NCBI RefSeq assembly: GCF_000385215.1
Contig: NZ_ARQK01000043.1
Location: 1-64,000, forward strand
Source: Thioalkalivibrio thiocyanoxidans ARh2
GTDB taxonomy: Bacteria > Pseudomonadota > Gammaproteobacteria > Ectothiorhodospirales > Ectothiorhodospiraceae
Length of the DNA: 64,000 bases
Direction of reading: 5' to 3'
The notes under the pieces were generated by a model that worked only from the letters and a program-made list of their open reading frames with translations, was not told the DNA's origin and searched no databases. Of the stretch, positions 1 to 64,000 are shown in pieces. Position 1 is the first letter of the stretch, and every line of letters begins with the position of its first letter. The position numbers were made by a program, and so were the translations under genes.

Positions 1-562
1 GCGGAGGCATGCCGCCATTGCCCTCGTCGTCGTCATCTTCGTCCGCAGGGCCCGCAGCATCACCGGCCTGGACCATCTGCGGGGGCATACCGCCATTGCC
101 TTCGTCGTCGTCATCTTCTTCGGCCGGAGGCGCACCAGCTTCACCCGCCTGGGTCAGCTGCGGGGGCATACCGCCACCATTGCCCTCGTCATCGTCATCT
201 TCTTCGGCCGGGGGCGCACCAGCTTCACCCGCCTGGGTCAGCTGCGGGGGCATACCGCCACCATTGCCCTCGTCGTCGTCATCTTCTTCGGCCGGGGGCG
301 CACCAGCTTCACCCGCCTGGGTCAGCTGCGGGGGCATGCCGCCGTTGCCCTCATCTTCGTCGTCGTCATCGGCCGGCGGTGCGGCAGGCTCGCCCGCCTG
401 GACCATCATCTGGGGCGGCATACCACCCTGTTCTTCCTGTTCATCCTCGTCCGGTGCCTCGGCACCTTCGCCCATGCCCTGGGCTTGCGCGGCGCTCAGG
501 CCACCGAGGGCGAACAGGGAACTCATGGCGATGGCAAGAGCAGATTTACGGAAAGTCGACAT
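1..562 (-). CDS. Exported acidic tandem-repeat protein, partial (C-terminus beyond the window)
   Basis: I do not recognise a named family. The frame starts at ATG 562, preceded by a strong ribosome binding site (GAAGGAGAG), and stays open to the left edge, giving 187 visible residues. Residues 1-28 form a clear Sec signal peptide with a basic start, a hydrophobic core and a likely AQA|Q cleavage site. The mature part is built from repeats of about 28 residues. Each has a cluster of Asp/Glu, then EGNGG, then MPPQ followed by L, M or V, then QAGEAGAPPA. No Cys, no membrane segment and no enzyme motif are visible. The acid clusters suggest cation binding or a disordered, highly charged periplasmic or surface protein; that is inference. 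It sits directly downstream of a two-component system, behind its own sigma-54 promoter, so it is probably the output of that system. The plus-strand open frame over the same bases is a shadow with a Ser-rich translation. Confidence 0.85.
   Translation of the reverse strand, partial: MSTFRKSALAIAMSSLFALGGLSAAQAQGMGEGAEAPDEDEQEEQGGMPPQMMVQAGEPAAPPADDDDEDEGNGGMPPQLTQAGEAGAPPAEEDDDDEGNGGGMPPQLTQAGEAGAPPAEEDDDDEGNGGGMPPQLTQAGEAGAPPAEEDDDDEGNGGMPPQMVQAGDAAGPADEDDDDEGNGGMPP
7..417. repeat. Tandem repeat of about 84 bp inside the acidic protein gene
   Basis: Units begin near 7, 85, 166, 250 and 334, so lengths are 78, 81, 84, 84 and 84 bp. All are multiples of three, and the reading frame is kept. 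The units at 166 and 250 differ by a single base, which implies recent duplication or gene conversion. The array continues past the left edge. There are no unique spacers, so it is not a CRISPR array. Confidence 0.9.
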
Positions 563-646
563 AGTGCTTCTCTCCTTCATTTGAAGTTTCAGCACAGTCA
601 ACGGAATGGGCTCGATTGGCTTTCGGTTGACTGCACCCAAGGAGAT

Positions 647-662
647 AGCAGGGCCCGTGCCA
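647..662 (-). promoter_or_regulatory. Sigma-54 promoter (-24/-12) for the acidic repeat protein
   Basis: Read on the minus strand, the sequence is TGGCACG, then GGCC, then CTGCT. It matches the RpoN consensus TGGCACG-N4-TTGCW with one mismatch and has exact GG-N10-GC spacing. Transcription would start near 636, leaving a leader of about 74 nt before the ATG at 562. The only gene it could serve is the acidic repeat protein. An NtrC-family activator gene ends 190 bp upstream. Confidence 0.75.
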
Positions 663-735
663 ACAACGGCCAAAGAACTCGAGATCGTTTTTGTTCAGAT
701 ACTTACAAATACACACGCTTTCACGGTGCGGACCT

Positions 736-823
736 GGGTCACGGGGAAGCCCGGGTCAAAATGACACATGGGTCAGGGCGACCCGGGTCAGTACGGCCCA
801 TCGAGGGCAAGGGTCAGTCTGAC
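736..823. promoter_or_regulatory. Cluster of GGGTCA / TGAC half-sites, candidate enhancer (UAS)
   Basis: GGGTCA occurs at 736, 753, 770, 785 and 811 on the plus strand. The first three are 17 bp apart. The half-sites form inverted pairs: GTCA-N3-TGAC at 755-765 and again at 813-823, GACC-N2-GGTC at 731-740, and the perfect palindrome GACCCGGGTC at 780-789. The cluster lies about 100-190 bp upstream of the predicted sigma-54 start site, the usual place for enhancers of NtrC-type activators. Binding by the neighbouring regulator is inference. Confidence 0.55.
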
Positions 824-850
824 AGGACGCACGACCACAAACACAGGCGC

Positions 851-2287
851 TCATTCCCGGGGAGAATCTGCCTCGCTCTCGCCGAGCTTGCGATAGAGCG
901 TCTTGCGGCCGATCCCCAGTATGCGTGCAGCGCGCTGCTTGTTGCCCTCCACATGCTCCAGGACCCGGCGTACATAGGCCTGTTCGACCTCGGCCAAACT
1001 GGGCCAGTGACTGTCATCGCCGGTTCCGGGTACCGGCAGACCGGCGCCGGAAACAACCCCGGACGATTCATGCGATCCGCTCGTGGCCTCTGACTGGCGC
1101 ACACGCTCGGGCAGATCCCGCAGCTCGATCACCTCGCCGGTTGCGAGGGTCGCCGCACGCTCCATCAGGCTGGCCAGCTCGCGGACGTTCCCGGGAAAGC
1201 TGTAGCGCAGCAAGGCGCGCATCGCCTCGGGACTCAGCTCACGCGCGGGTAGCCCGCGCGCCAGCGCCTGTTCGCGCAGGAACTGCTGCGCCAGGCGCTC
1301 GATGTCATCCCCCCGTTCGCGCAGGGGCGGTATCTCGATGCGAAAGGTTTCGAGGCGGTAATAGAGGTCCTCGCGGAATTGTTCCTGGCGGATCCGTTCC
1401 TGCAGGTCCTGGTGTGTGGCGGCCACGATGCGCACGTCCGTCTCGATCTCCTCGTTCGAGCCCACCGGGCGGACCCGCCCGTCCTGCAGCAGCCGCAGCA
1501 GCTTGCTCTGCATCGCCACCGGCATCTCGGCGATCTCGTCCAGGAACAGCGTGCCACCATCGGCTTCCGTGAAAAGACCCCGGCGCGCGCCCTTGGCCCC
1601 ACTGAAGGCCCCGGCGACATGCCCCAGCAGCTCCGACTCCAGCAGGGTCTCCGGGATCCCCGCGCAGTTCAGCGCAATGAACGGCCCGTTGGCGCGGTCA
1701 CTTTCCGCATGCAGGGCGCGGGCAACCAGCTCCTTGCCGGTCCCCGATTCGCCGGTAATGAGCACGCTGCCATCGGCCGCGGCGATCCGCCGAATCAGGT
1801 CGTGCAACTTGAGCATGGCCGGGCTCTTGCCCTGCATTCCATGGAAGCTCTCGTCGGCAGCGAGGACCTCGCGATACTGGCGCACCTCCGCCCGCAGGCG
1901 GCGGGCCTCGGCGACCCGCTCGGCCGCCAGGCGCAGGTGGTCCAGATCGACCGGCTTGGTCAGGAAGTCATCCGCACCCGCCTTCAGTGCCGTCACGGCC
2001 TGATCGATGGTGCCGAAGCCAGTGAGCATGATGAACCCGGGTACCGGCACCGTGTCGCGCGCCACCTCCAGAACGCGGAAGCCATCGGCACCGGGCAGAC
2101 GCAGATCACTGACCACCAGCGAAACGGTTTGCTGGCGCAGGACCTGCTCGGCCTCCTCGGCCGACTCCACCGCGGTGACCGTATAACCCACCTCGGCCAG
2201 TTCCTCGGCCAGGAGCTCGCGATGGCCCCGGTCGTCCTCGACGATCAGCACGCGATCGTTCAGTTCGTCACCCCGGGACATGCTCAT
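851..2287 (-). CDS. Sigma-54-dependent response regulator, NtrC/ZraR type
   Basis: A 478-residue regulator with the full NtrC domain order. The receiver domain (about 12-125) has phospho-acceptor D61 in the VVSDLRLPG context. The AAA+ domain (about 150-385) has Walker A GESGTGKE at 179-186 and Walker B GGTLFLDE near 244-251. The C-terminal Fis-type helix-turn-helix (about 435-472) contains NKQRAARILGIGRKTLYRK. The sigma-54 contact loop reads GAFSGA (226-231) instead of the usual GAFTGA, a conservative change. The start ATG overlaps the stop of the upstream kinase by four bases, so the two are translationally coupled. When phosphorylated it should activate RpoN promoters; the nearest candidate is at 647-662. 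I cannot assign the stimulus, so I give no gene symbol. Confidence 0.92.
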   Translation of the reverse strand: MSMSRGDELNDRVLIVEDDRGHRELLAEELAEVGYTVTAVESAEEAEQVLRQQTVSLVVSDLRLPGADGFRVLEVARDTVPVPGFIMLTGFGTIDQAVTALKAGADDFLTKPVDLDHLRLAAERVAEARRLRAEVRQYREVLAADESFHGMQGKSPAMLKLHDLIRRIAAADGSVLITGESGTGKELVARALHAESDRANGPFIALNCAGIPETLLESELLGHVAGAFSGAKGARRGLFTEADGGTLFLDEIAEMPVAMQSKLLRLLQDGRVRPVGSNEEIETDVRIVAATHQDLQERIRQEQFREDLYYRLETFRIEIPPLRERGDDIERLAQQFLREQALARGLPARELSPEAMRALLRYSFPGNVRELASLMERAATLATGEVIELRDLPERVRQSEATSGSHESSGVVSGAGLPVPGTGDDSHWPSLAEVEQAYVRRVLEHVEGNKQRAARILGIGRKTLYRKLGESEADSPRE

Positions 2288-3819
2288 GCCGCTCCTCCAC
2301 CTGTTGCCTGCGCGTCCTGGACCGACTCCGACCCGGACGGTTCCGACTCCCCTTCGCGACAGGCGCCGGAAGCGAGCGGCAGCGTGACTACAAAGCGCGT
2401 GAGTTGCGGGTCGTCGCGATCCAGCCTTACCTGACCGCCATGATCCTCCAGCGCCACCTGTGCGACCGCCAGCCCCAGGCCAGTCCCCTCGCCCGTCGGC
2501 TTGGTCGTAAAGAAGGGTTCGAAAAGGCGTTCGGCCTGCTCATCCGAGATGCCGCGCCCCACGCGCGGGCCGTCGTCGGCCACCACGAATTCGAGCGTGT
2601 CGCCCTGGCAAGACCAGCTCACCCGTACGCATTCGGCAGCGGCCTGCGCGGCGTTGTCGATCAGGTTCTCCAGGGCCTGCCCCAGACGCAGCCGGTCGGC
2701 CGCCACGGTCAGCGGCCCTCCATCCAGATCAAAGCGTACCCGCTCGCGGCCCTTGCCACGCTCCTGCACGCGCGCCACGATCTCGCGCACCAGCCCTTCC
2801 AGTTCCAGCGGGCGCTGCTGCAGTGGATTGCGTCGCGCGAAATCCAGGAGCTGGCGCACGATAATCTCCACGCGCTCGAGTTCGGTCTGCAGTTCCTTCA
2901 TCTCCTTGTGCGCGGGTTCGCCCTCGGGAAGTCGTCGCGCGGCGCGCTGGGCGCGCCCGGCGATAATCCCCAGGGGCGTGCCCAGTTCGTGCGCGACCCC
3001 GGCCGCCAGCTGGCCGATGGCCGCCAGCTTTTCCGAGTGACGCAGTTTTTCCTCCAGCCGCGCCTGCTCCTCACGCTGGGCCTGCAACGCGGCCTCGGAG
3101 GCCTCGCGGCGCTCCAGCATCCCGTTCATCGTGATCGCCAGACGGCGCAGTTCCCAGGGGCCCTTCTCCGGGGCTCGCAGCCCGCGCTGGCCCTCGCCGA
3201 TATCCCGCATGGCGCCGATCAGGCGCGCCACATGACGCCCGACCGCACGATGGTGGCCAATCAGCACCACCAGCAGGAACAGCACGCTGACCGCCAGCAT
3301 CACCATGCCTCCCTGCCAGCGCAGCTGCGAGACATAGGCGCGGAACGGCGAGACGTCGCGGGTCACCTGCAACAGACCGACGATGCGCCCGGCGGAGTCC
3401 GACAGCGGCAGGAAGAACGAGAACACCTCGCGTCCCTGGTGCTCGTCGAACGCACCGAGGCTGCCGGTCTCGCTGATCGCCTGGGCCTCGCCCGGGTGGC
3501 GGATCGTGGGGCTGGGCGGTCCGCTGGTAGCGACCATGTCGCCCTGGGCGTCATAGACGTAGACGCCAAACACCTGGTCGATCTGGAACAGCGAGTCCAG
3601 TGACTGCTGCACCGTGGTCACGTCCTGATCCATCATCGCGGTGGCTACCGGCAGGCGAATGGAGCGTGCGACCAGCTCGATATCGGCCTGCATGCGGTTT
3701 TCCATCTGGGTCTGGAACTCCTGCAGCCCGAGCGTCACCGTACCCCCGACCACCAGCAGCAGGGGCAGCAGGACAAACAGCAACACCGCATTGCGCAGAC
3801 TGTTCAGGCGTGTGGGCAT
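2284..3819 (-). CDS. Membrane sensor histidine kinase, partner of the sigma-54 regulator
   Basis: A 511-residue kinase. Transmembrane segment 1 is at about 10-32. A periplasmic domain of about 135 residues follows, with a Cache/PAS-like stretch (VFGVYVYDAQGD near 83-94). Transmembrane segment 2 is at about 171-188, then HAMP and coiled coil (190-265), and a HisKA domain with phospho-acceptor H277 in GVAHELGTPLG. The C-terminal HATPase has the N box (NLIDNAAQAA) and G boxes (DDGPRVGRG, GEGTGLGLAV). The HELGTPL motif is typical of kinases paired with NtrC-type regulators. It is the first gene of the kinase-regulator operon and overlaps the next gene by four bases. The ligand cannot be read from the sequence; the large periplasmic domain implies an envelope or small-molecule signal. 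Confidence 0.92.
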   Translation of the reverse strand: MPTRLNSLRNAVLLFVLLPLLLVVGGTVTLGLQEFQTQMENRMQADIELVARSIRLPVATAMMDQDVTTVQQSLDSLFQIDQVFGVYVYDAQGDMVATSGPPSPTIRHPGEAQAISETGSLGAFDEHQGREVFSFFLPLSDSAGRIVGLLQVTRDVSPFRAYVSQLRWQGGMVMLAVSVLFLLVVLIGHHRAVGRHVARLIGAMRDIGEGQRGLRAPEKGPWELRRLAITMNGMLERREASEAALQAQREEQARLEEKLRHSEKLAAIGQLAAGVAHELGTPLGIIAGRAQRAARRLPEGEPAHKEMKELQTELERVEIIVRQLLDFARRNPLQQRPLELEGLVREIVARVQERGKGRERVRFDLDGGPLTVAADRLRLGQALENLIDNAAQAAAECVRVSWSCQGDTLEFVVADDGPRVGRGISDEQAERLFEPFFTTKPTGEGTGLGLAVAQVALEDHGGQVRLDRDDPQLTRFVVTLPLASGACREGESEPSGSESVQDAQATGGGAA

Positions 3820-3887
3820 CGGACGTTCGGGGGCCAGGACATCGCTGCCATGTTAGGCAGGGCTTTGGCGGGATGCGAATTCCGGGC

Positions 3888-3917
3888 AAAAAAAAAGCGC
3901 GGGTCGAAGCCCGCGCC
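3888..3917 (-). terminator. Rho-independent terminator
   Basis: On the minus strand a 7-bp stem GCGCGGG / CCCGCGC with a six-base loop is followed at once by nine T. It is the strongest intrinsic terminator in the window, yet no protein gene ends upstream of it. It therefore terminates either a small RNA or the leader of the kinase operon, whose first codon is about 70 bp further on. Confidence 0.85.
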
Positions 3918-3981
3918 AAGAAAACCACCAAAGGAGGATGGAGGAGTCCGCTGATGCTGACAGGGGGTCAACAAACAGCGT
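3888..3981 (-). ncRNA. Candidate small RNA or attenuated leader with anti-Shine-Dalgarno motif
   Basis: A transcript from about 3981 to the terminator at 3888 would be near 94 nt. In order it has a hairpin (TGAC-N5-GTCA flanked by GCTG/CAGC), then an unpaired pyrimidine-rich stretch containing CTCCTCC and TCCTCCTT, then the terminator. TCCTCCTT is the exact complement of an AAGGAGGA ribosome binding site, a layout typical of trans-acting regulatory RNAs. The alternative is a leader that attenuates the kinase-regulator operon lying 70 bp downstream. The evidence is structure only. Confidence 0.4.
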
Positions 3982-3987
3982 ATGCAA

Positions 3988-4016
3988 ATCTTCTAATATA
4001 GCGATCTTCTTGTCAA
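3988..4016 (-). promoter_or_regulatory. Possible sigma-70 promoter for the small transcript
   Basis: A perfect TTGACA (4016 down to 4011) is followed after 17 bp by GAAGAT. That has the two best-conserved -10 bases (A2, T6) but only three matches of six. Start would fall near 3981. It could drive the small transcript, the kinase operon, or both. Confidence 0.35.
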
Positions 4017-4182
4017 GCGGCCTCGTACGCAGGGGGTCGTACTCGTGGGCCACTCCGCTCGACCGCTTTTTTCAAGACCTGCACACCCTTAAGGACGCAG
4101 AGGCGCGCGTTCTATTCCCGGATTCTCGTCACGAACTGAAAAAAGGCACAATCGTGTTCTCACTACGGATTGATGCAGCCCT

Positions 4183-4863
4183 ATGCTCCGCCACTTGAGC
4201 CATCCCGTGACCGCGCTGGCCCAGAACGCCACCCTGATCTGGTGCGACCGGACACTTGCCGCCGCCTGGGTGGACCCCGGGGCCGAAGCCGACACGTTGA
4301 TCGAGATCGCAAGGCGAGAAGAAGTACGGCTGGACTGCATCCTGCTAACCCATGGCCACCTCGACCACGTTGGTGCGGCTGCCGAGATGGCCCGGCGCTG
4401 CAACATCCCGATCCTGGGCCCACAGGCCGAGGATGCCTTCTGGCTGGATCAGCTGCCGATGCAGTGCCAGATGTTCGGTTTTCCCGAGATGCCTGCGCTG
4501 GTACCCGACCGCTGGCTGCACGATGGCGAGAAACTATCGCTGGGCGAGACAACGCTGGAGGTACTCCACTGCCCGGGGCACACCCCGGGTCATATCGTGT
4601 TCTTCGATCGCGAAAGCCGCCTCGCCCTGGTGGGTGACGTGCTGTTTCATGGTGCCATCGGGCGCAGCGACTTCCCGCGCGGCAACGGACCGCAACTGAT
4701 CGAATCCATCACCCAGCGCCTCTGGCCGCTGGGCGACGATGTGCGCTTCGTCCCCGGACACGGTCCGGAGTCGACCTTCGGGGAGGAGCGCCGCAGCAAC
4801 CCGTTTGTCGGGGATGCGGCTCTCGCCGCTGGCGGCCAGCCTGGCCGCGGACGCTATTATTGA
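4183..4863 (+). CDS. Metallo-beta-lactamase-fold hydrolase (glyoxalase II / YcbL type)
   Basis: A 226-residue, single-domain metallo-hydrolase. It shows the full metal-binding set: THGHLDH at 56-62, the third-ligand His in HCPGHTPGH near 131, the bridging Asp in LVGDVLF, and the last His in VPGHGPES. Length and motifs fit the small YcbL-like branch of hydroxyacylglutathione hydrolases rather than full GloB (about 250 residues with an extra helical domain). It likely cleaves a thioester such as S-lactoylglutathione in the cytoplasm. The true gloB is not seen at its usual place beside rnhA in this window. The stop codon lies inside a short palindromic repeat (4862-4888). The gene is monocistronic, convergent with htpX. 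Confidence 0.85.
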   Translation: MLRHLSHPVTALAQNATLIWCDRTLAAAWVDPGAEADTLIEIARREEVRLDCILLTHGHLDHVGAAAEMARRCNIPILGPQAEDAFWLDQLPMQCQMFGFPEMPALVPDRWLHDGEKLSLGETTLEVLHCPGHTPGHIVFFDRESRLALVGDVLFHGAIGRSDFPRGNGPQLIESITQRLWPLGDDVRFVPGHGPESTFGEERRSNPFVGDAALAAGGQPGRGRYY

Positions 4864-4888
4864 TGCGTTTCGCTTCGCTCAACGCATC
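4862..4888. repeat. Short palindromic element over the hydrolase stop codon
   Basis: GATGCGTT (4862-4869) and AACGCATC (4881-4888) are exact inverted repeats around an 11-base loop rich in CGCTTCGCTC. Elements of this look are dispersed in many proteobacterial genomes (from memory, not checked). It supplies part of the TGA stop of the upstream gene and may help end transcription. Confidence 0.5.
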
Positions 4889-4916
4889 CTACGAGCGGAC
4901 CCGCCCCCAAACGAAG

Positions 4917-4939
4917 AAGGCCGCCCTGTGGGCGGCCTT
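4917..4939. terminator. Bidirectional terminator hairpin between convergent genes
   Basis: A 10-bp stem AAGGCCGCCC / GGGCGGCCTT with a three-base loop stands between the hydrolase (plus) and htpX (minus). The A and T bases at the stem ends give short T-runs in either direction. Confidence 0.7.
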
Positions 4940-4969
4940 GCCGATTCCTGCCTGACGACCCGATACGGA

Positions 4970-5857
4970 TCAGCTGTTTGCCCGCAGCGCCGCGATGCGC
5001 TGCTCGATCGGCGGGTGGCTCATGAACAGCTTCTTCAGCCCCTGGGCCATGCCCCCACGGATGCCGAAGGCGGCCATCTGATCGGGCATGTCCACCGGAC
5101 GTCCCGACGCGCGCGCCAGCGACTCCAGCGCACCGATCATCTTGTCGCGACCGGCGAGCTTCGCGCCCGCCTCGTCGGCCCGGAACTCGCGCTGACGGGA
5201 GAACCACATGACGATAATCGAGGCGAGGATCGCCAGGATGATCTCGGTGACGATGGTCGTGATCCAGAACGCCGGGCCATGGCCCGCCTCGTTCTTGAAC
5301 ACCACGCGGTCGACGAAATGACCGGCCACACGTGCCAGGAAGATCACGAAGGTGTTCACCACGCCCTGGATCAGCGCCAGCGTGACCATGTCGCCATTGG
5401 CCACGTGCCCGACCTCGTGGCCCAGCACAGCCTCGACCTCGCCCTGGCTCATGTTCTGCATCAGCCCGGTGCTGACCGCGACCAGCGCGTTGTTCTTGCT
5501 CATGCCGGTAGCGAAGGCGTTCGGGTCCGGGGAGTCGTAGATGCCCACCTCCGGCATGCCGATCCCGGACTCGCGGGCCTGGCGCTGCACCGTCTCCACC
5601 AGCCACTGCTCGGTCGCATTGCGCGGCTTGTCGATCACATGGACCTTCATGGTCTTCTTCGCCATCCACTTGGAGATGGCCAGCGAGATGAAGGAGCCGC
5701 CAAAGCCGAACACCGCGGCAAAGATCAGCAGCGCATTGAGGTCGAGGTGGACCCCCTCCTCGTCGAGGATGCGCTCCACACCCAGCAGGCGCAGGGTGAT
5801 GCTGAGCACGATAATGATGGCGAAGTTCGTCGCCAGAAACAGCGCAATACGTTTCAT
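4970..5857 (-). CDS. htpX: Membrane zinc metalloprotease HtpX
   Basis: A 295-residue M48 family protease of the inner membrane that degrades misfolded membrane proteins alongside FtsH. Two N-terminal membrane segments lie at about 5-25 and 42-62. The zinc motif HEVGH is at 147-151, followed by two more hydrophobic stretches. The third zinc ligand is the Glu in FRADEAGA. Length matches the family (about 285-300). The C-terminus carries the usual [15 protein letters not shown] block. The gene is single, separated from parC by 111 bp. Confidence 0.95.
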
Positions 5858-5968
5858 GAAGCCTTCCTGTACTCCATCAATTAAATCTTCGGGATGTGCT
5901 TATAGTCGGGGCATGGCCGCAAAATTCAAGCCCGACCCCCTCCACAGACCACGGTTGGTCCCCGCGGT

Positions 5969-8230
5969 TCAGGCCGGACGCACCTCCATCCAGTCGGCGT
6001 TCTGGTAGCCGCGCGGCAGCTGGCGCCCGCGCCGGGCGCGCTCGCCAACGTACTCCGCCCACTCGGCCGGGGCCAGCGCCTTGAAGCGCTTGCCGGCGTG
6101 CACGACCAGGGTGTCCTGCGGCCCCAGCACGGCCACGTCGAGCACCCGTTCGGAGCTATCCTTGAGGGCCGCGGACGGGATGCCGATCAGCTTGTTGCCC
6201 TTGCCGCGCGCCAGCTCCGGCAGCTCGGTGGCCGGGAACAGCAGCAGATAACCACGCGTGGTGACGACGGCGATGTGATCCTCGTGCGGGTTGCGCACCG
6301 GCGCCGGCTGCAGCACGGCGGCCCCGTCGGGCACCGTGAGCACGTTCTTGCCGGCCTTCTGCCGCCCCAGCAGATCGCCCAGCTTCGCGACGAAGCCGTA
6401 GCCGTGATCCGAGCCCAGCAGCCAGCGGTCTTCCTCCGCCCCGGTGGCCATGCCGACAAACCGCGCGCCCTCCGGCGGATTCACGCGGCCGGACAGTGGC
6501 TCGCCCTGCCCGCGCGCGGACGGCAGGGTATGGGCGGGGATGGTATAGGTGCGGCCGGTGGAGTCGATGAACACGACCGGCTGGTTGCTGCGCCCGGTGA
6601 CTGCGGCCTGGAAGGCATCCCCGGCCTTGTAGTTCAGGCCGCGGGCGTCCACGTCGTGGCCCTTGGCTGCGCGCGCCCAGCCCTTCTCCGACAGCACGAT
6701 GGTCAGCGGCTCGGTGGGCACCAGCGCGGATTCGTCCAGCGCCTGCGCGGCGGCGCGCTGGACCAGCGGCGAGCGGCGTTCGTCGCCGTAGTCCGCGGCG
6801 TCCTTCTCGATCTCGCGGCGCACCTGGGTGCGCAGGCGACGCTCCGACCCCAGGGTCTTCTCCAGCTGGTCGCGCTCCTGCGCCAGTTCATCCTGCTCGC
6901 CACGGATCTTCATCTCCTCGAGCTTCGCCAGGTGGCGCAGCTTCAGCTCCAGGATCGCCTCGGCCTGGATGTCGGACAGGCCAAAGCGGCTCATCAGCTC
7001 GGGCTTCGGTTGGTCGTACTCGCGGATGATCGCGATTACCTCGTCGATGTTGAGATAGGCGATCAGCAGGCCTTCCAGCACATGCAGTCGCGCCTGCACC
7101 TTCTCCAGGCGCCACTGCAGGCGCCGGCGCACGGTCTCGATGCGGAAGTCCAGCCACTCCGACAGCAGCCCGGCCAGGTCGCGCACCTGCGGGCGCCCGT
7201 CAAGGCCGATCACGTTCATGTTCACGCGGTAGGTCTTTTCCAGGTCCGTGGTCGCGAACAGGTGCGCCATCAGCGCCTCGACATCGACGCGGTTCGAGCG
7301 CGGGGTGATCACCAGGCGGGTCGGGTGCTCGTGGTCGGACTCGTCGCGCAGGTCCTCGACCATTGGCAGCTTCTTCGCGCGGATCTGGCTGGCGATCTGC
7401 TCCAGCAGCTTCGCCCCGGAGACCTGGTGCGGCAGCGCGGTGACCACGAGGTCGTCGCCTTCGCGTTCATAGCGTGCCCGCGCGCGGATCGAGCCCTGCC
7501 CGGTCTCGTAGACCCGGCTCAGCTCGGCGGGCGGGGAAATGATCTCGGCCTCGGTGGGAAAGTCCGGCGCGGGCAGGTGCTCGCACAGCTCCGCGACCGT
7601 CGCCCTGGGGTTTTCCAACAGGTGCACGCAGGCCGCGGCCACCTCGCGCAGATTGTGCGGCGGGATGTCGGTGGCCATGCCCACCGCGATCCCGGAGCCG
7701 CCGTTCAGCAGCACGTTCGGCAGCCGCGCCGGGAGCATCTTCGGCTCCTCCAGCGCGCCGTCGAAGTTCGGCACCCAGTCCACCGTGCCCTGCCCCAGCT
7801 CCGAGAGCAGCAGCTGTGCGTAGCGCGACAGGCGTGACTCGGTGTAGCGCATCGCGGCGAAGGACTTGGGATCGTCCGGCGAGCCCCAGTTGCCCTGCCC
7901 GTCGACGAACGGGTAGCGGTAGGAGAAGGGCTGCGCCATCAGCACCATCGCCTCGTAGCACGCCGAGTCGCCGTGCGGATGGAACTTGCCGAGCACGTCA
8001 CCGACGGTGCGCGCCGACTTCTTGTACTTGGCCGTGGCCGAGAGCCCCAGCTCGCTCATCGCGTAGATGATGCGGCGCTGCACGGGCTTGAGTCCGTCGC
8101 CGATGTGCGGCAGCGCACGGTCCAGGATCACGTACATGGAGTAGTCCAGGTACGCCTTCTCGGTAAAATCCTTCAGCGGCAGCTGCTCGCCACTGTTGGC
8201 GAACAGGCTGGGGGTCTCGATATCGGTCAT
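5969..8230 (-). CDS. parC: DNA topoisomerase IV subunit A
   Basis: A 753-residue type IIA topoisomerase subunit that cuts and rejoins DNA to decatenate daughter chromosomes together with ParE (not in the window). The catalytic Tyr is Y129 in RYTESRLS. The quinolone-resistance region reads [12 protein letters not shown], with Ser89 and Glu93 at the positions equal to E. coli Ser80 and Glu84, so it has the sensitive-type residues. The C-terminal beta-pinwheel domain is present but of the shorter ParC kind. ATG 8230 follows a GAGAG ribosome binding site. The Met-Asp-Ile start and total length fit ParC rather than GyrA. Confidence 0.96.
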
Positions 8231-8338
8231 CGGCTCTCTCGAAGGGCGGATGGATCACCATGGCGGCCTTTTACCGCACGCCCGGCCCGCGTACTGTAGC
8301 GATCACGCCGCCACCGTTCCATTCCCGGGGAGAATGCC

Positions 8339-9763
8339 GTGCTGGGTACCGGCTGGACCGCCAGTATCACTGCCTTTGCCGCTTTTGCACTGGCCGCCGC
8401 CAGTGTGATGCACGCACTGCTCCAGCGCCGCGAGACCGGCACTGTCATCGCGTGGGTGGGCCTGATCGTTCTGCTGCCGGTGGCAGGATCGATCCTGTAC
8501 TGGATGTTCGGGGTCAACCGCATCCGGCGCCGCGCCCACGCCCTGCGCGAGGGCCATCTGCTGGTCGACCCCGCGGCGCACAACACCAACGAGACGGGCA
8601 TTCCGCCACGCTGGTCACGACTGCTCGGCTGTGGCGATCGGCTCGCGCCGTTTCGCGCCAGCACAGGCAATTCGGTACGCCCGCTGCTCAGCGGAGACCA
8701 GGCCTACGCGGCGATGCTCGAGGCGATCGATGGCGCGTCACAGAGCATCACCCTGGCGACCTACATCTTTGATTACGACGTGGTCGGACAACGCTTCGTG
8801 CGCCACCTCAAAGCGGCCCGCGACCGCGGTGTCGAGGTGCGTGTGCTGATCGACGGTATCGGTGCCCGCTACAGCCGCCGCAATACCCTGCGTTTTCTCA
8901 GGCGGGCCGGCATCCCGGCCGCCGCCTTCATGCCCGTGCATCACCTGCCGCGCACCCTCGCCGCATTCAATCTGCGCAATCACCGCAAGATGCTGCTGGT
9001 GGATGGCGAACACGGCTTCACCGGCGGCATGAATATCCGCCGCGGGCACAGCGCGAGCGATCCGGGACCGCACCCTATACAGGATCTGCACTTCGAGGTT
9101 CGCGGACCGATCTGCCTGCAGCTCCAGCGGATATTCGCGGAAGACTGGCAATTCAGCACCCAGGAGAAACTGGAAGGTGCACCCTGGTTCCCGGAGATGT
9201 CGCGCCCGGCCGGTGCGCTCTTGTGCCGCGCCCTGCCGGACGGCCCCGATGAGGACTTCGAGGTCATCAAGTTCACCCTGCTGGCCGCAATCGCGGAGGC
9301 GCGCGAACGCATCACCGTGGTCACGCCCTACTTCCTGCCCGACCTGGAGCTGCTGGGGGCCCTCAAGGCCGCAGCGTTACGGGGTATCGAGGTTGATCTG
9401 CTCCTGCCCGCACGCAACAACCTGCGCCTGGTCGAATGGGCCGGCCGCCCGCTGCACGGAGAGATCCTCACGCGCGGGTGCCGCATCTGGCTAACGCCCC
9501 CTCCGTTCAACCACTCCAAGCTGATGCTGGTCGACCGTGAATGGATCCTGGTGGGATCGGCCAACTGGGACCCGCGCAGCCTGCGGCTCAACTTCGAGTG
9601 CAACCTCGAATGCCTGGACCGCGAGCTGGCACAACAGCTGGCCGACTGGGCGGAGGACCTGCGTTCGCGTTCCCACCCGCTGACGCTGGACGATGTTCAC
9701 GCCCGCAGCCTGCCCGCCCGACTGCGCGACGGCGCCGCACGCCTGCTGACCCCGTACTTGTAA
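8339..9763 (+). CDS. cls: Cardiolipin synthase, two-HKD phospholipase D type
   Basis: A 474-residue enzyme that joins two phosphatidylglycerols into cardiolipin and glycerol at the inner membrane. The start is GTG 8339, placed by a GGGGAG ribosome binding site six bases upstream. Two membrane helices lie at about 8-28 and 36-55, as in ClsA. Both HKD motifs are intact: HRKMLLVD near residue 218 with GGMN after it, and HSKLMLVD near 393 with GSANWDPRS after it. Length fits ClsA (about 480). It is divergent from parC. Confidence 0.93.
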   Translation: MLGTGWTASITAFAAFALAAASVMHALLQRRETGTVIAWVGLIVLLPVAGSILYWMFGVNRIRRRAHALREGHLLVDPAAHNTNETGIPPRWSRLLGCGDRLAPFRASTGNSVRPLLSGDQAYAAMLEAIDGASQSITLATYIFDYDVVGQRFVRHLKAARDRGVEVRVLIDGIGARYSRRNTLRFLRRAGIPAAAFMPVHHLPRTLAAFNLRNHRKMLLVDGEHGFTGGMNIRRGHSASDPGPHPIQDLHFEVRGPICLQLQRIFAEDWQFSTQEKLEGAPWFPEMSRPAGALLCRALPDGPDEDFEVIKFTLLAAIAEARERITVVTPYFLPDLELLGALKAAALRGIEVDLLLPARNNLRLVEWAGRPLHGEILTRGCRIWLTPPPFNHSKLMLVDREWILVGSANWDPRSLRLNFECNLECLDRELAQQLADWAEDLRSRSHPLTLDDVHARSLPARLRDGAARLLTPYL

Positions 9764-9803
9764 GTCGCCCCCGCGGCGCGCAAACCGGCCCCGGCTGTGC
9801 TTA

Positions 9804-9866
9804 ACTCTCAAGAGAGTATGGGTTTTCGCCGCTAACACTAAAGGGAAAACCCTGACCCAGGGGGTC
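9804..9866 (+). promoter_or_regulatory. Structured leader with three consecutive hairpins before a GGDEF-EAL gene
   Basis: Three inverted repeats follow each other: ACTCTC-N2-GAGAGT (9804-9817), GGGTTTTC-N17-GAAAACCC (9820-9852) and GACCC-N3-GGGTC (9854-9866). The last one contains the purine-rich ribosome binding site and ends four bases before the ATG at 9871, so it could mask translation. The sequence does not match the c-di-GMP riboswitch core that I know. Confidence 0.45.
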
Positions 9867-9870
9867 GATC

Positions 9871-12762
9871 ATGGACGGTCCACTGATCGCAGCGCTGTAC
9901 CTGCTCGCCGGGCTATGCGTATACGCCACGGCGACCCACCTGCTGCACGCCACCCAAAGCCTGCGCCGCGCGGAACACCTGCTGTTTGCCGCGATGTGCC
10001 TGCTGGTTGCAGGTGCCGCGATCAGCGTTGCCCTGTCGTACCAGGCAGCAACCATTGAGGCCTATACCGGCCCCATCAAGGCGTATTACGCCCTGATCGC
10101 GCCTCTGTATGTGCTGTTCGCTGCCTTCATCGCCCGCTATACCGGCACCCCCGCGCGCGGCCTGCTCGTAATCCTGGGGGCCCTGGTGGTCGTCGTCTGG
10201 GTCGTCAATGTCCAACAGCCCTATGGGTTGCAGCTGGGCGAGGCCGCGGAGCTGCGCACGGTGACCCTGCCCTGGGGCGAGACGGTATCGCTCGCGGCAG
10301 GCCCCTCGAGCCCGTGGTTTCTGCTGGGGCTGTCCGGTCTGCTGCTGGTGTTCGGCTTCGCCCTGTGGGCACTGTTGCATCGGTGGCTGCGCGAGGGTGG
10401 CACGAGCCCCCTGGTCCTGCTGGGAGCGATCGTGCTGTTCCTGCTGGGGACGGCCCAGGGCGCCCTGGTACGGCTTGGTGCCATCGATTCCATTCCCCTC
10501 GCGGTGTTCGGCTATCTGGGTATGATCCTGGTCATGAGCCTGGCGCTGCACCGGGAGACCCAGGAACGCGTGCGTGAATCGGAACACCGCTTTCGCGACC
10601 TGGTGCAGCAAGCCCCCGTCGCGGTAGAGGTGCTGACGCCCGAGGGCCGAGTGCGCCAGGTGAACGCCGCCTGGGAAGCGATGCACGGGCGCGATGGCGA
10701 ACGCGTGCGGGATTCCAGCGTGTTGCACTGCCCTGATCCCATCGACGGACGCATCACCGAGGCGGTCCGCGCAGCGGCTCGGGGCGAACGGCAGTACATC
10801 GGGCCGTTTGCTGATCGAACGGGGCTCGACCCTGTCACCCAACAGGCGGGGAACCGCTGGTTGAAGGGTTGCGTTTACCCCCTGAAGGACCACCGGGGCG
10901 AGGTGCAGGACGTCATCGTGATGCAGGAGGACATCACGCTCGCCCGGCGTGGCGAAGAGGCCCTGCGCGTGATCGCCCAGGGTTTTCGCGCCCACGACCG
11001 GGAGAGCTTCTTCCAGAATCTGGTACTGCGGCTGCGCGAGGTCTTTCGTGCCGACTATGCCCTGGTGGGTGTCAATGTCCCGGACATGCCTGGCCATATC
11101 GAGACAAAGGCACTTTGTCAGGGTGGCGAGCTGGTGGACAACATCCGCTACGCCCTGACCGGAACCCCCTGTGACGAAGTGCTCGCGCGCGGCCTGTGCG
11201 TCTACCCCGACCACGTTCAGGAGCTATTTCCGCAAGACGGGCTCCTGGTGGAGATGGGGGCTCGCAGCTATCTCGGGGCTCCCATGCTCGACAGCCAAGG
11301 GCGCGAGCTCGGACACATCGCCATCGTCAATCGCTACCCGCTGGACGAGACCGAGCAGGCAGCCGGCATCCTCGAGATCTTTGCCGACCGGGCCGCGGCC
11401 GAACTCGAACGACTGGAAGGCGAGGAACATATCCGCCGACTTGCCTATCACGACCCGCTAACCGGCCTGGCCAATCGCACCCAGCTGCACGATGCGCTGA
11501 CCCGGGATCTGGATCTGGCCTATCACGGGGGCCTGCATGGCGGGCTCATCCTGATCGATCTGGACCACTTCAAGACCATCAACGATGCCCTGGGGCACGC
11601 GGTCGGTGACACCGTGCTGGCCGCGGTCGCCGACCGCCTGCGCCAGAACGCACCCGAAAAGGCGCTGGTGGTACGCCTGGGCGGAGACGAGTTCGCCACC
11701 CTGATCCATCCCCGACGCGCATCACGTCAGGCGACCGAGGCCACGGTCAACGCCGCGGCCCACCGGCTGCTGGACGCCCTGCAGCACCCGATTGTGGTGG
11801 GGGAACGCACCTTCAGCGTCGGCGCCAGCCTGGGCTGCGTGCTGTTCCCGGACGCAGGTCAGACCTCCTCGGATGCCTTGCGCCATGCCGACATCGCGCT
11901 GTATCAGGCGAAGCGGGCGGGACGCGGTGGAGTGCAGTTCTACCGCCATGCCCTGCAGGACGAGGCTCACGCCCGCCTGCAGATCGAGGAGGGGTTGCGC
12001 CAGGCCCTGGCGAACCGGGAGATGCATCTGGACTACCAGGCCCAGTTCGATGCCCAGGGGCATTTGATCGGTGTCGAGGCACTGTTGCGCTGGACACACC
12101 CGGGACTGGGCCCGGTCAGCCCGGCACTGTTCATCCCCATCGCCGAGGAGACCGGGCTGATCCACTCCATCGGCACCTGGGTCATCGAACACGCCCTGGA
12201 TAACCTTCGGGGCTGGCACGCCCGGGGCCTGCCGCTGCCGCCTCGCGTGGCCATCAACATCTCGCCCTGGCAGCTGGCCCGCCCCGATTTCGTCGAACAG
12301 CTCAGGGAGCGCGTGGAGGCTACCGAGCTGGACCCCGGCCGGATCACCCTGGAGGTGACCGAGTCGGGTCTGCTGCGCGACCTGTCCGACGCCATCGCCA
12401 AGCTGCGGGCCCTGCGCAAGTTCGGTGTCCAGGTGGCACTGGACGATTTCGGCACGGGGTATTCGTCGCTGGCCTATCTGCGCGATCTGCCGCTGGACGA
12501 GCTCAAGATCGACAAGTCGTTCATCGACGAGCTGGTGCACAAGGGCGAACAGATGCTGATCGAAAATATCCTCGATATCGGCCACAACATGGGCCTGCGG
12601 GTGATCGCCGAGGGCGTGGCGCAGGAGGCCCAGCGCCAGCGCCTGCTGGCCCTGGGCTGCACACGTTTCCAGGGGTTCCTCTACGGCGAACCGATCGCGG
12701 AAGACGAATTCGCGGCCTGGCTGGAACGTAACGTCACCCCGGCCGTGCACCGCCAAGGCTGA
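9871..12762 (+). CDS. Membrane PAS-GAF-GGDEF-EAL protein (c-di-GMP synthesis/hydrolysis)
   Basis: A 963-residue inner-membrane signalling protein. Residues 1-225 contain about seven hydrophobic helices, a 7TM-type sensor. A PAS domain (about 235-355) and a GAF domain (about 370-515) follow. The GGDEF domain (about 530-690) has an intact RLGGDEF but no RxxD inhibitory site before it. The EAL domain (about 705-955) has EALLRW, the DDFGTGYSS loop and AEGV, so hydrolysis looks possible. Both activities are chemically plausible, and the net direction cannot be told from sequence. It ends directly against the convergent GGDEF gene with no base between the stop codons. The leader is unusually structured (9804-9866). 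Confidence 0.92.
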   Translation: MDGPLIAALYLLAGLCVYATATHLLHATQSLRRAEHLLFAAMCLLVAGAAISVALSYQAATIEAYTGPIKAYYALIAPLYVLFAAFIARYTGTPARGLLVILGALVVVVWVVNVQQPYGLQLGEAAELRTVTLPWGETVSLAAGPSSPWFLLGLSGLLLVFGFALWALLHRWLREGGTSPLVLLGAIVLFLLGTAQGALVRLGAIDSIPLAVFGYLGMILVMSLALHRETQERVRESEHRFRDLVQQAPVAVEVLTPEGRVRQVNAAWEAMHGRDGERVRDSSVLHCPDPIDGRITEAVRAAARGERQYIGPFADRTGLDPVTQQAGNRWLKGCVYPLKDHRGEVQDVIVMQEDITLARRGEEALRVIAQGFRAHDRESFFQNLVLRLREVFRADYALVGVNVPDMPGHIETKALCQGGELVDNIRYALTGTPCDEVLARGLCVYPDHVQELFPQDGLLVEMGARSYLGAPMLDSQGRELGHIAIVNRYPLDETEQAAGILEIFADRAAAELERLEGEEHIRRLAYHDPLTGLANRTQLHDALTRDLDLAYHGGLHGGLILIDLDHFKTINDALGHAVGDTVLAAVADRLRQNAPEKALVVRLGGDEFATLIHPRRASRQATEATVNAAAHRLLDALQHPIVVGERTFSVGASLGCVLFPDAGQTSSDALRHADIALYQAKRAGRGGVQFYRHALQDEAHARLQIEEGLRQALANREMHLDYQAQFDAQGHLIGVEALLRWTHPGLGPVSPALFIPIAEETGLIHSIGTWVIEHALDNLRGWHARGLPLPPRVAINISPWQLARPDFVEQLRERVEATELDPGRITLEVTESGLLRDLSDAIAKLRALRKFGVQVALDDFGTGYSSLAYLRDLPLDELKIDKSFIDELVHKGEQMLIENILDIGHNMGLRVIAEGVAQEAQRQRLLALGCTRFQGFLYGEPIAEDEFAAWLERNVTPAVHRQG

Positions 12763-14490
12763 TTAGCGAGTCTCCAGACCAAGGCCACAGCCCAGTGGCC
12801 CGCGCCGGCGATGCCGCGTACCCGCCTGGCTGACGCGGCTGACATCGACCTGTTCGTGCAGCACGATTCCACCGCCCCCGGCCTCCTTGGCCGCATACAT
12901 CGCACGATCCGCCTGCAACATCAGGCCCTCCGGGTCCGCACTGTCATGCGGGTACAGGGCCGCGCCCATGCTGAGCCCCACGTGCACCGCCTCGCGATTG
13001 ACCTCGATGGGCTCGGCAAAGCGTTCAATCAGTTTCAGCCCGACCCCGAGCAGGGCATCCGGGTCGTCCATGTTCTCCAGCAGGATCACAAACTCGTCAC
13101 CGCCCATGCGGGCCACCACATCGCTCTCGCGCACCCCTTCGCGCAGGCGCCCGGCCACCGTCACCAGCACCACATCGCCCGCGTCGTGACCCAGGCGGTC
13201 GTTGATTGGCTTAAAGCCGTCCAGGTCGCAGACCACCAGGGCCAGCCCCGTCTCGTTGCGCTGGGCACGGCGCATGGCCTGGCGCAGGTGTTCCTGGAAC
13301 AGGCTGCGGTTGGCAAGCCCGGTCAGCGAATCGTGATGGGCCTGATGCCAGAGGCGTTCCTCGGAGGCCTTCTCGAGGGTGACATCCCGCACCATTCCCA
13401 GGACCTGCAATGGCCGGCCCGTGTCGTCACGGGCGATCTCGCCTTCCACGCGCACATGACGCACCCCACCATCCGGACGCACGACCCGGTGATCGACGCG
13501 ATACACCGCCTCGCTGGCCAGCGCCTGGTTGATGGTGCGCCGTGCGCGCGCGCGGTCATCGGGATGCACCGCATGGATGTAGGACTCGAAGCCCGCCTCG
13601 TTCAGTCTGGGATCCAGCCCGAAGAGTTCGAACACATGGGCGGACCAGTTCAACTGACCGTTGCGGATATCCCAGTCCCAGAACCCCGCACCTGCGCTGC
13701 GTTGTGCCTCTTCCAGGCGCGCCGTGGTCTCCTCGAGCTCCGCCGTGCGGCGCGCCACTGCCGCCTCCAGCCCCCCCTGGGTCTCGCGCAGGCGCGCCTC
13801 CACTCGCGCACGCTCGCGCAACTCTTCCTGCAGCGCCTGGTGGTTGCGCCGCAGGCGATAACGCACACGCCCCCCGAGCAGAACGATCAGAACGGCCGCC
13901 AGAACAGTCGCCCAGAGCATCCATTCCTGGCTTTGTTCATGGCGTTGCGCCATGGCCTCGATCGCCTGGGCGTTGTCGCGGTGAAAGTTCTCCAGGATGC
14001 GTTCCATCTGCCCCAGGACTTCCTCCTGGATCGGCATCAGATCGGCGTACAGCATGCCCAGGGCCTCGTTACGGTCCCCGACCAGCGCGAGATCGACAAT
14101 ATCTTCGAGCAGCGGGGCGCCGATCGAAGTCAGCTCGCGCAACTCCTGCATGCGCTGGCGATCCGCGGCCCCTTCCGCCTGCGCCTCGGCCGCCGCCAGC
14201 GTCTCGACGAACTGGGGCGCGAGATCGCGAAACTCCCGGTGATAGCGCTCCTGCAGCGCGGTGTCCTCCGCGCTCACCACCAGCGAGGCGCGCAGCACTC
14301 GCTCGCGCACCAGGCTGCGCATGCGGTGGACATGGTCGACTTTCTGGATGTGTTCCTCGGTGAGGGTCTGGATGTCCTGCTGCAGGTGTTGCACCCGCAA
14401 CCAGCTGAAGACCGCGATTGCCGCGACCAGCAGCAGCACCAGCGCAAACACGCTGGTGATTCCCGGGACGCGCAGGCGATCAACGGACAC
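12763..14490 (-). CDS. Membrane PAS-GGDEF diguanylate cyclase
   Basis: A 575-residue protein starting at GTG 14490. Transmembrane helix 1 (about 12-30) and helix 2 (about 190-208) flank a four-helix-bundle-like periplasmic domain with no Cys. A coiled coil follows (210-265), then a PAS domain with PAC motif (about 268-385), then GGDEF (about 395-550). The active site is MGGDEF, and the inhibitory site RESD lies at the right distance before it, so this should be a feedback-inhibited cyclase making c-di-GMP. There is no EAL domain. Its last codon abuts the last codon of the convergent GGDEF-EAL gene. Confidence 0.92.
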   Translation of the reverse strand: MSVDRLRVPGITSVFALVLLLVAAIAVFSWLRVQHLQQDIQTLTEEHIQKVDHVHRMRSLVRERVLRASLVVSAEDTALQERYHREFRDLAPQFVETLAAAEAQAEGAADRQRMQELRELTSIGAPLLEDIVDLALVGDRNEALGMLYADLMPIQEEVLGQMERILENFHRDNAQAIEAMAQRHEQSQEWMLWATVLAAVLIVLLGGRVRYRLRRNHQALQEELRERARVEARLRETQGGLEAAVARRTAELEETTARLEEAQRSAGAGFWDWDIRNGQLNWSAHVFELFGLDPRLNEAGFESYIHAVHPDDRARARRTINQALASEAVYRVDHRVVRPDGGVRHVRVEGEIARDDTGRPLQVLGMVRDVTLEKASEERLWHQAHHDSLTGLANRSLFQEHLRQAMRRAQRNETGLALVVCDLDGFKPINDRLGHDAGDVVLVTVAGRLREGVRESDVVARMGGDEFVILLENMDDPDALLGVGLKLIERFAEPIEVNREAVHVGLSMGAALYPHDSADPEGLMLQADRAMYAAKEAGGGGIVLHEQVDVSRVSQAGTRHRRRGPLGCGLGLETR

Positions 14491-14646
14491 GATCAGCCCG
14501 CCGGCCTTCCGGCCCCCGGGGCATGCGCCCGCGCAATCGTCGGGTCGTCACCGACCGCCCGGCAGGTCTGAGTCCAATCCTTGACGCGCATGCTGTCCCC
14601 CTGTGTGATCGTGAATCCACACGACCACACGCGAGAGTGCCCCGGG

Positions 14647-15126
14647 ATGGCGTCAAACTCAAGAGGGGACGGGACACCGATCGACACGCCCGAGACAAAG
14701 GTGGCGCTGACCCGGGCCTACGCCGCCACGCACTACCGGATCGAGGCCCCCGGGCAGACGTTGTTCCTGCGCATCGGCCAGCGCGACCCGCGTCTCGAGG
14801 CCGCCCTGCAGGCACAGGGGGTGAGCCGGGCCAGCCTGCTGACCGCATGGAACCCGCGCAGCCACCTTGTACCGGAGCCGGAGAACCGCGCGCGACAGGC
14901 CCGCCTCGAACGCGATCTCGCGCAGGCCGGCTGGCACTGCTGGCCCACGGTCCACCGGGACCCGGCCGGCCACTGGCCCGACGAGCCCGGCTACTGCGTG
15001 CTGGGGATGGGCGCCTCCGAGCTGGATGCCTGGCTGGTCGGATTCGACCAGAACGCGGCCGTAACGGTCGAACCGCCCAGCGTGCCACAACTGGTCTGGC
15101 ATCCGGCCCTGCGGACAACGGATTGA
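14647..15126 (+). CDS. DUF3293 family protein
   Basis: I recognise the DUF3293 pattern: a short globular protein with L-x2-AY-x2-THYR near the start, LLTAWNPRS in the middle, and GFDQNAAVTV near the end. Function is unknown. The start at ATG 14647 gives 159 residues, near family length. An upstream in-frame ATG at 14581 would add 22 residues with no family match. There is no signal peptide or membrane segment, so it is cytoplasmic. It is divergent from the cyclase gene and convergent with the CopD-like gene. Confidence 0.7.
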   Translation: MASNSRGDGTPIDTPETKVALTRAYAATHYRIEAPGQTLFLRIGQRDPRLEAALQAQGVSRASLLTAWNPRSHLVPEPENRARQARLERDLAQAGWHCWPTVHRDPAGHWPDEPGYCVLGMGASELDAWLVGFDQNAAVTVEPPSVPQLVWHPALRTTD

Positions 15127-15147
15127 GAGGACGCAACGCGGGCAACG

Positions 15148-15177
15148 CTGCGCCGGACAGCCGGCTGCCCGGCGCAG
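15148..15177. terminator. Terminator-like hairpin between convergent genes
   Basis: CTGCGCCGG (15148-15156) pairs with CCGGCGCAG (15169-15177) around a 12-base loop. It lies between the DUF3293 gene and the CopD-like gene, which ends at 15181. There is no long T-run on either side. Confidence 0.55.
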
Positions 15178-15180
15178 GCC

Positions 15181-15651
15181 TTATTGCGGCATCAGCGGAC
15201 CACCGGAGGCCACGATGATGGTGACCAGCCCGATCAGGGTGTTGATGCCCACCAGCCGGCGGATCTGTCCCAGACGGCGCAGGCCCTCCGCGGTGTCATT
15301 GGCCGCGATCGCCTGGCGCATACGGCGGTACGGGGCGAATACCACATGGGCGAAGATCGCCATCATGATCAGGCCCAGCGCCAGCATGGTGTGCACGCTG
15401 GGATGCACGCTGTCCATGCCGCCAAACACCAGGAAGATCATGTGGAAGCCGGTGATCAGCAGCGCCACGACCGCCGCCCACACCCAGGGGAAGAAGCGCT
15501 GGAACACCTCTTCCCACAGGCGCAGCCGCGCCATGTCGTCGAGCTGCCGTGCCGCCGTCGGCCGCAGGAACATCCAGGCGAAGAACATCCCGCCCACCCA
15601 GATCACGACCGCCAGCACGTGCACCACGGTGGCCAGTGCATACCCTTCCAT
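15181..15651 (-). CDS. CopD/HemJ-like four-helix membrane protein
   Basis: A 156-residue inner-membrane protein. The start ATG 15651 is fixed by an excellent AAGGAGCGG ribosome binding site; a longer in-frame extension upstream is an artefact. Four hydrophobic helices are visible, at about 5-27, 55-77, 85-105 and 130-150. The first carries HVLAVVIWVGGMFF, the signature of the CopD/HemJ superfamily, with a conserved His that can bind haem or copper. It may take part in copper handling or haem metabolism. The Cu/Zn permease gene is divergent next to it. Exact function is open. Confidence 0.7.
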   Translation of the reverse strand: MEGYALATVVHVLAVVIWVGGMFFAWMFLRPTAARQLDDMARLRLWEEVFQRFFPWVWAAVVALLITGFHMIFLVFGGMDSVHPSVHTMLALGLIMMAIFAHVVFAPYRRMRQAIAANDTAEGLRRLGQIRRLVGINTLIGLVTIIVASGGPLMPQ

Positions 15652-15798
15652 ATTCCGCTCCTTGTCCGTTTCGGATGATTCCGTGGCGCAGTGTAGCCGG
15701 GCACAGCGGACTCTGCCGACCCCTGTCTCGCCAGCCACCATCCGTCGCTGCCCTCGAGGACTCTTGCAGCGGCGACGTCCCGAGACGACGATCGACCA

Positions 15799-16875
15799 AT
15801 GATCGCCGCGATCCTGAGCGCTACGCTGGAACTCGCCCTGACGGCCGCCCCGTGGCTGCTGCTGGGCCTGGCCGCGGCCGGACTGGTCAAGGCCTTCCTG
15901 CCAGAGGCGGCGCTGCAGCGCTGGCTGGGCGGCACGGGTCTGGCACCGACCGCCCGCGCCGCCATTGCCGGGGCACCCTTGCCGCTTTGCTCCTGCGGGG
16001 CGATCCCGACCGCCCTGGCACTGCACCGGGGCGGCGCCGGACGGGGCCCGACCACGGCATTCCTGATCGGCACCCCGGGCGTGGGCGTCGACTCGGTGGC
16101 GATCAGCTATGCCCTGCTCGGCCCCCTGATGACCGTCGCCCGGGTCGCCGGCGCCGTGGTGACGGCCATCGCCACGGGCCTGCTGGTCGGGCGCACGCGC
16201 GCTCCCGCGGCGCATGCGGACGATACCCGGACGCCACAAGACTGCTGCACCGCGGCTTCCTGCGATGGAGGGGGAGCAGCATCCGCCACGGCGCCGGGCC
16301 CATGGACGCGCCTGCTGGAGGGCCAGCGCTACGCGTTTGGCGACGTGCTGGATGACATCCGTCTCTGGCTGGTGATCGGACTGTTCGTTGCCGGGGCGTT
16401 GCTGGCCCTGGTGCCACCGGCCGCACTGGCGGAATATGGCAGCGGGCTGCCGGCCATGCTGCTGCTCGCCGTGATCGGCATCCCGATGTACCTGTGTGCG
16501 ACCGCGGCCACCCCCATCGCGGTCGCCCTGCTGGCGGCCGGGGTTTCTCCTGGCGCCGTGCTGGTATTCCTGCTGGCCGCCCCGATCACCAGCCTGGCGA
16601 CCCTGGGCGTGTTCCGGCGGGAACTGGGCAACGCTGCGCTGAGTCTTTACTTACTGGGCATTGGCGCCAGCACCATCGCGCTGGGTCTGATACTGGATGC
16701 CGGGCTGAGCGCGACCGGGCTGAGCCCCGGGATCACCCCGGGACAGGCCACCGAATGGATCCCGCCCGCTGTCGAGTGGGCCGCACTGGTCGTGCTGATG
16801 GTGCTCGCCCTGCATCCACTACGCTGGCCATTGATAAGGAACCGTGATGTCCAACCGTTCGATCGGACTCGATGA
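15799..16875 (+). CDS. SO_0444-type Cu/Zn efflux permease
   Basis: A 358-residue permease of the DUF318/ArsP superfamily with about eight hydrophobic segments. The signature LPLCSCGAIP (Cys64, Cys66) falls in the first repeat, and a matching LCATAATPIA motif in the second. A hydrophilic loop near residue 150 is Cys-rich (CCTAASC) and may bind metal. Members of this subfamily export copper or zinc across the inner membrane; that specificity is family knowledge, not seen here. The 3' end overlaps the O-methyltransferase gene by 29 bp, so the two are probably co-transcribed. Confidence 0.78.
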   Translation: MIAAILSATLELALTAAPWLLLGLAAAGLVKAFLPEAALQRWLGGTGLAPTARAAIAGAPLPLCSCGAIPTALALHRGGAGRGPTTAFLIGTPGVGVDSVAISYALLGPLMTVARVAGAVVTAIATGLLVGRTRAPAAHADDTRTPQDCCTAASCDGGGAASATAPGPWTRLLEGQRYAFGDVLDDIRLWLVIGLFVAGALLALVPPAALAEYGSGLPAMLLLAVIGIPMYLCATAATPIAVALLAAGVSPGAVLVFLLAAPITSLATLGVFRRELGNAALSLYLLGIGASTIALGLILDAGLSATGLSPGITPGQATEWIPPAVEWAALVVLMVLALHPLRWPLIRNRDVQPFDRTR

Positions 16876-17509
16876 CCGCCTCCAGGCCTATGTGCTGGAC
16901 CGCTCGCTGCGCGAGTCCAGCCTGCTCGCGGAGCTGCGTGCGGAAACCGCGGGGATGCCAGAGCACAACATGCAGATCGCCCCCGAACAGGGGCAGTTCA
17001 TGGCCCTGCTGGCGCGTCTGATCGGGGCCCGGCGCTATCTGGAAGTCGGCACCTTTACCGGCTACAGCGCACTGGCCGTAGGGCAGGCCCTTCTCGAAGG
17101 CGGCGAGGTCGTCTGCCTGGACAACAGCGAGGCCTGGACCGCGATCGCCCGGCGTTACTGGGACCGGGCCGGCCTGGACGCGCGCATGGACCTGCGCCTG
17201 GGCGATGCACGCGCAAGCCTGCAGCAACTGGAGGCCGAAGGGCAGAGCGAGCGCTTCGATCTTGCATTCATCGACGCGGACAAGACCGGTTATCCGGCGT
17301 ATTTCGAGGCCTGCCTGCGACTGGTCCGCCCGGGCGGACTGATCATGGTGGACAACACGCTCTGGCATGGCCAGGTGGCCGACCGGGACTGCGATGACGA
17401 AGACACCCGGGCCATCCGCGACTTCAATCAGGCGCTGCATCGCGACGAGCGCATCGACCTCTCGCTGGTACCGATTGGTGACGGCCTGTCCCTGGCGCGC
17501 CGCCGCTAG
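16847..17509 (+). CDS. SAM-dependent O-methyltransferase (family 3, CCoAOMT-like)
   Basis: A 220-residue Rossmann-fold methyltransferase. The SAM-binding motif is EVGTFTGYSALA near 66-77, followed by CLDNSE and the metal-binding DLAFIDADKTGY, then MVDNTLWHG. These match caffeoyl-CoA-type O-methyltransferases, which need a divalent cation. I place the start at ATG 16847, seven bases after AAGGA; the GTG one codon earlier is too close. The bacterial substrate is unknown. It overlaps the end of the permease gene. Confidence 0.88.
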   Translation: MSNRSIGLDDRLQAYVLDRSLRESSLLAELRAETAGMPEHNMQIAPEQGQFMALLARLIGARRYLEVGTFTGYSALAVGQALLEGGEVVCLDNSEAWTAIARRYWDRAGLDARMDLRLGDARASLQQLEAEGQSERFDLAFIDADKTGYPAYFEACLRLVRPGGLIMVDNTLWHGQVADRDCDDEDTRAIRDFNQALHRDERIDLSLVPIGDGLSLARRR

Positions 17510-17531
17510 CGACCGGTCGCGAAACGACAGA

Positions 17532-17948
17532 TCAGCGGCAAAGCCCGTCGCCGGACAGTCCTCGGCGGCAGATCACGCGCCGCTCCACCCCGGTCACCGC
17601 CCAGCCGTCCTCGCGTTCACGGAGGGTCAGCCGGTATTCGTGATCGCGCACGGCATCGTCGCGCAGGTTCTTGACGAAGACCTCGGCCCGCTCCCGCCGC
17701 TCGTAGCGGATTTCGAGGCTGGAATAGTCCGTGCCCAGACCCTCGCGCCAGCCGCTGGCATCCACCCAGTCCATCACCGCCGCCCCCGGCGTCGCGGCCG
17801 GTTCGAGTTCCGGGATCTCGAGTGGCTTGCGTTCGGTCGGCTGCGGCTGGAACACGTCGGTCGCGCCCTTCTGCTCCGAGGGAAATGGCGCACACCCCGC
17901 CAGCAGGCCCATTACCAGCACCGCCCCGATAACCCGTTTGTCGCCCAT
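17532..17948 (-). CDS. Small lipoprotein of unknown function
   Basis: A 138-residue protein with a lipoprotein signal peptide. The lipobox LLAGC places the lipidated Cys near residue 18. The ATG at 17948 has a GGAGG ribosome binding site. The mature part has a Pro/Glu-rich linker, then a compact beta-rich C-terminal region (EVFVKNLRDDAV, RLTLREREDGWAVTGVE) with a Cys pair near the end. It looks like a soluble periplasmic domain on a lipid anchor. I do not recognise the family. It is convergent with the methyltransferase and divergent from the repeat-protein gene. Confidence 0.75.
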   Translation of the reverse strand: MGDKRVIGAVLVMGLLAGCAPFPSEQKGATDVFQPQPTERKPLEIPELEPAATPGAAVMDWVDASGWREGLGTDYSSLEIRYERRERAEVFVKNLRDDAVRDHEYRLTLREREDGWAVTGVERRVICRRGLSGDGLCR

Positions 17949-18049
17949 CGCGTGCCTCCGGTCGCAAATCCATCGCCGATTGCAACAAATTGCACGGCGC
18001 AAACGTCCTATCATCACATGACCACAAGCCCATTCCCACGGGGGATACG

Positions 18050-18628
18050 ATGATGGACCACATCCGCACAACAGGACTCGCCCTGGTGGCCGCTGCCGCA
18101 CTGGCGCTCAGCGCACCACTCGTGCTGGCCGAGGAGCAGGCCGCCGAGGACGAAACCGCGACCGAAATGGAGGAGCTGCGCGAAGACTGGGCGCAGACAC
18201 GCGAAGAGATTCAGGCCGATGCCGAACAGGACCGCGAAGCGGCCCGCTCGCGCTCCCGCGAAACCCTGGACACAATGGACCAGCAGCTTACGACCCTGCG
18301 CGAACGCACCCGCGAGGGCTGGGACGATCTGAGCGATGCCACCCGCGAGCGCCGCGAACAGGCCTATGACGCCCTGGTACGCGAACGCGACAACCTGGCC
18401 GAATGGTCCGCCGAGACCCGCGATCGCTCCGCCGGTGCATGGGAGGGAGTGCGCGAAGGGGCCCGCGATGCCTGGGGCGGCGTACGCGACGGTTCACGCC
18501 AGGCCTGGGATTCGGTACGCGACGCCTTCCGCGGCGAACGCGCGCCAGCCGAACAGGACGACCCGGACGCTGTGGAGGCCCCGCAAGAACCGGCCGACAC
18601 CGACGATCCGGCACTGGAGGGCGAATGA
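18050..18628 (+). CDS. Exported, highly charged helical protein with 11-residue repeats
   Basis: No family recognised. The 192-residue protein begins with a signal peptide (cleavage after about residue 27, VLA|EE). The mature chain is almost all Glu, Asp, Arg, Ala and Gln, so it is predicted to be long amphipathic helix. Residues 120-152 are three exact-length 11-mers of the form AW-x2-VR-x-G/A-x-R-x. Eleven-residue periodicity is seen in LEA-like and membrane-surface helices. The tail is acidic and Pro-rich, with no Cys. Start is ATG 18050 after GGGGGA; a second ATG follows directly. The stop overlaps the start of the cytochrome c gene in an ATGA, so both proteins are made together and likely act in the envelope. 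Confidence 0.8.
   Translation: MMDHIRTTGLALVAAAALALSAPLVLAEEQAAEDETATEMEELREDWAQTREEIQADAEQDREAARSRSRETLDTMDQQLTTLRERTREGWDDLSDATRERREQAYDALVRERDNLAEWSAETRDRSAGAWEGVREGARDAWGGVRDGSRQAWDSVRDAFRGERAPAEQDDPDAVEAPQEPADTDDPALEGE
18407..18505 (+). repeat. Three 33-bp (11-residue) repeats in the helical protein gene
   Basis: The three units encode AWEGVREGARD, AWGGVRDGSRQ and AWDSVRDAFRG. Trp, Val, Arg and the Arg near the end keep their positions. The DNA copies have diverged, so the periodicity is kept at protein level. Confidence 0.8.
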
Positions 18629-19191
18629 GCCCAAGCCGACACGGACGCCGGCTACCCTCGCTCCTCCCTTCCCTGGCCGCGCTGTTCGCCAGCGCGGCCC
18701 TGGTCGGGTGCGACGGTCTGCCAGGCCTAGACACCACCCCAGAACACCATAAGCAGGACTGGGACGAAGAAACCCTGCAATTCGGTGAACGGCTGTACAT
18801 GCAGCACTGCGCGGTCTGCCACGGCGAGAATCGCGAGGGGGCGGAGAACTGGCGCCACCGCGACGAAGACGGCTACCTCCCGCCCCCGCCCCTGGACGGC
18901 AGCGCCCATACCTGGCACCACCCCTACTGGCAACTCCGGGACATGATCCGCTACGGCGCCGAACCGCGGGGCGGGGCCATGCCCAGCTTCGAAGACACGC
19001 TCTCCTACGACGACGTGGAGGCCATCATCGCCTACCTGCAAGCGCAGTGGCCCGACGAGATCTTTGAGGCGTGGACCCAGTACGACCGCAACCACCCGAC
19101 CCAGGAGGCCTGGGAGGAAGAAATGGGCGAACCCTGGATCACCCACGAGTCGGATCCGCGCAGTCATTCCACGGGACACGAACATCCCTGA
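18625..19191 (+). CDS. Cytochrome c lipoprotein
   Basis: A 188-residue mono-haem cytochrome. The signal peptide ends in lipobox ALVGC (Cys29), so it is probably anchored to a membrane facing the periplasm. The haem site CAVCH is at 62-66. The likely distal Met is in GGAMPSF, followed by the usual DVEAIIAYLQ helix of class I cytochromes. A His-rich acidic tail follows the domain. It overlaps the upstream exported helical-protein gene by four bases (ATGA), implying coupling. It could pass electrons to a terminal oxidase or a partner dehydrogenase; neither is in the window. Confidence 0.88.
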   Translation: MSPSRHGRRLPSLLPSLAALFASAALVGCDGLPGLDTTPEHHKQDWDEETLQFGERLYMQHCAVCHGENREGAENWRHRDEDGYLPPPPLDGSAHTWHHPYWQLRDMIRYGAEPRGGAMPSFEDTLSYDDVEAIIAYLQAQWPDEIFEAWTQYDRNHPTQEAWEEEMGEPWITHESDPRSHSTGHEHP

Positions 19192-19406
19192 AGGGTTGTC
19201 TGGCAGGGATTGCCCGCACCCAACTGCGGCTCGCGAGGGCCATAGCCACCTCCAGGCAGGGGAATAGCGGCTTGCGCCACGGCGTCTCCCGAGATGTAAC
19301 GCCCGGAAAGGGTTATGATCCGCCGCGTTCACACCCAGGGTATGGAAACACCAGGGACGCCCATGCACGATGCAGCCAGTGGCCGCCGCGAACACGGAAA
19401 CCGCCC

Positions 19407-21464
19407 ATGAATCGCCGCCGTAGCGACGTAATCCCGGAGGATGAGCGGTTACGTCTGGAAGACCTGGTCCGGGAGGAGCGCGAGGCCCGTCGACGGGCCG
19501 AATCGCTGGCGGAGACCCGCCTGCAGGACCTCTATGCGAAGCAGCAGCAGATCGAGCTGCTCAACACCATTGCGTCCGCCGCCAATCAGTCCGACTCCAT
19601 CGCCGAAGTCCTGCGTACGGCGTTGTCCGCAATCGGCCAATTCCTCGACTGGCCGGTGGGCCATGCCTACCTCGCGCGCAAGGCCGCGAACGGCGAACTG
19701 GAACTCAGCCCTACCGGCATCTGGCACCTGCACACGCCCGACCCCGTCGAGGCTTTCCGCGAATGCACGGAGGAGACGAACTTCGCGCCTGGACAGGGCC
19801 TGCCCGGACGGGTCCTCGAACAGCGTGCCCCGGTCTGGGTCGAGAACCTGGAACGCGACCCCGATTTCCGCCGGCACGCGGCGGCGGCCCTGAGCGGCCT
19901 GCGCTCCGGCTTCGCCTTTCCGGTCCTGATCGGACACGAGATCGCCTGTGTGCTGGAGTTCTTCGCCGCCGAGACCGAACCCGAGCAGCCGGAGGTGCTG
20001 GCCTTGCTGGCTCAGACCGGTGTGCAGCTGGGCCGGGTCGTCGAGCGCAACCGCCACGCCGAGCGGCTGATCCACCATGCCTCGCATGACCCGCTGACAG
20101 GACTGCCCAACCGGCGGCTGTTCCACGATCGTCTGGAGCACACCATCGCCCGTTACACGCGGGAGCCGGAATCCCTGTTTGCTGTACTGTTCGTCGACCT
20201 CGACCGCTTCAAACTCGTTAACGACAGCCTCGGGCACACGGCCGGCGACGAACTGCTGACCCAAGTGGGGCAGCGCCTGCTGACAGCCCTGCGCCAGAAC
20301 GACACCGTCTCGCGTCCCGGCAGCGACCACAACACCCGGCCCGACGACACCCTCGCGCGCCTGGGCGGCGACGAGTTCACCATCCTGCTGGAGGGGCTGC
20401 ACGATCCGGTGGATGCGCTGCGCGTCGCCGAGCGCCTGCAGGCGGTACTGCACGAACCTTTTTCGGTGGCCGGCCAGACGGTCTATGTGACGGTCAGCAT
20501 CGGTATCGCAACGCGCCCCTACGGCCGCGCGTGCCCGGTCGCCGGAACGGATGGGGAAGGCCCGACCCGCGCCGAGGACCTGATGCGCGAGGCGGACATG
20601 GCCATGTACCGTGCCAAGTCGCTCGGCAAGGCCCGTTGCGAATTCTGCGACCCCGGCATGCAAACCGAGGCCCTGGAGAGCCTGCGCCTGGAAACCCATC
20701 TGCGCGAATCGGTGGAACGCAACGCCTTTGTCGTGCACTACCAGCCGATCATGTCCCTGGCGAACAACCGCATTACCGGGTTCGAGGCCCTGGTGCGCTG
20801 GCAGCGAGACGGCGAACTCCTGTTCCCGGACCGCTTCATCCCGATCGCGGAGGATGCCGGGCTGGTCCATCTGATCGACATGCAGGTGCTGTACGCGGCC
20901 TGCGCCCAGCTACAGACCTGGAATGCGCAACGCAGCGGTCCGCCGCTCACGATCAGCACCAACCTCTCGGCGCGCCAGCTCACCCGCCCCGAGCTGGTGG
21001 ACGAGGTCGCGATGATTCTGCGCGGAACGGATACGCCACCGGAGCAACTGCGCCTGGAAATCACCGAGACCGCGACGCTGGGCAACCTCGACGAACTCAT
21101 CGCAACCCTGAAAGGCCTGAAGGCCCTGGGCGTCAGCCTCGCCATGGACGATTTCGGGACTGGCTATTCGTCGCTCAGCTATCTTCACCGCCTGCCACTG
21201 GACATCCTGAAGATCGATCGTGCCTTCGTGGCCGGACTGGACCGCGACGAATACAGCCAGCGCCTCGTGCAAACCGTGATCAACATGGCGCGCAATCTCG
21301 GCCTGGAGGCGGTGGCCGAAGGGGTCGAGAGCAATACCCATGCGGCCACCTTGCGGGCGCTCGGATGCGCGCGTGCCCAAGGATACTATTACTCCCGCCC
21401 CGTCCCTGCCGCAAAGGCCGACGCACTCCTGGCGGCCGACCAGCTTCCACTGGATGCCACCTGA
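19407..21464 (+). CDS. Soluble GAF-GGDEF-EAL protein
   Basis: A 685-residue cytoplasmic protein. A coiled coil (about 15-50) leads to a GAF domain (about 55-205), GGDEF (about 220-410) and EAL (about 425-675). There are no membrane helices. The cyclase site RLGGDEF has an RPDD inhibitory site before it. Just before that site lies an extra stretch of about 14 residues that repeats the DTxxR pattern, and a second insertion rich in Gly follows the SIGIAT strand. The EAL site has EALVRW, DDFGTGYSS and AEGVES, so it looks active. I chose ATG 19407; the open frame extends upstream without family similarity and runs into the cytochrome gene. It is convergent with the P-type ATPase. Confidence 0.9.
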   Translation: MNRRRSDVIPEDERLRLEDLVREEREARRRAESLAETRLQDLYAKQQQIELLNTIASAANQSDSIAEVLRTALSAIGQFLDWPVGHAYLARKAANGELELSPTGIWHLHTPDPVEAFRECTEETNFAPGQGLPGRVLEQRAPVWVENLERDPDFRRHAAAALSGLRSGFAFPVLIGHEIACVLEFFAAETEPEQPEVLALLAQTGVQLGRVVERNRHAERLIHHASHDPLTGLPNRRLFHDRLEHTIARYTREPESLFAVLFVDLDRFKLVNDSLGHTAGDELLTQVGQRLLTALRQNDTVSRPGSDHNTRPDDTLARLGGDEFTILLEGLHDPVDALRVAERLQAVLHEPFSVAGQTVYVTVSIGIATRPYGRACPVAGTDGEGPTRAEDLMREADMAMYRAKSLGKARCEFCDPGMQTEALESLRLETHLRESVERNAFVVHYQPIMSLANNRITGFEALVRWQRDGELLFPDRFIPIAEDAGLVHLIDMQVLYAACAQLQTWNAQRSGPPLTISTNLSARQLTRPELVDEVAMILRGTDTPPEQLRLEITETATLGNLDELIATLKGLKALGVSLAMDDFGTGYSSLSYLHRLPLDILKIDRAFVAGLDRDEYSQRLVQTVINMARNLGLEAVAEGVESNTHAATLRALGCARAQGYYYSRPVPAAKADALLAADQLPLDAT

Positions 21465-21488
21465 GGTTATCGACGGGCCAGACCGGGG

Positions 21489-24239
21489 CTACACCGCCGT
21501 CGGGGCGATCCCCCGACGGCGGGCCAGCACCTGACGCACGACCAGTTTCTCCAGCTCCACGATCACGAACACTGCGAGACCAAAGGCCAGGATTCGCAGC
21601 CAGTCGGCCAGGTCGATCGTGGTCGTGCCGAACAGGGCGTGCATCACCGGGACGTAGGTAAAGGCCAGCTGGAGCAGGACCAGGACCCCGATCGCGATCC
21701 ACATGCTGTGCGAGCGCAACAGCTCGAGCCCCGGCAGCACCGGCTGGTGGATCAGGCGCAGATTGAGGAGGTAAAAGGCCTGCCCGGCCACCAGGGTATT
21801 GATCGCAATGGTACGCGCCAGCTCCTCGTCTACGCCGAGTACCGTCTCCATGTAGACGAAATGCCCGAAGGTCCCGAGCCACAGCAGGATCGCAACAAAC
21901 GGGATGCGCCACAGCAGAAAACCGGACAAGAGCGGCGTATCGGGGTCTCGGGGCGGGCGCTGCATCACCCCCGGCTCGGCCCGTTCGAAGGCCAGGGCCA
22001 TGGCCAGGGTCACCGAGGTCACCATGTTCACCCACAGCACCTGCACCGGCGTCAGCGGCAGGGCCAGCCCCATCAGGATCGCCATCATGATGGTCAGTGA
22101 CTGCCCGGCGTTGGTCGGCAGCATGTGCAGGATGGCCTTGCGGATGTTGTCGTAGACAGTGCGCCCTTCCTCGACCGCATGGGCAATCGAGGCGAAATTG
22201 TCGTCCGCCAGCACCATCTCCGAGGCCTCCTTGGCGGCTTCGGTCCCCTTGCCACCCATCGCGACGCCAACATCGGCCCGCTTGAGCGCCGGGGCGTCGT
22301 TCACTCCGTCCCCGGTCATGGCGACGATCCGGCCGCGACCCTGCAGGGCCCGCACCAGCCGCAACTTGTGCTCGGGCGAGGTACGCGCGAACACGTCGGT
22401 GGCCTCGGCCATCTGCGCCAGGCGGTCGTCGTCCACGTCATCCAGCTCGTGCCCCGCATGCGCCTCGGCATCGTGTCCCAGCCCCAGCTGCTCGCCAATA
22501 GCGCGCGCGGTCGCCAGATGATCGCCGGTGATCATCTTCACGCGGATGCCGGCCTCGCGGCATTCGGCCACTGCCTGAATCGCCTCGTCCCGCGGCGGGT
22601 CGATAATCCCCACCAGGGCGAGCAGGGCAAACCCGCCCTCGTCGACGTGTTCGAAATGGAGCTCGCGCTGACCGGGCTCAACATGGCGGGTCGCAATGGC
22701 CAGCAGCCGCTGCCCCCGAGCCGCAATGCCCTCCATTGCCTGGTACCAGGCATCGCGGTCGAGGTCACCAATCCCCTTGCGCGTACGGATCCGATCGCAT
22801 AGCTCCAGCACGCGTTCCGGGGCCCCTTTCAGATAAATCCATGCATGCCCCTCGTGGTCATGATGCAGGGTCGCCATGTAGCGGTGATCGGACTCGAACG
22901 GGATCACGTCGGTACGCGGCAACCGCTCCGACTCCAGATGCGGATCGAGTCCCCCCTTGCGCGCGGCCACCACCAGCGCCCCCTCGGTCGGGTCGCCCTC
23001 CATCACCCACTCGCCCTCGCGCTCGAAGACCTGCGCGTCGTTGCACAGAAGGCCCGCGCGCAACACCTCCTGCAGCACCGGCTGTTCGTCGGCCTCCACC
23101 TCCTGCTGATCCAGGGAGAAACAGCCCTGCGGGACATACCCCACCCCGGAGACCTGATACTCCGCGTCCGCCGTGCACACGGTCTGCACCGTCATCTCGT
23201 TGCGTGTCAGCGTGCCGGTCTTGTCGGAGCAGATCGCGGAAACCGAACCCAGCGTCTCCACTGCGGGCAGACGGCGGATAATGGCATTGCGCCGCGCCAT
23301 TTTCTGTACACCGATGGCCAGCGCGATGGTCATGATCGCCGGCAGCCCCTCGGGAATGGAGGAGACCGCCAGACTGGCCGCCGCCAGGAACATCTCGTCC
23401 AGCGGGTAGCTGCGCACCCAGTAGCCGAAGGCAAAGGTCGCAGCGGAGATCACCACGACGACCGCCGCCAGCCAGCGCCCGAACTGCTCCATCTGCCGTA
23501 CCAGCGGAGTCTGCAGGCTCTCGACCTCGCCCAGCATCGACGAGATACGACCGATCTCGGTGAACTCTCCGGTGGCCACCACCACCCCGTGCCCGCGCCC
23601 GAAGGCAACCAGCGTGCCCGAGAAGGCCATGCAGGTACGGTCCCCCAGGTCTGCCTCGCGTTCGGTCGCATCGGGGGTCTTGTCCACTGCGACCGATTCC
23701 CCGGTCAGCACCGCCTCCTCGATGCGCAGATTCTTGGCCTCCAGCAGGCGCAGGTCCGCCGGCACACGGTCGCCCGCCTGCAGGTACACGACATCGCCCG
23801 GGACCAGCTCCTCGGCCGGGACCTCGCGTCGATGGCCATCGCGCAGCGCCAGCGCGCGCGGTGAAAGCATCTTGCGGATCGCATCCAGCGCCTTCTCCGC
23901 CTTACCCTCCTGGACAAAGCCGATCAGGGTGTTGATCAGCACTACGGCCAGGATCACGCCGGTATCGACCCAGTGGCCGAGCAGTGCCGTCCCGGCCGCG
24001 GCGGCCAGGAGGATGTAGATCAGGATGTTGTGGAAGTGACGGAAAAAGCGCCGGACCAGCCCCGCCTGCTCCGGCGGACGCAGCTGGTTCTTGCCATAGC
24101 GCTCCAGCCGCTCGCGGGCCACGTCACTGGAGAGCCCCTCACGGGAGCTGTCGCGCTCGCGCAGGGCCGCATCGGGATCCAGGGCGTGCCACGCGGTGGG
24201 CCCGCTTTGCGGGGCCTGCACGTCTTGTGAATCGTCCAT
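21489..24239 (-). CDS. P2-type cation-transporting ATPase, substrate uncertain
   Basis: A 916-residue P-type ATPase of the inner membrane. The N-terminal cation-ATPase domain is about 15-75. The TGES actuator loop is at 179-182, M4 has PEGLP at 296-300, the phosphorylation site DKTGTLT is at 339-345, and the hinge is TGDGVNDAPAL. Together with ten membrane helices this is the PMCA/SERCA/Na,K branch. M4 keeps the Glu of the cation site, but the M5 Glu is replaced by Gln (TNAGQS) and M6 reads NMVTSVTL, where SERCA has an Asp. Calcium specificity is therefore doubtful, and I give no symbol. ATG 24239 has no clear ribosome binding site; the frame is open further upstream without similarity. Confidence 0.88.
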   Translation of the reverse strand: MDDSQDVQAPQSGPTAWHALDPDAALRERDSSREGLSSDVARERLERYGKNQLRPPEQAGLVRRFFRHFHNILIYILLAAAAGTALLGHWVDTGVILAVVLINTLIGFVQEGKAEKALDAIRKMLSPRALALRDGHRREVPAEELVPGDVVYLQAGDRVPADLRLLEAKNLRIEEAVLTGESVAVDKTPDATEREADLGDRTCMAFSGTLVAFGRGHGVVVATGEFTEIGRISSMLGEVESLQTPLVRQMEQFGRWLAAVVVVISAATFAFGYWVRSYPLDEMFLAAASLAVSSIPEGLPAIMTIALAIGVQKMARRNAIIRRLPAVETLGSVSAICSDKTGTLTRNEMTVQTVCTADAEYQVSGVGYVPQGCFSLDQQEVEADEQPVLQEVLRAGLLCNDAQVFEREGEWVMEGDPTEGALVVAARKGGLDPHLESERLPRTDVIPFESDHRYMATLHHDHEGHAWIYLKGAPERVLELCDRIRTRKGIGDLDRDAWYQAMEGIAARGQRLLAIATRHVEPGQRELHFEHVDEGGFALLALVGIIDPPRDEAIQAVAECREAGIRVKMITGDHLATARAIGEQLGLGHDAEAHAGHELDDVDDDRLAQMAEATDVFARTSPEHKLRLVRALQGRGRIVAMTGDGVNDAPALKRADVGVAMGGKGTEAAKEASEMVLADDNFASIAHAVEEGRTVYDNIRKAILHMLPTNAGQSLTIMMAILMGLALPLTPVQVLWVNMVTSVTLAMALAFERAEPGVMQRPPRDPDTPLLSGFLLWRIPFVAILLWLGTFGHFVYMETVLGVDEELARTIAINTLVAGQAFYLLNLRLIHQPVLPGLELLRSHSMWIAIGVLVLLQLAFTYVPVMHALFGTTTIDLADWLRILAFGLAVFVIVELEKLVVRQVLARRRGIAPTAV

Positions 24240-24562
24240 ACGATATCGATGCCGGGAGGCCAGCCTCTCTCTGTGGAGACGCCGGTCAATGTACACGTTC
24301 CAGGACCGGGCGGGTCGCGCAGCGGATCGTGGTTCTACCGGCCGCCCGACGCAGGATCGATGGCAGGGGCACCCCCCAGCTTCTTGCGCAAGAGGCTCGC
24401 ACGCCCACACCTGATGGCAACGGGCCAACGCGCGCGGCTGCAGTTCCCTTGTACAGGGTGACTGCACGGCAGTCACCGCGCCTTGTTCCCACGCAAAAGC
24501 GACTCGAGCGCGGACGCGCGATTAAATCAGCGTCTCCCTAGAGCGCCGAAGCGGGCGTCTCC
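24240..24562. other. 323-bp gap between the barrel gene and the ATPase gene
   Basis: No credible gene. It holds a perfect inverted repeat GTGACTGC-N3-GCAGTCAC (24458-24476) without a T-run, and a direct repeat GCGTCTCCCTAGA near 24530 whose second copy (near 24556) includes the stop codon of the barrel gene. The ATPase promoter should lie here, but I see no clear sigma-70 boxes. Confidence 0.5.
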
Positions 24563-25108
24563 CTAGAAGTTGACGCCCACCTTGGCCATCACCCGGAAGT
24601 TGTCGACATCCTCGCGACCATTGCGAAAGCGATCGCTTTCGGTGAACTGATGGCGTGCCTCCAGGCCGAGGAACATGCGGTTATCCATGTTGTACTTCAG
24701 ACTGGCCCCCAGCTGCGCCGCCCAGACGCCGTTGGTTTCGTCGCCCAGCTTGGCGCGTACGTAGCCGATCCCGGGACCAAAACCGATCTGCAGGTTCGAT
24801 GTCGCATCGAACATCCAGTGGCTGTTGAGCTCGGCGCTGGTCATGCGCAGCGGATCCTCGCTGTAGCGGCTGACGCTGAGATTATGCCGAAGCACCCCGA
24901 CCTGCGGCTGCAGCAGTCGGCAGTTGTGCCCGAACTCGACGCCATAGCCCCAGTCCGAGCTGGTCCCGGAGGGGTCGGGCGAGACCGAGCCGGCCATCAC
25001 CGCCAGGCTTGGCTGCGCACCCCGTTCCTGTGCCTGCGCCACACCGGTGGTGCCCAGTGCAACGGCACCTGCCGCAAGCACCACCCAGAACGAACGACTC
25101 TTCAACAT
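24563..25108 (-). CDS. Small outer-membrane beta-barrel protein
   Basis: A 181-residue protein with a signal peptide (cleavage after AQA, near residue 27) and an excellent GGAGGTG ribosome binding site before ATG 25108. The mature chain shows alternating amphipathic strands (WGYGVEFGHN, LQIGFGPGIGYVRAKLG, MFLGLEARHQF) and ends in VMAKVGVNF. The terminal Phe is the signal used by the BAM complex. Length fits an eight-stranded barrel. I cannot tell whether it is an enzyme or only structural. The single Cys near residue 63 is unusual for a barrel. Confidence 0.78.
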   Translation of the reverse strand: MLKSRSFWVVLAAGAVALGTTGVAQAQERGAQPSLAVMAGSVSPDPSGTSSDWGYGVEFGHNCRLLQPQVGVLRHNLSVSRYSEDPLRMTSAELNSHWMFDATSNLQIGFGPGIGYVRAKLGDETNGVWAAQLGASLKYNMDNRMFLGLEARHQFTESDRFRNGREDVDNFRVMAKVGVNF

Positions 25109-25425
25109 AGCCCACCTCCGCGTCTTTCCATCCAGGATTCCCTTCGGGCGGGCTCGATCCTCGGATCGCCACCACCCGACGGCACGACTTGAATCCTAGA
25201 TCATCCATCCATAGCCGGGAACCTTCGCGGAACCCTGAGCGACGGATTCCGCCCACGATGGAATTTTTCGTGACGCCGATGCATCTTCCGGGGCGGAGTC
25301 GAACCGGGGCCCATTTGTCCGGGAACACCCGTGCAGTCCCGCACTCAAACGGACAGATCCGCTGGTATTCCGCGTACCCCGGATCGGTTTCAGACTCAAT
25401 TCAAATGTTTTACGGAGGTCACTCC
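25109..25425. other. 317-bp divergent promoter region of the barrel gene and HiPIP gene
   Basis: It contains both upstream regions. Two GGAACC copies at 25218 and 25229 are 11 bp apart (one helical turn). A GTTCGAC T-loop-like motif near 25299 on the minus strand is not part of a tRNA, because the flanking arms do not pair. I find no clear -35/-10 pair. Confidence 0.4.
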
Positions 25426-25749
25426 ATGTCCGATCAACCGAACGCGAATCGTCGAGCCTTTCTCCGCCGCGCTTCCGTGGCCGTGGCAGCCATCCCGCTC
25501 GCCAGTTTGACCACCTTCGGCGTCGCCTATGCCAAACCGAAGGCCGAGGATGGCCACGCGCACGACTACGTGAACGATGCCGCCGACGCGGCCGACCACG
25601 ACGCCTACGAAGACGGAGCGATCTGCGAAAACTGCGCGTTCTGGGCGGGTGAAGAAGAGAACGGCTGGGGCGGCTGCCACCATCAGGCATTCCAGGACGT
25701 CCTGGTCAACGCCGAGGGCTGGTGCGATGCCCATGTCCGTGGTGGCTGA
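25426..25749 (+). CDS. High-potential iron-sulfur protein (HiPIP)
   Basis: A 107-residue precursor of a small periplasmic electron carrier with one [4Fe-4S] cluster working between +2 and +3. Residues 1-36 are a twin-arginine signal (NRRAFLRRA), as expected for a protein exported folded with its cluster. The four ligands are Cys67, Cys70, Cys84 and Cys100, with the family spacing C-x2-C-x13-C-x15-C. The start ATG 25426 has GGAGG eight bases upstream; the open frame upstream is not coding. HiPIPs carry electrons from the bc1 complex or sulfur-oxidising enzymes to oxidases or reaction centres in Ectothiorhodospiraceae and relatives. The gene is monocistronic, closed by a strong hairpin. Confidence 0.95.
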   Translation: MSDQPNANRRAFLRRASVAVAAIPLASLTTFGVAYAKPKAEDGHAHDYVNDAADAADHDAYEDGAICENCAFWAGEEENGWGGCHHQAFQDVLVNAEGWCDAHVRGG

Positions 25750-25773
25750 TCACCACACCGCCTGACGGCGTTT

Positions 25774-25801
25774 GTGAACACCGCCTTCGGGCGGTGTTCA
25801 C
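25774..25801 (+). terminator. Hairpin terminator after the HiPIP gene
   Basis: A perfect 12-bp stem GTGAACACCGCC / GGCGGTGTTCAC is closed by a stable TTCG tetraloop, 24 bp after the HiPIP stop. There is no T-run, so it may also protect the mRNA 3' end. Confidence 0.75.
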
Positions 25802-26009
25802 GCTTCTGGCACCCCGGCTGGCCCACAAACTTGCGCACCGGGTCACAAACAGGCCAGTCTTGGGCCGGAATTACTCAACTTCTCCCCTGGCTGGACGTTA
25901 TCGGACGATGAACCGCCCGTACAAGGACTTCTGCGTGTCCAATCCCCGTCGGCTATCAACCGCACCGGTCGTTCCAGACACCACTGCAATCAGGGCCTCT
26001 CGCTAGCCA

Positions 26010-29000
26010 ATGGCTCTGGACACCGCCCAGCTAACGCTGCTGTACGCACTCAACGGGCTCGCCTTTTTCACCCTCGGCATCGTGGCGCTGATGCTGCCGC
26101 GCCGCGAACGCTTTCTGCCCTTCACCGCTCATGCCGGATGGCTGGTGCCCTTCGGCCTGCTGCACGGGGCCTACGGCTTCCTCAATGCCATCGGGCTGCA
26201 CCATGCATACGGCATTCTCGCCGATCGCTGGTTCATGGCAGCCTGGTTGGCGATCGCCTATCTGCCCCTGCTGGAGTTCGGCCGCCGCGCACTGCTGGAT
26301 GTCCGCCCCAACCTGCATCTACCGGGCTGGGCCGTATACGGACCCGTAGCCGTCGGTCTGGGCGCGGTGTTCCTGGCCGCCAGTGAACCGGCGCTGGCAC
26401 TCGCCAACGGCGCCCGCTATCTGATCGGGTTCCCCGGAGCAGCCCTTGCGGGATTCGCCTTCCTGCTGCACTTTCGCTACCCGGGATCACAACCCGGGGT
26501 GCAGCGGCATGTCCCGGCGCTGGGCATCGCCGCCATCGCGTTTCTCGCCTATGCTGCGTTCCTGCCCTTCCCGGCACAGGTCGATTTTGGACTCCCTGCC
26601 TGGCTGCCCGCCCAGGGGGATTTCCTGTCCGCCACCGGGGTGCCCATCCAGGTGCTTCGTACGGCAGCCGCGGTGCTCTTTGCCCTGGCACTGATCAGCC
26701 TGACCCGCAGCATCGGTGCGCAGCACAGCGATGACCTGCTGCGGGTACTGGAGACGGTCAATGGCTTCGTCTATCGCTGCCGCAACAACCCGCAGTGGGA
26801 CGTGATCTTCGTCGATGGCGGCGTCCGCGAATTGACCGGTTACGACGCCCGCGACTTCTACCGTGGTGACATCACCTTCGCGGCCTGGGTCCACCCGGAA
26901 GACACCGACCACGTCTGGCAGGGCGTGCAGGAAGGGCTTGGACGCGACGGCACCTACCAGATCCAGTACCGCGCCGTCAGTCGAGACGGGGCCGTGCGCT
27001 GGGTATTCGAACGTGGTGCCGGCATCTACGATGCACACGGGCGCCTTGCCTACCTGCAGGGCCATGTCTTCGACGCAAACGAACTGGTCACCACCTCCCG
27101 CGAGCTCGAACGCCGCAGCGACGAGCTCGAGGCCTTCCGCAGCACGCTGGACCTGACGCTGGACGGCGTCTTCCTGTTCGATGTGGACAACCTGCAGTTC
27201 ATCTATGTAAACCAGGGTGCGATGGACCAGACCGGGCGCAGCCGCGAGGAACTGCTGCAACTGCACCCCTACGACATCAAGCCGGAATTCCCGGAGACCC
27301 GCTTTCGCAGCCTGCTGGAACCCTTGCGCCGGGGCGAGCGTGACCAGTTGCTGTTCGAGACCACGCACCAGCATGCGGCCGGCCACGAGGTACCCGTGCA
27401 CATCTCGCTGCAGCTGGTCGCGCCCAAGGGCGAGCGTCCGCGCTATGTCGCGATCGTCCACGACATCACCCAGCGCAAGCGTAACGAAACCGCACTGCTG
27501 GAGGCGCTGGCAGACCTCGAGGCCTCGCGCGACGAACAGGCGCGTCTGCTGGAACTCACGCGGCGCGAGCAAGGCCGCATGGCGTCGCTGCTTTCGGCCA
27601 TGAGTATCGGCATCCTGTTCGAGGACCGCGAAGGGCGCATCGAGTACGTAAACCCGGCCTTTCGGCGCATGTGGGCGATCTCCGACGAAATCGAACTCGT
27701 CGGACAACCCTCGCGGGCCGTGCTGGAGCACTCCACCCATCGCTTCGCCCGGCCCGACCACGCCTCGCGCCATGTGCTGCACGTACTCGACACCCACGAG
27801 ATCAGCGAACGTTTCGAAGTGGACCTCTACGACGGCCGCATACTGACCCAGCTGTCCTATCCGGTACACGACACCGACGAGCGTTCCATTGGCCGGCTCT
27901 GGCTGTACGAAGACGTCACCCACGAACGCCAGACGGCCCAGCAGCTGGTCTACCTGGCCGAGCACGACCCGCTGACCGGCCTGTACAACCGCCACCGTTT
28001 CCAGCGTCAGCTGGAACGGGCGATCCAGACCGCCCGCCGTCGCGGGACCCACCTCGCGCTGATCTACTTCGACCTGGACGAGTTCAAGACCATCAACGAC
28101 ACCTTCGGCCACCGAGCGGGGGACACGGTACTCGTACGTGCAGCCGGGGAGATTGCCAGCCTGGTACGCAGCGAGGAGATTCTGGCCCGCCTCGGCGGCG
28201 ACGAGTTCGCCATCCTGATCGACCACGCATCCGAACGCGAACCGGAGGCACTGGCCGAACGCGTGGCACGCACGATTTCCGCAATCCCGTTCCGTTTCCG
28301 TGGTCAGAACTACCGCCTGACCGCGAGCATCGGGATCGCCTACTATCCCGAGCACGGTGACAATGTCGAGGACCTGGTGGCACATGCCGATGCCGCGATG
28401 TATCAGGCCAAGGATGCGGGCAAGAACACCTGGGCCGTATTCGATCCGACCCGCAACACCGCCGAGCGCATGCTGGAACGCATGAGCTGGAGCCAGCGCA
28501 TCGACAATGCCCTGGAGAAGGGGCAGTTCGAACTGCACTTCCAGGGGATCTACCACCTGGACAGCGGGGCACTCAATCACATGGAGGCCCTGGTGCGCAT
28601 GCGCGATCCGCTCGCACCCGACGAGGTGGTGATGCCGGGACAGTTCATTCCCGTGGCCGAAAAGACGGGGCAGATCCTGGACATCGACCGCTGGGTGATC
28701 CGCGAAAGCATCGCGCGCCTGGCCGCCCACCCCGAGCTCCCGGGAATCGCGATCAACATCTCCGGGCGCAGCTTCGACGAACCTGGGCTGCCGCAGTACA
28801 TCGAACGCGAATTGAGCCAACAGCAGGTTGATCCACAGCGCCTGATCATCGAACTCACCGAGACGGCGGCGGTATCCGAGATGCAGGATGCCCAGCGCTT
28901 TATCGAGGCCCTGCAGCACACCGGCTGCCTCGTATGCCTGGATGACTTTGGCTCCGGGTTTTCCACCTTTGCCTACCTCAAGTACCTGGGCGTCCAGGTG

Positions 29001-29228
29001 CTCAAGATCGACGGCATGTTCGTGCGCGATCTGCCGCACAATCGTGACAACCAGGCATTCATCCGTGCGATGGTCGATGTCGGTCGCGGCCTGGATAAAT
29101 GGACCGTGGCCGAGTGCGTGGAGGACGCCGCCACCCTCGCGATGCTGGCCGAACTGGGCGTCGACATGGTCCAGGGCTACCACCTGCACCGCCCCTCGCC
29201 GGAGTTCCCGCCGGATCACGCCCCGTAA
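26010..29228 (+). CDS. Membrane multi-PAS GGDEF-EAL protein
   Basis: A 1072-residue inner-membrane c-di-GMP protein. About seven hydrophobic helices occupy residues 5-235. Three PAS domains follow (about 245-365, 375-500 and 520-640), then GGDEF (about 650-815) and EAL (about 830-1065). The cyclase site is RLGGDEF, but the inhibitory site reads RSEE instead of RxxD, so product inhibition may be lost. The EAL site has MEALVR, DDFGSGFS and AECVED, which is compatible with phosphodiesterase activity. Its overall plan resembles the other membrane GGDEF-EAL protein at 9871, with two more PAS modules. The stop lies three bases before the GTG of the glycosyltransferase gene, so they may be co-transcribed. 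Confidence 0.92.
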   Translation: MALDTAQLTLLYALNGLAFFTLGIVALMLPRRERFLPFTAHAGWLVPFGLLHGAYGFLNAIGLHHAYGILADRWFMAAWLAIAYLPLLEFGRRALLDVRPNLHLPGWAVYGPVAVGLGAVFLAASEPALALANGARYLIGFPGAALAGFAFLLHFRYPGSQPGVQRHVPALGIAAIAFLAYAAFLPFPAQVDFGLPAWLPAQGDFLSATGVPIQVLRTAAAVLFALALISLTRSIGAQHSDDLLRVLETVNGFVYRCRNNPQWDVIFVDGGVRELTGYDARDFYRGDITFAAWVHPEDTDHVWQGVQEGLGRDGTYQIQYRAVSRDGAVRWVFERGAGIYDAHGRLAYLQGHVFDANELVTTSRELERRSDELEAFRSTLDLTLDGVFLFDVDNLQFIYVNQGAMDQTGRSREELLQLHPYDIKPEFPETRFRSLLEPLRRGERDQLLFETTHQHAAGHEVPVHISLQLVAPKGERPRYVAIVHDITQRKRNETALLEALADLEASRDEQARLLELTRREQGRMASLLSAMSIGILFEDREGRIEYVNPAFRRMWAISDEIELVGQPSRAVLEHSTHRFARPDHASRHVLHVLDTHEISERFEVDLYDGRILTQLSYPVHDTDERSIGRLWLYEDVTHERQTAQQLVYLAEHDPLTGLYNRHRFQRQLERAIQTARRRGTHLALIYFDLDEFKTINDTFGHRAGDTVLVRAAGEIASLVRSEEILARLGGDEFAILIDHASEREPEALAERVARTISAIPFRFRGQNYRLTASIGIAYYPEHGDNVEDLVAHADAAMYQAKDAGKNTWAVFDPTRNTAERMLERMSWSQRIDNALEKGQFELHFQGIYHLDSGALNHMEALVRMRDPLAPDEVVMPGQFIPVAEKTGQILDIDRWVIRESIARLAAHPELPGIAINISGRSFDEPGLPQYIERELSQQQVDPQRLIIELTETAAVSEMQDAQRFIEALQHTGCLVCLDDFGSGFSTFAYLKYLGVQVLKIDGMFVRDLPHNRDNQAFIRAMVDVGRGLDKWTVAECVEDAATLAMLAELGVDMVQGYHLHRPSPEFPPDHAP

Positions 29229-29231
29229 GGT

Positions 29232-30323
29232 GTGAGATCCGCACCCCGCATCCTGCTGCTGTCCGCCTACCGCGCGGACAGCCATGCCGCCTGGGCCGAC
29301 TGGCTGACCCGGCAGTTTCCCGCGTTCGACTGGGGGCGCCTCGAGCTGCCCGGCCGCCACTTTCGCTGGCGCATCCGGGGCAACCCGCTCTCCTGGCTCG
29401 AGACCCTCCGCGATGCCCGCCCCGATGCCATCATCGCGACCTCGATGGTCGACCTCGCTACACTGCGCGGCCTGCACCCGGCGCTCGCGCAAACGCCCGC
29501 GCTGTACTACTTCCACGAGAACCAGTTCGCCTACCCCACAAGCCCCCGCCAGACCCGCTCCGTGGACCCGCAGATGGTACAGCTCTACGGCGCCCTCGCC
29601 GCCGACCGCATCGCGTTCAACTCTTGCTACAACCGTGATTCCTTCCTCGATGGCGTCGACGCCCTGCTCGCGCGCATGCCGGACCAGGTGCCCCCGGGAC
29701 TGCGCACGACGCTCGGCGGGAACAGCGAGATCCTTCCCGTACCGATCAAGGCCATCGCGACCCGGGGCCGCGTGGAGCGCGATCCCAACCTGATCCTGTG
29801 GAACCACCGCTGGGAATACGACAAGGCCCCCGAAGACTTCGCGGAGGCCACGCTGCAACTGGCCGGCGAGGGGGTCGATTTCCGGCTGGCACTGCTCGGC
29901 CCTCGGCCCGCCAGGGTCCCGGATGCCCTCGCTCGACTCCGCACCCATCTGGCGGACCGCATCGCAGTGGACGCCCGATGCTCGCGCGAGGAATACGAAT
30001 ACTGGCTTTGCCGGGCGGGGATCGTGGTCAGCACGGCCCGCCACGAGTTCCAGGGTCTGTCGCTACTGGAGGCCACCCGCGCCGGGGTATTGCCGCTGGT
30101 GCCCGACGCCCTGGTATACCCCGAGCAGTACCCGGACAGCTGCCGCTACCCCTGCGGTGACACCGGGGCACTGGCTGCCCGCCTGGGCGCATGGCTGACC
30201 GGCCAGCGCCCGCCCGTGCCCGATGTCGGCTACTGGGACACCCAACAGGTGGAACCGCAATGGCGGCGTCAGATCGAAGGCCTGCTGGAGACCCGACGGG
30301 GCGTTGACCGAGGGAGAGGCTGA
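29232..30323 (+). CDS. DUF3524 glycosyltransferase, probable tRNA-queuosine mannosyltransferase
   Basis: A 363-residue GT-B fold protein starting at GTG 29232. The N-terminal half has the DUF3524 signature: ILLLSAYRADSHAAWA at the start, ATSMVDLATLRGL, and YYFHENQFAYP near residues 94-104. The C-terminal half is a GT4-like nucleotide-sugar domain with NHRWEYDKAPEDF and the donor-site pattern EFQGLSLLEA. The human member of this family, GTDC1/QTMAN, mannosylates queuosine in tRNA-Asp; bacterial members are thought to act alike. Here queG, the last step of queuosine synthesis, is also in the window. Specificity is family inference. It is convergent with the hydrolase gene, 10 bp apart. Confidence 0.82.
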   Translation: MRSAPRILLLSAYRADSHAAWADWLTRQFPAFDWGRLELPGRHFRWRIRGNPLSWLETLRDARPDAIIATSMVDLATLRGLHPALAQTPALYYFHENQFAYPTSPRQTRSVDPQMVQLYGALAADRIAFNSCYNRDSFLDGVDALLARMPDQVPPGLRTTLGGNSEILPVPIKAIATRGRVERDPNLILWNHRWEYDKAPEDFAEATLQLAGEGVDFRLALLGPRPARVPDALARLRTHLADRIAVDARCSREEYEYWLCRAGIVVSTARHEFQGLSLLEATRAGVLPLVPDALVYPEQYPDSCRYPCGDTGALAARLGAWLTGQRPPVPDVGYWDTQQVEPQWRRQIEGLLETRRGVDRGRG

Positions 30324-30333
30324 GCGGATTCGC

Positions 30334-30963
30334 TCAGGGAAGGAAGTCGCCGCAGTCGAGAAAGTGCAACGTCTCGCGGGCCACCGTGGTATCGAACAGC
30401 ATTCCCGTATGCGAGATCGGCAGCGTCAGGTGGCGCGTGACATCCGGGCCGCGCGTCTCGTCGACGGCAACGAAACCATCGTGCGGGGGCGGCATGTGCG
30501 CGAACAGCGGTGCCGGCCCAAGCGCACGGCTGCCGGCAATCATCCCGATTTCGCGCCCGCGCAGGACGGGGCTGCCGCCCAGCAGCCCCCGGTCCAGCGC
30601 CGCCCCCAGCCACCAGCGGCCGAGCCGGTTCCGAGCCAGGCGCGCGGCCACCCGGCTACCGGCCAGCGGCGAGCCCAGCATCACGATGCGGCCGGGCCGC
30701 TGGACCGGGGCGACGGTAAACAGATGACGCACGATGATGCCGCCGAGGCTGTGGGCGACCAGATGGACCAGGTCTCCGGGGACTTCCTCGAGGAACGCGG
30801 CCAGGGCGCGCGCGGCCTGTTCCGGCGTCTGCCGGCGCGAGGCGTAATGAAAACGATGGACGTTCAGGCCGGCCGCGCGGAGCCGCCTTTCCAGCAGGGC
30901 CATCTCCAGGCCCGGCATGTGCCAGCCATGGACTGTGACGACACTGGCGTGCATACCGGTCAT
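30334..30963 (-). CDS. Alpha/beta hydrolase (lipase/esterase-like)
   Basis: A 209-residue cytoplasmic hydrolase. The nucleophile elbow is AHSLGG, with Ser72. The oxyanion motif VHGWH is near residues 11-15. The acid and His fall in the C-terminal part (FVAVDETRGPD and LPISHTG). It resembles the short PGAP1-like or triacylglycerol-lipase-like hydrolases that lack a lid domain. Substrate is unknown. It lies 21 bp after aspS on the same strand and is probably the last gene of that operon. Two Met codons (30963 and 30954) are both possible starts. Confidence 0.8.
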   Translation of the reverse strand: MTGMHASVVTVHGWHMPGLEMALLERRLRAAGLNVHRFHYASRRQTPEQAARALAAFLEEVPGDLVHLVAHSLGGIIVRHLFTVAPVQRPGRIVMLGSPLAGSRVAARLARNRLGRWWLGAALDRGLLGGSPVLRGREIGMIAGSRALGPAPLFAHMPPPHDGFVAVDETRGPDVTRHLTLPISHTGMLFDTTVARETLHFLDCGDFLP

Positions 30964-30984
30964 GGCGAGCGACCGGCGCCTGCC

Positions 30985-32769
<1,785 letters not shown>

Positions 32770-32869
32770 TGCGCTGTTCCAGCCGAAGGGCACGCCCGCA
32801 AGGGCCTGCACGGTTAGTCGGGAAAACGGGGCAAACGTCGCGCCTGCGCCCGCGAAAAGGCCGGAAATC

Positions 32870-33520
32870 TTACGATTTGCCCTGCTCTCGCGCAACCGGA
32901 GCCGGCGCCTCGGACGGGCTCGACAGCGGCGTGACCACACCCATGGACATCACGAACTTGAGCCCGTCCTCCACCGTCATGTCGAGCTCGACCGCCTCCT
33001 CGCGCGGAACCAGCAGCACAAAGCCGGAGGTAGGGTTGGGGGTGGTGGGGACGAACACGGTAATCACCTCGCGCTCGGTACGCTCCTGCACCTCGCCGTA
33101 ACCAACGCCGGTCATGAAACCGACCGACCACAGCCCGCGACGCGGGTACTCGATCATCACGACCTTGCGAAAGGCCTGGCCGCCATCGGTCAGCACCGTC
33201 TCGGTGACCTTCTTCACCGCCCCGTAGATCGAGCTGACCAGCGGGATGCGGTGCACGATGGATTCGCCCACCGAGACCAGCTTGCGCCCGACAATATTGG
33301 CCACGATCACGCCGGTGACGAACACAACCACGATCGCGACCACGATCCCGGCACCGGGGATCGAGAAGCCGAGCAAGGCCTCCGGCCGCCAGGCCGGCGG
33401 CAGGAGGAGGATGGTGAAGTCCAGCAGGTCGACCAGCAGCTTGATGACGAAGCCGGTGACGATCAGCGGCAGCCAGACCAGCAGCCCTGCAATCAGGTAG
33501 CGGCGCAGGGAGACCAGCAT
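32870..33520 (-). CDS. DUF502 family membrane protein
   Basis: A 216-residue protein with two hydrophobic segments (about 10-32 and 52-78) and a soluble C-terminal domain carrying the family motifs [35 protein letters not shown] and [14 protein letters not shown]. Its function is unknown. The position between the FmdB-like protein and aspS is common in proteobacteria. It starts three bases after the upstream stop and ends 100 bp before aspS. The C-terminal tail after residue 200 is Pro/Ala-rich and probably disordered. Confidence 0.88.
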
Positions 33521-33523
33521 CGA

Positions 33524-33808
33524 TCAGGTGCCGGTCGCCGCCGCCGTGGGGGTTGCTTCGGACTTGCCGGACGCCGCGGAATCACCCTTGCCGGCCCCGC
33601 CGCCATCCTTCAGATTGCGCTTGCCGTCCTTCTTGAAGTCGGTCTCGTACCAGCCGCCCCCCGCCAGACGAAAGCCGGCGGCAGAGACCTGCTTGGTCAG
33701 GGCCTCGGCGCCACATTCGGGACAGGTGGTGGCCGGCGGATCGGAGATCTTCTGCAGGATCTCGGAAATCTCGCCACAGTCCTTGCACTGATACTCGTAA
33801 ATGGGCAT
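33524..33808 (-). CDS. FmdB-type zinc-ribbon protein
   Basis: A 94-residue protein starting MPIYEYQC, the hallmark of the FmdB regulatory-protein family. The four zinc ligands are Cys8, Cys11, Cys29 and Cys32. The rest is a Gly/Ala/Lys-rich flexible tail (from about residue 60), longer than in the shortest members. It may be a transcriptional or translational accessory factor; evidence in the family is thin. It is the first gene of the DUF502-aspS operon, with a TGAGGA ribosome binding site. Confidence 0.88.
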   Translation of the reverse strand: MPIYEYQCKDCGEISEILQKISDPPATTCPECGAEALTKQVSAAGFRLAGGGWYETDFKKDGKRNLKDGGGAGKGDSAASGKSEATPTAAATGT

Positions 33809-33989
33809 GCGTCTATTCCTCAGGCTTCGCGTCCGCGACAACGGCCGCAACAAAACGGTTCGAGGCGTATTATGCGGGCGTTTCACGGGAATAAAAGGCT
33901 TTCCCCGGTGGCAATCCGTGTTTGCGCCGCGAGGCCGCAGCGCCGATCATTCGCCCCATACCCGAACGTACTGCCCGCAAGGACCCGTC

Positions 33990-34367
33990 ATGGCCGAAAA
34001 GATCGTGATCATGCTGCTGAACCTGGACCTGGACCGCCCCGGCACGCTGGGGGCCCCGTTCTTCCAGGCGACCGTCGCCGCCGCGATGGATCTGGAAGTC
34101 GAGATGTACTTTGCCGCCGGCACCACGCGCCTGCTGCGCCAGGGCGTGGCGGACAAGATCTACCCCGGCGAGGCGCAGGAGAAATCGGTCTACAGCTTCA
34201 TGCAGGATGCCCACGAGGCCGGCTGCCGCTTCTACGCCTGCGCCGGCGCGATGGACGAAAACGGCCTGACCCTGGACAACGCGATCCCCGAACTGGACGG
34301 CATGCGCGGCGGGGGCGCCTTTATCGGCGAGGTGGTCGAGGACGACGTGGCCACCCTGACCTACTGA
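33990..34367 (+). CDS. DsrE/DsrF-like family protein
   Basis: A 125-residue cytoplasmic protein of the DsrE-like fold. The start ATG 33990 follows AAGGA. Residues 1-25 (KIVIMLLNLDLDRPGT) give the first strand and loop. Two Cys occur in CRFYACAGAM near residues 74-79, in the loop that holds the active Cys in sulfur-relay relatives. DsrE-type proteins move sulfane sulfur in sulfur oxidisers; others have unknown roles. With only 10 bp to the SDR gene downstream, the two probably form an operon. It is divergent from the FmdB-like gene. Confidence 0.78.
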   Translation: MAEKIVIMLLNLDLDRPGTLGAPFFQATVAAAMDLEVEMYFAAGTTRLLRQGVADKIYPGEAQEKSVYSFMQDAHEAGCRFYACAGAMDENGLTLDNAIPELDGMRGGGAFIGEVVEDDVATLTY

Positions 34368-34377
34368 GCCGCGACCG

Positions 34378-35232
34378 GTGAGCGAGGCCCAGCCCCGTGC
34401 CGTCCTGATTACCGGCTGCTCCAGCGGGATCGGGCTGCACGCCGCCCGTGCGCTGCGCGAACGCGGCTACCGCGTGTTCCCTACCGCCCGTCGCGGCGAG
34501 GATGTTGCGCGCCTGAAGAAGGAGGGCTTCGAGGCCCTGCAGCTGGATCTGGACGACTCCGCCAGCATCCACAGCGCGGTCACCGAGATCCTGCACCGCA
34601 CCGACGGCCATCTCTACGGCCTGTTCAACAACGGCGCCTATGGCCAGCCCGGCGCGGTGGAGGACCTCTCGCGCGCCACCCTGCGCGCCCAGCTCGAGAC
34701 CAACCTACTCGGCTGGCTGGAGCTGACCAATGCGGTACTGCCCGCGATGCGCCGTGCCGGGGAGGGCCGCATCATCCAGAACTCCTCGGTGCTGGGCTTT
34801 GCCGCCCTGCGCCTGCGCGGGGCCTATGTGACGTCCAAGTTCGCGATCGAGGGCATGAGCGACACCCTGCGCCAGGAGCTGCACGGCACGGGCATCCATG
34901 TGAGCCTGGTCGAGCCCGGCCCGATCCGCAGTGCCTTCCGCGCCAACGCCCTGAAGGCCTTCCGCCGCCACATCCACCGCGAGCACAGCCCCTGGGCCGA
35001 GACCTACCGCGCGGCCGAGGCGCGCATGGCCAATGCCGAGTCCGATGCCCCGTTCACCCTCGGCCCGGAGGCCGTCACCCGCTGCGTGATGCATGCCCTG
35101 GAGGCCCGCCGCCCGCGGGTGCGCTACCGCATCACCTTCCCGACCAAGCTGTTCGCCTTCCTCAAGTGGCTGCTGCCGGCGCGCGCGATGGACGCCGTGC
35201 TGCGCGGGGTATCGCGCGGGGAGAACCGCTGA
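34378..35232 (+). CDS. Short-chain dehydrogenase/reductase
   Basis: A 284-residue classical SDR starting at GTG 34378. The cofactor motif TGCSSGIG is at 11-18, the stabilising NNGAYG near 84-89, the catalytic Ser in NSSVLGF and the YVTSK pair in the usual order. The Arg-rich second strand (PTARRGED) suggests NADP preference. It resembles E. coli YdfG/YciK-type oxidoreductases of unclear substrate, with a longer C-terminal helical tail than the minimal SDR. It follows the DsrE-like gene closely and precedes the SpmA-SpmB fusion by 28 bp. Confidence 0.85.
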   Translation: MSEAQPRAVLITGCSSGIGLHAARALRERGYRVFPTARRGEDVARLKKEGFEALQLDLDDSASIHSAVTEILHRTDGHLYGLFNNGAYGQPGAVEDLSRATLRAQLETNLLGWLELTNAVLPAMRRAGEGRIIQNSSVLGFAALRLRGAYVTSKFAIEGMSDTLRQELHGTGIHVSLVEPGPIRSAFRANALKAFRRHIHREHSPWAETYRAAEARMANAESDAPFTLGPEAVTRCVMHALEARRPRVRYRITFPTKLFAFLKWLLPARAMDAVLRGVSRGENR

Positions 35233-35260
35233 TGCGCGCGCGGCCAGGGGCGGGCGCCGC

Positions 35261-36634
35261 ATGAATCTGATCTTTCTCGCGCTGATCGTGATCGCCGTGG
35301 CCACGGCCGCGATCCGCGAGTTCCAGTCCACCGACCCCGACGAACAGCCAATGCAGGCCCTGTCCGAGGGCGCGATCGACGCCGCCGGCTCGGCAGTCGA
35401 ACTGGCGCTCGGGCTAGTCGGGGTAATGGCGCTGTTCCTCGGGCTGATGAAGATCGCCGAGGCCGGCGGCCTGCTGACCGTCCTCGCCCGCCTGCTGCGC
35501 CCGCTGATGACCCGCCTGTTCCCGTCGGTCCCGCCGGAGCACCCGGCGATGGGCGCGATGATCCTGAACTTCTCCGCCAACATCCTGGGGCTGGGCAACG
35601 CCGCGACCCCGTTCGGCATCCGCGCGATGCAGGAGCTGGAGAAGCTGAACCCGCACCCGGGCACCGCGACCAATGCGATGGCGCTGTTCCTGGCGATCAA
35701 CACCTCCAGCATTACGCTGCTGCCCACCGGGGTGATCGCGCTGCGTGCCTCGCTGGGTTCCGAGGCCCCGGCGGCGATCCTGCCGACCACGCTGTTCGCC
35801 ACCCTGTTCGCGACCATCGCCGGCATCACCAGTGCCCTGATCCTGCAGCGCTATTTCCGCAGTCCGGCCCCCACCCGCTCGATCGACGCGGATGCCTCCG
35901 CCGGCTCCGACGAACTGGAAGACACGATCCGGGAAGCGAGCCAGGACAGCACCGAACCGGCGAAGGCCGAGAATCGCGAGCAGGACAGCGCCCAACCCGA
36001 TCAGCAGCCGATGAACATCGAGGTCCCCACCGAGGGCTACCCGGCCTGGGTCTCGATCCTGGTCCTGCTGGGGGTGCTGGCGATCATCCCGCTGACGATC
36101 GTGTACGGCCAGGCAATCGCCCCCTGGATCATCCCCGGGCTGGTAGTGGGGTTCCTGTCCTACGGGGTGATCCGCGGGGTGCCGGTCTACGAGGTCTTCG
36201 TCGAGGGGGCCAAGGAGGGCTTCAACGTGGCCCTGCGCATCATCCCCTATCTGGTGGCGATCCTGGTCGCGGTGGGGATGCTGCGCGAGAGCGGCGCTCT
36301 AGGCATGTTCGTCGGGCTGGTCGGGCCACTGACGACCCCGTTCGGCCTGCCGGCCGAGGCCCTGCCGATGGCCCTGCTGCGTCCGCTGTCCGGCTCCGGC
36401 GCCTACGGCATCATGGCCGGCATCATGCAGGACCCGGCCACCGGCCCGGACACCCATGTCGGCATCCTGGTCTCCACCCTGCAGGGCTCGACCGAGACGA
36501 CCTTCTACGTGCTCGCCGTGTACTTCGGCGCGATCGGCGTCAAGCGCGTACGCCACACCCTGGCCGCGGCGCTGACGGCGGACGCCGTCGCGGTGATCGC
36601 GGCCGTGACCATCGTAGCCATCCTGTTCCTGTAA
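35261..36634 (+). CDS. SpmA-SpmB fusion membrane protein
   Basis: A 457-residue membrane protein combining both spore-maturation protein families in one chain. Residues 1-205 match SpmA (NFSANILGLGNAATPFGIRA, then SSITLLPTGVIALR). Residues 255-457 match SpmB (the nucleoside-recognition/gate family pattern with LLRPLSGSGAYGIM and STETTFYVLAVYFGAIG). About 50 acidic, disordered residues (210-260) link them. In Bacillus the two proteins act in spore-core dehydration; here there is no spore, so the role is unknown, perhaps transport of a small solute. Start ATG 35261. It is the third gene of a likely operon with the DsrE-like protein and the SDR. Confidence 0.85.
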   Translation: MNLIFLALIVIAVATAAIREFQSTDPDEQPMQALSEGAIDAAGSAVELALGLVGVMALFLGLMKIAEAGGLLTVLARLLRPLMTRLFPSVPPEHPAMGAMILNFSANILGLGNAATPFGIRAMQELEKLNPHPGTATNAMALFLAINTSSITLLPTGVIALRASLGSEAPAAILPTTLFATLFATIAGITSALILQRYFRSPAPTRSIDADASAGSDELEDTIREASQDSTEPAKAENREQDSAQPDQQPMNIEVPTEGYPAWVSILVLLGVLAIIPLTIVYGQAIAPWIIPGLVVGFLSYGVIRGVPVYEVFVEGAKEGFNVALRIIPYLVAILVAVGMLRESGALGMFVGLVGPLTTPFGLPAEALPMALLRPLSGSGAYGIMAGIMQDPATGPDTHVGILVSTLQGSTETTFYVLAVYFGAIGVKRVRHTLAAALTADAVAVIAAVTIVAILFL

Positions 36635-36655
36635 CGCGTCTCCCGCGCAGCGCGG

Positions 36656-36862
36656 TCAGTTCGGCGGACCGCCGGGATTGATGTCCTTGTCCTTGACGAT
36701 GAAGTAGACACCGATCGCGGCCAGCGCCATCCACAGCACCAGCGCGATCACCCCGAGGTATTCCCACAGGGTGACAAAGAAGAACAGCATCAGCGCGGCC
36801 GCGCCGAGGAAGATATTGCCGATCACGAAGTTCGAGGGACGGCGGGATCCGTTGTCGGACAT
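36656..36862 (-). CDS. Small two-helix membrane protein
   Basis: A 68-residue protein with two hydrophobic helices (about 14-34 and 36-56) and a short charged tail ending in NPGGPPN. ATG 36862 has a CAGGAG ribosome binding site, which excludes the longer upstream frame. No family recognised. It follows the 72-residue gene by 32 bp on the same strand and may be co-transcribed with it. Confidence 0.7.
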   Translation of the reverse strand: MSDNGSRRPSNFVIGNIFLGAAALMLFFFVTLWEYLGVIALVLWMALAAIGVYFIVKDKDINPGGPPN

Positions 36863-36894
36863 TCCAGGCTCCTGAGGGAACAGCGCGCGAGTCG

Positions 36895-37113
36895 CTACTG
36901 CTTCTTGTAGGGGGCGAAGTCGAACTGTCCGGCGGTCATGTCGTCCCACAGTTCGCTCTGCAGCACGGCCAGCAGCTTGAACAGCTTGCGTAGTTCCGGG
37001 TCGTCCATGAACCGCTGGTCCTCGCTGGCCTTAAGCGCCTCGACCAATGTTGCACACTGCTCGCGGCTGATCCCGAGGACATTCAGGCCCTCTTCTCCCA
37101 TCTCGACATCCAT
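36895..37113 (-). CDS. Small conserved-looking hypothetical protein
   Basis: A 72-residue cytoplasmic protein, acidic and helical, with no signal peptide or membrane segment. It has one Cys (CATLVEAL). The pattern ELRKLFKLLAVLQSELWDDM suggests a single amphipathic helix bundle. GGAG lies upstream of ATG 37113. I do not recognise the family. It lies between the RND operon and the small membrane protein. Confidence 0.65.
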   Translation of the reverse strand: MDVEMGEEGLNVLGISREQCATLVEALKASEDQRFMDDPELRKLFKLLAVLQSELWDDMTAGQFDFAPYKKQ

Positions 37114-37188
37114 CGGGTAACTCCGGTTCGGTCAAGGCGACGATTGTAGCGGCTCGCACGCCGGCAGCGAAAACGCCGGACCCGTGCT

Positions 37189-37218
37189 CCGGCATTGCGC
37201 CCGCAGGCGCAATGCCGG
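37189..37218. terminator. Perfect 13-bp hairpin downstream of the RND pump gene
   Basis: CCGGCATTGCGCC (37189-37201) and GGCGCAATGCCGG (37206-37218) pair without mismatch around a four-base loop, eight bases after the pump stop codon. There is no T-run, so it is either a Rho-type mRNA end or a REP-like element. Confidence 0.6.
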
Positions 37219-37225
37219 GTGACAC

Positions 37226-40200
37226 CTACGCCGCCTGGGCGCGGATGAGCTCGACCCGGTTGCGCACGTACAGGTAGTACAGCACCGGGATGATCACCAG
37301 CGTCAGCAGGGTGGAGACGAACACGCCGAAGATCAGCGAGATCGCCAGGCCGGAGAAGATCGGGTCGTCGAGGATGAACCCGGCGCCGACCATCGCCGCC
37401 AGCCCGGTCAGGATGATCGGCTTGGCGCGCACCGCACCCGCGTGCACCACCGCCTCGATCACCTCCACGCCGCGGCGGATCTCCTCGTTGATGAAGTCCA
37501 CCAGCAGGATCGAGTTGCGCACGATGATCCCGGCCAGCGCGATCATCCCGATCATCGAGGTCGCGGTGAACTTGGCGTCCATAAAGAACGCATCCATGAA
37601 CGCATGCCCCGGCATCACCCCGATCACGGTCAGCGGGATCGGCGCCATGATGATCAGCGGCACCATGTAGGAGCGGAACTGCGCCACCACCAGCAGGTAG
37701 ATCAGGATCAGGCCCACCGAGTAGGCGATGCCCATGTCGCGGAAGGTCTCGTAGGTCACCTGCCACTCGCCGTCCCACTTCAGCGAAAAGTTGTACGGGT
37801 TGTCCGGCTGGCTGATGAACAGCTGCTCCAGCGGCTCGCCGTAGGCCATCGGCGTGTCGCGCAGGCCGAAGAACATGTCGAACATGCCGTACAGCGGGCT
37901 GTCCAGCCCGCCGGCCAGGTCGCCCATCACGTACACTACCGGCAGCAGGTTCTTGTGGTGGATCGAGTGCTCGAGGGTCGAGTCCACCACGTTGACGACC
38001 TCGGACAGCGGCACCAGGGTGCCGTCGCGCGAGCGCACCTTGAGCCCCAGCACCGGGTCCAGGCTGCCCTTCTCGGCCTGCTCGAACTCGAGCCGCACGG
38101 GCACCGCGTACTTCACGTTGGAGCCATAGAGGTAGGTCACGTCCTCGCCGGACAACGCGGTCTCGATGGCCTTGACCACCGCCTGCTGCGACACGCCCAG
38201 GCGCGCGGCCCGTTCGCGATCCACCTGCAGGATCTTCTTCGGCCCCGGGTATTCCACCGAGTCGTCGATGTCGGTGATGCCCTCGGTGTTCTCGAATACC
38301 TCGCGCACCTTTTTGGCGACCTCGATCTGGCCCGCATAGTCCGGGCCGTAGATCTCGGCCACGATCGGCGACATCACCGGCGGCCCCGGCGGGACCTCGA
38401 CCACCTTCACCGCCGCCTCGTGGCGGTCGGCGATCGCGTTAATCGCCTCGCGCACGCCGAGGGCGATGTCGTGGCTCTTGCGCGAGCGCTCGGACTCGTG
38501 GGTCAGGTTCACCTGGATGTCCCCGACATGGCTGCCCTCGCGCAGGTAGTACTGCCGCACCAGGCCGTTGAAGTTGATCGGCGCGGCCGTGCCCGCATAG
38601 GTCTGCACGTTGTCGACCTCCGGCACGGTCTTCAGGTAGTCGGCCATCTCGGACAGCACCATCGAGGTGCGCTCCAGGCTGGTCCCCTCCGGCATGTCCA
38701 GCACCACCTGGAACTCCGACTTGTCGTCGAACGGCAGCATCTTCATCACCACCAGCTGGAAGTAGGCCAGCGAGACGGAGCCCAGGATCAGCACCAGCGT
38801 GCCGACCCACAGCGCGAGACGGTTGGCCTTCTTGCGCCCGCCGGTCCCGAGGAACGGCAACAGCAGGGTATTGAAGATCTTCATCAGCCCGGCGGAGGCG
38901 CTCTCGCCCTCCGGGCCATGACCGCCAACCGCCGGGGCCGCGTGCTCGTGCTGCTCGGCCTGACGCCGCAGGACCTTGTAGGTCAGCCACGGCGTGACCA
39001 CATAGGCCACCGCCAGCGAGATGATCATCCCCATCGAGGCATTGATCGGGATCGGGCTCATATACGGCCCCATCAGGCCGGTGACGAAGGCCATCGGCAG
39101 CAGCGCCGCGATCACGGTGAAGGTCGCCAGGATCGTCGGCCCGCCGACCTCGTCGACCGCATGGGGGATGGCCTCGAGGAACTTCTTGCCCCCCTGGACC
39201 ATGTGCCGGTGGATGTTCTCCACCACCACGATCGCATCGTCCACCAGGATCCCGATGGAGAAGATCAGCGCAAACAGGGACACGCGGTTGAGCGTGAAGC
39301 CGTAGGCCCAGGAGGCAAACAGCGTGATCGCCAGCGTAATCACCACCGCCACGCCGACGATGAAGGCCTCGCGCCAGCCCAGCGCGATCCAGACCAGGAT
39401 CACCACCGAGGCGGTCGCGAGGATCAGCTTCTGAATCAGGGTATTCGCCTTGTCGTCGGCGGTCGCCCCGTAGTTGCGGGTGATCGTGGTCTCGATACCG
39501 TCCGGGATATAGGTGCCGCGCAGCTGCTCCAGCCGCTCGATCAGGGCATCGGCGATGTCCGGGGCGTTGGTGCCCGGCTGCTTGGCGATCGCCACGGTAA
39601 CCGCCGGGTGGCTCTCGCCGACACGCGCGTGATCCCCGGCCGCTGCGCCATGGGCAAAGCGCACATGCTCGGTCGCATACGCCGGGCCCTGGATCACCTC
39701 GGCGACATCGGACAGGTAGATCGGGCGGTCGTCGTGCATGCCGACCACGAGGCCGGCAAAGGCCTCCGGTTCGGTGATGAAATCGCCGGCCTGGATCAGG
39801 ACCTCCTGGTCGTCCTGGTAGAGCCGGCCGGCATCGCGCGAGAAGTTCGAGGCCTGCAGGCTGTCGCGCAGGTCATCCACCGACAGGTTGTAGGCGGACA
39901 GCGTCTCCGGCTTGAAGCGCACATGCACCACATGATCCGGACCACCGACGGTATAGATGTCACGGGTGCCGGGGACACGCTTGAGTTCGGATTCCAGCGC
40001 ATGCGCCACCCGCAGCAGGTCATGACCGCCGCGATCCTCATCCTCGGTCCACAGCGTCACGTTGACGATCGGCACGTCGTCGATACCCATCGGCTTGATG
40101 ATCGGCTCGCCAACCCCCAGGCCCTCGGGCAGCCAGTCCTGGTTGGAGAACACCTGGTTGTACAGGCGCACGAGCGCCGCGGTGCGGTCCTCGCCGACCT

Positions 40201-40531
40201 CGAACTGGATGGTGACCTGCGCCATGTTCGGGCGCGAGGTCGAATAGATGTCGTCGATGCCCTCGATCTCCGAGAGCACCTGCTCGGCCGGTGTCGCCAC
40301 CAGTTGCGCGACCTCCTCGGCGCTCGCCCCGGGGAACGGGATGAACACATCGGCCATGGTCACGTTGATCTGCGGCTCTTCCTCGCGCGGGGTCACGAGG
40401 ATCGCGAACAGCCCCAGCAGCAGGCCCAGCAGGGCCAGCAGAGGCGTGATCTGGGTCGTCAGGAAGGCCTGGGCGATGCGCCCGGAGATCCCCATGCGGC
40501 CGGATGCCGCGTCCGTGCTGGCATCACTCAT
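37226..40531 (-). CDS. RND family efflux permease (HAE1/AcrB-like)
   Basis: A 1101-residue inner-membrane proton-driven pump. One hydrophobic segment at about 25-45 starts the chain, followed by a large periplasmic porter domain, and the pattern repeats in the second half, giving the 12-helix RND plan. Helix 4 has SIGILVDDAIVVVEN with the paired Asp used for proton relay. The conserved helix 10-11 region (GMIALAGIIVRNSILLVDFI) is present. A pump of this type exports organic compounds or drugs rather than metals, because it lacks the Met triad that I would expect of CusA; this is inference. The gene overlaps its adaptor by eight bases. No outer-membrane channel gene is nearby, so it would borrow a TolC-like partner. 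Confidence 0.92.
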   Translation of the reverse strand: MSDASTDAASGRMGISGRIAQAFLTTQITPLLALLGLLLGLFAILVTPREEEPQINVTMADVFIPFPGASAEEVAQLVATPAEQVLSEIEGIDDIYSTSRPNMAQVTIQFEVGEDRTAALVRLYNQVFSNQDWLPEGLGVGEPIIKPMGIDDVPIVNVTLWTEDEDRGGHDLLRVAHALESELKRVPGTRDIYTVGGPDHVVHVRFKPETLSAYNLSVDDLRDSLQASNFSRDAGRLYQDDQEVLIQAGDFITEPEAFAGLVVGMHDDRPIYLSDVAEVIQGPAYATEHVRFAHGAAAGDHARVGESHPAVTVAIAKQPGTNAPDIADALIERLEQLRGTYIPDGIETTITRNYGATADDKANTLIQKLILATASVVILVWIALGWREAFIVGVAVVITLAITLFASWAYGFTLNRVSLFALIFSIGILVDDAIVVVENIHRHMVQGGKKFLEAIPHAVDEVGGPTILATFTVIAALLPMAFVTGLMGPYMSPIPINASMGMIISLAVAYVVTPWLTYKVLRRQAEQHEHAAPAVGGHGPEGESASAGLMKIFNTLLLPFLGTGGRKKANRLALWVGTLVLILGSVSLAYFQLVVMKMLPFDDKSEFQVVLDMPEGTSLERTSMVLSEMADYLKTVPEVDNVQTYAGTAAPINFNGLVRQYYLREGSHVGDIQVNLTHESERSRKSHDIALGVREAINAIADRHEAAVKVVEVPPGPPVMSPIVAEIYGPDYAGQIEVAKKVREVFENTEGITDIDDSVEYPGPKKILQVDRERAARLGVSQQAVVKAIETALSGEDVTYLYGSNVKYAVPVRLEFEQAEKGSLDPVLGLKVRSRDGTLVPLSEVVNVVDSTLEHSIHHKNLLPVVYVMGDLAGGLDSPLYGMFDMFFGLRDTPMAYGEPLEQLFISQPDNPYNFSLKWDGEWQVTYETFRDMGIAYSVGLILIYLLVVAQFRSYMVPLIIMAPIPLTVIGVMPGHAFMDAFFMDAKFTATSMIGMIALAGIIVRNSILLVDFINEEIRRGVEVIEAVVHAGAVRAKPIILTGLAAMVGAGFILDDPIFSGLAISLIFGVFVSTLLTLVIIPVLYYLYVRNRVELIRAQAA

Positions 40532-41573
40532 CGGCGCCCACCTGCTGATGCTCCTTCAGGTAGATCGCCGCATGCACCGGGTCCAGCGCCACGCGCTCGC
40601 CCTCGCTCAGGCCTCCAAGGATCTCGATGTACCCGTCGTGCGTGCGCCCGACACGGACCTGACGGAAACGCACCCGGTCCTCGTCGTCGATCACGTACAC
40701 AGCGGTGACCTCGCTGCGATAGACGACGGCATCGCGCGGGACGGTCAGGCGCTCGACCTCGTCCAGGAAGAACGCCGTCTTCACGAACATGCCGGGGAAC
40801 AGACCCAGGTCCTCCTGCTCCGGCAGGTTCACGCGGATACGGAAGGTGGAACTCGCCGGATCGGCATAGGGGAAGATAGTCAGGCTCTCGGCCGCGAGCC
40901 GCTGGTCGTCATTCAGCAGCACCTCGGCCTCGCGGCGCTCGCGCACCGCGTGGATCAGGCGCTGCGGGATATCCACCTCCACGCGCAGACGGTCCAGGCT
41001 AATCCCCGAGAGCAGCGGCGAGCCGGGGCTGACCGACTCCCCGAACTCCACGTGGCGCTCGGTAACGATTCCGGAAAACGGCGCGAACACTTCGGTGTAA
41101 CCAAGCTGCTCGCGGGCCTCCTCGACGCGGGCCTCGGCCGAGCGCAAACGCGCCCGGGCCGATTCCAGCTCGGCCTCCGCGCGCTCGAATTCCGAACGCG
41201 ATACCACACCCCGCTCGAATACGTCCTGGATGCGGTTGAACTCGGAGCGTGCCTCGCCAAAGCGGGCACGGGCTTCGGCCAGATCGCCCTCGGCCTGGCT
41301 CACACGCGCCTGCTGCTCGGAATCGCTAATGCGCAACAGCAGCTCGTCCGCCTCGACGAAGTCGTCTACGTCGACGTAGATCTCGCGCACCCGGCCGGAG
41401 GTCTGCGCCGAGATCGTGGAACGCTGCACGGCCTCGACTCGGCCATCCAGAATGCGCTCCTGCGCGAGCGTCTGACGCTCTGCGGTCGCGGTCTCGAACG
41501 GGAAATCCGCCTGGGCGGAGAAGGGCAACAACAACAGGCCCCAGAGGGCCGGGCGCATCCACTTGAGTGTCAT
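40524..41573 (-). CDS. RND periplasmic adaptor (HlyD/AcrA-like membrane fusion protein)
   Basis: A 349-residue adaptor. Residues 1-23 are a Sec signal peptide without a lipobox Cys, so it is not a lipoprotein, unlike AcrA. The barrel-sandwich hybrid domain (45-70 and about 165-190) flanks an alpha-helical hairpin (about 90-160) full of Glu/Ala/Arg heptads. Beta-barrel and membrane-proximal domains follow (GMFVKTAFF, VTAVYVIDDEDRVRFRQV, IEILGGLSEGERV). ATG 41573 is preceded by AAGGAAC. It is first in the two-gene pump operon and lies downstream of a promoter covered by an operator-like palindrome. Confidence 0.92.
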   Translation of the reverse strand: MTLKWMRPALWGLLLLPFSAQADFPFETATAERQTLAQERILDGRVEAVQRSTISAQTSGRVREIYVDVDDFVEADELLLRISDSEQQARVSQAEGDLAEARARFGEARSEFNRIQDVFERGVVSRSEFERAEAELESARARLRSAEARVEEAREQLGYTEVFAPFSGIVTERHVEFGESVSPGSPLLSGISLDRLRVEVDIPQRLIHAVRERREAEVLLNDDQRLAAESLTIFPYADPASSTFRIRVNLPEQEDLGLFPGMFVKTAFFLDEVERLTVPRDAVVYRSEVTAVYVIDDEDRVRFRQVRVGRTHDGYIEILGGLSEGERVALDPVHAAIYLKEHQQVGADE

Positions 41574-41634
41574 CGGCTTCGTTCCTTGCGTGCTATCGAG
41601 CCCCTTGGGTCGAGATAAAGTGGGGTCGACATAT

Positions 41635-41650
41635 ATTAGCGTTTTCTAAT
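41635..41650. promoter_or_regulatory. ATTAG-N6-CTAAT palindrome, probable repressor operator
   Basis: ATTAG (41635-41639) and CTAAT (41646-41650) form an exact inverted repeat with AT-rich flanks, in sequence that is otherwise GC-rich. It abuts the -10 box and covers the expected start point of the pump promoter. Short AT-rich palindromes like this are bound by ArsR-family repressors such as BigR/YgaV (from memory). No ArsR gene is in the window. Confidence 0.6.
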
Positions 41651-41678
41651 TTATACGCCGATTGTGCGCCGACGGCAA
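41650..41678 (-). promoter_or_regulatory. Sigma-70 promoter of the RND pump operon
   Basis: On the minus strand TTGCCG (41678-41673) and TATAAA (41655-41650) are separated by exactly 17 bp. The start would be near 41643, giving a leader of about 70 nt to ATG 41573. Confidence 0.65.
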
Positions 41679-41801
41679 CGCCGACGCCCGGAAATACCTT
41701 GCCGTGAGTATAGCTATATCGTCAGGCAGCGCACCCCGGACTGCACGGCCCGTCCGCTGGCCGTATCATGTGGCGCCGTAGCCAACCGAAGGGGAACCGA
41801 G

Positions 41802-42143
41802 ATGCCGCTGCTGCGAGTCGAGACCAACACCGTCCTGCCCGACGATCCCGCGGGCCTGTGCCAGCGCCTGTCTGCGCAGGTCGCCGACTGGCTGGGCAAG
41901 CCCGAGGGCTACGTGATGGTCGCCTGCACGCACAACCCGGCGATGTGCTTCGCCGGCAGCAGCGACCCGCTCGCCTACTGCGAGCTGAAGAGCATCGGTC
42001 TGCCCGAAGGCCTGACCCGCGAGCTGTCGCGCAAGCTGTGCGACGCCCTGCAGGCCGAACTGGGCCTGGACCCGGCCCGCGTCTACATCGAATTCGCCGA
42101 CGCCCCGCGCCATTTCTGGGGCACCAACGGCACCACGTTCTGA
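41802..42143 (+). CDS. MIF-like tautomerase (phenylpyruvate tautomerase family)
   Basis: A 113-residue protein starting MPLLRVETN. Pro2 becomes the N-terminal catalytic base after Met removal. The family blocks are [12 protein letters not shown], the short [18 protein letters not shown] strand, and the C-terminal [20 protein letters not shown]. Size fits the MIF trimer-forming fold. The physiological substrate in bacteria is unclear. ATG 41802 follows GGGGAA. Upstream, a perfect TATAGCTATA palindrome (41709-41718) lies in the region shared with the pump promoter and may be a control site. proS follows 58 bp downstream. Confidence 0.88.
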
Positions 42144-42201
42144 TCCTGCCCGGCACCGCCGGGCCCGACTCCACCCCTCAACCCGACAAGGCACTGCCCC
42201 G

Positions 42202-43914
<1,713 letters not shown>

Positions 43915-43930
43915 ACCCGGGGCGACCACG

Positions 43931-45793
43931 ATGGAGGAGGTCGCCTTTACCCTGGAGATGGGGATCGTGTTCGGCCTGCTGGGGCTGACGATCCTGCTGT
44001 TCGTCACCGAGGTCATCCGGATCGACCTGGCGGCGCTGAGCGTGCTGTTCCTGCTCGGCATGGTGGCGCTGGTACCGGGCGTGGCGCCGATCGTCGAGGG
44101 CGACGAGCTGTTCTCGGGCTTCGCCTCGAACGCGGTGATCGCGATCATCGCGGTGATGATCATCGGCACGGGCCTGGACCGCTCCGGAGTGATGAACCGC
44201 CTGGCCGACCTGATCCTGCGCTTTGGCGGGCACACCGAACGCCGGGTGATGGCCACGACCTCGGGTGCCGTGGGCATCGTCACCAGCTTCATGCAGAACA
44301 TCGGGGCCGCCGCTCTGTTCATGCCGGTGATCAACCGCATCGGCGCGGCCGCGCGCATCCCGCGCTCGCGGCTGCTGATGCCGATGGGCTTTGCCGCGAT
44401 CGTCGGCGGCACCCTGACGCTGGTCGCCTCCAGCCCCCTGATCCTGCTCAATGACCTGATGCCCGGGCACCTGGACGACTTCGGGCTGTTCGACGTGACC
44501 CCGATCGGGCTGGCGCTGCTGGCCACCCTGATCCTCTACTTTGCGATCCTCGGGCACTGGGTTCTGCCAGCCCGCGAACCACACGACGAGGACCCGGACG
44601 AGAGCCGGGTGCAGACCACCTCGGCCTGGTTCCGCGATGTCTACGGGATGGACTTCGGCGTGCGCGAGGCGCGCCTGGGCGAGGAGAGCTCGCTGGTCGG
44701 GATGCGGGTGGGCGATTTCGAGGCGGCCTTCGGGGTGCATGTGGTGGGGGTAACCACGGGTGACGAGACGCGCATCGAGCCGAACCGCGACATCGAGCTG
44801 GAGCGCGGCGCCCACCTGGCCATCCTGGGCCCGGTCACCACCATCGAGAAGACCTGCGACAGCACCGGGACAATCCTCAAGGACCAACTCGACGTGTTTG
44901 CCAGGGCGATGTCCGCCCGCTACGCCGGCATCGCCGAGGTGATCGTGCCCCCCGGCTCCGACCTGATCGGCCAGAGCGTGCGCGACAAGGGGATGCGCCG
45001 GACCTACGGCATCTCGGTCCTGCGCATCCAGCGTGGGGACGACCGCATCGTCGACGAGGTCCCGGACACCCCGCTCAAGGCCGGCGACACCCTGGTCGTG
45101 CATACCCCGTGGGAGAACCTGCAGGCGCTGGAGGACGACCGCGACTTCGTCGTGGTCACCAGCCGCTACCCGCGCCGCCGCCGCGAAGCACCCGCCAGCC
45201 ATCGGCCGCTGGCCGCGCTCGGCTCGCTGGCGCTGGGCCTGGGGCTGGTGCTGTTCACCGACCTGCCACTGGCACTGGCCCTGCTGGGGGGTGCGCTGGG
45301 GATGATCTTCACCGGCGTGATCGCGATGGACGAGGCCTACCGCGGCATCAGCTGGAAGACGGTGTTTCTGCTGGCCTCGCTGATCCCGCTGGGGCTCGCG
45401 GTGGAGAACTCCGGCGCCGGCGAGTGGATCGCGACCAACGGCATGGCGCAGCTGGAGGGGATGCCGGTCTGGGTCCTGCAGGTCGCCGTGTTCCTGCTGG
45501 CCACCTTCTTCACGCTGGTGATGTCGAACGTGGGGGCCACGGTACTGCTGGTGCCGCTGGCGGCCAGCTTCGCCACTGTCGCCCAGGGCGTGGGCATCGA
45601 CGCCGATCCGCGGGTGTTCGCGCTGATCGTCGCGATTGCCGCATCCAACTCCTTCCTGCTGCCCACCCACCAGGTGAATGCCCTGATTATGGACCCGGGC
45701 GGCTACCGCGTAGCCGACTACCTGCGCGCCGGCTCGCTGATGACCTTGCTGTTCATGGTCGTCTCGCTGATGGTCATCAACCTGATCTTCTGA
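43931..45793 (+). CDS. SLC13/DASS-type permease with two RCK_C (TrkA-C) domains
   Basis: A 620-residue inner-membrane transporter. N-terminal helices (about 10-215) and C-terminal helices (about 425-620) flank a soluble central part (about 225-415) with two TrkA-C regulatory domains. Conserved SLC13 motifs include MQNIGAAALFMP in the first half and VMSNVGATVLLVPLA in the second, the two sodium/substrate hairpins. Relatives carry sulfate, dicarboxylates or other anions. In a sulfur oxidiser sulfate is a fair guess, but nothing here proves it. Start ATG 43931; it follows proS closely and ends convergent with dnaQ. Confidence 0.85.
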   Translation: MEEVAFTLEMGIVFGLLGLTILLFVTEVIRIDLAALSVLFLLGMVALVPGVAPIVEGDELFSGFASNAVIAIIAVMIIGTGLDRSGVMNRLADLILRFGGHTERRVMATTSGAVGIVTSFMQNIGAAALFMPVINRIGAAARIPRSRLLMPMGFAAIVGGTLTLVASSPLILLNDLMPGHLDDFGLFDVTPIGLALLATLILYFAILGHWVLPAREPHDEDPDESRVQTTSAWFRDVYGMDFGVREARLGEESSLVGMRVGDFEAAFGVHVVGVTTGDETRIEPNRDIELERGAHLAILGPVTTIEKTCDSTGTILKDQLDVFARAMSARYAGIAEVIVPPGSDLIGQSVRDKGMRRTYGISVLRIQRGDDRIVDEVPDTPLKAGDTLVVHTPWENLQALEDDRDFVVVTSRYPRRRREAPASHRPLAALGSLALGLGLVLFTDLPLALALLGGALGMIFTGVIAMDEAYRGISWKTVFLLASLIPLGLAVENSGAGEWIATNGMAQLEGMPVWVLQVAVFLLATFFTLVMSNVGATVLLVPLAASFATVAQGVGIDADPRVFALIVAIAASNSFLLPTHQVNALIMDPGGYRVADYLRAGSLMTLLFMVVSLMVINLIF

Positions 45794-45823
45794 CCGCGAT
45801 CGGACGCGCCGCGACGTCCGCCG

Positions 45824-46540
45824 TCAGGAGGTGGTCGCACGCCAGCGGCAGGCGCCGCCCGCGGCCTCGTCCAGCGTGCGCAGCAGGGCCTCGTGCGCGG
45901 CCTGCTCGTCGGCGTCCGGCTCGATCACCGGCAGGGGCTTGCCGGAGCGCTGCGCACGCACCGGGGCGCCGGTCTCCATGCCGCCCTCGCCCCCGGCATC
46001 CAGCCCCAGGGCGACCTGCCCCCCGGTCATCGCCAGATAGACATCCGCCAGCAACTCGGCATCAAGCAGCGCGCCATGCAGCGTGCGCCCGGAGGCATCG
46101 ATCTCGTAGCGCTTGCACAAGGCGTCCAGTGAATTGCGTGTGCCCGGGTGCATGCGTCGCGCCATCACCAGCGAATCGAGCACGGTACAGGCCTGTGCGA
46201 GCTCCGCTACCGGTGCGGCATCGCCCAGCAGCCGCAGCTCGTGATTGATGAAACCGACATCGAACGGCGCGTTGTGGATAACCAGCTCGGCCCCGCGCAC
46301 GAAATCGATGAACTCTCCGGCAATGTCGGCAAAGCGCGGCTTGTCAACGAGGAACTCGTTGGTGATCCCGTGGACCTCGATGGCCCCGGCATCGATCTCG
46401 CGGTCCGGCTGCAGGTACTCGTGCAGCTTGCGTCCGGTCGGACGCCGGTTGTCCAGCTCCAGGCAGCCGATCTCGATGATGCGATGGCCCTCGGCCGGCT
46501 CCAGGCCGGTGGTCTCGGTGTCCAGCACGATCTGTCGCAT
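45824..46540 (-). CDS. dnaQ: DNA polymerase III epsilon subunit (3'-5' proofreading exonuclease)
   Basis: A 238-residue DEDDh exonuclease. Exo I is DTETTG (D7, E9), Exo II is HNAPFDVGFINHEL, and Exo III has HGALLDAELLADVY with the catalytic His. A flexible region and the C-terminal stretch that binds the alpha subunit follow (about 185-238). Length matches E. coli DnaQ (243). It is the last gene in the order yafS-rnhA-dnaQ, 10 bp after rnhA. Confidence 0.95.
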   Translation of the reverse strand: MRQIVLDTETTGLEPAEGHRIIEIGCLELDNRRPTGRKLHEYLQPDREIDAGAIEVHGITNEFLVDKPRFADIAGEFIDFVRGAELVIHNAPFDVGFINHELRLLGDAAPVAELAQACTVLDSLVMARRMHPGTRNSLDALCKRYEIDASGRTLHGALLDAELLADVYLAMTGGQVALGLDAGGEGGMETGAPVRAQRSGKPLPVIEPDADEQAAHEALLRTLDEAAGGACRWRATTS

Positions 46541-46550
46541 GCTAAAGGTC

Positions 46551-47012
46551 TCAGTTCTCGATAGGTTGGCCGGCGAGCAGGGCATCGATCCCCGCATTGG
46601 CCAGCTGGTCGGCACGCTCGTTCTCCGGGTGACCGCTGTGACCGCGCACCCAGTACCACTCGATGTCGTGGCGCGCGGCCTGGGCGTCCAGCGCCTCCCA
46701 CAGGTCGCGGTTCTTCACCGGGGAACCGCTGGCGGATTTCCAGTTACGACGCTTCCAGCCGGGCAGCCATTCGGTCACGCCCTGCTTCACGTACTTCGAA
46801 TCCGTGACCAGTTCCACCTTGCAGGGGCGCTTGAGCGTCTCCAGGGCGCGGATCGCGGCCGTCAGTTCCATCCGGTTGTTGGTGGTCTCGGCCTCCGCCC
46901 CGTGCAGCTCGCGCTCGGTCCCGCGATAGCGCAGGATCGCGCCCCAGCCGCCGGGGCCCGGGTTGCCACGACAGGCGCCGTCGGTATAGATGTACACACG
47001 CTCTTCATCCAT
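46551..47012 (-). CDS. rnhA: Ribonuclease HI
   Basis: A 153-residue enzyme that cuts RNA in RNA-DNA hybrids. The catalytic acids are D11 ([11 protein letters not shown]), E49 (NNRMEL) and D71 (VTDSKY), with the last Asp in ERADQLAN. The basic protrusion ([11 protein letters not shown]) is present. Length fits E. coli RnhA (155). The start ATG 47012 overlaps the upstream methyltransferase gene by eight bases. Confidence 0.96.
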
Positions 47013-47769
47013 GGACTGACTTTGATTCGCTGCGGCTCGAGGTGCGCGAGGATACCAGCCCCGGCCGCAGGCGGGGGCCCGGAGTGGCAAAGCGATACTG
47101 CGTAGCCGGACGCAATGGCAGATCCACCCGCTTGTGCGCGACCGTAAGGATCACGCTGGCCAGTGGCGGCAGGCCCCGCCGGGTCCAGGCGTCCACCGGG
47201 GCCAGCCGTTGCTGCCAGGTCTCGGACAGACCGGGCGGCAGCAGGCTGAGACTCCACTGCTCCAGCACCTCCAGGTCGGCCGACTCCACGAACTCGCGGT
47301 ACTGTCGACGTCTGAGCCCCTCGGGCAGCGGCGAGACCCGCACTCCGCCCTGATCCCCCAGTTGCAGGCGATTACCCTCCAGCATGAAGACCATACCCTC
47401 CGGCTCCAGCACACGCGCCGCTTCCGCCACCACGGCGGCGGGAAGGTCACTGTAGGCGCAGGGGTGGGCCAGCACGATGCGGCGCGCACAGTCCGATTCC
47501 AGCGGCCAGAACTCCGGCTCCATCAATAGCCCGGGCCGCGAGGAGTCCATGCGCACGATCGGCCCCCCCAGGGTATCGGACTCCTCCAGCATCGGGACCG
47601 GTGAGAGCTCGATCGCCACCTCTCCGGGGCCGGGTGCCGCATGTTGCCGAATGCGTTGCAAAAGCCGCTCGCGCACCCGCCGACCCTGCGGCTTCTCGTA
47701 CCAGTGAGAAAGCCAGCGCAGAAAAGGGTCTTGGTGATATTCCGCGTGTGGTTTATCCTTCAGCGCCAT
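47005..47769 (-). CDS. YafS-like class I methyltransferase
   Basis: A 254-residue protein in the position of E. coli yafS, upstream of rnhA. The N-terminal part is helical ([22 protein letters not shown]). The methyltransferase core shows [19 protein letters not shown], then [18 protein letters not shown], in the place of motifs IV and post-I. The first SAM motif (GxGxG) is degenerate, so SAM binding is less clear. A hydrophobic stretch near 195-215 and a Ser/Arg-rich tail close the chain. Its first codon shares two bases with the start codon of mltD on the other strand. Confidence 0.75.
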
Positions 47770-49354
47770 GATGATCCGACCCCGCTCCCGACTGCCGCTT
47801 GGCATAACCCTGGGCCTGACAACCCTGCTGGCCTCAGCCTGTAGCCTACACGACTCCGACCGCGCGCTGGATACCTCCCAGGTCGACAAACCCGTCGTGG
47901 AGGGGCCGAGCCAGGCCGACGTCCAGGCCGCCATGGAACGCCAGGCGCGCGAGGCCGCCGACCAGGCCGCGGAGACCGACGACCTCTGGGAACGCACCCG
48001 CCTGGGCTTCGGCTTTACGGACGATCTGCGCCACGAGCGGGTGGAACAGTACATCGAGCACTACCGCAACAACCCGCGCATCGTCCAGCTATCGACCGAA
48101 CGAGCCGAGCCATTCGCCTATTTCATACTCTCCGAGATCGAGAAGCGCGACATGCCGGCCGAGCTCCTGCTGCTGCCGATCGTGGAAAGCGGCTTTGCCG
48201 CCGAGGCGACCTCCAGCGGCCGCGCGGCCGGGATCTGGCAGTTCATCCCCGCAACCGGCGACCATTTCGACCTGGCACGCGACGACTGGTACGACGGCCG
48301 CCGCGACGTCTACCAGTCCACCCTCGCTGCGCTGGACTACCTGGAGGCGCTTTATCACCGCTTCGATGACTGGTACCTGGCCCTGGCCGCCTACAACTTC
48401 GGTCAGGGCAACGTGACCCGAGCGATGGAGCGCAACGCCGCACGCGGGGAACCCACCGACTACTGGAGCCTGGAGCTCTCGGCCGAGGCGACCGCCTATG
48501 TGCCACGCCTGCTGGCCCTGCGCGAGCTGTTCCTGAACCCCGACGAACACGGGACGCAGATCACGCCGATCGCCAATGAGCCGGCCCTGGAGCGGATCGA
48601 ACCCGGCCGCCAGGCCGATCTCGCCCTGATCGCCGAGATGGTCGGACTCGAGGCGGACGACCTGAAGCGCCTGAACCCGGGCTATCAGCGCCACGCGACC
48701 CACCCGTCCAGTGCCCAGCACCTGTTCGTTCCGCACGACGCGGCCGAGGCCCTGGAAGTGGCGCTGGCCGAACACGGTGACGATCCGCTGATCCGCTTCC
48801 GGGAATACACAGTGGCCAGCGGCGACAACCTTGGCTCCATTGCCCAGCGGGCCGGCACTCGCGTGGCCGTGCTGCGCGAGATGAACGAGCTCAATGGCGA
48901 CAACATCCGTGCCGGACAGACCCTGAAGCTGCCGGTGACCGGGCAGGAAGACGCCGAGATCCAGGTCGCGGCCGCCGCCGAGGCAGGCGAGCTCGACAGC
49001 TACGAAATCCAGGAAGGCGACAGCCTGTGGACGATCAGCGAGCGCACGGGCATGACCATCAGCGAGCTGCGCGCGGCCAACGAGCTGGAGCGCGATGCCA
49101 TCCTGCGTCCGGGCGATACGTTGCAGGTCGCCCAGGCCGATGCGGGGAGTTCGTCGGATAACGGCCGCAGCGTGGCCTACGAGATCCAGCCCGGGGACTC
49201 CCTGTCCAGCATCGCCCGCCAGTTCCAGGTCTCGGTGAGCGACCTGCGCCGCTGGAATTCGCTCAACGGCGACGGCATCCGTGCAGGAGAGACCCTGACG
49301 CTCTACGTCGCCGAGGGCGACGACGAGGCCCTTGCACGGGCCCGCGATACCTGA
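47768..49354 (+). CDS. mltD: Membrane-bound lytic murein transglycosylase D
   Basis: A 528-residue lipoprotein that cleaves peptidoglycan glycan strands in the periplasm. The signal peptide ends in lipobox LLASAC (Cys25). The SLT domain (about 100-260) has catalytic Glu140 in LLPIVESGFA and the AAGIWQFIP block. Three LysM domains follow (about 345-395, 410-460 and 475-520), each beginning Y-x-[VI]-x2-GD. Two ATG codons (47768 and 47771) begin the frame. No strong ribosome binding site is seen, and the divergent yafS-like gene starts on the same bases. Confidence 0.93.
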   Translation: MMIRPRSRLPLGITLGLTTLLASACSLHDSDRALDTSQVDKPVVEGPSQADVQAAMERQAREAADQAAETDDLWERTRLGFGFTDDLRHERVEQYIEHYRNNPRIVQLSTERAEPFAYFILSEIEKRDMPAELLLLPIVESGFAAEATSSGRAAGIWQFIPATGDHFDLARDDWYDGRRDVYQSTLAALDYLEALYHRFDDWYLALAAYNFGQGNVTRAMERNAARGEPTDYWSLELSAEATAYVPRLLALRELFLNPDEHGTQITPIANEPALERIEPGRQADLALIAEMVGLEADDLKRLNPGYQRHATHPSSAQHLFVPHDAAEALEVALAEHGDDPLIRFREYTVASGDNLGSIAQRAGTRVAVLREMNELNGDNIRAGQTLKLPVTGQEDAEIQVAAAAEAGELDSYEIQEGDSLWTISERTGMTISELRAANELERDAILRPGDTLQVAQADAGSSSDNGRSVAYEIQPGDSLSSIARQFQVSVSDLRRWNSLNGDGIRAGETLTLYVAEGDDEALARARDT

Positions 49355-49392
49355 GCTGCACCCACGCGGCTCACAGCCCCCCGGCCGCAGTC

Positions 49393-50718
49393 CTACTGAC
49401 CCACCGCGGTCGAAGGGGTCTCGTCGAACGCGATCTCGATCTGCTCCGGGTTCAGACCGGCATCACTCACCAGCTGCCGGAAACGCCGCTGCGGCAGGCT
49501 CAGGCGTAGCTGGATCTGACCGTCCGCGGTGGTCTGCTCCGCCTCCACGGCCTTCTCCTCGTACAGCTGGGCCCGCAGGCGACCGGCGGCGGCCGGAAGC
49601 TCTACCCAGCCCCGCATCATCGACTCGGTAAAGGTCTCGGCCAGGCGCTCTTCCAGTGTGACAATGCCCTCGCCCGTATATGCGGACACCCAGAAGACGT
49701 CATCGCTGGAGCCGAAACGGGATGCGTCCGCATCGGGAGTCGATTCCAGCCGGTCAATCTTGTTGTAGACCCGCCAGCAGGGGACATCCTGCGCACCGAT
49801 CTCCTCCAGCACGGCCTCGACCTGGCGGATGCGCGCCTCGCGCTCGGGGTCGGCGGCGTCGATCACGTGCAGCAGCAACGCGGCCTCGCGGGTCTCGGTC
49901 AGCGTCGCCTTGAAGGCCGCCACCAGTTCGTGTGGCAGGTCACGCACGAACCCGACGGTGTCCGCCAGGATCAGCGACTGGTGCGGGGCCAGGTCCAGCC
50001 GCCGCAGGGTCGGATCCAGGGTCGCGAACAGCTGATCCGCCTCGTACACATCCGAATGCGTCAGGCGGTTGAACAGCGTGGACTTGCCGGCGTTGGTATA
50101 GCCCACCAGGGACACGGTCGGGATCTCGTTGCGCAGGCGCGCCTGACGGCCCTGCTCGCGGGTGCGCTCGACCTTCTCCAGACGCCGTTCGATGTGCTTG
50201 ATGCGCGCGGCCAGCAGGCGGCGGTCGGTTTCCAGCTGGGTTTCCCCCGGCCCGCGCAGACCAATGCCGCCCTTCTGGCGCTCCAGGTGAGTCCAGCCGC
50301 GCACCAGCCGGGTGGCCATGTGCCGCAACTGGGCCAGCTCGACCTGCAGCTTGCCTTCGTGCGAACGTGCGCGCTGGGCAAAGATGTCGAGGATCAGCCC
50401 CGCACGGTCCAGCACCCGGCATTGCAGGTGCCGTTCGAGGTTGCGTTCCTGACTGGGCGAGAGGGCGTGGTTGAAGATGACCACATCGGCGCCGTGGGCC
50501 TCGACCGCGGCACGAATCTCGTCGGCCTTGCCGGCGCCCACGAACAGGCGCGGATGCGGGCGGTCTCTTGAACCCCGCACGAGCTCGAGCACATCCGCGC
50601 CGGCGGAACGGACCAGCTCGTCGAATTCCTGGACCTGGGCCTCGATGTCGGGGTTTTCGCCGATGGCCAGGGCCACCAGCACGGCGCGATCGCCGGCGCT
50701 GTCGGGGCGCTCAAACAA
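49393..50718 (-). CDS. hflX: Ribosome-splitting GTPase HflX
   Basis: A 441-residue GTPase. The N-terminal domain has GLRGPGETQLETDRR, the HflX signature, then coiled coil. The G domain has G1 GYTNAGKST, G3 DTVGFVRDLP, and G4 NKID. A C-terminal domain follows. The start is TTG 50718: GGAGG lies 10 bases upstream, and the FERPDSAGDRAVLV start fits the family. In E. coli it rescues stalled ribosomes under stress. It follows hfq by 35 bp. Downstream the conserved hflK-hflC pair is missing; the convergent mltD gene is there instead. Confidence 0.95.
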   Translation of the reverse strand: MFERPDSAGDRAVLVALAIGENPDIEAQVQEFDELVRSAGADVLELVRGSRDRPHPRLFVGAGKADEIRAAVEAHGADVVIFNHALSPSQERNLERHLQCRVLDRAGLILDIFAQRARSHEGKLQVELAQLRHMATRLVRGWTHLERQKGGIGLRGPGETQLETDRRLLAARIKHIERRLEKVERTREQGRQARLRNEIPTVSLVGYTNAGKSTLFNRLTHSDVYEADQLFATLDPTLRRLDLAPHQSLILADTVGFVRDLPHELVAAFKATLTETREAALLLHVIDAADPEREARIRQVEAVLEEIGAQDVPCWRVYNKIDRLESTPDADASRFGSSDDVFWVSAYTGEGIVTLEERLAETFTESMMRGWVELPAAAGRLRAQLYEEKAVEAEQTTADGQIQLRLSLPQRRFRQLVSDAGLNPEQIEIAFDETPSTAVGQ

Positions 50719-50753
50719 GAAGGATGAACCTCCCGCGCATAATCACTGGCTGC

Positions 50754-51008
50754 TCACGCCTCCGCCTCAGCGGTGGCGGTCGCTTCACCTTCGTTATTCA
50801 TGCGCACCTGACGGGACGGGACGATGGTCGAGATCGCGTGCTTGTACACCATCTGCGAGACCGTGCTGCGCAACAGGACCACGAACTGATCGAAGGACTC
50901 GATCTGCCCCTGCAACTTGATGCCGTTGACCAGATAGATCGAAACGGGAATACGGTCTCGACGCAGCGCGTTCAGGAAGGGTTCCTGCAGCATTTGCCCT
51001 TTGGCCAT
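50754..51008 (-). CDS. hfq: RNA chaperone Hfq
   Basis: An 84-residue Sm-like protein that forms hexamers and pairs small RNAs with mRNAs. The N-terminus [19 protein letters not shown] is canonical, the Sm1 region has [13 protein letters not shown] and the Sm2 motif is YKHAIST. The acidic C-terminal tail is short, as in many non-enteric species. It sits between miaA and hflX. Relevant to the small RNA candidate near 3.9 kb. Confidence 0.98.
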
Positions 51009-51100
51009 CAGTGCATTCCTTGGTTGTTATTCTTCAATCTCGCCACACGCCAGAGGCTCCTCCACCAAACCCTGACGGGGCCTCTTCAGAGAGTAGCACA

Positions 51101-52048
51101 TCAGCGGTCGAAGTCCGCGGAGCGAATCGCGCTCAGTACCTCCGACCAATCGACCGTGGACGCGTTCAATCGGGCATGCAGGGGGAACCGCCGCAGGCCC
51201 GTCAGCTGGCGCTTGGCCAGTTGCCGGGTAGCGGCGATCGCCCGCTCGCGGAACTGCGCAAAATCGAGCTCTCCCGCCAGCCACTGCCAGCCCTGACGGT
51301 AGCCCACCGCACGCTGGGAGGGATGCTCCGCCGTCAGCCCCGGGCGCTGTTGCAGGGCCACCAGTTCGTCGACAAACCCGGCCTCCAGCATCGCGTCGAA
51401 GCGGCGGGCGATGCGGTCGCGCAACGCCTCGCGATCCTCCGGCCACAGAGCCAGTGACACCCAGCCCTCCGGCACACGGGCCGCTGCACCCTGCTGGAAG
51501 CTCGACAACGGACGCCCGGTCGCCTCGAAGACCTCCAGGGCCCGCAGGATGCGTTGCGGGTCATTCGGGTGGATGCGCGCCGCGGCCGCGGGATCCACCC
51601 TGGCCAGTTCGCGATGCAGGCCCTGCCCACCCTCCACGTCCAGGCGTGCACGCACCCGTTCGCGCACCGCATCCGGTACCTCGGGGATCGCGTCGAAGCC
51701 ATCCAGCAGTGCACGCAGGTACAACAGGGTGCCACCCGCCAGCAGGGCCACCCGGCCACGCGCGTGGATACCGGCGATCGCCTCCCGGGCGTCGCGCGCG
51801 AAGTCGGCGGCGCTGTAGGTGTCCTCCGGGTCGCGGATATCCAGCAGATGATGTGGTACGCGGGCACGTTCCTCCGCGGTCGGCTTCGCGGTGCCGATAT
51901 CCATGCCGCGATAGACCAGCGCGGAATCAACGCTGACGATCTCGGCTTCCAGCGCCTCGGCCAGTGCCAGCGACAGCGCGGTCTTCCCCGAGGCCGTCGG
52001 TCCGGCCAGGATCACCACCGGCGGGCGGCCGGACTCGACTGCACCCAT
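51101..52048 (-). CDS. miaA: tRNA dimethylallyltransferase
   Basis: A 315-residue enzyme that adds a dimethylallyl group to A37 of tRNAs reading UNN codons. The P-loop is GPTASGKT at 16-23, followed by SVDSALVYRGMDIGTAKP (the DSxQ-type motif with Ala), and LLAGGTLLYLRALL. C-terminal RQLAKRQLTGLR binds the tRNA anticodon loop. The start ATG shares one base with the mutL stop (TAATG). Family length is about 310. Confidence 0.96.
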   Translation of the reverse strand: MGAVESGRPPVVILAGPTASGKTALSLALAEALEAEIVSVDSALVYRGMDIGTAKPTAEERARVPHHLLDIRDPEDTYSAADFARDAREAIAGIHARGRVALLAGGTLLYLRALLDGFDAIPEVPDAVRERVRARLDVEGGQGLHRELARVDPAAAARIHPNDPQRILRALEVFEATGRPLSSFQQGAAARVPEGWVSLALWPEDREALRDRIARRFDAMLEAGFVDELVALQQRPGLTAEHPSQRAVGYRQGWQWLAGELDFAQFRERAIAATRQLAKRQLTGLRRFPLHARLNASTVDWSEVLSAIRSADFDR

Positions 52049-53928
52049 TACCGGCCTCGCAGGAACAAGCGATCCAGCGCCTGGTGATCGAGCTCCACCC
52101 AGGTCGGGCGGCCGTGGTTGCACTGGCCGGAGCGTTCGGTCGCCTCCATGTCGCGCAACAGCTGGTTCATCTCCGGGAGCGTCAGACGCCGGCCGGAACG
52201 CACCGAACCGTGGCAGGCCATGGTGCCCAGCACCGCATTCATCGCGCCCTCGGCGCGGTGGCTGTAGCCGACGGCCGCGAGGTCCGCGAGCACATCGCGC
52301 ACCAACTGCGCGGTGTCACGCCCGCGCAGCAGCGCCGGGACCGCCCGCAGGGTCAGCGCCTCTGGCCCCGACCGATCCAGTTCGAAACCCAAAGCACCCA
52401 GTACACCGGCATGCTCCTCGGCCAGTGCGGCCTCGGCGGGCGTCACCTCCACCGTCTCCGGGACCAGCAGGGGCTGCGAGGTAATGCCCTGTGCACCCCA
52501 TTCCCGCTTGAGGCGCTCGTAGGTAATGCGCTCGTGCGCCGCATGCATGTCGACCACGATCAGGCCGCGCGCATTCTCCGCGAGGATAAAGGTCTCCGCG
52601 ACCTGCCCCAGCGCGAAGCCCAGCGGTGGCATACCTTCCACACCATCACTTTCACTCGCACCGACTGCCGCCGCGAACGAACGGGGTGCGGGCTCGGCCA
52701 CCGCGGCTGGCCCGCGGAACTCGGCCCAGGCCGCCGCATAATCTGATGATGTGCCAGGCGCATACTCGCGGCGATCACCCAATCCGGCCGCAGGCGACCG
52801 GTCTTCGGCCCGGGACTCGGGCACCCCCAGCCCGCTCAGGGCGCGTTCGCGCGGGAACCCCGGCGCAGCCTGCTTCTGCGGCGACCGGGCAGCACCGGGC
52901 TCGGCCGGGAGATGCCCGGGCATCCCGCCGTCGCCGGGACGCACATCGGCCAGCGCCTTGTGCAGGGCGTGAAAGATGAAGTCGTGCACCATGCGCGACT
53001 CGCGGAAACGCACCTCCTGCTTGGTGGGATGGGCGTTCACGTCCACCTGCACCGGGTCCAGTTCGAGCTCCAGCACGAACATCGGGTGACGGCCGTGGTA
53101 GAGCACGTCCTGGTAGGCCTTGCGCACGGCTGCCGCCAGCACACGGTCGCGAATCGCGCGGCCATTGACGAAGAAATACTGCTGGTCGGGCTGGGCCCGG
53201 GACTGGGTCGGCGCCCCCAGCCAGCCGGAGAGCTTGAGGCCGGCACGCTGCTCGTCCACCGGCGTCGCCGCGTCCATGAAGGCCTCGCCCAGCAGGGCAC
53301 GCACACGTTCGGCGGGGTCCGCCGCGGCGGGCAGGTCCAGTACCACGCGATCGTTGTGGCGCAGGGTGAAGGCCACCTCCGGGCAGGCCGCCGCCTGGGT
53401 GCGGATGACCGTCTCGCAGTGATTGAACTCGGTGCGCTCGGTGCGCACGAACTTGCGCCTTGCGGGGACATTGAAGAACAGGTCGCGCACCTCGACCGTC
53501 GTGCCCACCGGGTGCGCGGCCGGGGCCGCCTCGCGAAAGACATCCGAGCCGTCCCCGGTCAACCGCCAGCCATTGCGCTCACCTTCCACCGTCGAGGTCA
53601 TGGACAGGCGCGAGACGGATGCGATCGACGGCAATGCCTCGCCGCGAAAGCCCAGGGTGTGCAGGGCCTCCAGATCCTCCATCGAACGGATCTTGCTGGT
53701 CGCGTGGCGTGACAACGCCAGCGGTAGCTGGTCGCGATGGATGCCGCAACCGTTATCGCTGATCTGGATCAGACGAATGCCGCCCTGCTCCAGACGGATC
53801 TCGATGCGGGTCGAGCCCGCGTCCAGGGCATTCTCCACAAGCTCCTTGACCACTGAGGCCGGGCGCTCGACCACCTCGCCCGCCGCGATCTGGTTGATCA
53901 GTTGCTCGGAGAGTTTCTCGATGGACAC
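52048..53928 (-). CDS. mutL: DNA mismatch repair protein MutL, endonuclease type
   Basis: A 626-residue GHKL ATPase. The N-terminal motifs are LINQIAAGEVVERPASVVKE, NALDAG, DNGCGI and TLGFRGEAL. I place the start at GTG 53928, which gives the usual short lead before the ATPase. The linker (about 345-430) is Pro/Ala-rich. The C-terminal domain has DMHAAHERITYE at about 460-471, matching the metal-binding endonuclease motif D[MQ]HA-x2-E-x4-E, plus ACHGS and CNHGRP. The motif is absent from enteric MutL working with MutH, so mismatch repair here likely uses MutL nicking. Stop overlaps miaA start. Confidence 0.94.
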   Translation of the reverse strand: MSIEKLSEQLINQIAAGEVVERPASVVKELVENALDAGSTRIEIRLEQGGIRLIQISDNGCGIHRDQLPLALSRHATSKIRSMEDLEALHTLGFRGEALPSIASVSRLSMTSTVEGERNGWRLTGDGSDVFREAAPAAHPVGTTVEVRDLFFNVPARRKFVRTERTEFNHCETVIRTQAAACPEVAFTLRHNDRVVLDLPAAADPAERVRALLGEAFMDAATPVDEQRAGLKLSGWLGAPTQSRAQPDQQYFFVNGRAIRDRVLAAAVRKAYQDVLYHGRHPMFVLELELDPVQVDVNAHPTKQEVRFRESRMVHDFIFHALHKALADVRPGDGGMPGHLPAEPGAARSPQKQAAPGFPRERALSGLGVPESRAEDRSPAAGLGDRREYAPGTSSDYAAAWAEFRGPAAVAEPAPRSFAAAVGASESDGVEGMPPLGFALGQVAETFILAENARGLIVVDMHAAHERITYERLKREWGAQGITSQPLLVPETVEVTPAEAALAEEHAGVLGALGFELDRSGPEALTLRAVPALLRGRDTAQLVRDVLADLAAVGYSHRAEGAMNAVLGTMACHGSVRSGRRLTLPEMNQLLRDMEATERSGQCNHGRPTWVELDHQALDRLFLRGR

Positions 53929-54052
53929 GCGCGAATCCGTGGGCCGGAATGGGCCCACAAGCCTAGGGAAACACGGTCCGATTTGCACGCTTTGGGGCCC
54001 CAATGGCGTTACCAGTGGGATACGGTGGCCTGAAACCGTGAATGCCTGCGTA

Positions 54053-55420
54053 TCAGGAGTCGCGCGGGATCTGCAGAACCTGACCGGCGTAGATGCGATC
54101 GTCCCTGACATCGTTCGCCGAACGCAGATCGGTCAGCGACAGGCTGTAGCGGTCGGCGATCCCCGAGAGCGTCTCCCCAGGGCGAATGATGTGCTGATCC
54201 GGCTGGCCGTCGGCGATCAGCGTGCCCGGACGCGCGTGGGTCGAGAAGTACGACCGCAGCCCGGTCAGCAGCGCGTCCGCCAGCGAGTTCTGGAAGTCCG
54301 TACTGCGCAGCTTGCGCTCCTCGGACGGATTGGAGATAAACGCCGCCTCGACCAGGATGGACGGGACATCGGGCGAGCGCAGCACCGCGAAGTTGGCCCG
54401 CTCGACCTCCGGCTTGCGCACCTTGCCCACCCGGTGCAGTTCGGAGATCATGCGCTCGGCCAGGGTATTGCTCGCCTCGAGACTGCCGCTCTGAGCGAGG
54501 TCCAGCAGCACGTTGGTCAGGGAGTCATCCTTGCCGTTGATCGGCACACCACCCAGCCGCAGGTCGGCCTGGTTCTCGCGCTGCGCCAGGAACCGGGCGG
54601 CCTCGCTGGAGGCCCCGCGTTCGGAGAGCATGTATACCGAGGAGCCCTGCACGTTGCGGTTGGCGATCGCGTCGGCGTGGATCGACATGAACACGTCGGC
54701 ATCCGCCTCGCGCGCGCGCTCGATGCGCTCGCGCAGGGGCAGGAAGTAGTCCCCGGTACGGATCATCACCGCCTTCATGCCGCGTTCGTCATCGACGCGT
54801 TCGGCCAGACGCCTGGAGATCTGCAGCACCACGTCCTTCTCGCGGGTCCCGCCGGGACCGATCGCCCCCGGGTCATGCCCGCCATGGCCGGCGTCGATCG
54901 CGACCACGACATCACGCAGGTCCTCCTGCGAACGACCGCGGCGCGGTTCGCCGTTGTCGCCGGACTCCTCGCGGGCCGACTGTGTGGGGGCACCCTCGCG
55001 GCTGGTCAGATCCAGCACCAGACGGTGCGGGGAATCCTGGGCCGGCATCAGCTTGAAACTGCGCGGCTCGATCGGCTTGCGCAGGTCGAACACCACCCGC
55101 AGATCGCCGCCATCCCGCGGGGCGTGACGAATCGACTCCACGACCGAACGTGGATTGGAGCTGAGCTTCAGCTCGTCCACCGCGCGGGCGTTCTTGATGT
55201 CCACCACCAGGCGATCGGGCGACTCGAGCTTGAACATCGAGTACTCGGCATCGCCGTCCATGTCGAAGACCAGGCGCGTGGTGTCGCCATCCACGGACAT
55301 GCGCACCCGCTCGACACCCGTGCGCGCGAGCGCGGGCAGCGGCAGCCCGACCAGCCCCAGGGCAGTCAGGGCGCGCAGCACCTGGCGGCGGCGCATATCC
55401 GGAATCGTGCTTTGGCCCAC
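54053..55420 (-). CDS. amiB: N-acetylmuramoyl-L-alanine amidase with AMIN and LysM domains
   Basis: A 455-residue amidase that splits daughter-cell peptidoglycan. The N-terminus carries a likely twin-arginine signal (RRRQVLRAL). Then come an AMIN domain (about 38-140), which targets the septum, an Amidase_3 domain (about 175-395) with zinc ligands in AIDAGHGGHDPGA, a Glu in GTREKDVVL, and SIHADA, and one LysM domain (about 410-452). GTG 55420 is supported by AAGGGA; ATG 55396 is the alternative. LysM and the tsaE-mutL neighbourhood fit AmiB; the Tat signal is more like AmiC. Confidence 0.92.
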   Translation of the reverse strand: MGQSTIPDMRRRQVLRALTALGLVGLPLPALARTGVERVRMSVDGDTTRLVFDMDGDAEYSMFKLESPDRLVVDIKNARAVDELKLSSNPRSVVESIRHAPRDGGDLRVVFDLRKPIEPRSFKLMPAQDSPHRLVLDLTSREGAPTQSAREESGDNGEPRRGRSQEDLRDVVVAIDAGHGGHDPGAIGPGGTREKDVVLQISRRLAERVDDERGMKAVMIRTGDYFLPLRERIERAREADADVFMSIHADAIANRNVQGSSVYMLSERGASSEAARFLAQRENQADLRLGGVPINGKDDSLTNVLLDLAQSGSLEASNTLAERMISELHRVGKVRKPEVERANFAVLRSPDVPSILVEAAFISNPSEERKLRSTDFQNSLADALLTGLRSYFSTHARPGTLIADGQPDQHIIRPGETLSGIADRYSLSLTDLRSANDVRDDRIYAGQVLQIPRDS

Positions 55421-55608
55421 GGCGAATCCCTTTTTAATTCAGGGGGTCTGACTCCATTGTGGACGCTTTTTCTGGAAAAGCAATAGCAAAATTCGTTCTT
55501 TATGAGCGAGATATCGCGGTTTTTGCGTGTGCCATTGCAACTGAGACCTCGCCCGACAAGAACCGAAGCCCCTCTCAGAAACTCGATTTTTTACGTTTTT
55601 TCATTGGG

Positions 55609-56072
55609 TTATAAGGATGGGGAGTGTCGCTCGAGGCGCGTGCGATACTCGCCGGCGGCCGGGCCGGAGACATAAAGCATGCGCCCGTCCGGCTCGCACG
55701 GCTCCAGCCGCACCCGCAGATCCGGTTCCGGCAGCCAGCCCGCCCCGCGCTCCGGCCATTCCACCAGCCAGAGTGCCTGCCCGCCAAAGGCCTCGCGCAC
55801 CCCCAGATACTCCAGCTCCTCCGGGTCCGCCAGGCGATACAGGTCGAAGTGCAGCACGTGGCGCCCCTGGAGTTCGTAGGGCTCCACCAGCGTGTAGGTG
55901 GGGCTGCGCACGCTGCCCGCATGCCCCAGTGCCTGCAGGAGACCGCGCGCCCAGGTGGTCTTGCCCGCGCCGAGATCCCCCTCCAGGTAGACGATCCGCA
56001 GGCCTTCCATCCCCGCCAGGGCTGCACCGGCCCGCTCCGTGGCCGCGGCGTCCGGCAGCCGGATCCCTTCGT

Positions 56073-56076
<4 letters not shown>
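55609..56076 (-). CDS. tsaE: tRNA threonylcarbamoyladenosine ATPase TsaE
   Basis: A 155-residue P-loop protein needed with TsaB and TsaD to make t6A37 in ANN-decoding tRNAs. Walker A is GDLGAGKTT at 34-42; the family blocks SPTYTLVEPY and HFDLYRL follow, then LVEWPERG. Start GTG 56076 overlaps the stop of nnr by four bases, with GGAAGGGGC upstream. A gap of 188 bp to amiB is AT-rich and may hold a promoter. Confidence 0.95.
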
Positions 56077-57623
<1,547 letters not shown>

Positions 57624-57642
57624 GTTTCTTGCCCCGATCGTA

Positions 57643-58785
57643 ATGATTGCCGAAATCGTGCCTGAGCCTCTCGATCCACGCCAATGTGCCGCGCTGGCCG
57701 AACAGATTCGCGTCTGGGGCCGCGAACTGGGCTTCCAGGCACTGCGCATCGCGCCCGCCACCGTCCCGGAGGCGGATCGCCAGCACCTGGACCGCTGGCT
57801 GCAGAAAGGCTCGCACGGCGAGATGGACTGGATGGCCGACCGCGCCGCACTGCGCCACGAGCCCGCGCAACTGATGCCGGGCGTGGAGCGCGTGATCAGC
57901 GTACGCATGGACTATTTCCCGCCACGCACCCGGCGCCCGGCCATCCAGCTGGCCGAACGCGACCGCGCCTATGTCTCCCGCTACGCCCTCGGCCGCGACT
58001 ACCACAAGCTGATCCGCAAGCGCCTGACCGAACTGGGCCGGCGCATCGAAGCCGCGGCAGGACCGCACGGCTATCGCGCGTTCACCGACAGCGCGCCCAT
58101 CCTGGAAAAGGCCCTGGCCGCCCGCGCCGGGCTCGGCTGGATCGGCAAGAACACCAACCTGCTCGCCCGCGAGAGCGGCTCCTGGTTCTTCCTTGGCGAG
58201 CTGTTTACGGACCTGCCGCTCCCGGTCGACGACCCGGTCGGCGAACACTGCGGGGCGTGTACCGCCTGCCTCGACATCTGCCCGACCCAGGCCTTTCGCG
58301 GGCCCTACGACCTGGATGCTCGGCGCTGCATCTCCTACCTCACCATCGAACTGAAGGGATCGATCCCCGAAGAGCTGCGTCCGCTGATCGGCAACCGCAT
58401 CTACGGCTGCGATGACTGCCAGCTGGTCTGCCCGTGGAACCGCTTTGCCGAGGTCTCCGCAGAGCCCGACTTCGTTGCCCGTCACGGGCTGGATGCCGCC
58501 AGCCTGGTAGAGCTGTTCGGCTGGGACGAGTCCACCTTCCTGCAACGCACCGAGGGCATGGCCATCCGCCGCATCGGCCACGAACAGTGGCTACGCAATC
58601 TGGCGGTCGCCCTGGGCAATGGCCCGGCCTCCGCGGAGGCCGAGGCGGCCCTTCGCGCCCGTGCCGACCACCCCTCCGCCCTGGTACGCGAACACGTCGG
58701 CTGGGCACTCGAACAATTGCGGCGCCGCCCCCCAACCCCCCCCGCGAAGCACCTCTCCCGTCTCACGCAGGCCCCCGGACCGTAA
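57643..58785 (+). CDS. queG: Epoxyqueuosine reductase
   Basis: A 380-residue cobalamin-dependent enzyme that makes queuosine in tRNA from epoxyqueuosine. The catalytic Asp is D149 (AFTDSAPILEK). Two [4Fe-4S] clusters are bound by Cys203, 206, 209 and 213 (CGACTACLDICPTQAF), Cys229, and Cys256, 259 and 263 (CDDCQLVCPWN). A C-terminal HEAT-like helical region covers about 290-365. It is divergent from nnr, as in E. coli. The Pro-rich tail (from about 360) looks disordered. Its product is the substrate expected for the DUF3524 enzyme at 29232. Confidence 0.96.
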   Translation: MIAEIVPEPLDPRQCAALAEQIRVWGRELGFQALRIAPATVPEADRQHLDRWLQKGSHGEMDWMADRAALRHEPAQLMPGVERVISVRMDYFPPRTRRPAIQLAERDRAYVSRYALGRDYHKLIRKRLTELGRRIEAAAGPHGYRAFTDSAPILEKALAARAGLGWIGKNTNLLARESGSWFFLGELFTDLPLPVDDPVGEHCGACTACLDICPTQAFRGPYDLDARRCISYLTIELKGSIPEELRPLIGNRIYGCDDCQLVCPWNRFAEVSAEPDFVARHGLDAASLVELFGWDESTFLQRTEGMAIRRIGHEQWLRNLAVALGNGPASAEAEAALRARADHPSALVREHVGWALEQLRRRPPTPPAKHLSRLTQAPGP

Positions 58786-58885
58786 GCGACAACCGGCGCT
58801 TGCCAGCACCGGCGCAACAGGGGACACTCGGAACCGGATTGCACCCCCGGCCCCGGCACCCCACGAAAGGATTCACCCCGTCGCC

Positions 58886-61321
58886 ATGCCCCACCACCCG
58901 GACAGCACCCGCTTCCAGCGCCTGTTTGAACAGGCACCAGAGGCGCAGCTGGTGCTCAATCGTGCGGGCAATATTGTCGCGGCCAACCAGGCCGCAACGC
59001 GCCTGCTGGGCTACCCCCGGGACGAACTGACGGGCGGTATCCACATCACCGCGATCGACCTCGAGGCCACCCCGGCCGACGTCGACCGTGCGCACGGCCA
59101 ACCCGAGGAGCGACTGCCAGCCCGCTTCGAGACGCGGTTCCGCCGCCGGGACGGCACGGAGTTCCCGGCCGAGATCCACACCAACGCAATCCACACCGGG
59201 AAAGACATCGAGGTCCTGACCACGGTCCGCGACATCACCCGGCAGCAGCAATCCGAGCAGGCCCTGCACGAACTGGAGACCCAGCTCTCGGCCACGATCC
59301 GCCATGCGCCCCTGATCCTGTTCGGGCTCGGGCCGGACGGGGTCTTCACCCTGTCCGAGGGGGCCGCGCTGCACAGCCTGGGGCTGCAACCCGGCGAGGT
59401 CGTCGGGCAGGACGCACGTCGGTTGTACGCCGAACATCCGGCCATCCTGTCCGCAATCGACCGCGCGCTCGCGGGAGAGCAATTCCAAAGCGAGGTCAAG
59501 ATCGGCGACAGCCACTTCGCCATCTCCTGGATGCCGATGGAGAGGGTCCGAGCCCAACAGCCGGGTGTGCTCGGCGTCGCCTGGGACATCACCTCGCTGC
59601 GTGTAGCCGAGGCGACCACCGCCTCGGAGCGCGACCGGCTGCTGACCACCCTGCATTCCATCAGCGACGGCGTGCTAACCGCGGACACCACCGGACGCCT
59701 GACCTACCTCAACCCGTCGGCCCGCGACCTGCTGGGCGTGGATGCCACGGCGGTCCAGGGCCAGCGCCTCGACGAGGTGCTGGAGCTCGAGGATACGCAT
59801 ACCGGCCACCGGGTCCTGAACCCGGTCGCGCAGTGCCTGGAGACGGGCATGACGCTGGAGTCCCCCGAGCGCGTGCTGCGCCGTCCGGACGGTGCGGCCC
59901 GTGTGGTCCGGCTGCTGGTCTCGCCCCTGCGGCGGCCGGACCACCACAGCGAGGGGGTCGTGGTCGTACTGCACGACCACACCGAACTGTGGCGAATGAC
60001 GCAGCAACTGAACCACCAGGCCACACACGACGAACTCACCGGCCTGTGCAACCGGCGCGAATTCGAACGCCGCCTGGACGAGGCCCTGCGCACCCTGGAC
60101 GAGGGCGACACGCCCCACGCGCTGTTCTACATGGACCTGGACCAGTTCAAGATCATCAACGACACCTGTGGCCACCAGGCCGGGGATGCACTGCTGCGCG
60201 AATTGGCCGACCTGCTGCCCGCCCATATTCGCGACAGCGACATCCTTGCGCGGCTCGGCGGCGACGAGTTCGGCCTGCTGCTGATGCATTGCCCGTTGGA
60301 ACGCGCGGAGGCCATCGGCAAAAAACTGCTGGCCACCGCCCAGGGCCTGCGCTTCTCCTGGGAGGGTCGCCGCTTCGATGTCGGCATGAGCATCGGCCTG
60401 GTCCCGATCGAGGGCCCCGGGCGGAACCTTCCAGAGGTCCTCAGCCAGGCGGATTCCGCCTGCTACGTGGCCAAGGACCTCGGGCGCAACGGCCTCTATA
60501 CCTGGAAGCCCTCCGACCAGATCCTGCGCCGGCGCCATGGCGAGATGGAATGGGTCGGCCGTCTGCGTGCGGCGCTGGAGGAGGCCCGTTTTGTCGCCTT
60601 TGCCCAGCCGGTCAAGCCCCTGAACGGCACCGACCTGCCGCTGGATCATGTCGAAATCCTGCTGCGCCTGCGCGGCGAAGACGGAACCCTGATCACGCCG
60701 GGCGCCTTCATCCCGGCCGCCGAGCGCTACCACCTGATGCCCGAGATCGATCGCCATGTGATCGATCTCGTATTCCGGCAGCTGGCCGACTACCGTGACC
60801 GGAACCCGCATCACGCCCTGATCGTGGTGTCGATCAATCTGTCCGGACAGTCGCTGGCGCAGGACGGGATGCTCGAGTTCATCACCAGCCGCTTGAGCCA
60901 ATTCTGCATTCAGGCCCAACAGGTCATCTTCGAGATCACCGAGACCGCCGCGATCAGCCATCACGACCGCGCGCAGGGGCTGATCCGCGCGCTGCGCTAC
61001 ATGGGCTGCCGCTTCTCGCTGGACGACTTCGGCAGCGGGTTGTCCTCGTTCGGCTACCTGAAGAACCTGCCGGTCGACTTCCTCAAGGTGGACGGCAGCT
61101 TCGTGCGCGACATCGCGACCAACGCGGTCGATGCGGCGATGGTGACCGCGATCCACCGCGTCGGCCATGTACTCGGGCTGCGCACCATCGCCGAATGCGT
61201 GGAATCCGAAGAGACCATGCATCACCTGCGCGAGATCGGGCTCGATTTTGTCCAGGGCTATCACCTGGCCAGGCCGATGCCCCTGGCCGACTACCTCGCG
61301 GATCTTGCCGGTCAGGATTGA
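58886..61321 (+). CDS. Multi-PAS GGDEF-EAL protein
   Basis: An 811-residue cytoplasmic protein without membrane helices. Three PAS domains (about 8-125, 130-250 and 258-375) precede GGDEF (about 385-545) and EAL (about 555-805). RLGGDEF is intact, and the inhibitory site RDSD precedes it. In the EAL domain the signature reads EILLR: the catalytic Glu remains, Ala becomes Ile. DDFGSGLSS and AECVES are normal, so hydrolysis is possible but less certain. The start at ATG 58886 has GAAAGGA 14 bases upstream, which is a long spacing. It follows queG by 100 bp on the same strand. Confidence 0.9.
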   Translation: MPHHPDSTRFQRLFEQAPEAQLVLNRAGNIVAANQAATRLLGYPRDELTGGIHITAIDLEATPADVDRAHGQPEERLPARFETRFRRRDGTEFPAEIHTNAIHTGKDIEVLTTVRDITRQQQSEQALHELETQLSATIRHAPLILFGLGPDGVFTLSEGAALHSLGLQPGEVVGQDARRLYAEHPAILSAIDRALAGEQFQSEVKIGDSHFAISWMPMERVRAQQPGVLGVAWDITSLRVAEATTASERDRLLTTLHSISDGVLTADTTGRLTYLNPSARDLLGVDATAVQGQRLDEVLELEDTHTGHRVLNPVAQCLETGMTLESPERVLRRPDGAARVVRLLVSPLRRPDHHSEGVVVVLHDHTELWRMTQQLNHQATHDELTGLCNRREFERRLDEALRTLDEGDTPHALFYMDLDQFKIINDTCGHQAGDALLRELADLLPAHIRDSDILARLGGDEFGLLLMHCPLERAEAIGKKLLATAQGLRFSWEGRRFDVGMSIGLVPIEGPGRNLPEVLSQADSACYVAKDLGRNGLYTWKPSDQILRRRHGEMEWVGRLRAALEEARFVAFAQPVKPLNGTDLPLDHVEILLRLRGEDGTLITPGAFIPAAERYHLMPEIDRHVIDLVFRQLADYRDRNPHHALIVVSINLSGQSLAQDGMLEFITSRLSQFCIQAQQVIFEITETAAISHHDRAQGLIRALRYMGCRFSLDDFGSGLSSFGYLKNLPVDFLKVDGSFVRDIATNAVDAAMVTAIHRVGHVLGLRTIAECVESEETMHHLREIGLDFVQGYHLARPMPLADYLADLAGQD

Positions 61322-61425
61322 ATCCCCGCCTGCCGCCTCAACCCTTTAGATATCCGACGCTTTCGCCTTGCCAACGGCAAGCTGTTAGCGTGAATCCATC
61401 CGCAATCAATCAACCGTGGGAACCC

Positions 61426-62217
61426 ATGCCGTACTCGGAAGAACAGATCACCTCGACCCATCGCTGGTCGGACAAGACCTTCAGCTTCAAGACCACGCGC
61501 CCGGAAGGCCTGCAGTTCAAGAACGGGCAGTTCGTGACGCTGGGGCTGCGCCCCGAGGGCAAGCTGATCCCGCGCGCCTACTCGATCGTCTCCGAACCCG
61601 ACGCCGAGGAACTGGAGTTCCTGAGCATCCACGTGCCCGACGGCGCGCTGACCAGTCGTCTGGCCCAGGTTAGCCCGGGCGACTCGATCTGGATCAACAC
61701 CAAGGTCACCGGTTCGCTGACCTTCGACTACGTGCAGCCCGGGCGCACCCTGTACATGCTGGCCACCGGCACGGGCCTGGCCCCGTTCATCTCGCTGATC
61801 CGCAGCCCGGAGCTGTTCGAGCACTTCGAGAACGCGGTGCTGGTACACAGCGTGCGTACCGTCGAGGAGCTGGCCTATCGCCAGGAGATCGAGTCGCGCA
61901 TCAGCGACCGCCTGCGCTACGTACCGACGGTAACCCGCGAGAACCACGACTTTGCCTGCCCGATCGCACAGCAGCCGTATGACAACAACCAGCGCGGCGC
62001 CGACATGTTCCGCTCCGGCGAACTGTTTCAGATCCTCAACCTGCCGCCGGCGGATCCCGAGCACGACCGCGTGATGCTCTGCGGCAACCCGGCGATGAAC
62101 CGCGAAATGACCGAGTGGCTGGTCGAACACGGCTGGACCCAGACCAACTACAAGGGGGTCGGCAACTTCACCGTGGAACAGGCGTTCGTGACCACGATGT
62201 CCGACTCGGACGACTAG
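61426..62217 (+). CDS. fpr: Ferredoxin/flavodoxin-NADP reductase
   Basis: A 263-residue FAD enzyme that exchanges electrons between NADPH and ferredoxin or flavodoxin. The FAD site is RAYSIVSEP near 50-58, the phosphate-binding GDSIWINTKVTG follows, and the NADP domain begins with LATGTGLAPFISLI near 113. The CGNPAMNREMTEWL block and the C-terminal EQAFV complete the bacterial FPR pattern. Length equals that of E. coli Fpr plus a short acidic tail. It is convergent with the J-domain gene, three bases apart. Confidence 0.93.
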   Translation: MPYSEEQITSTHRWSDKTFSFKTTRPEGLQFKNGQFVTLGLRPEGKLIPRAYSIVSEPDAEELEFLSIHVPDGALTSRLAQVSPGDSIWINTKVTGSLTFDYVQPGRTLYMLATGTGLAPFISLIRSPELFEHFENAVLVHSVRTVEELAYRQEIESRISDRLRYVPTVTRENHDFACPIAQQPYDNNQRGADMFRSGELFQILNLPPADPEHDRVMLCGNPAMNREMTEWLVEHGWTQTNYKGVGNFTVEQAFVTTMSDSDD

Positions 62218-62220
62218 TCC

Positions 62221-62826
62221 CTATCCCTGTTCCAGCAGCACCCAGCGGGCCGCGTTGACCCGCTGCAGGGTGGCCGTGTCGCCCCCGCGATCCGGGTGGT
62301 GACGCTGCGCCAGCCGCCGATACTGCTGCCGGATCGCCGCCGCATCGACCGGATCCTCCAGCCCCAGCACCTCGAGCGCCTGTCCGCGCCGCTGATCGCG
62401 TGCCAGATGCGACCAGAACTCGCCCAGCAGCGCTTCCACCGCGGCCGCGTCCATCCCCTCCAGCCGCGTCAGGTCCAGGTAGTAGGCGCGCAGCGGATCA
62501 GCCCGCGTCGGCAGGCCCGATCCCGTATCCGCCACCGGTAACGGCTCGATCCCGATATCCAGGCAGTGGATGCGCAGCCATTCGCCCTGCTCCACCAGCG
62601 TATCGCGCAGCCGGTAAAGACAGTGGAACAGCACAAAGTGGGTCTGGAACAGGCTCAACGGCTCCTGCAGGCACGCCGCGGCGAACGGCTCCACCCCCTG
62701 ATCGCGAAGCCGTGCAATCAGCGCGTGCTCCGTACATCCGCGAGGGTATTCGCGCAGCGCCTCCAGCACCCGCTCCAGCAGTGCCGTATCCACCGGCGAA
62801 CCGGCTGGGCGATCCTCATCGATCAT
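62221..62826 (-). CDS. DnaJ-related protein with C-terminal J domain
   Basis: A 201-residue protein. Residues 1-145 match the DNAJ-related N-terminal domain (LLERVLEALREYPRGCTEHALI, LFQTHFVLFHCLYRL), found ahead of a J domain in gammaproteobacteria. The J domain occupies about 150-201 with HPD in AQRHHPDRGGD, so it could stimulate a DnaK-type ATPase. It lacks Gly/Phe and zinc regions, making it a class III co-chaperone. The start ATG overlaps the stop of the YchJ-like gene in ATGA, so the two are coupled. Confidence 0.82.
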   Translation of the reverse strand: MIDEDRPAGSPVDTALLERVLEALREYPRGCTEHALIARLRDQGVEPFAAACLQEPLSLFQTHFVLFHCLYRLRDTLVEQGEWLRIHCLDIGIEPLPVADTGSGLPTRADPLRAYYLDLTRLEGMDAAAVEALLGEFWSHLARDQRRGQALEVLGLEDPVDAAAIRQQYRRLAQRHHPDRGGDTATLQRVNAARWVLLEQG

Positions 62827-63248
62827 GCGCCCGGGAACTCGCCGTCCAAATAGACCCAGCGCCCGCCCTCGCGGCGAAAGCGGCTGCGCTCGTACAGGCG
62901 CACCCCCTGCCCGCGCACCCGTGAGCGGGCGACGAATTCGACCCAGCCCTCCTGATCCTCCGGCCCGCCCGCCTCGGTCGCGCGGATCGTCAGACCCAGC
63001 CAGCGCTGGTCCGGCTCCAGCGCCAGGGATTGCGGTCGCGTCGCGGCGGCCCAGGTCGCCAGCAGGTAGTCCTCGCGCCCCTCGACGAACGCGGCATAGC
63101 GCGAGCGCATCAACGCCTCCGCCGTCGGGGCCGCGGCCTCGCCGTCGAGAAACGGCCCGCAGCACGCCGCCCGGTCCAGCCCGGACCCGCAGGCGCATAT
63201 ATCCCCCTTGCTGCGGCTGGCCTTGCCCACGCGATACCTCCCCCTCAT
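62823..63248 (-). CDS. YchJ-like (UPF0225) SEC-C motif protein
   Basis: A 141-residue protein. The N-terminal SEC-C zinc motif is CACGSG followed by CCGPFLDG; the domain continues PTAEALMRSRYAAFVEGREDYLLATW, which is the YchJ signature with an NTF2-like fold. The C-terminal CPC zinc site seen in E. coli YchJ is missing here. Function is unknown. I place the start at ATG 63248; an open frame of 45 further codons upstream has no family match. It is divergent from the YeeZ-like gene. Confidence 0.8.
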   Translation of the reverse strand: MRGRYRVGKASRSKGDICACGSGLDRAACCGPFLDGEAAAPTAEALMRSRYAAFVEGREDYLLATWAAATRPQSLALEPDQRWLGLTIRATEAGGPEDQEGWVEFVARSRVRGQGVRLYERSRFRREGGRWVYLDGEFPGA

Positions 63249-63363
63249 CGAAGCCCCCGCCAGCATGCCCGAGCCACCGCCCCGGGTCGAACCCTCACTT
63301 TGGAGCTGGTCTTTCACCTGGGGAAACGTTAGGTTGCGAACGCACCCAGGGAAATACTGATTC

Positions 63364-64000
63364 ATGGCAAACATCCTAATCATGGGCTGCGGCGATCTCG
63401 GCTGCGGCGTCGGAGAACAGCTCGCCGCAGCCGGGCACGCGGTCTGGGGCCTGCGCCGTCAGCCGGAGCACATCCCGGAACCGATCCGGCCACTGACCGG
63501 CGACTTCGCCCGCGCGGACGCCCTGCCGCCACTCCCCCCGGATCTGGATACCGTCTACTTCATCGCCACCCCCGGGGAGTTCACCGAGCCCGCGTACCGC
63601 CGCGCCTATGTCGACGGCCTGCGCAACACCCTGGCCGCGCTGGAGCAGGCCCACCAGCACCCGCGCCGCACCGTGTTCGTCTCCAGTACTTCGGTCTTTG
63701 GTGCCGACGACGGGCGCTGGGTGGACGAAACCAGCTCCGCCGAGCCCACCCGCTTCTCCGGGCGCTGCCTGCTGGAGGCCGAGCAGTTGCTGGCCGACAG
63801 CCCGTTTGCCAGCGTGGTCGTGCGCTTTGGCGGCATCTATGGTCCGGGACGCGAGTACCACCTGCGCAAGGTGCGCGAGGGCGTGCGCGGCCAGCACGAG
63901 GCGCCGGTCTGGACCAACCGCATCCACCGCGAGGACTGCGTGGGTCTCCTGACCCACCTGTTTCATCTGGCCGACCCCGAGGCGCTTTATCTGGGCGTCG
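63364..64000 (+). CDS. YeeZ-like NAD(P)-binding epimerase-family protein, partial (C-terminus beyond the window)
   Basis: The frame opens at ATG 63364 and is still open at the right edge after 212 codons. The N-terminus is a Rossmann motif (ILIMGCGDLGCGVGEQLA). Middle blocks FVSSTSVFGADDGRWVDE, then VVRFGGIYGPGRE and NRIHREDCVGLL are those of NAD-dependent epimerase-like proteins of the YeeZ group. The catalytic Tyr-x3-Lys of true epimerases is not apparent (SGRCLLEAE in its place), as in YeeZ. Function is unknown; E. coli YeeZ is an oxidoreductase-like protein without assigned substrate. Confidence 0.8.
   Translation, partial: MANILIMGCGDLGCGVGEQLAAAGHAVWGLRRQPEHIPEPIRPLTGDFARADALPPLPPDLDTVYFIATPGEFTEPAYRRAYVDGLRNTLAALEQAHQHPRRTVFVSSTSVFGADDGRWVDETSSAEPTRFSGRCLLEAEQLLADSPFASVVVRFGGIYGPGREYHLRKVREGVRGQHEAPVWTNRIHREDCVGLLTHLFHLADPEALYLGV

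Follow-up and report, generated by a model that had tools for sequence, protein, structure and literature searches.

A predicted anti-Shine-Dalgarno small RNA in Thioalkalivibrio and further Gammaproteobacteria, probably related to the betaproteobacterial family RF02278

Results and discussion

Organisation of the locus

The window, that is, the whole stretch of 64,000 nt from Thioalkalivibrio thiocyanoxidans ARh2 analysed here, carries a candidate small RNA gene on its minus strand at 3888..3982. It is situated between a divergent gene for a metallo-beta-lactamase-fold hydrolase (4183..4863, plus strand; Pfam Lactamase_B) and a gene for a sensor histidine kinase (2284..3819, minus strand; Pfam HisKA, HATPase_c), which lies outside the RNA gene and is followed by a gene for a sigma-54-type response regulator. 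On the minus strand, the gene is preceded by the -35 element TTGACA (4011..4016), which recurs upstream of the core at other loci, and, 17 bases past it, by the -10 element GAAGAT (3988..3993), which was fixed by comparison. With a start 6–8 bases past the -10 element and an end at the terminator, the RNA would have a length of approximately 93–95 nt, in agreement with the length of the conserved unit. At the 5'-end, the consensus fold of 31 sequences shows a hairpin with a C-rich loop (3949..3980, minus strand). Between this hairpin and the terminator lies ACUCCUCCAUCCUCCUUUGGUGGUUUUCUUGG (3947-3916, minus strand). This part includes a first anti-Shine-Dalgarno stretch, ACUCCUCC (3940..3947, with CTCCTCC at 3946-3940), the sequence TCCTCCTT at 3938-3931 and, as part of the invariant core, a mini-hairpin CC.CCA / UGG.GG (3925..3944), the loop of which, UCCUCCUU, is the second anti-Shine-Dalgarno stretch. 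The 3'-end is an intrinsic terminator (3888..3917, minus strand) with a stem of 8 pairs, 7 of them G-C, at 3917-3896 and a T-run down to 3888.

A first-pass annotation had suggested here either a small RNA or an attenuated leader of the kinase operon. TTGACA, both anti-Shine-Dalgarno stretches and the strong terminator are indeed all present on the minus strand where it had placed them. It was also right that no protein gene on the same strand closely precedes the terminator: the next one upstream, htpX, ends at 4970 and the gene at 4183 is divergent. The kinase, said to begin about 70 bp beyond the terminator, starts at 3819, 69 bases beyond 3888. Hfq is encoded in the window as claimed (50757-51026, minus strand), but the word "nearby" was generous for a distance of approximately 46.7 kb.

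The 98-nt stretch 3985-3888 folds with -37.7 kcal/mol, compared with a mean of -23.0 in 200 shuffles (z -4.6). In positions 1-12000 of the window 13 terminator-like sites were found against a shuffle mean of 5.2; one of them, at 4939-4917, exceeds the terminator of the RNA gene in stem length (10 pairs), although its T-run is poorer. At the beginning of the window, positions 9-584 are repetitive; units resembling PPLPSSSSSSSAGG recur there in a single frame.

Conservation of sequence and structure

A 201-nt query found a counterpart (E < 1e-6) in 28 of 30 Thioalkalivibrio genomes, including the source genome, in all seven genomes from other genera of the family and in four of 21 genomes from other families. 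The two genomes of the genus without a match, G006 and G023, are 80% complete. Two alignments were used. The first contains 39 sequences and omits L047 and L048, which are of a 3'-UTR type, and L049, which is without the core; the second, with 31 sequences, additionally leaves aside L037, L039 and L041-L046, which have different 5' parts.

Conservation across the 39 sequences is complete or at least 90% in ACUCCUCCAUCCUCCUUUGGUGGU, and the same applies to the first anti-Shine-Dalgarno stretch. The two-hairpin structure is paired in 98.4% of the cells of this alignment, as compared with 36–54% when it is slid along. Changes on both sides were found in three of the eight terminator pairs (39 sequences) and, with pairing retained, in five of the seven pairs of the 5' hairpin (consensus fold, 31 sequences), whose sequence varies outside Thioalkalivibrio. 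The number of further pair types in the 39 sequences did not rise above shuffled controls (378 of 500 shuffles were as high). The stem of the mini-hairpin shows no covariation in the 39 sequences because the core hardly varies; by eye, several beta-type loci have CCACC ahead of the CU-rich loop and GGUGG behind it. Thus, hairpin and CCUCC motif, which were expected to be conserved in relatives if a regulatory RNA existed, are so, with a near-invariant core and with covariation in 5' hairpin and terminator. When the 30 genomes of the genus were searched for the exact complement of the core, 28 of them gave a single occurrence each. A second complement, CAAAGGAGGATGGAGGAG, searched with up to two mismatches in these 30 genomes, returned the RNA's own gene in 28 and, in addition, one other place. 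Open reading frames cross this stretch; a protein-coding reading was rejected, as the conservation is that of a paired RNA with small length changes.

Distribution

For a covariance search in related genomes, also proposed in the first-pass annotation, we used a model of core and terminator (R1) and regarded matches with E of 1e-8 or less as strong. Strong matches were obtained at 110 places in 102 of 369 genomes of the class, 95 of which have one, six two and one three. The set was compiled twice by hand, giving 101 and 102 genomes, with G337 (9.8e-9) making the difference; at E 0.001 this genome has seven matches, mostly weak. With E 0.001 as threshold, R1 matched 149 of the 369 class genomes and 46 of 299 genomes in a sample of the phylum. 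From the weaker loci of the latter sample 12 were drawn (L284, L286 and L287 belong to the same class), two of which, L277 and L288, were short and left unread. Among the ten inspected, seven were plain terminators, L276 and L278 had a CU-rich stretch and L287 was beta-like. Matches around E 0.001 were therefore distrusted and only those with E of 1e-8 or less counted as strong. In the source genome itself, three weak R1 matches (15–20 bits) were considered as possible paralogues and turned out to be other terminators.

The exact 20-base core pattern was found in at least 118 stretches of named genomes; among the matches listed are Thiocapsa, Chromatium, Halochromatium, Thiohalocapsa, Thiothrix, Beggiatoa, Thiomargarita, Sedimenticola, Arenicella and many gammaproteobacterial MAGs. 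There was no match in the plasmids, phages and E. coli genomes searched, and this absence speaks against a mobile element. In a Thiotrichaceae MAG three core copies are arranged in tandem, approximately 100–120 bases apart (L103:5785-6025).

Promoter and terminator across loci

At 115 of 163 distinct loci TTGACA is located 105-45 bases upstream of the core; the remaining 48 are without TTGACA in this place. When all spacings from 12 to 21 bases were compared for the 115 loci, an A at position 2 together with a T at position 6 of the downstream hexamer (TTGACA-N17-NANNNT) was present in 107 at a spacing of 17 bases, versus only 0–30 at the other nine spacings. A hexamer at 12 bases, mostly TATTAG, is on average slightly nearer to TATAAT (3.54/6 versus 3.43/6 at 17), a spacing too short for a sigma-70 promoter. 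A -10 element at 15 bases had been considered and was discarded after this count. In the named records, among the matches listed, TTGACA occurs in 69 of 116 expected stretches but in 11/113, 4/111 and 0/109 of those farther upstream, and a T-run follows the core in 116/118 as against 12/110 and 11/116 in control stretches. A -10 motif looked for earlier in these records was not enriched (9/116 versus 12/113) in a stretch that ended before the actual -10.

These data point to a sigma-70-type promoter, TTGACA-N17-GAAGAT, with a poor -10 hexamer. A sigma-70 scan of positions 1-12000 reported no promoter because this hexamer is GAAGAT. The -10 of the family is mostly GAAACT or GAAGAT, with an unusual G at the first position beside a perfect -35. 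Such a G-initial -10 may make the promoter dependent on an activator or on a specific sigma factor.

Relation to known RNAs

At gathering level, Rfam gave no match in the whole window. Among the weak matches RF02278 ranks first (34.1 bits, E 1.5e-5); it aligns end-to-end with the window RNA but stays below its gathering cut-off of 50 bits. This family, Betaproteobacteria_toxic_sRNA, comprises the double-hairpin RNAs NcS03/05/27/62 of Burkholderia and bdhR1. Common to both is CUCCUCCA ahead of a CU-rich hairpin loop, followed by a terminator with T-run; hence, the order of elements in RF02278, S17 and NcS27, from a CUCCUCC stretch via the CU-rich hairpin loop to the T-run terminator, is also found in the window RNA. 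Unlike RF02278, the latter has a shorter hairpin with a U-U mismatch and its own 5' hairpin in front, and it occurs outside the Betaproteobacteria.

Applied to the 369 class genomes, RF02278 reached its cut-off in two and E 0.001 or less in 103, while none of 14 well-known control genomes matched. Of 115 RF02278 places, 86 coincide with strong R1 places and 29 do not; conversely, 24 of the 110 strong R1 places are not RF02278 places. We take the class in the genome collection to include Betaproteobacteria, following GTDB. Both genomes above the cut-off belong to one family, f107, which was therefore regarded as betaproteobacterial. Five f107 loci (L261, L262, L273, L275 and L279) contain UUGUCUCCUC, a CU-rich hairpin and GGUGGAUU, and in all five COQ7 is encoded approximately 0.6–0.8 kb from the RNA. 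Two further beta-like loci have no COQ7 match; at L274 the RNA lies close to L13, whereas L271 has none of the tried genes in its vicinity. In the window, COQ7 is not beside the RNA.

In the parts of the publications considered here, the CU-rich stretches of RF02278-type RNAs are predicted to cover ribosome sites and overexpression of Burkholderia NcS27 slows planktonic growth (PMC5688073), and NcS27 has been described as regulating metabolic shutdown (PMC10987360). For Bordetella S17, the portion of PMC11722255 used here reports a location adjoining coq7, a likeness to RF02278/bdhR1 and a block of 27 nt that shows full conservation in a range of Betaproteobacteria; repression by pairing at the ribosome site of an mRNA was shown with compensatory mutations. 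The short form, S17S, which RNase E releases from a 190-nt precursor, has defined targets and hardly slowed E. coli (PMC11722255). As far as the same source goes, the window RNA resembles S17/S17S in having a conserved block, predicted pairing sites matching ribosome sites and a T-run terminator, and the coq7 neighbour of S17 recurs at the five f107 loci. Unlike the RNase E-cut S17S, the RNA described here has a conserved promoter directly ahead of the short form. With the Neisseria RNAs NmsRA/NmsRB it has in common anti-Shine-Dalgarno stretches and a TTGACA promoter, to judge from part of PMC5362039; the weak Rfam match to NmsRb (18.3 bits, E 0.89) gives no support for common descent.

Taken as a part of the explanation as a whole, it is therefore highly probable in our view that the window RNA represents a gammaproteobacterial branch of RF02278 / NcS27-bdhR1 / Bordetella S17 below the Rfam threshold, which would share its descent with S17. 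Such a branch looks hitherto unrecorded. The core string CCUCCUUUGGUGG was absent from the papers searched in full text, the word "gammaproteobacteria" does not occur in the main text of PMC11722255, and no gammaproteobacterial member is described in the literature searched, which consisted of main texts and included few subscription papers. Concerning small RNAs of relatives, the part of PMC8092127 considered names RtT, SRP and other RNAs.

Predicted targets

The best predicted target is a gene for a FadL-type outer-membrane protein (Pfam Toluene_X). Just ahead of its start codon lies 5'-CAAGAAGACCACCAAAGGAG-3', with which 20 bases of the small RNA (3936-3917; minus strand, 3917..3936) could pair over the ribosome site by 19 Watson-Crick pairs and one G-U pair. 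The calculated duplex has -38.3 kcal/mol, compared with a best value of -28.3 and a median of -19.9 for 38 long ORFs of the window. In 15 genomes this site is invariant in 20 of 20 bases, as against 17/70 upstream and 3/12 downstream. The 15 homologues were the best by protein score, one per genome; those of G007 and G003, for which no start was found, and second copies in G001, G013 and G026 were left unscored. With up to three mismatches, the 20-mer fits three places in the source genome, namely the small RNA gene, the gene for the FadL-type protein and a gene for a DsrE-like exported protein, whose similar site (-33.5 kcal/mol) is absent from the other 29 genomes of the genus. Read backwards, the 20-mer does not fit anywhere in the 30 genomes. 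More distant FadL-like genes are without the site, and so is, within three mismatches, the FadL homologue of G007, which is 67% identical over residues 29-438. Since the site is confined to one Thioalkalivibrio clade, FadL as a target does not account for a core that is conserved across families.

A class-wide test for targets, with CCACCAAAGGA 4–11 bases before ATG, gave a null result: 34 of 149 carriers of the RNA versus 38 of 220 non-carriers (P 0.23). Eight matches at the RNA's own locus had been removed beforehand, which lowered the number of matching genomes from 77 to 72; read backwards, the pattern fits 43 of the 369 genomes. A GGAG subset, chosen afterwards, differed (19/149 versus 8/220, P 0.0017), which gives only a hint of targets in carriers.

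How much target choice such an RNA would have is the point at which a different reading has to be weighed, namely a generic mimic of the 3' tail of 16S rRNA, which titrates Shine-Dalgarno sequences and lowers overall translation at growth arrest. The loop UCCUCCUU resembles the anti-Shine-Dalgarno tail of 16S rRNA, the core is invariant over families though the one target found changes, and the class-wide test showed no enrichment. The slower growth on overexpression of RF02278 members would also fit (PMC5688073 and PMC11722255, in the parts used). However, the pairing at FadL extends upstream of the Shine-Dalgarno sequence and is kept while the flanks diverge, and in the portion of PMC11722255 already referred to S17S acts on defined targets with little effect on E. 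coli growth. We regard such a mimic as unlikely and favour an RNA that selects its targets.

Neighbouring genes

Within Thioalkalivibrio the kinase follows the RNA at 28 of 28 loci found with the 201-nt query, and the same gene order exists in named records of the genus, including L059, L089, L100, L107 and L129; another named locus, L072, ends too soon past the RNA to show it. Together with the position of the RNA on the same strand, 69 bases ahead of the kinase, this would suit an attenuated leader of the kinase/response regulator operon, in which polymerase would mostly terminate at 3888 and, on a signal, continue into the kinase gene at 3819. Yet conservation beyond one genus, which such a leader would require, was not found: in loci of about 3 kb the kinase is beside the RNA at none of seven from other genera of the family and at none of four from other families. 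At five named loci outside the genus there are kinase or regulator matches of 23–43%, none directly downstream on the same strand.

The other neighbours vary as well. Seven genes were tried, of which COQ7 and L13 were identified by Pfam and the others by reading the sequences. Among the matches listed for 118 named loci, the gene for ribosomal protein L13 is the commonest neighbour, with the same orientation as the RNA and downstream of it in 58; a ferredoxin-like gene lies upstream in 27, QueA is convergent in 14, COQ7 is divergent upstream in 13, the RNA is placed between Tgt and QueA, both on the opposite strand, in six, and 37 have none of the seven genes within 1500 bases.

The structure likewise argues against a leader. 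The consensus fold of 31 sequences, calculated up to the terminator and without pseudoknots, consists of three separate hairpins with no antiterminator pairing, and the conserved unit ends at the terminator. Beyond it, in the stretch corresponding to window positions 3820-3887 (minus strand), a further conserved block separates terminator and kinase: by eye, of the 16 loci in the closer Thioalkalivibrio clade 15 have TAACAT or TACCAT in line. It is perhaps the kinase's own promoter. In most of these loci, again by eye, TTCGC precedes it.

Because neighbours vary and the kinase is limited to Thioalkalivibrio, the RNA is, as judged from the compared loci, an independent gene and not a kinase leader; we hold the leader to be very improbable. 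Of the alternatives in the first-pass annotation, the small RNA is thus the one that is well supported, by conservation, covariation, promoter/terminator architecture, the relation to RF02278/S17 and one conserved mRNA site, whereas synteny and fold tell against the attenuated leader. An additional leader role may exist at the L13 loci, and transcription may at times run on into the kinase gene. Scarcely credible is an origin in the rplM (L13) operon, as its leader or as a by-product, that led to a stand-alone small RNA and left a mere relic in Thioalkalivibrio: the frequent L13 neighbour would agree with it, but promoter, core, hairpin and terminator are also constrained in Thioalkalivibrio, which does not have L13 next to the RNA, and the loci between Tgt and QueA have both genes on the other strand.

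Proposed function

Most probably, then, 3982-3888 (minus strand) encodes an independently transcribed, trans-acting small RNA of about 93–95 nt that would block translation and probably depends on Hfq. Transcription would begin at TTGACA-N17-GAAGAT and end at the intrinsic terminator. Behind a variable 5' hairpin, the almost invariant ACUCCUCCAUCCUCCUUUGGUGGUU would present two anti-Shine-Dalgarno stretches, one single-stranded and the other in a hairpin loop. By pairing with ribosome binding sites that offer extra complementarity upstream of GGAG, the RNA would block translation, with the mRNA of the FadL-type outer-membrane protein as a conserved target in one Thioalkalivibrio clade. As a regulator it would be of an ordinary kind, namely a conserved small RNA with anti-Shine-Dalgarno stretches that probably represses translation.

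A regulator described only from Betaproteobacteria in the literature covered here would appear to span sulfur-oxidising and other Gammaproteobacteria. The Rfam cut-off misses this gamma branch, with two of 369 genomes over the cut-off as compared with 102 that are strong by the gamma model. For environmental sulfur bacteria this provides a candidate global post-transcriptional regulator, a model for annotation and a testable target. It also raises the question of what keeps the letters of an anti-Shine-Dalgarno core almost constant when the targets of the RNA change. As a speculative and on balance rather doubtful answer, one small RNA with a core like the 3'-end of 16S rRNA may have been kept since before the split of Beta- and Gammaproteobacteria at a coq7-rplM locus, at first to slow initiation in general when growth is arrested; targets such as FadL or the sigma-54 regulators of Bordetella would have been added per lineage.

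Finally, in two genomes of the genus a similar CU-rich hairpin and a terminator stand directly past the stop codon of a DsrE-like gene (L047 at about 1489 and L048 at about 1418, on the reverse strand of each locus). These hairpins possibly belong to a small RNA of the 3'-UTR type, whose pairing stretch would be almost identical.
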